Positions 1 to 5,940 of a stretch of 5,940 nt of DNA are shown here, piece by piece. The notes below the pieces were generated by a model. It did not search any database. It was given only the letters and a program-made list of their open reading frames with translations, and was not told the origin of the DNA. The translations under genes and the position numbers were made by a program. The stretch is from contig MZGO01000045.1 of assembly GCA_002084985.1 (NCBI GenBank), positions 1-5,940 of the forward strand, in the 5' to 3' direction. The DNA comes from Thermotoga sp. 4484_232. Lineage in GTDB: Bacteria > Thermotogota > Thermotogae > Thermotogales > Thermotogaceae. Within the stretch, counting starts at the first letter, position 1, and each line of letters begins with the position of its first letter.

Positions 1-553
1 ACTCGTTGTGAAGGAGAGAGAGCTCAGATACACTCTGGAGAATATCGGTATGAAACCAAAACTCGTTGTTACAGATTCTCAGGTTGTTATGAAAGTCGTA
101 TCCGATATACCGGATGATGTGGAGCTCACAACGTTTTCGATCTTGGAATCGAGGTACAGAGGGGATCTGAGTTATTTCGTGGAGAGCGTGAAGAAAATAG
201 AGGAGCTTCAAGATGGTGACAAAGTGGTGATAATGGAGGGATGCACCCACAGGCCTTTAACTGAGGATATAGGACGTGTGAAGATACCAAGGTGGCTTGT
301 TAACCATACAGGGGCAAAGATCGAATTCAAAGTCATTGCAGGGAAAGAGTTTCCTGACGTTGAAGAGCTGGAAGGAGCAAAACTCATAATACACTGTGGA
401 GCGTGTGTTCTCAACAGATCGGCCATGATGAGAAGGGTTAGGATGTCGAAAAGATTGGGTATCCCCATGACCAATTACGGTGTTACGATCTCTTATCTCC
501 ACGGTGTTTTGGATAGAGCGATCAGAGTTTTCAAAAAGGAAGTGGAAGTGTGA
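1..553 (+). CDS. hydF: [FeFe]-hydrogenase maturation GTPase HydF (C-terminal part, 5' end outside window)
   Basis: HydF is the scaffold on which the H-cluster diiron subcluster is completed before transfer to the apo-hydrogenase. The frame is open to the left edge (the codons before the GTG at 8 read Leu-Val), so that GTG is internal and the N-terminal GTPase domain lies outside. The visible part has the middle dimerisation region and the C-terminal cluster domain. The family motif CxH...HCxxC is intact: Cys in EGCTHRP (codon 242-244) and both Cys of HCGACVLN (395-397, 404-406). The 51- and 3-residue spacings equal those of T. maritima HydF Cys302, Cys353 and Cys356. That numbering implies a full length near 404 residues, with about 183 visible. 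The stop overlaps the aspA start. Family assignment is very secure; similarity to the Thermotoga protein is from memory. Confidence 0.96.
536..544 (+). promoter_or_regulatory. Ribosome binding site of aspA inside hydF
   Basis: AAGGAAGTG differs at one base from the ideal AAGGAGGTG and ends 5 bases before the GTG at 550. It supports that GTG as the aspA start and lies wholly within hydF codons, so ribosomes finishing hydF pass directly over it. Confidence 0.75.
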
Positions 554-1926
554 GAATTGAAAAAGATTACCTTGGAGAGCTCGAGATAGATGATGAGGTG
601 TACTACGGCGTTCACACGAAGAGAGCCCTTTTGAATTTTCCAGAAACGGGCGAGAAGATGGACGAAAGGTTCATATGGGCTTATTTCATGGTGAAAAAGG
701 CATGTGCCATTCTGAATGGAGAACTGGGATACATCAATGAGAAGATAAGGGATGCTATAGTGAAAGCGTGCGATGAATGGAAGGAGCTCAGAAAACACGT
801 TGTTGTCGATCCTCTTGTTGGAGGTGCTGGAACGTCCATAAACATGAACATAAACGAGGTCATCGCAAACAGAGCTACGGAAATCCTTGGAGGGAAAAAG
901 GGAGAATACCTGGTTCATCCCATAGACCATGTGAACCTTCACCAATCCACGAACGATACCTTTCCAACGGCTGCGAAGATCTCTGTTATCGTGAGACTCA
1001 GAGAACTCATCGAAGGTGTGATAAAGCTCCAGGAGGCTGTTCAAGAGAAGGAAAAGCAATTCTACAGTATAAGAAAACCTGGAAGAACTCAACTCATGGA
1101 TGGCCCCCCCATAATGTTGGGACAGGAATTTGGAGCCTTTGCCGACGCACTGGCCAGAGACAGGTGGAGACTTCACAAGGTTGAGGAGAGGATCAGGAGT
1201 GTGAACATAGGAGGGACAGCCATAGGGACAGGAATAGGAGCTCCGAAGGATTTCATACTCAAGATAACTGAGAAAGTTAGGGAAGTGACGAAGGTGAAAA
1301 TAGCGAAAGCTGAGAATCTGATAGACGCTACACAAAACTGGGACGTTTTCTCAGAGATCCATGGTCTTTTGAAATCGCTCGCCGTGAACCTTTACAAGAT
1401 ATCGAACGATATAAGACTCCTCTCAAGTGGCCCGAATACTGCGATAGGTGAGCTCATCCCTCCCAAAGTTCAGGCAGGAAGTTCCATAATGCCTGGAAAA
1501 ATAAATCCTGTGATACCAGAGTATGTGATGCAGCTCTGTCATGTTGTCTTTGGAAACGACGTCATAATAACCCATTGTTGCTCTCTTGGAAACCTGGAAT
1601 TGAATCAATTCGCTCCCGCCATCGTTCATTTCACCCTGAAATCATTGAAACTTCTGAACAAAGCTTGCCTTTCACTCAGGGAATACGTTTTGAAGATAGA
1701 AGCTAACGCCAAGCGATGCGAGGAGAATCTGAAGAGATCCACATCGAATCTCACACCACTCATAAAAATATTCGGATATGAAGAGGTTTCAGAGGTCATC
1801 AGAAAAACGAATTGGGATTTCGCAAAGACCTTGAAAATTTTAGCGGAGAAACATGACATGTCCTATGATGAACTTTTGAAAAGATTGAATCTGAGGAAAA
1901 TGACAGGCCTTGGATATGCTCTGTAA
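550..1926 (+). CDS. aspA: Aspartate ammonia-lyase (aspartase), fumarase/aspartase superfamily
   Basis: Predicted to convert L-aspartate to fumarate and ammonia in the cytoplasm; the family forms tetramers. It has 458 residues (E. coli AspA has 478) and the N-terminus aligns from residue 1 with aspartases (RIEKDYLGE...YYGVHT). Conserved blocks are GGAGTS (91-96) followed by NMN and NEV, HQSTND (131-136), GRTQL (178-182), and the superfamily signature [10 protein letters not shown] (310-319). By alignment with the mobile catalytic loop of the family, Ser311 is the likely base, with Lys317 and Asn319 contacting substrate. GTS instead of the fumarase GTQ, and NPVIPE instead of NPTQxE, favour aspartase. 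Two blocks look fumarase-like: TNDTFPTA (134-141) and GNLELN (347-352). DGPP (184-187) replaces the usual DAxP. The start is fixed by the ribosome site and the GTGA overlap with hydF. The activity is likely but the mosaic residues leave some doubt. Confidence 0.9.
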
Positions 1927-2006
1927 AAGTTTCAAAATTCAGTGAAAAGCTATGTGGTGAGAAGATATAAGCATATACTGAAGAATAATCGATAGAAATC
2001 GGGGAT

Positions 2007-2033
2007 AATCTTCAAAAATGGATTTTGATGATT
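2007..2033. promoter_or_regulatory. 27-bp imperfect palindrome, candidate operator of the TetR-type regulator
   Basis: Arms AATCTTCAAAA and TTTTGATGATT match at 10 of 11 positions around a 5-base centre (ATGGA). It lies about 100 bp before the regulator start and its right arm covers the proposed -35 element, a typical place for a TetR-type operator. It could instead form an RNA hairpin at the end of the aspA transcript, but the stem is A+T-rich and the nearest T run (2043-2048) is 9 bases downstream, so a terminator is less likely. Confidence 0.45.
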
Positions 2034-2053
2034 TGTTGGTAATTTTTTAATAT
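2025..2053 (+). promoter_or_regulatory. Candidate sigma-70-type promoter of the regulator operon
   Basis: TTGATG at 2025-2030 and TAATAT at 2048-2053 are separated by 17 bases; each hexamer matches 4 of 6 consensus bases. Transcription would begin near 2060, giving a leader of about 70 bases before the regulator start. This is the best-spaced pair in an A+T-rich gap, where chance matches are common. It overlaps the palindrome at 2007-2033. Confidence 0.4.
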
Positions 2054-2115
2054 ATCTAGATGGTGATTCAACTATTATTTTTTGCCTATTTATTGAGAAT
2101 TGATTCATCTTACCT

Positions 2116-2124
2116 AAGAAGGTG
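2116..2124 (+). promoter_or_regulatory. Ribosome binding site of the tandem TetR regulator
   Basis: AAGAAGGTG, one mismatch to AAGGAGGTG, ends 6 bases before the ATG at 2131. It decides the start in favour of this ATG over later in-frame methionines such as codon 16. Confidence 0.75.
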
Positions 2125-2130
2125 TAAAAA

Positions 2131-3297
2131 ATGAGAATACAATCAGAGAATCTGAAAAAGAATGTAAAGGAAAGAATGCTGGAAGCAGCTGAGCAACTTT
2201 TCGCCGAAAGGTGTTTCAGTGATGTTTCCATCCTCTCGATAACGAGAAAAGCCAACGTCAGCAACGGATCGTTTTATAGATATTTCTCTTCTAAAGAAGA
2301 TATTCTGAAGGAAATTGTTGAAGAAGCTTTCAACAGGCTCGATGTTTCGTTGAAGGTACGAGGAAAGTGCTTGGAAAGTAAATTGATGAGATTGATAGAG
2401 GACTACCTATATTTCGTGGAGGATAACACTCTCCTGTGCAAAGTTCTCCATGAGGCGGAATACATAGAAACGAGTATCTTTAAAAATCTGAAGAGGATTC
2501 TCATGGGGAAACTATCTGAAATTGGTTTTAAAGCTGACGAAACCGTTTTCTGGTTTTTCTGGGGATCTATAAGGTTTTTTGCAGTATGGTCCTATTTTTG
2601 GAAGAAAAAGACCATAGATGAAGATAATTTCAGAGATCTTATGGATTTCCTATTCCATGGTGTGGATCCTGATCAGCATCAACTCGATTTGGGAGTCTTC
2701 AATGTCACCATAGAGCCTGTTGAGCTTGAACAAGATACCACGAAGATGAAGATACTTCAAAGTGCCGAAAAGCTTTTCGGTGCTTTTGGATACAAGAAGA
2801 CACAGATCTCAGATATAACGAAAAATGCCGGATTCGCTCAAGGTACCTTCTATCTCTATTTCAAAACGAAGCAGGATGTGTTGAAAGAACTCGTCATCAG
2901 AACTAACAAGGCTTTTCGAAAAACATTAAAAAACGTGATATCCAATTTCAAGGATAGAAGAGATGCGGAAATAGCAGGATATTACGCCTTTCTGAAATTT
3001 TTTAGAATGCATCCCGATATGTACAAAATCGTTCGAGAAGCGGAATTCGTGATACCTGAAACGAGCCTTTGGTATTACGAGAAAATTCATCAAAGTTATC
3101 TGAAACCGCTGAAGGAATCCATGGATAAGGGGCAACTGAGGCTGATCAAACCTGAAAACCTGGCAGTTTTCCTCATGGGTATCGGTCACTTCATGGGAAT
3201 GGAGTTGATCGTCTTCGAAAAACACTCTGAAGAGGATTTCAAAAAATTTTTGATGGAGCTCTCTCCAACTCTTTATAAAGGCATCAAGGGGGGATGA
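2131..3297 (+). CDS. Tandem (double) TetR-type transcriptional regulator
   Basis: Predicted DNA-binding repressor that senses a small ligand. At 388 residues it is about twice the usual TetR length (near 200), and it contains two complete units. Unit 1 has a TetR_N helix-turn-helix at about residues 14-60 (ITRKANVSNGSFYRYF, then SSKEDIL). Unit 2 has one at about 205-251 (ITKNAGFAQGTFYLYF, then KTKQDVL). The two align without gaps at an offset of 192. Each is followed by its own helical C-terminal domain with a matching HEAEY/REAEF motif (107-111 and 302-306). Unit 1 also has a segment with 11 aromatic residues in 18 (140-157). There is no frameshift or internal stop, so it is a true single-chain protein. 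It opens an operon with CoA-transferase, thiolase and dehydrogenase, its stop one base before the next ATG, which suggests autoregulation and a ligand from acyl-CoA or short organic acid metabolism. The ligand is inference. Confidence 0.9.
   Translation: MRIQSENLKKNVKERMLEAAEQLFAERCFSDVSILSITRKANVSNGSFYRYFSSKEDILKEIVEEAFNRLDVSLKVRGKCLESKLMRLIEDYLYFVEDNTLLCKVLHEAEYIETSIFKNLKRILMGKLSEIGFKADETVFWFFWGSIRFFAVWSYFWKKKTIDEDNFRDLMDFLFHGVDPDQHQLDLGVFNVTIEPVELEQDTTKMKILQSAEKLFGAFGYKKTQISDITKNAGFAQGTFYLYFKTKQDVLKELVIRTNKAFRKTLKNVISNFKDRRDAEIAGYYAFLKFFRMHPDMYKIVREAEFVIPETSLWYYEKIHQSYLKPLKESMDKGQLRLIKPENLAVFLMGIGHFMGMELIVFEKHSEEDFKKFLMELSPTLYKGIKGG
3286..3293 (+). promoter_or_regulatory. Ribosome binding site of the CoA-transferase gene
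   Basis: AAGGGGGG sits in the last codons of the regulator, 5 bases before the ATG at 3299. It favours this start over the in-frame ATG at 3323, whose nearest purine run (GGGG around 3306) is too far away. Confidence 0.6.
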
Positions 3298-3298
3298 A

Positions 3299-4594
3299 AT
3301 GAAGTGGGGAAAAGAATATGAAATGAAAAAAGTGAGTATTGAAGAGATCCTTAGAATTCTTAAACCCGGTATGACGATAGTTGCAGGTATGACACCCATG
3401 GAACCTCAACTTTTCCTTTCACATCTTCATAAAGCCAATGCTGATAACGTTTCTATTTTCACGTGTCTGAACATCAAAGACTACGATTTTTACCTTGACG
3501 AAGCTTACGAAGGAAGATTTATAAACAATTCCTGGTTCTATGGACCATCAAATCGAGAGGCCGTTAAGAAGGGTATTAAAACGGTTACCTACGTTCCAAA
3601 CAATCTTCATCAAGCTGGTACCAACCTGATATCCTCCAGGAAGATCGATCTTTTCGTTGGTGTTGCCTCACCTATGGACAAAAATGGTTTTCTCACGCTC
3701 TCTGCAAGTGTAGTTTATGAAAAAGATGTACTAGAAGCTGCCGAGATGGTAGTTCTTGAAGTCAATCCAAATGCTCCGAAGACACATGGTGATACTCACG
3801 TTCACATAAGGGATGTGGACTTTATTGTGGAGGTTGACTATCCTCTTCCTGAAATTTCCCCAGTTGAACCCACCGATGTTGAGAGGAGAATAGGGGAAAA
3901 CATCGCTAACCTGGTAGAAAATGGTTCCACGATACAGCTCGGAATAGGTGGGATACCGAATTCCGTTGCTTTGTTCTTAAAAGACAAAAAAGATCTGGGG
4001 ATCCATACAGAGATGCTCACGGACTCGATGATAGATCTCTTCGAAATGGGAGTTATAACGAATAAGAAGAAAACGCTATGGCCTGGTAAATTCATCTGTA
4101 CTTTCGCTTACGGCTCTAAAAAAATGTACGAGTTCATAGATGACAACCCCGCCGTTCTCTTTTTAAGAGGTAGGTACGTTAACAACCCATACATCATCGC
4201 TCAGAATGAAAAGATGGTGAGTATAAACACGGCGATCATGGTGGACCTCACAGGAAACGTTTGTTCAGAAGCCGTAGGTACAAGACATTACAGTGGAACA
4301 GGAGGACAACTCGACACCCACAGAGGAGCGGTGATGAGTCGTGGAGGGAAAGGAATAATCGCTTTGAGATCCACAGCCAAGAATGGTACAGTGTCGACAA
4401 TCGTTCCCTTGCTTCCAGAGGGATCTCCTGTGACCGTTCCAAGGCAAGATGTAGATTATGTGGTAACAGAATACGGAGTGGCGCATTTACGAGGTAAAAC
4501 TGTCAGAGAAAGGGTGCTGGAGCTCATCAACATAGCCCATCCAGATTTCAGAGGTTTTCTCAAGAAGGAAGCTCGGAAAATTGGATACCTGTGA
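3299..4594 (+). CDS. CoA-transferase, acetyl-CoA hydrolase / 4-hydroxybutyrate CoA-transferase family
   Basis: Predicted to move CoA between an acyl-CoA (often acetyl-CoA) and a short carboxylic acid. Its 431 residues fit the family (about 430-440), with an N-terminal and a C-terminal CoA-transferase half. Visible motifs are GIGGIP (215-220), HTEM (236-239) followed by a conserved DSMIDL-type segment, SGTGGQLD (332-339), and EYGVAHLRG (391-399) followed by TVRERVLELINIAHPDFR. Glu238 in HTEM corresponds to the glutamate that forms the enzyme-CoA thioester in Clostridium 4-hydroxybutyrate CoA-transferase. Next to a thiolase and a dehydrogenase, acetoacetate or 3-hydroxybutyrate is a reasonable acid substrate; butyrate, 4-hydroxybutyrate and propionate remain possible, because the sequence alone does not separate these. 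The gene starts one base after the regulator stop. An alternative start at Met9 (3323) would remove eight poorly conserved residues. The family is secure, the substrate is not. Confidence 0.9.
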   Translation: MKWGKEYEMKKVSIEEILRILKPGMTIVAGMTPMEPQLFLSHLHKANADNVSIFTCLNIKDYDFYLDEAYEGRFINNSWFYGPSNREAVKKGIKTVTYVPNNLHQAGTNLISSRKIDLFVGVASPMDKNGFLTLSASVVYEKDVLEAAEMVVLEVNPNAPKTHGDTHVHIRDVDFIVEVDYPLPEISPVEPTDVERRIGENIANLVENGSTIQLGIGGIPNSVALFLKDKKDLGIHTEMLTDSMIDLFEMGVITNKKKTLWPGKFICTFAYGSKKMYEFIDDNPAVLFLRGRYVNNPYIIAQNEKMVSINTAIMVDLTGNVCSEAVGTRHYSGTGGQLDTHRGAVMSRGGKGIIALRSTAKNGTVSTIVPLLPEGSPVTVPRQDVDYVVTEYGVAHLRGKTVRERVLELINIAHPDFRGFLKKEARKIGYL

Positions 4595-4599
4595 GGTGA
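4593..4599 (+). promoter_or_regulatory. Ribosome binding site of the thiolase gene
   Basis: GAGGTGA overlaps the CoA-transferase stop codon and ends 4 bases before the GTG at 4604, supporting that start and coupling of the two genes. Confidence 0.7.
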
Positions 4600-4603
4600 A
4601 AGC

Positions 4604-5809
4604 GTGAAGGATGTTTTCATACTTGGTGCCAAAAGGACCCCCATTGGAACCTTTGGTGGATCTTTGAAGGATATCCCAGCCCCCAAGCTAGCGGCTTTGG
4701 TAATTAAAGAATCTTTGAAGCAGGCAAAAGTCTCCCAGGAAGAAGTGGATGAGGTCATAGTTGGAAACATCCTGATGGCAGGACAAGGGATGGGACCAGG
4801 AAGACAGGCTTCGATCTATGCAGGAATACCTTCTGAGGTTCCCGCCTATACCGTTAACATGATGTGTGCAAGTGGTATGAAATCCATAATGATAGGTTCA
4901 ACAGACATCGCTCTGGGTGAGGCGGATCTGGTTGTTGCTGCTGGAATGGAGAACATGTCCCAGGCCCCTTTTTTGGTTCCATACAAAGTGCGATTCGGTG
5001 CCAAATTCGGGAATATGGAGCTTTTAGATCATATGATATGGGATGGCCTCAGGGACGTCTTCAACGGTATCCACATGGGGTTAACAGCGGAGGTGTTGGC
5101 AGAAGAATTCGAAATAACTAGAGAGGAACAGGATATGTTCGCTTATGAGAGCCAGATGAAGGCAAGGAAAGCCATAGAAGAAGGGAGATTCAAAGAAGAA
5201 ATAGTGCCAGTCGAAGTCGTTGAGAAGAAGGAGAAAAGAATTTTCAGTATCGATGAGCATCCAAGACCCAACGTGACTCTTGAGAAACTTTCAAACCTCA
5301 AGCCTGTGTTCAAAGAAGGCGGAACCGTGACAGCTGGAAACGCGAGTGGCATAAACGACGGGGCCAGCTCTGTTATTCTCGCAAGTGAAGAATTTGTCGA
5401 AAAGAAAGGGTTGAAACCTCTTGCAAGAATCGTGGCGTGGTCTCAAGCAGCTGTTGACCCTCTGAGAATGGGACTTGGCCCTGTTCCGGCAACCGAAAAA
5501 ATCTTGCAAAAAGCGAAACTCAGTTTCCAGGATTTAGAGCTCATAGAGTTGAACGAAGCCTTTGCCGCTCAGAGTTTAGCTGTTATTAAAAAATGGTGCG
5601 AGATCTTTGGCGTCTCCAAAGATTGGATCATGAGCAGATTGAACGTCAACGGTGGTGCAATAGCGCTGGGTCATCCCATAGGAGCGAGTGGAAACCGGAT
5701 AGTTGTAACGTTGATTTATGAGATGAAGAGAAGGAATCTGAAAATAGGGCTTGCAACTCTATGTGTTGGTGGAGGAATGGGTACATCCCTCCTGATTGAG
5801 ATGCTTTAA
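4604..5809 (+). CDS. Acetyl-CoA C-acetyltransferase (acetoacetyl-CoA thiolase)
   Basis: Predicted to catalyse, reversibly, 2 acetyl-CoA to acetoacetyl-CoA and CoA in the cytoplasm; thiolases of this class are usually tetramers. It has 401 residues, within the normal range. All catalytic elements are present: nucleophile Cys88 in MCASGMKS, NEAFA (317-321), His357 in GGAIALGHPIGASG, and Cys387 in CVGGGMG. HMG at 157-159 matches the HMG of acetoacetyl-CoA-specific biosynthetic thiolases such as that of Zoogloea, which favours a short-chain C4 substrate over long-chain beta-oxidation; the SCP-2 type is excluded by the full CxS/GHP/CxG set. The gap to the CoA-transferase is 9 bases and to the dehydrogenase 12, so the three enzymes should be made together. 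The equilibrium favours cleavage unless the product is removed, so direction depends on conditions. Common symbols for such genes are thlA or atoB; neither is assigned here because true orthology is unknown. Confidence 0.94.
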   Translation: MKDVFILGAKRTPIGTFGGSLKDIPAPKLAALVIKESLKQAKVSQEEVDEVIVGNILMAGQGMGPGRQASIYAGIPSEVPAYTVNMMCASGMKSIMIGSTDIALGEADLVVAAGMENMSQAPFLVPYKVRFGAKFGNMELLDHMIWDGLRDVFNGIHMGLTAEVLAEEFEITREEQDMFAYESQMKARKAIEEGRFKEEIVPVEVVEKKEKRIFSIDEHPRPNVTLEKLSNLKPVFKEGGTVTAGNASGINDGASSVILASEEFVEKKGLKPLARIVAWSQAAVDPLRMGLGPVPATEKILQKAKLSFQDLELIELNEAFAAQSLAVIKKWCEIFGVSKDWIMSRLNVNGGAIALGHPIGASGNRIVVTLIYEMKRRNLKIGLATLCVGGGMGTSLLIEML

Positions 5810-5818
5810 GGAGGTGAT
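5808..5818 (+). promoter_or_regulatory. Near-perfect ribosome binding site of the dehydrogenase gene
   Basis: AAGGAGGTGAT is an uninterrupted 11-base complement of the typical 16S rRNA 3' end. It overlaps the thiolase stop and ends 3 bases before the GTG at 5822. A GTG at 5820 is followed at once by TGA, so only the GTG at 5822 can be the start. Confidence 0.85.
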
Positions 5819-5821
5819 AGT

Positions 5822-5940
5822 GTGAGGCTCAAGGATAAGGTAGCGATAATAACAGGGGCAGGAAGAGGGATAGGGAAGGAAGCGGCTAGATTGTTTGCGA
5901 AAGAAGGGGCAAGGGTGATAGCATGCGATGTTATGGAGGA
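5822..5940 (+). CDS. Short-chain dehydrogenase/reductase, probably NAD(H)-dependent 3-hydroxyacyl or 3-hydroxyacid type (N-terminal part, 3' end outside window)
   Basis: Only the first 39 codons are visible. They start MRLKDKVAIITG and form the beginning of a Rossmann fold, with the SDR cofactor motif TGAGRGIG at residues 11-18. The second strand ends in VIACD, and Asp36 at that position is the residue that in classical SDRs binds the adenine ribose and favours NAD(H) over NADP(H). The catalytic Ser-Tyr-Lys lies outside. The start resembles FabG-type 3-oxoacyl reductases, acetoacetyl-CoA reductases and 3-hydroxybutyrate dehydrogenases. Position after CoA-transferase and thiolase supports a role on a C4 3-oxo/3-hydroxy compound, free or CoA-bound. 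The SDR family is certain; the substrate is inferred from context, and a sugar or alcohol dehydrogenase cannot be ruled out. Confidence 0.88.
   Translation, partial: MRLKDKVAIITGAGRGIGKEAARLFAKEGARVIACDVME

Follow-up and report, generated by a model that had tools for sequence, protein, structure and literature searches.

TetR units normally homodimerise, and a chain that carries two of them raises the question of how it binds DNA and what it senses. In the window analysed here, a 5,940-nucleotide stretch of Thermotoga sp. 4484_232 DNA (contig MZGO01000045.1), such a regulator of 388 amino acids is encoded at 2131–3297 on the forward strand, in an open frame that starts with ATG. We assign a probability of about 0.8 to the reading that it is a single-chain double TetR repressor. 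Its two fused units would pack as an intramolecular pseudo-dimer, each chain forming a single Omega-shaped TetR fold whose two unlike heads would read one asymmetric operator, TGAGAnnTGATTCA. Because the predicted operator lies just upstream of the regulator gene, the protein would repress its own operon (regulator, CoA-transferase and thiolase), and an acyl-CoA made by the pathway, probably short (C4-like), would bind via the C half and take the protein off the DNA. In relatives, control would extend to a KAS-III-like synthase, a FabG-like reductase, an alpha/beta hydrolase and a Liv-type ABC transporter.

Two TetR units in one chain

The Pfam TetR_N model (PF00440) matches the regulator twice, and the halves scored singly reach 52.4 and 50.9 bits against a curated cut-off of 24, which places both stretches in the TetR/AcrR family. 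The N-half helix-turn-helix (residues 13–62; 2167–2316, forward strand, as are the other domains) has the recognition helix VSNGSFYRYF, and its C-half counterpart (residues 205–254; 2743–2892) has FAQGTFYLYF, with G238 and Y241 invariant in 87 of 87 double proteins. These recognition helices are unlike, as the earlier note on this DNA had pointed out, and the two units align without gaps at an offset of 192 residues (K13 with K205). The C-terminal domains occupy residues 68–178 (2332–2664) in the N half and 260–385 (2908–3285) in the C half, the latter being SaFadR-like. Compared within the lone sequence, these domains show no significant similarity (32 of 500 shuffles equal or exceed the score). 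Profiles of the N and C halves built from the 87 double proteins match with 100% probability when the entire unit is compared; the figure is 99.3% for the C-terminal domains by themselves, versus 1.4% for a reversed control. Thus, the entire unit was duplicated rather than the DNA-binding head alone, and the claim of two helix-turn-helix units, each with its own C-terminal domain, is borne out.

The earlier note had named two findings that would undo a covalent tandem: a stop hidden by a sequencing error between the halves, or two separate genes in homologues. Neither was found. The nearest named homologue among the matches listed, from a Thermotogaceae metagenome-assembled genome, is 94% identical over 76% of the chain, and homologues at 94–99% identity, as well as others down to about 26%, hold both units in one chain. 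A protein search matched 133 homologues, 120 of which were listed; among these and the query (121 in all), 79 have two heads (78 of at least 340 amino acids and one partial chain) and 42 have one (41 below 280 amino acids and one of 322). A scan of genome contigs with the single sequence as query returned no relative, and an alignment-based scan returned 350. Both units lie in one frame at 77 of the 80 best loci of these 350, which are not a random sample; the other three, all from Armatimonadota (L069, L073 and L075), are single-unit. At 1e-20 or better, 72 of 103 Thermotogota genomes have a match and 31 have none. The chain is full-length in 67 of the 72, mostly once per genome and in one case (G082) with an in-frame TAG. 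The remaining five hold a partial chain (G067 and G081), two pieces on two contigs (G038 and G046) or a single unit (G122). A sequencing error between the halves is thereby ruled out.

The predicted single-chain structure (pTM 0.92) packs the two units together in one Omega fold, and the units are complete and non-identical, both as in double-TFR regulators. Mce3R of Mycobacterium tuberculosis (PDB 9b7y) matches the model over its full length at 16% identity, although the fit is loose (rmsd 5.2; Foldseek TM 0.61, rmsd 7.9). According to the accessible text of the Mce3R study (PMC11667970), one Mce3R chain reads one asymmetric site with two unlike heads, and the chains also homodimerise to place four heads on two duplexes. 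As far as the same text goes, the window protein resembles Mce3R in having two TetR units per chain, an asymmetric operator and a lipid-metabolism regulon (both predicted here) and two sites at its operator, and in the arginine that follows the conserved tyrosine of the first head. It differs in the sequence and length of the operator (25 bp in Mce3R), Mce3R is mycobacterial, and its units were likened in that study to KstR2 and Fad35R, whereas the C unit here is closest to SaFadR. Its layout, its predicted fold and the predicted asymmetry of its operator place the window protein among the double-TFR regulators.

Gene neighbourhood and candidate ligand

Upstream of the regulator on the forward strand, the window contains the 3′ end of hydF (2–553) and an aspartate-ammonia-lyase-like gene (550–1926), followed by an intergenic gap of 204 bases (1927–2130). 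Downstream lie a CoA-transferase (3299–4594, forward strand), which is butyryl-CoA:acetate CoA-transferase-like but below the equivalog cut-off, and, in the same apparent operon, an acetyl-CoA C-acyltransferase (thiolase; 4604–5809, forward strand). The CoA-transferase starts 1 base past the regulator stop, and in 11 of the 22 loci whose next gene is a CoA-transferase of the window type the two genes overlap by 4 bases. The three genes are likely to form a regulator-led operon. A sigma-70 promoter scan of 1850–2200 gave no match in the gap, although an operon start is expected there.

The same kinds of gene recur around the regulator in the 80 best of the 350 relatives: KAS-III-like synthase (51 loci), Liv permeases (44), Liv-type binding protein (37), ABC ATPases (37), CoA-transferase (36), FabG-like SDR (33), alpha/beta hydrolase (32), thiolase (26) and acyl-CoA synthetase (12). 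Each name is based on one or two members, several denote large superfamilies, and contig ends truncate many of the loci. On a Cetobacterium somerae plasmid (NZ_CP143321.1; L090:5992–7113), a two-headed protein of 373 amino acids, 29% identical, is encoded between a CoA-transferase, which is FadX-like and unlike the window type, and a thiolase, followed by a reductase, MaoC dehydratase, acyl-CoA dehydrogenase and EtfBA. This cluster is a full butyryl-CoA pathway, and the ligand is for this reason probably a short, C4-like acyl-CoA, by analogy and as a guess. It is a guess because SaFadR favours longer chains: in the portion of its description available (PMC6449355), it is unresponsive to acetyl-CoA, its response rises with chain length and it is released best by longer acyl-CoA.

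SaFadR (FadRSa, Saci_1107; PDB 6el2 and 6en8) is far closer than Mce3R to the C half. As described in the available portion of PMC6449355, it is unlike the window protein a single unit and a homodimer, with no fused N unit, and it contacts lauroyl-CoA through R73, K77, R86 and R132. SaFadR R73 corresponds to R263 (conserved in 81 of 87 C halves) and R86 to R276 (83 of 87); K77 and R132 have no conserved counterparts there. The N half has D71 and L81 at the places of R73 and R86, in variable columns, and none of the CoA-contact arginines. With R263 and R276 conserved in the C half only, acyl-CoA is likely to be sensed by the C half, and the N half is unlikely to sense it in the manner of SaFadR. 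The bacterial TetR-type FadR proteins (Bacillus and Thermus; PDB 3whb, 5gp9 and 3ang) share the fold and, as far as PMC6449355 covers them, acyl-CoA-responsive control of fatty-acid genes; unlike the window protein, they are single-unit homodimers, and their CoA-contact residues are not homologous to those of SaFadR. By analogy, the regulator would work like Mce3R and, most likely, sense like SaFadR.

A predicted asymmetric operator

The predicted operator, TGAGAATTGATTCA, lies at 2094–2107 on the forward strand, beginning 37 bases ahead of the start codon, and is exact to the family consensus TGAGAnnTGATTCA. An extra right half-site, TGATTCA, occurs on the same strand at 2064–2070, 37 bases upstream of the operator copy; its left half is unmatched. 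An EM search of upstream sequences from the window and from nine Thermotogota loci yielded the motif as GnGAnAAnTGATTCA, with a log-likelihood of 65.0 compared with 35–40 in six resampled sets. Separate EM runs found the same core in 12 regions of seven Kosmotogaceae-like loci (66.5 versus 40–46 in five resampled sets) and in 13 regions of 12 spirochaete loci (64.9 versus 43–47 in five resampled sets). Each set includes some regions without a good site; in the spirochaete set, good sites occur only in L054, L062, L064, L066, L067, L068 and L080.

The exact consensus occurs 33 times in 28 of the 80 best loci of the 350 relatives (875,424 bases), compared with 0, 1 and 0 times in three resamplings; these, like the resampled sets of the EM runs, preserve neighbour-base frequencies only roughly. 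Whereas only 5.6% of bases fall outside called open reading frames, 21 of the 33 occurrences do, and 16 are in 15 loci that were unused for motif discovery, many of them closely related. A search of 34 whole genomes gave 34 occurrences of the pattern, spread over 23 genomes (reversed control, two occurrences), and 28 of the 34 are in double-TetR loci. Of the other six, four are inside unrelated open reading frames, one is directly before an unlinked liv cluster (L083) and one is in the 5′-open part of a KAS-III-like called frame, on a short contig that also encodes a Liv-binding protein (L084). The motif is not universal: for 31 of the 78 double proteins (77 loci plus the window), no intergenic sequence comes within 2 mismatches of the 15-base consensus. 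L001 and L003 carry GGTAATnATGATTCA, and L002 has no clear site. On the Cetobacterium plasmid, site-like sequences, found without a resampled control, precede the CoA-transferase (1 and 3 mismatches) and the thiolase (2 mismatches).

The predicted site is non-palindromic, as are the operators of double-TFR regulators of the Mce3R kind and as would be expected for a single chain that places two unlike heads on one site, and this asymmetry supports the earlier suggestion that the half-sites may differ. Position 4 of the site is G in 23 of 25 sites of proteins with R50 in the N head (codon 2278–2280), compared with 15 of 30 for other residues (P = 0.001); after collapse to 25 protein groups the counts are 11 of 12 versus 7 of 13 (P = 0.07). 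R50 is at the place of Mce3R R53, as judged from the Y52/R53/K58 spacing given in the accessible text of PMC11667970 rather than from an alignment of our own. The N-head residues R50, G46 and N45 are associated with the left-half base that varies, whereas two tested C-head residues are not; ranked by mutual information, a C-half residue, Q225, comes first. The covariation of R50 with a left half-site base is suggestive only. An asymmetric site alone is no proof of single-chain reading, because SaFadR, in the available part of PMC6449355, is a normal homodimer on a ‘semi-palindromic’ site (16 bp with dyad symmetry).

Some loci carry two sites. In L011, L013, L014, L015 and L017, two direct copies, at least one of them with a single mismatch, lie exactly 25 bases apart before the KAS-III-like gene (L011:5139–5177, L014:5046–5084, L015:5144–5182 and L017:99–137) or at its called start (L013:1473–1511), and they could reflect cooperative binding of two chains. 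Such pairs would also suit an arrangement in which N pairs with N and C with C across two chains, as two tied symmetric dimers on two palindromes, and TetR units do usually homodimerise. That parallel pairing predicts palindromes of a half-site, but these are at chance level, with 0 exact occurrences for the right half and 2 for the left in 875,424 bases, the same as in resampled DNA. It also sits poorly with the high pTM of the single-chain model and with Mce3R, whose own two units were found packed on each other when unit pairing was tested (PMC11667970, accessible text), and we regard it as very unlikely. The choice posed by the earlier note, between a monomer on one palindrome and a dimer on two sites, is not exclusive, since Mce3R combines single-chain reading with homodimerisation; the palindrome itself gives way to a predicted asymmetric site. 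A stable dimer with four heads would accordingly not refute single-chain reading.

Single-chain reading leaves room for different outputs and inputs. An activator or a DNA-looping architectural regulator, in place of a simple repressor, would account for the two distant sites within one divergent region in L064 (2298 and 2515) and L068 (6760 and 6974), and looping was suggested by the Mce3R authors (PMC11667970, accessible text). We nevertheless think it quite unlikely: in L006, L008, L009 and the Cetobacterium plasmid, the site, judged by eye, immediately follows a TATAAT-like or -10-like element, where a bound protein would block the initiation of transcription, and the FadR-type relative SaFadR represses (PMC6449355, available portion). 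A further possibility, unlikely in our judgement, is that the N half senses a second ligand and the operon integrates two signals. The N half retains a full C-terminal domain that evolves faster than that of the C half, as under changing ligand demands, but a lost sensor explains fast evolution equally. The missing conserved arginines argue against a second sensor, and the accessible text of PMC11667970 gives Mce3R only one ligand-binding domain, with both units contributing to its lining. The earlier proposal of two full ligand-binding units is on these grounds not upheld.

Origin and spread of the family

A quick tree was built from 87 N halves, 87 C halves and 44 single-unit proteins; it has many unsupported forks, many long branches, reported long-branch joins and several deep supports below 95. 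In this tree, 86 of the 87 N halves group together, as do 78 of the 87 C halves, and 40 of the 44 single-unit proteins are on the C-half side. These groupings fit one old duplication followed by divergence of the N half. Pairwise identity averages 0.40 for the N head and 0.21 (0.211) for the N domain, and 0.47 and 0.34 (0.341) for the C head and domain. A separate fusion in every lineage is rejected for most members, as 86 of 87 N halves stand apart from the C halves. The exception is P0077, whose two halves pair with each other, apparently through an independent, later duplication of the same kind. The C halves of P0067, P0069, P0070, P0072, P0073 and P0075 lie beside single-unit proteins. 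The single-unit Armatimonadota relatives have near-consensus sites at their own called starts (L069:4936–4949, TGACAAGTGATTCA; L075:6993–7006, TGACAGGTGATTCA), a hint that the semi-symmetric operator may predate the duplication.

Family loci are labelled Thermotogota, Spirochaetota, Caldisericota, Coprothermobacter, Bipolaricaulota/Acetothermia, Acidobacteriota and others, in addition to the Fusobacteriota plasmid. Double TetR chains are already known, with 204 predicted in Actinomycetes (cited in the accessible text of PMC11667970), and the present family extends them to many phyla. Among the titles listed in our literature search, for which most subscription papers lay out of reach, doubles were covered solely by the Mce3R work, and none described the present family, the operator or the regulon. 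The family looks separate from the mycobacterial-type fused switches, and widespread. A broader proposal, to which we give slightly less than even odds, is that a single duplication split labour across a phylum-spanning family, with the C half as acyl-CoA sensor and conserved TGATTCA-reading head and the N half as a non-sensing, fast-evolving second head. If so, signals would enter via one half, making these proteins naturally hemi-liganded TetR switches, and their asymmetric operators would carry a direction that a homodimer cannot read. The family also offers a natural system for asking how a TetR switch works with one inducer-binding half, and its asymmetric operators could serve in gene circuits; the conserved predicted operator and likely regulon given here are open to testing by anyone.

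Two family members each contain one in-frame TAG (G082:C95:3731–4891 and G061:C43:132208–133329). Additionally, two spirochaete loci encode a pair of double-TetR relatives on opposite strands, one gene apart (L049, 6980–8119 and 9334–10461; L072, 4180–5307 and 6446–7618).
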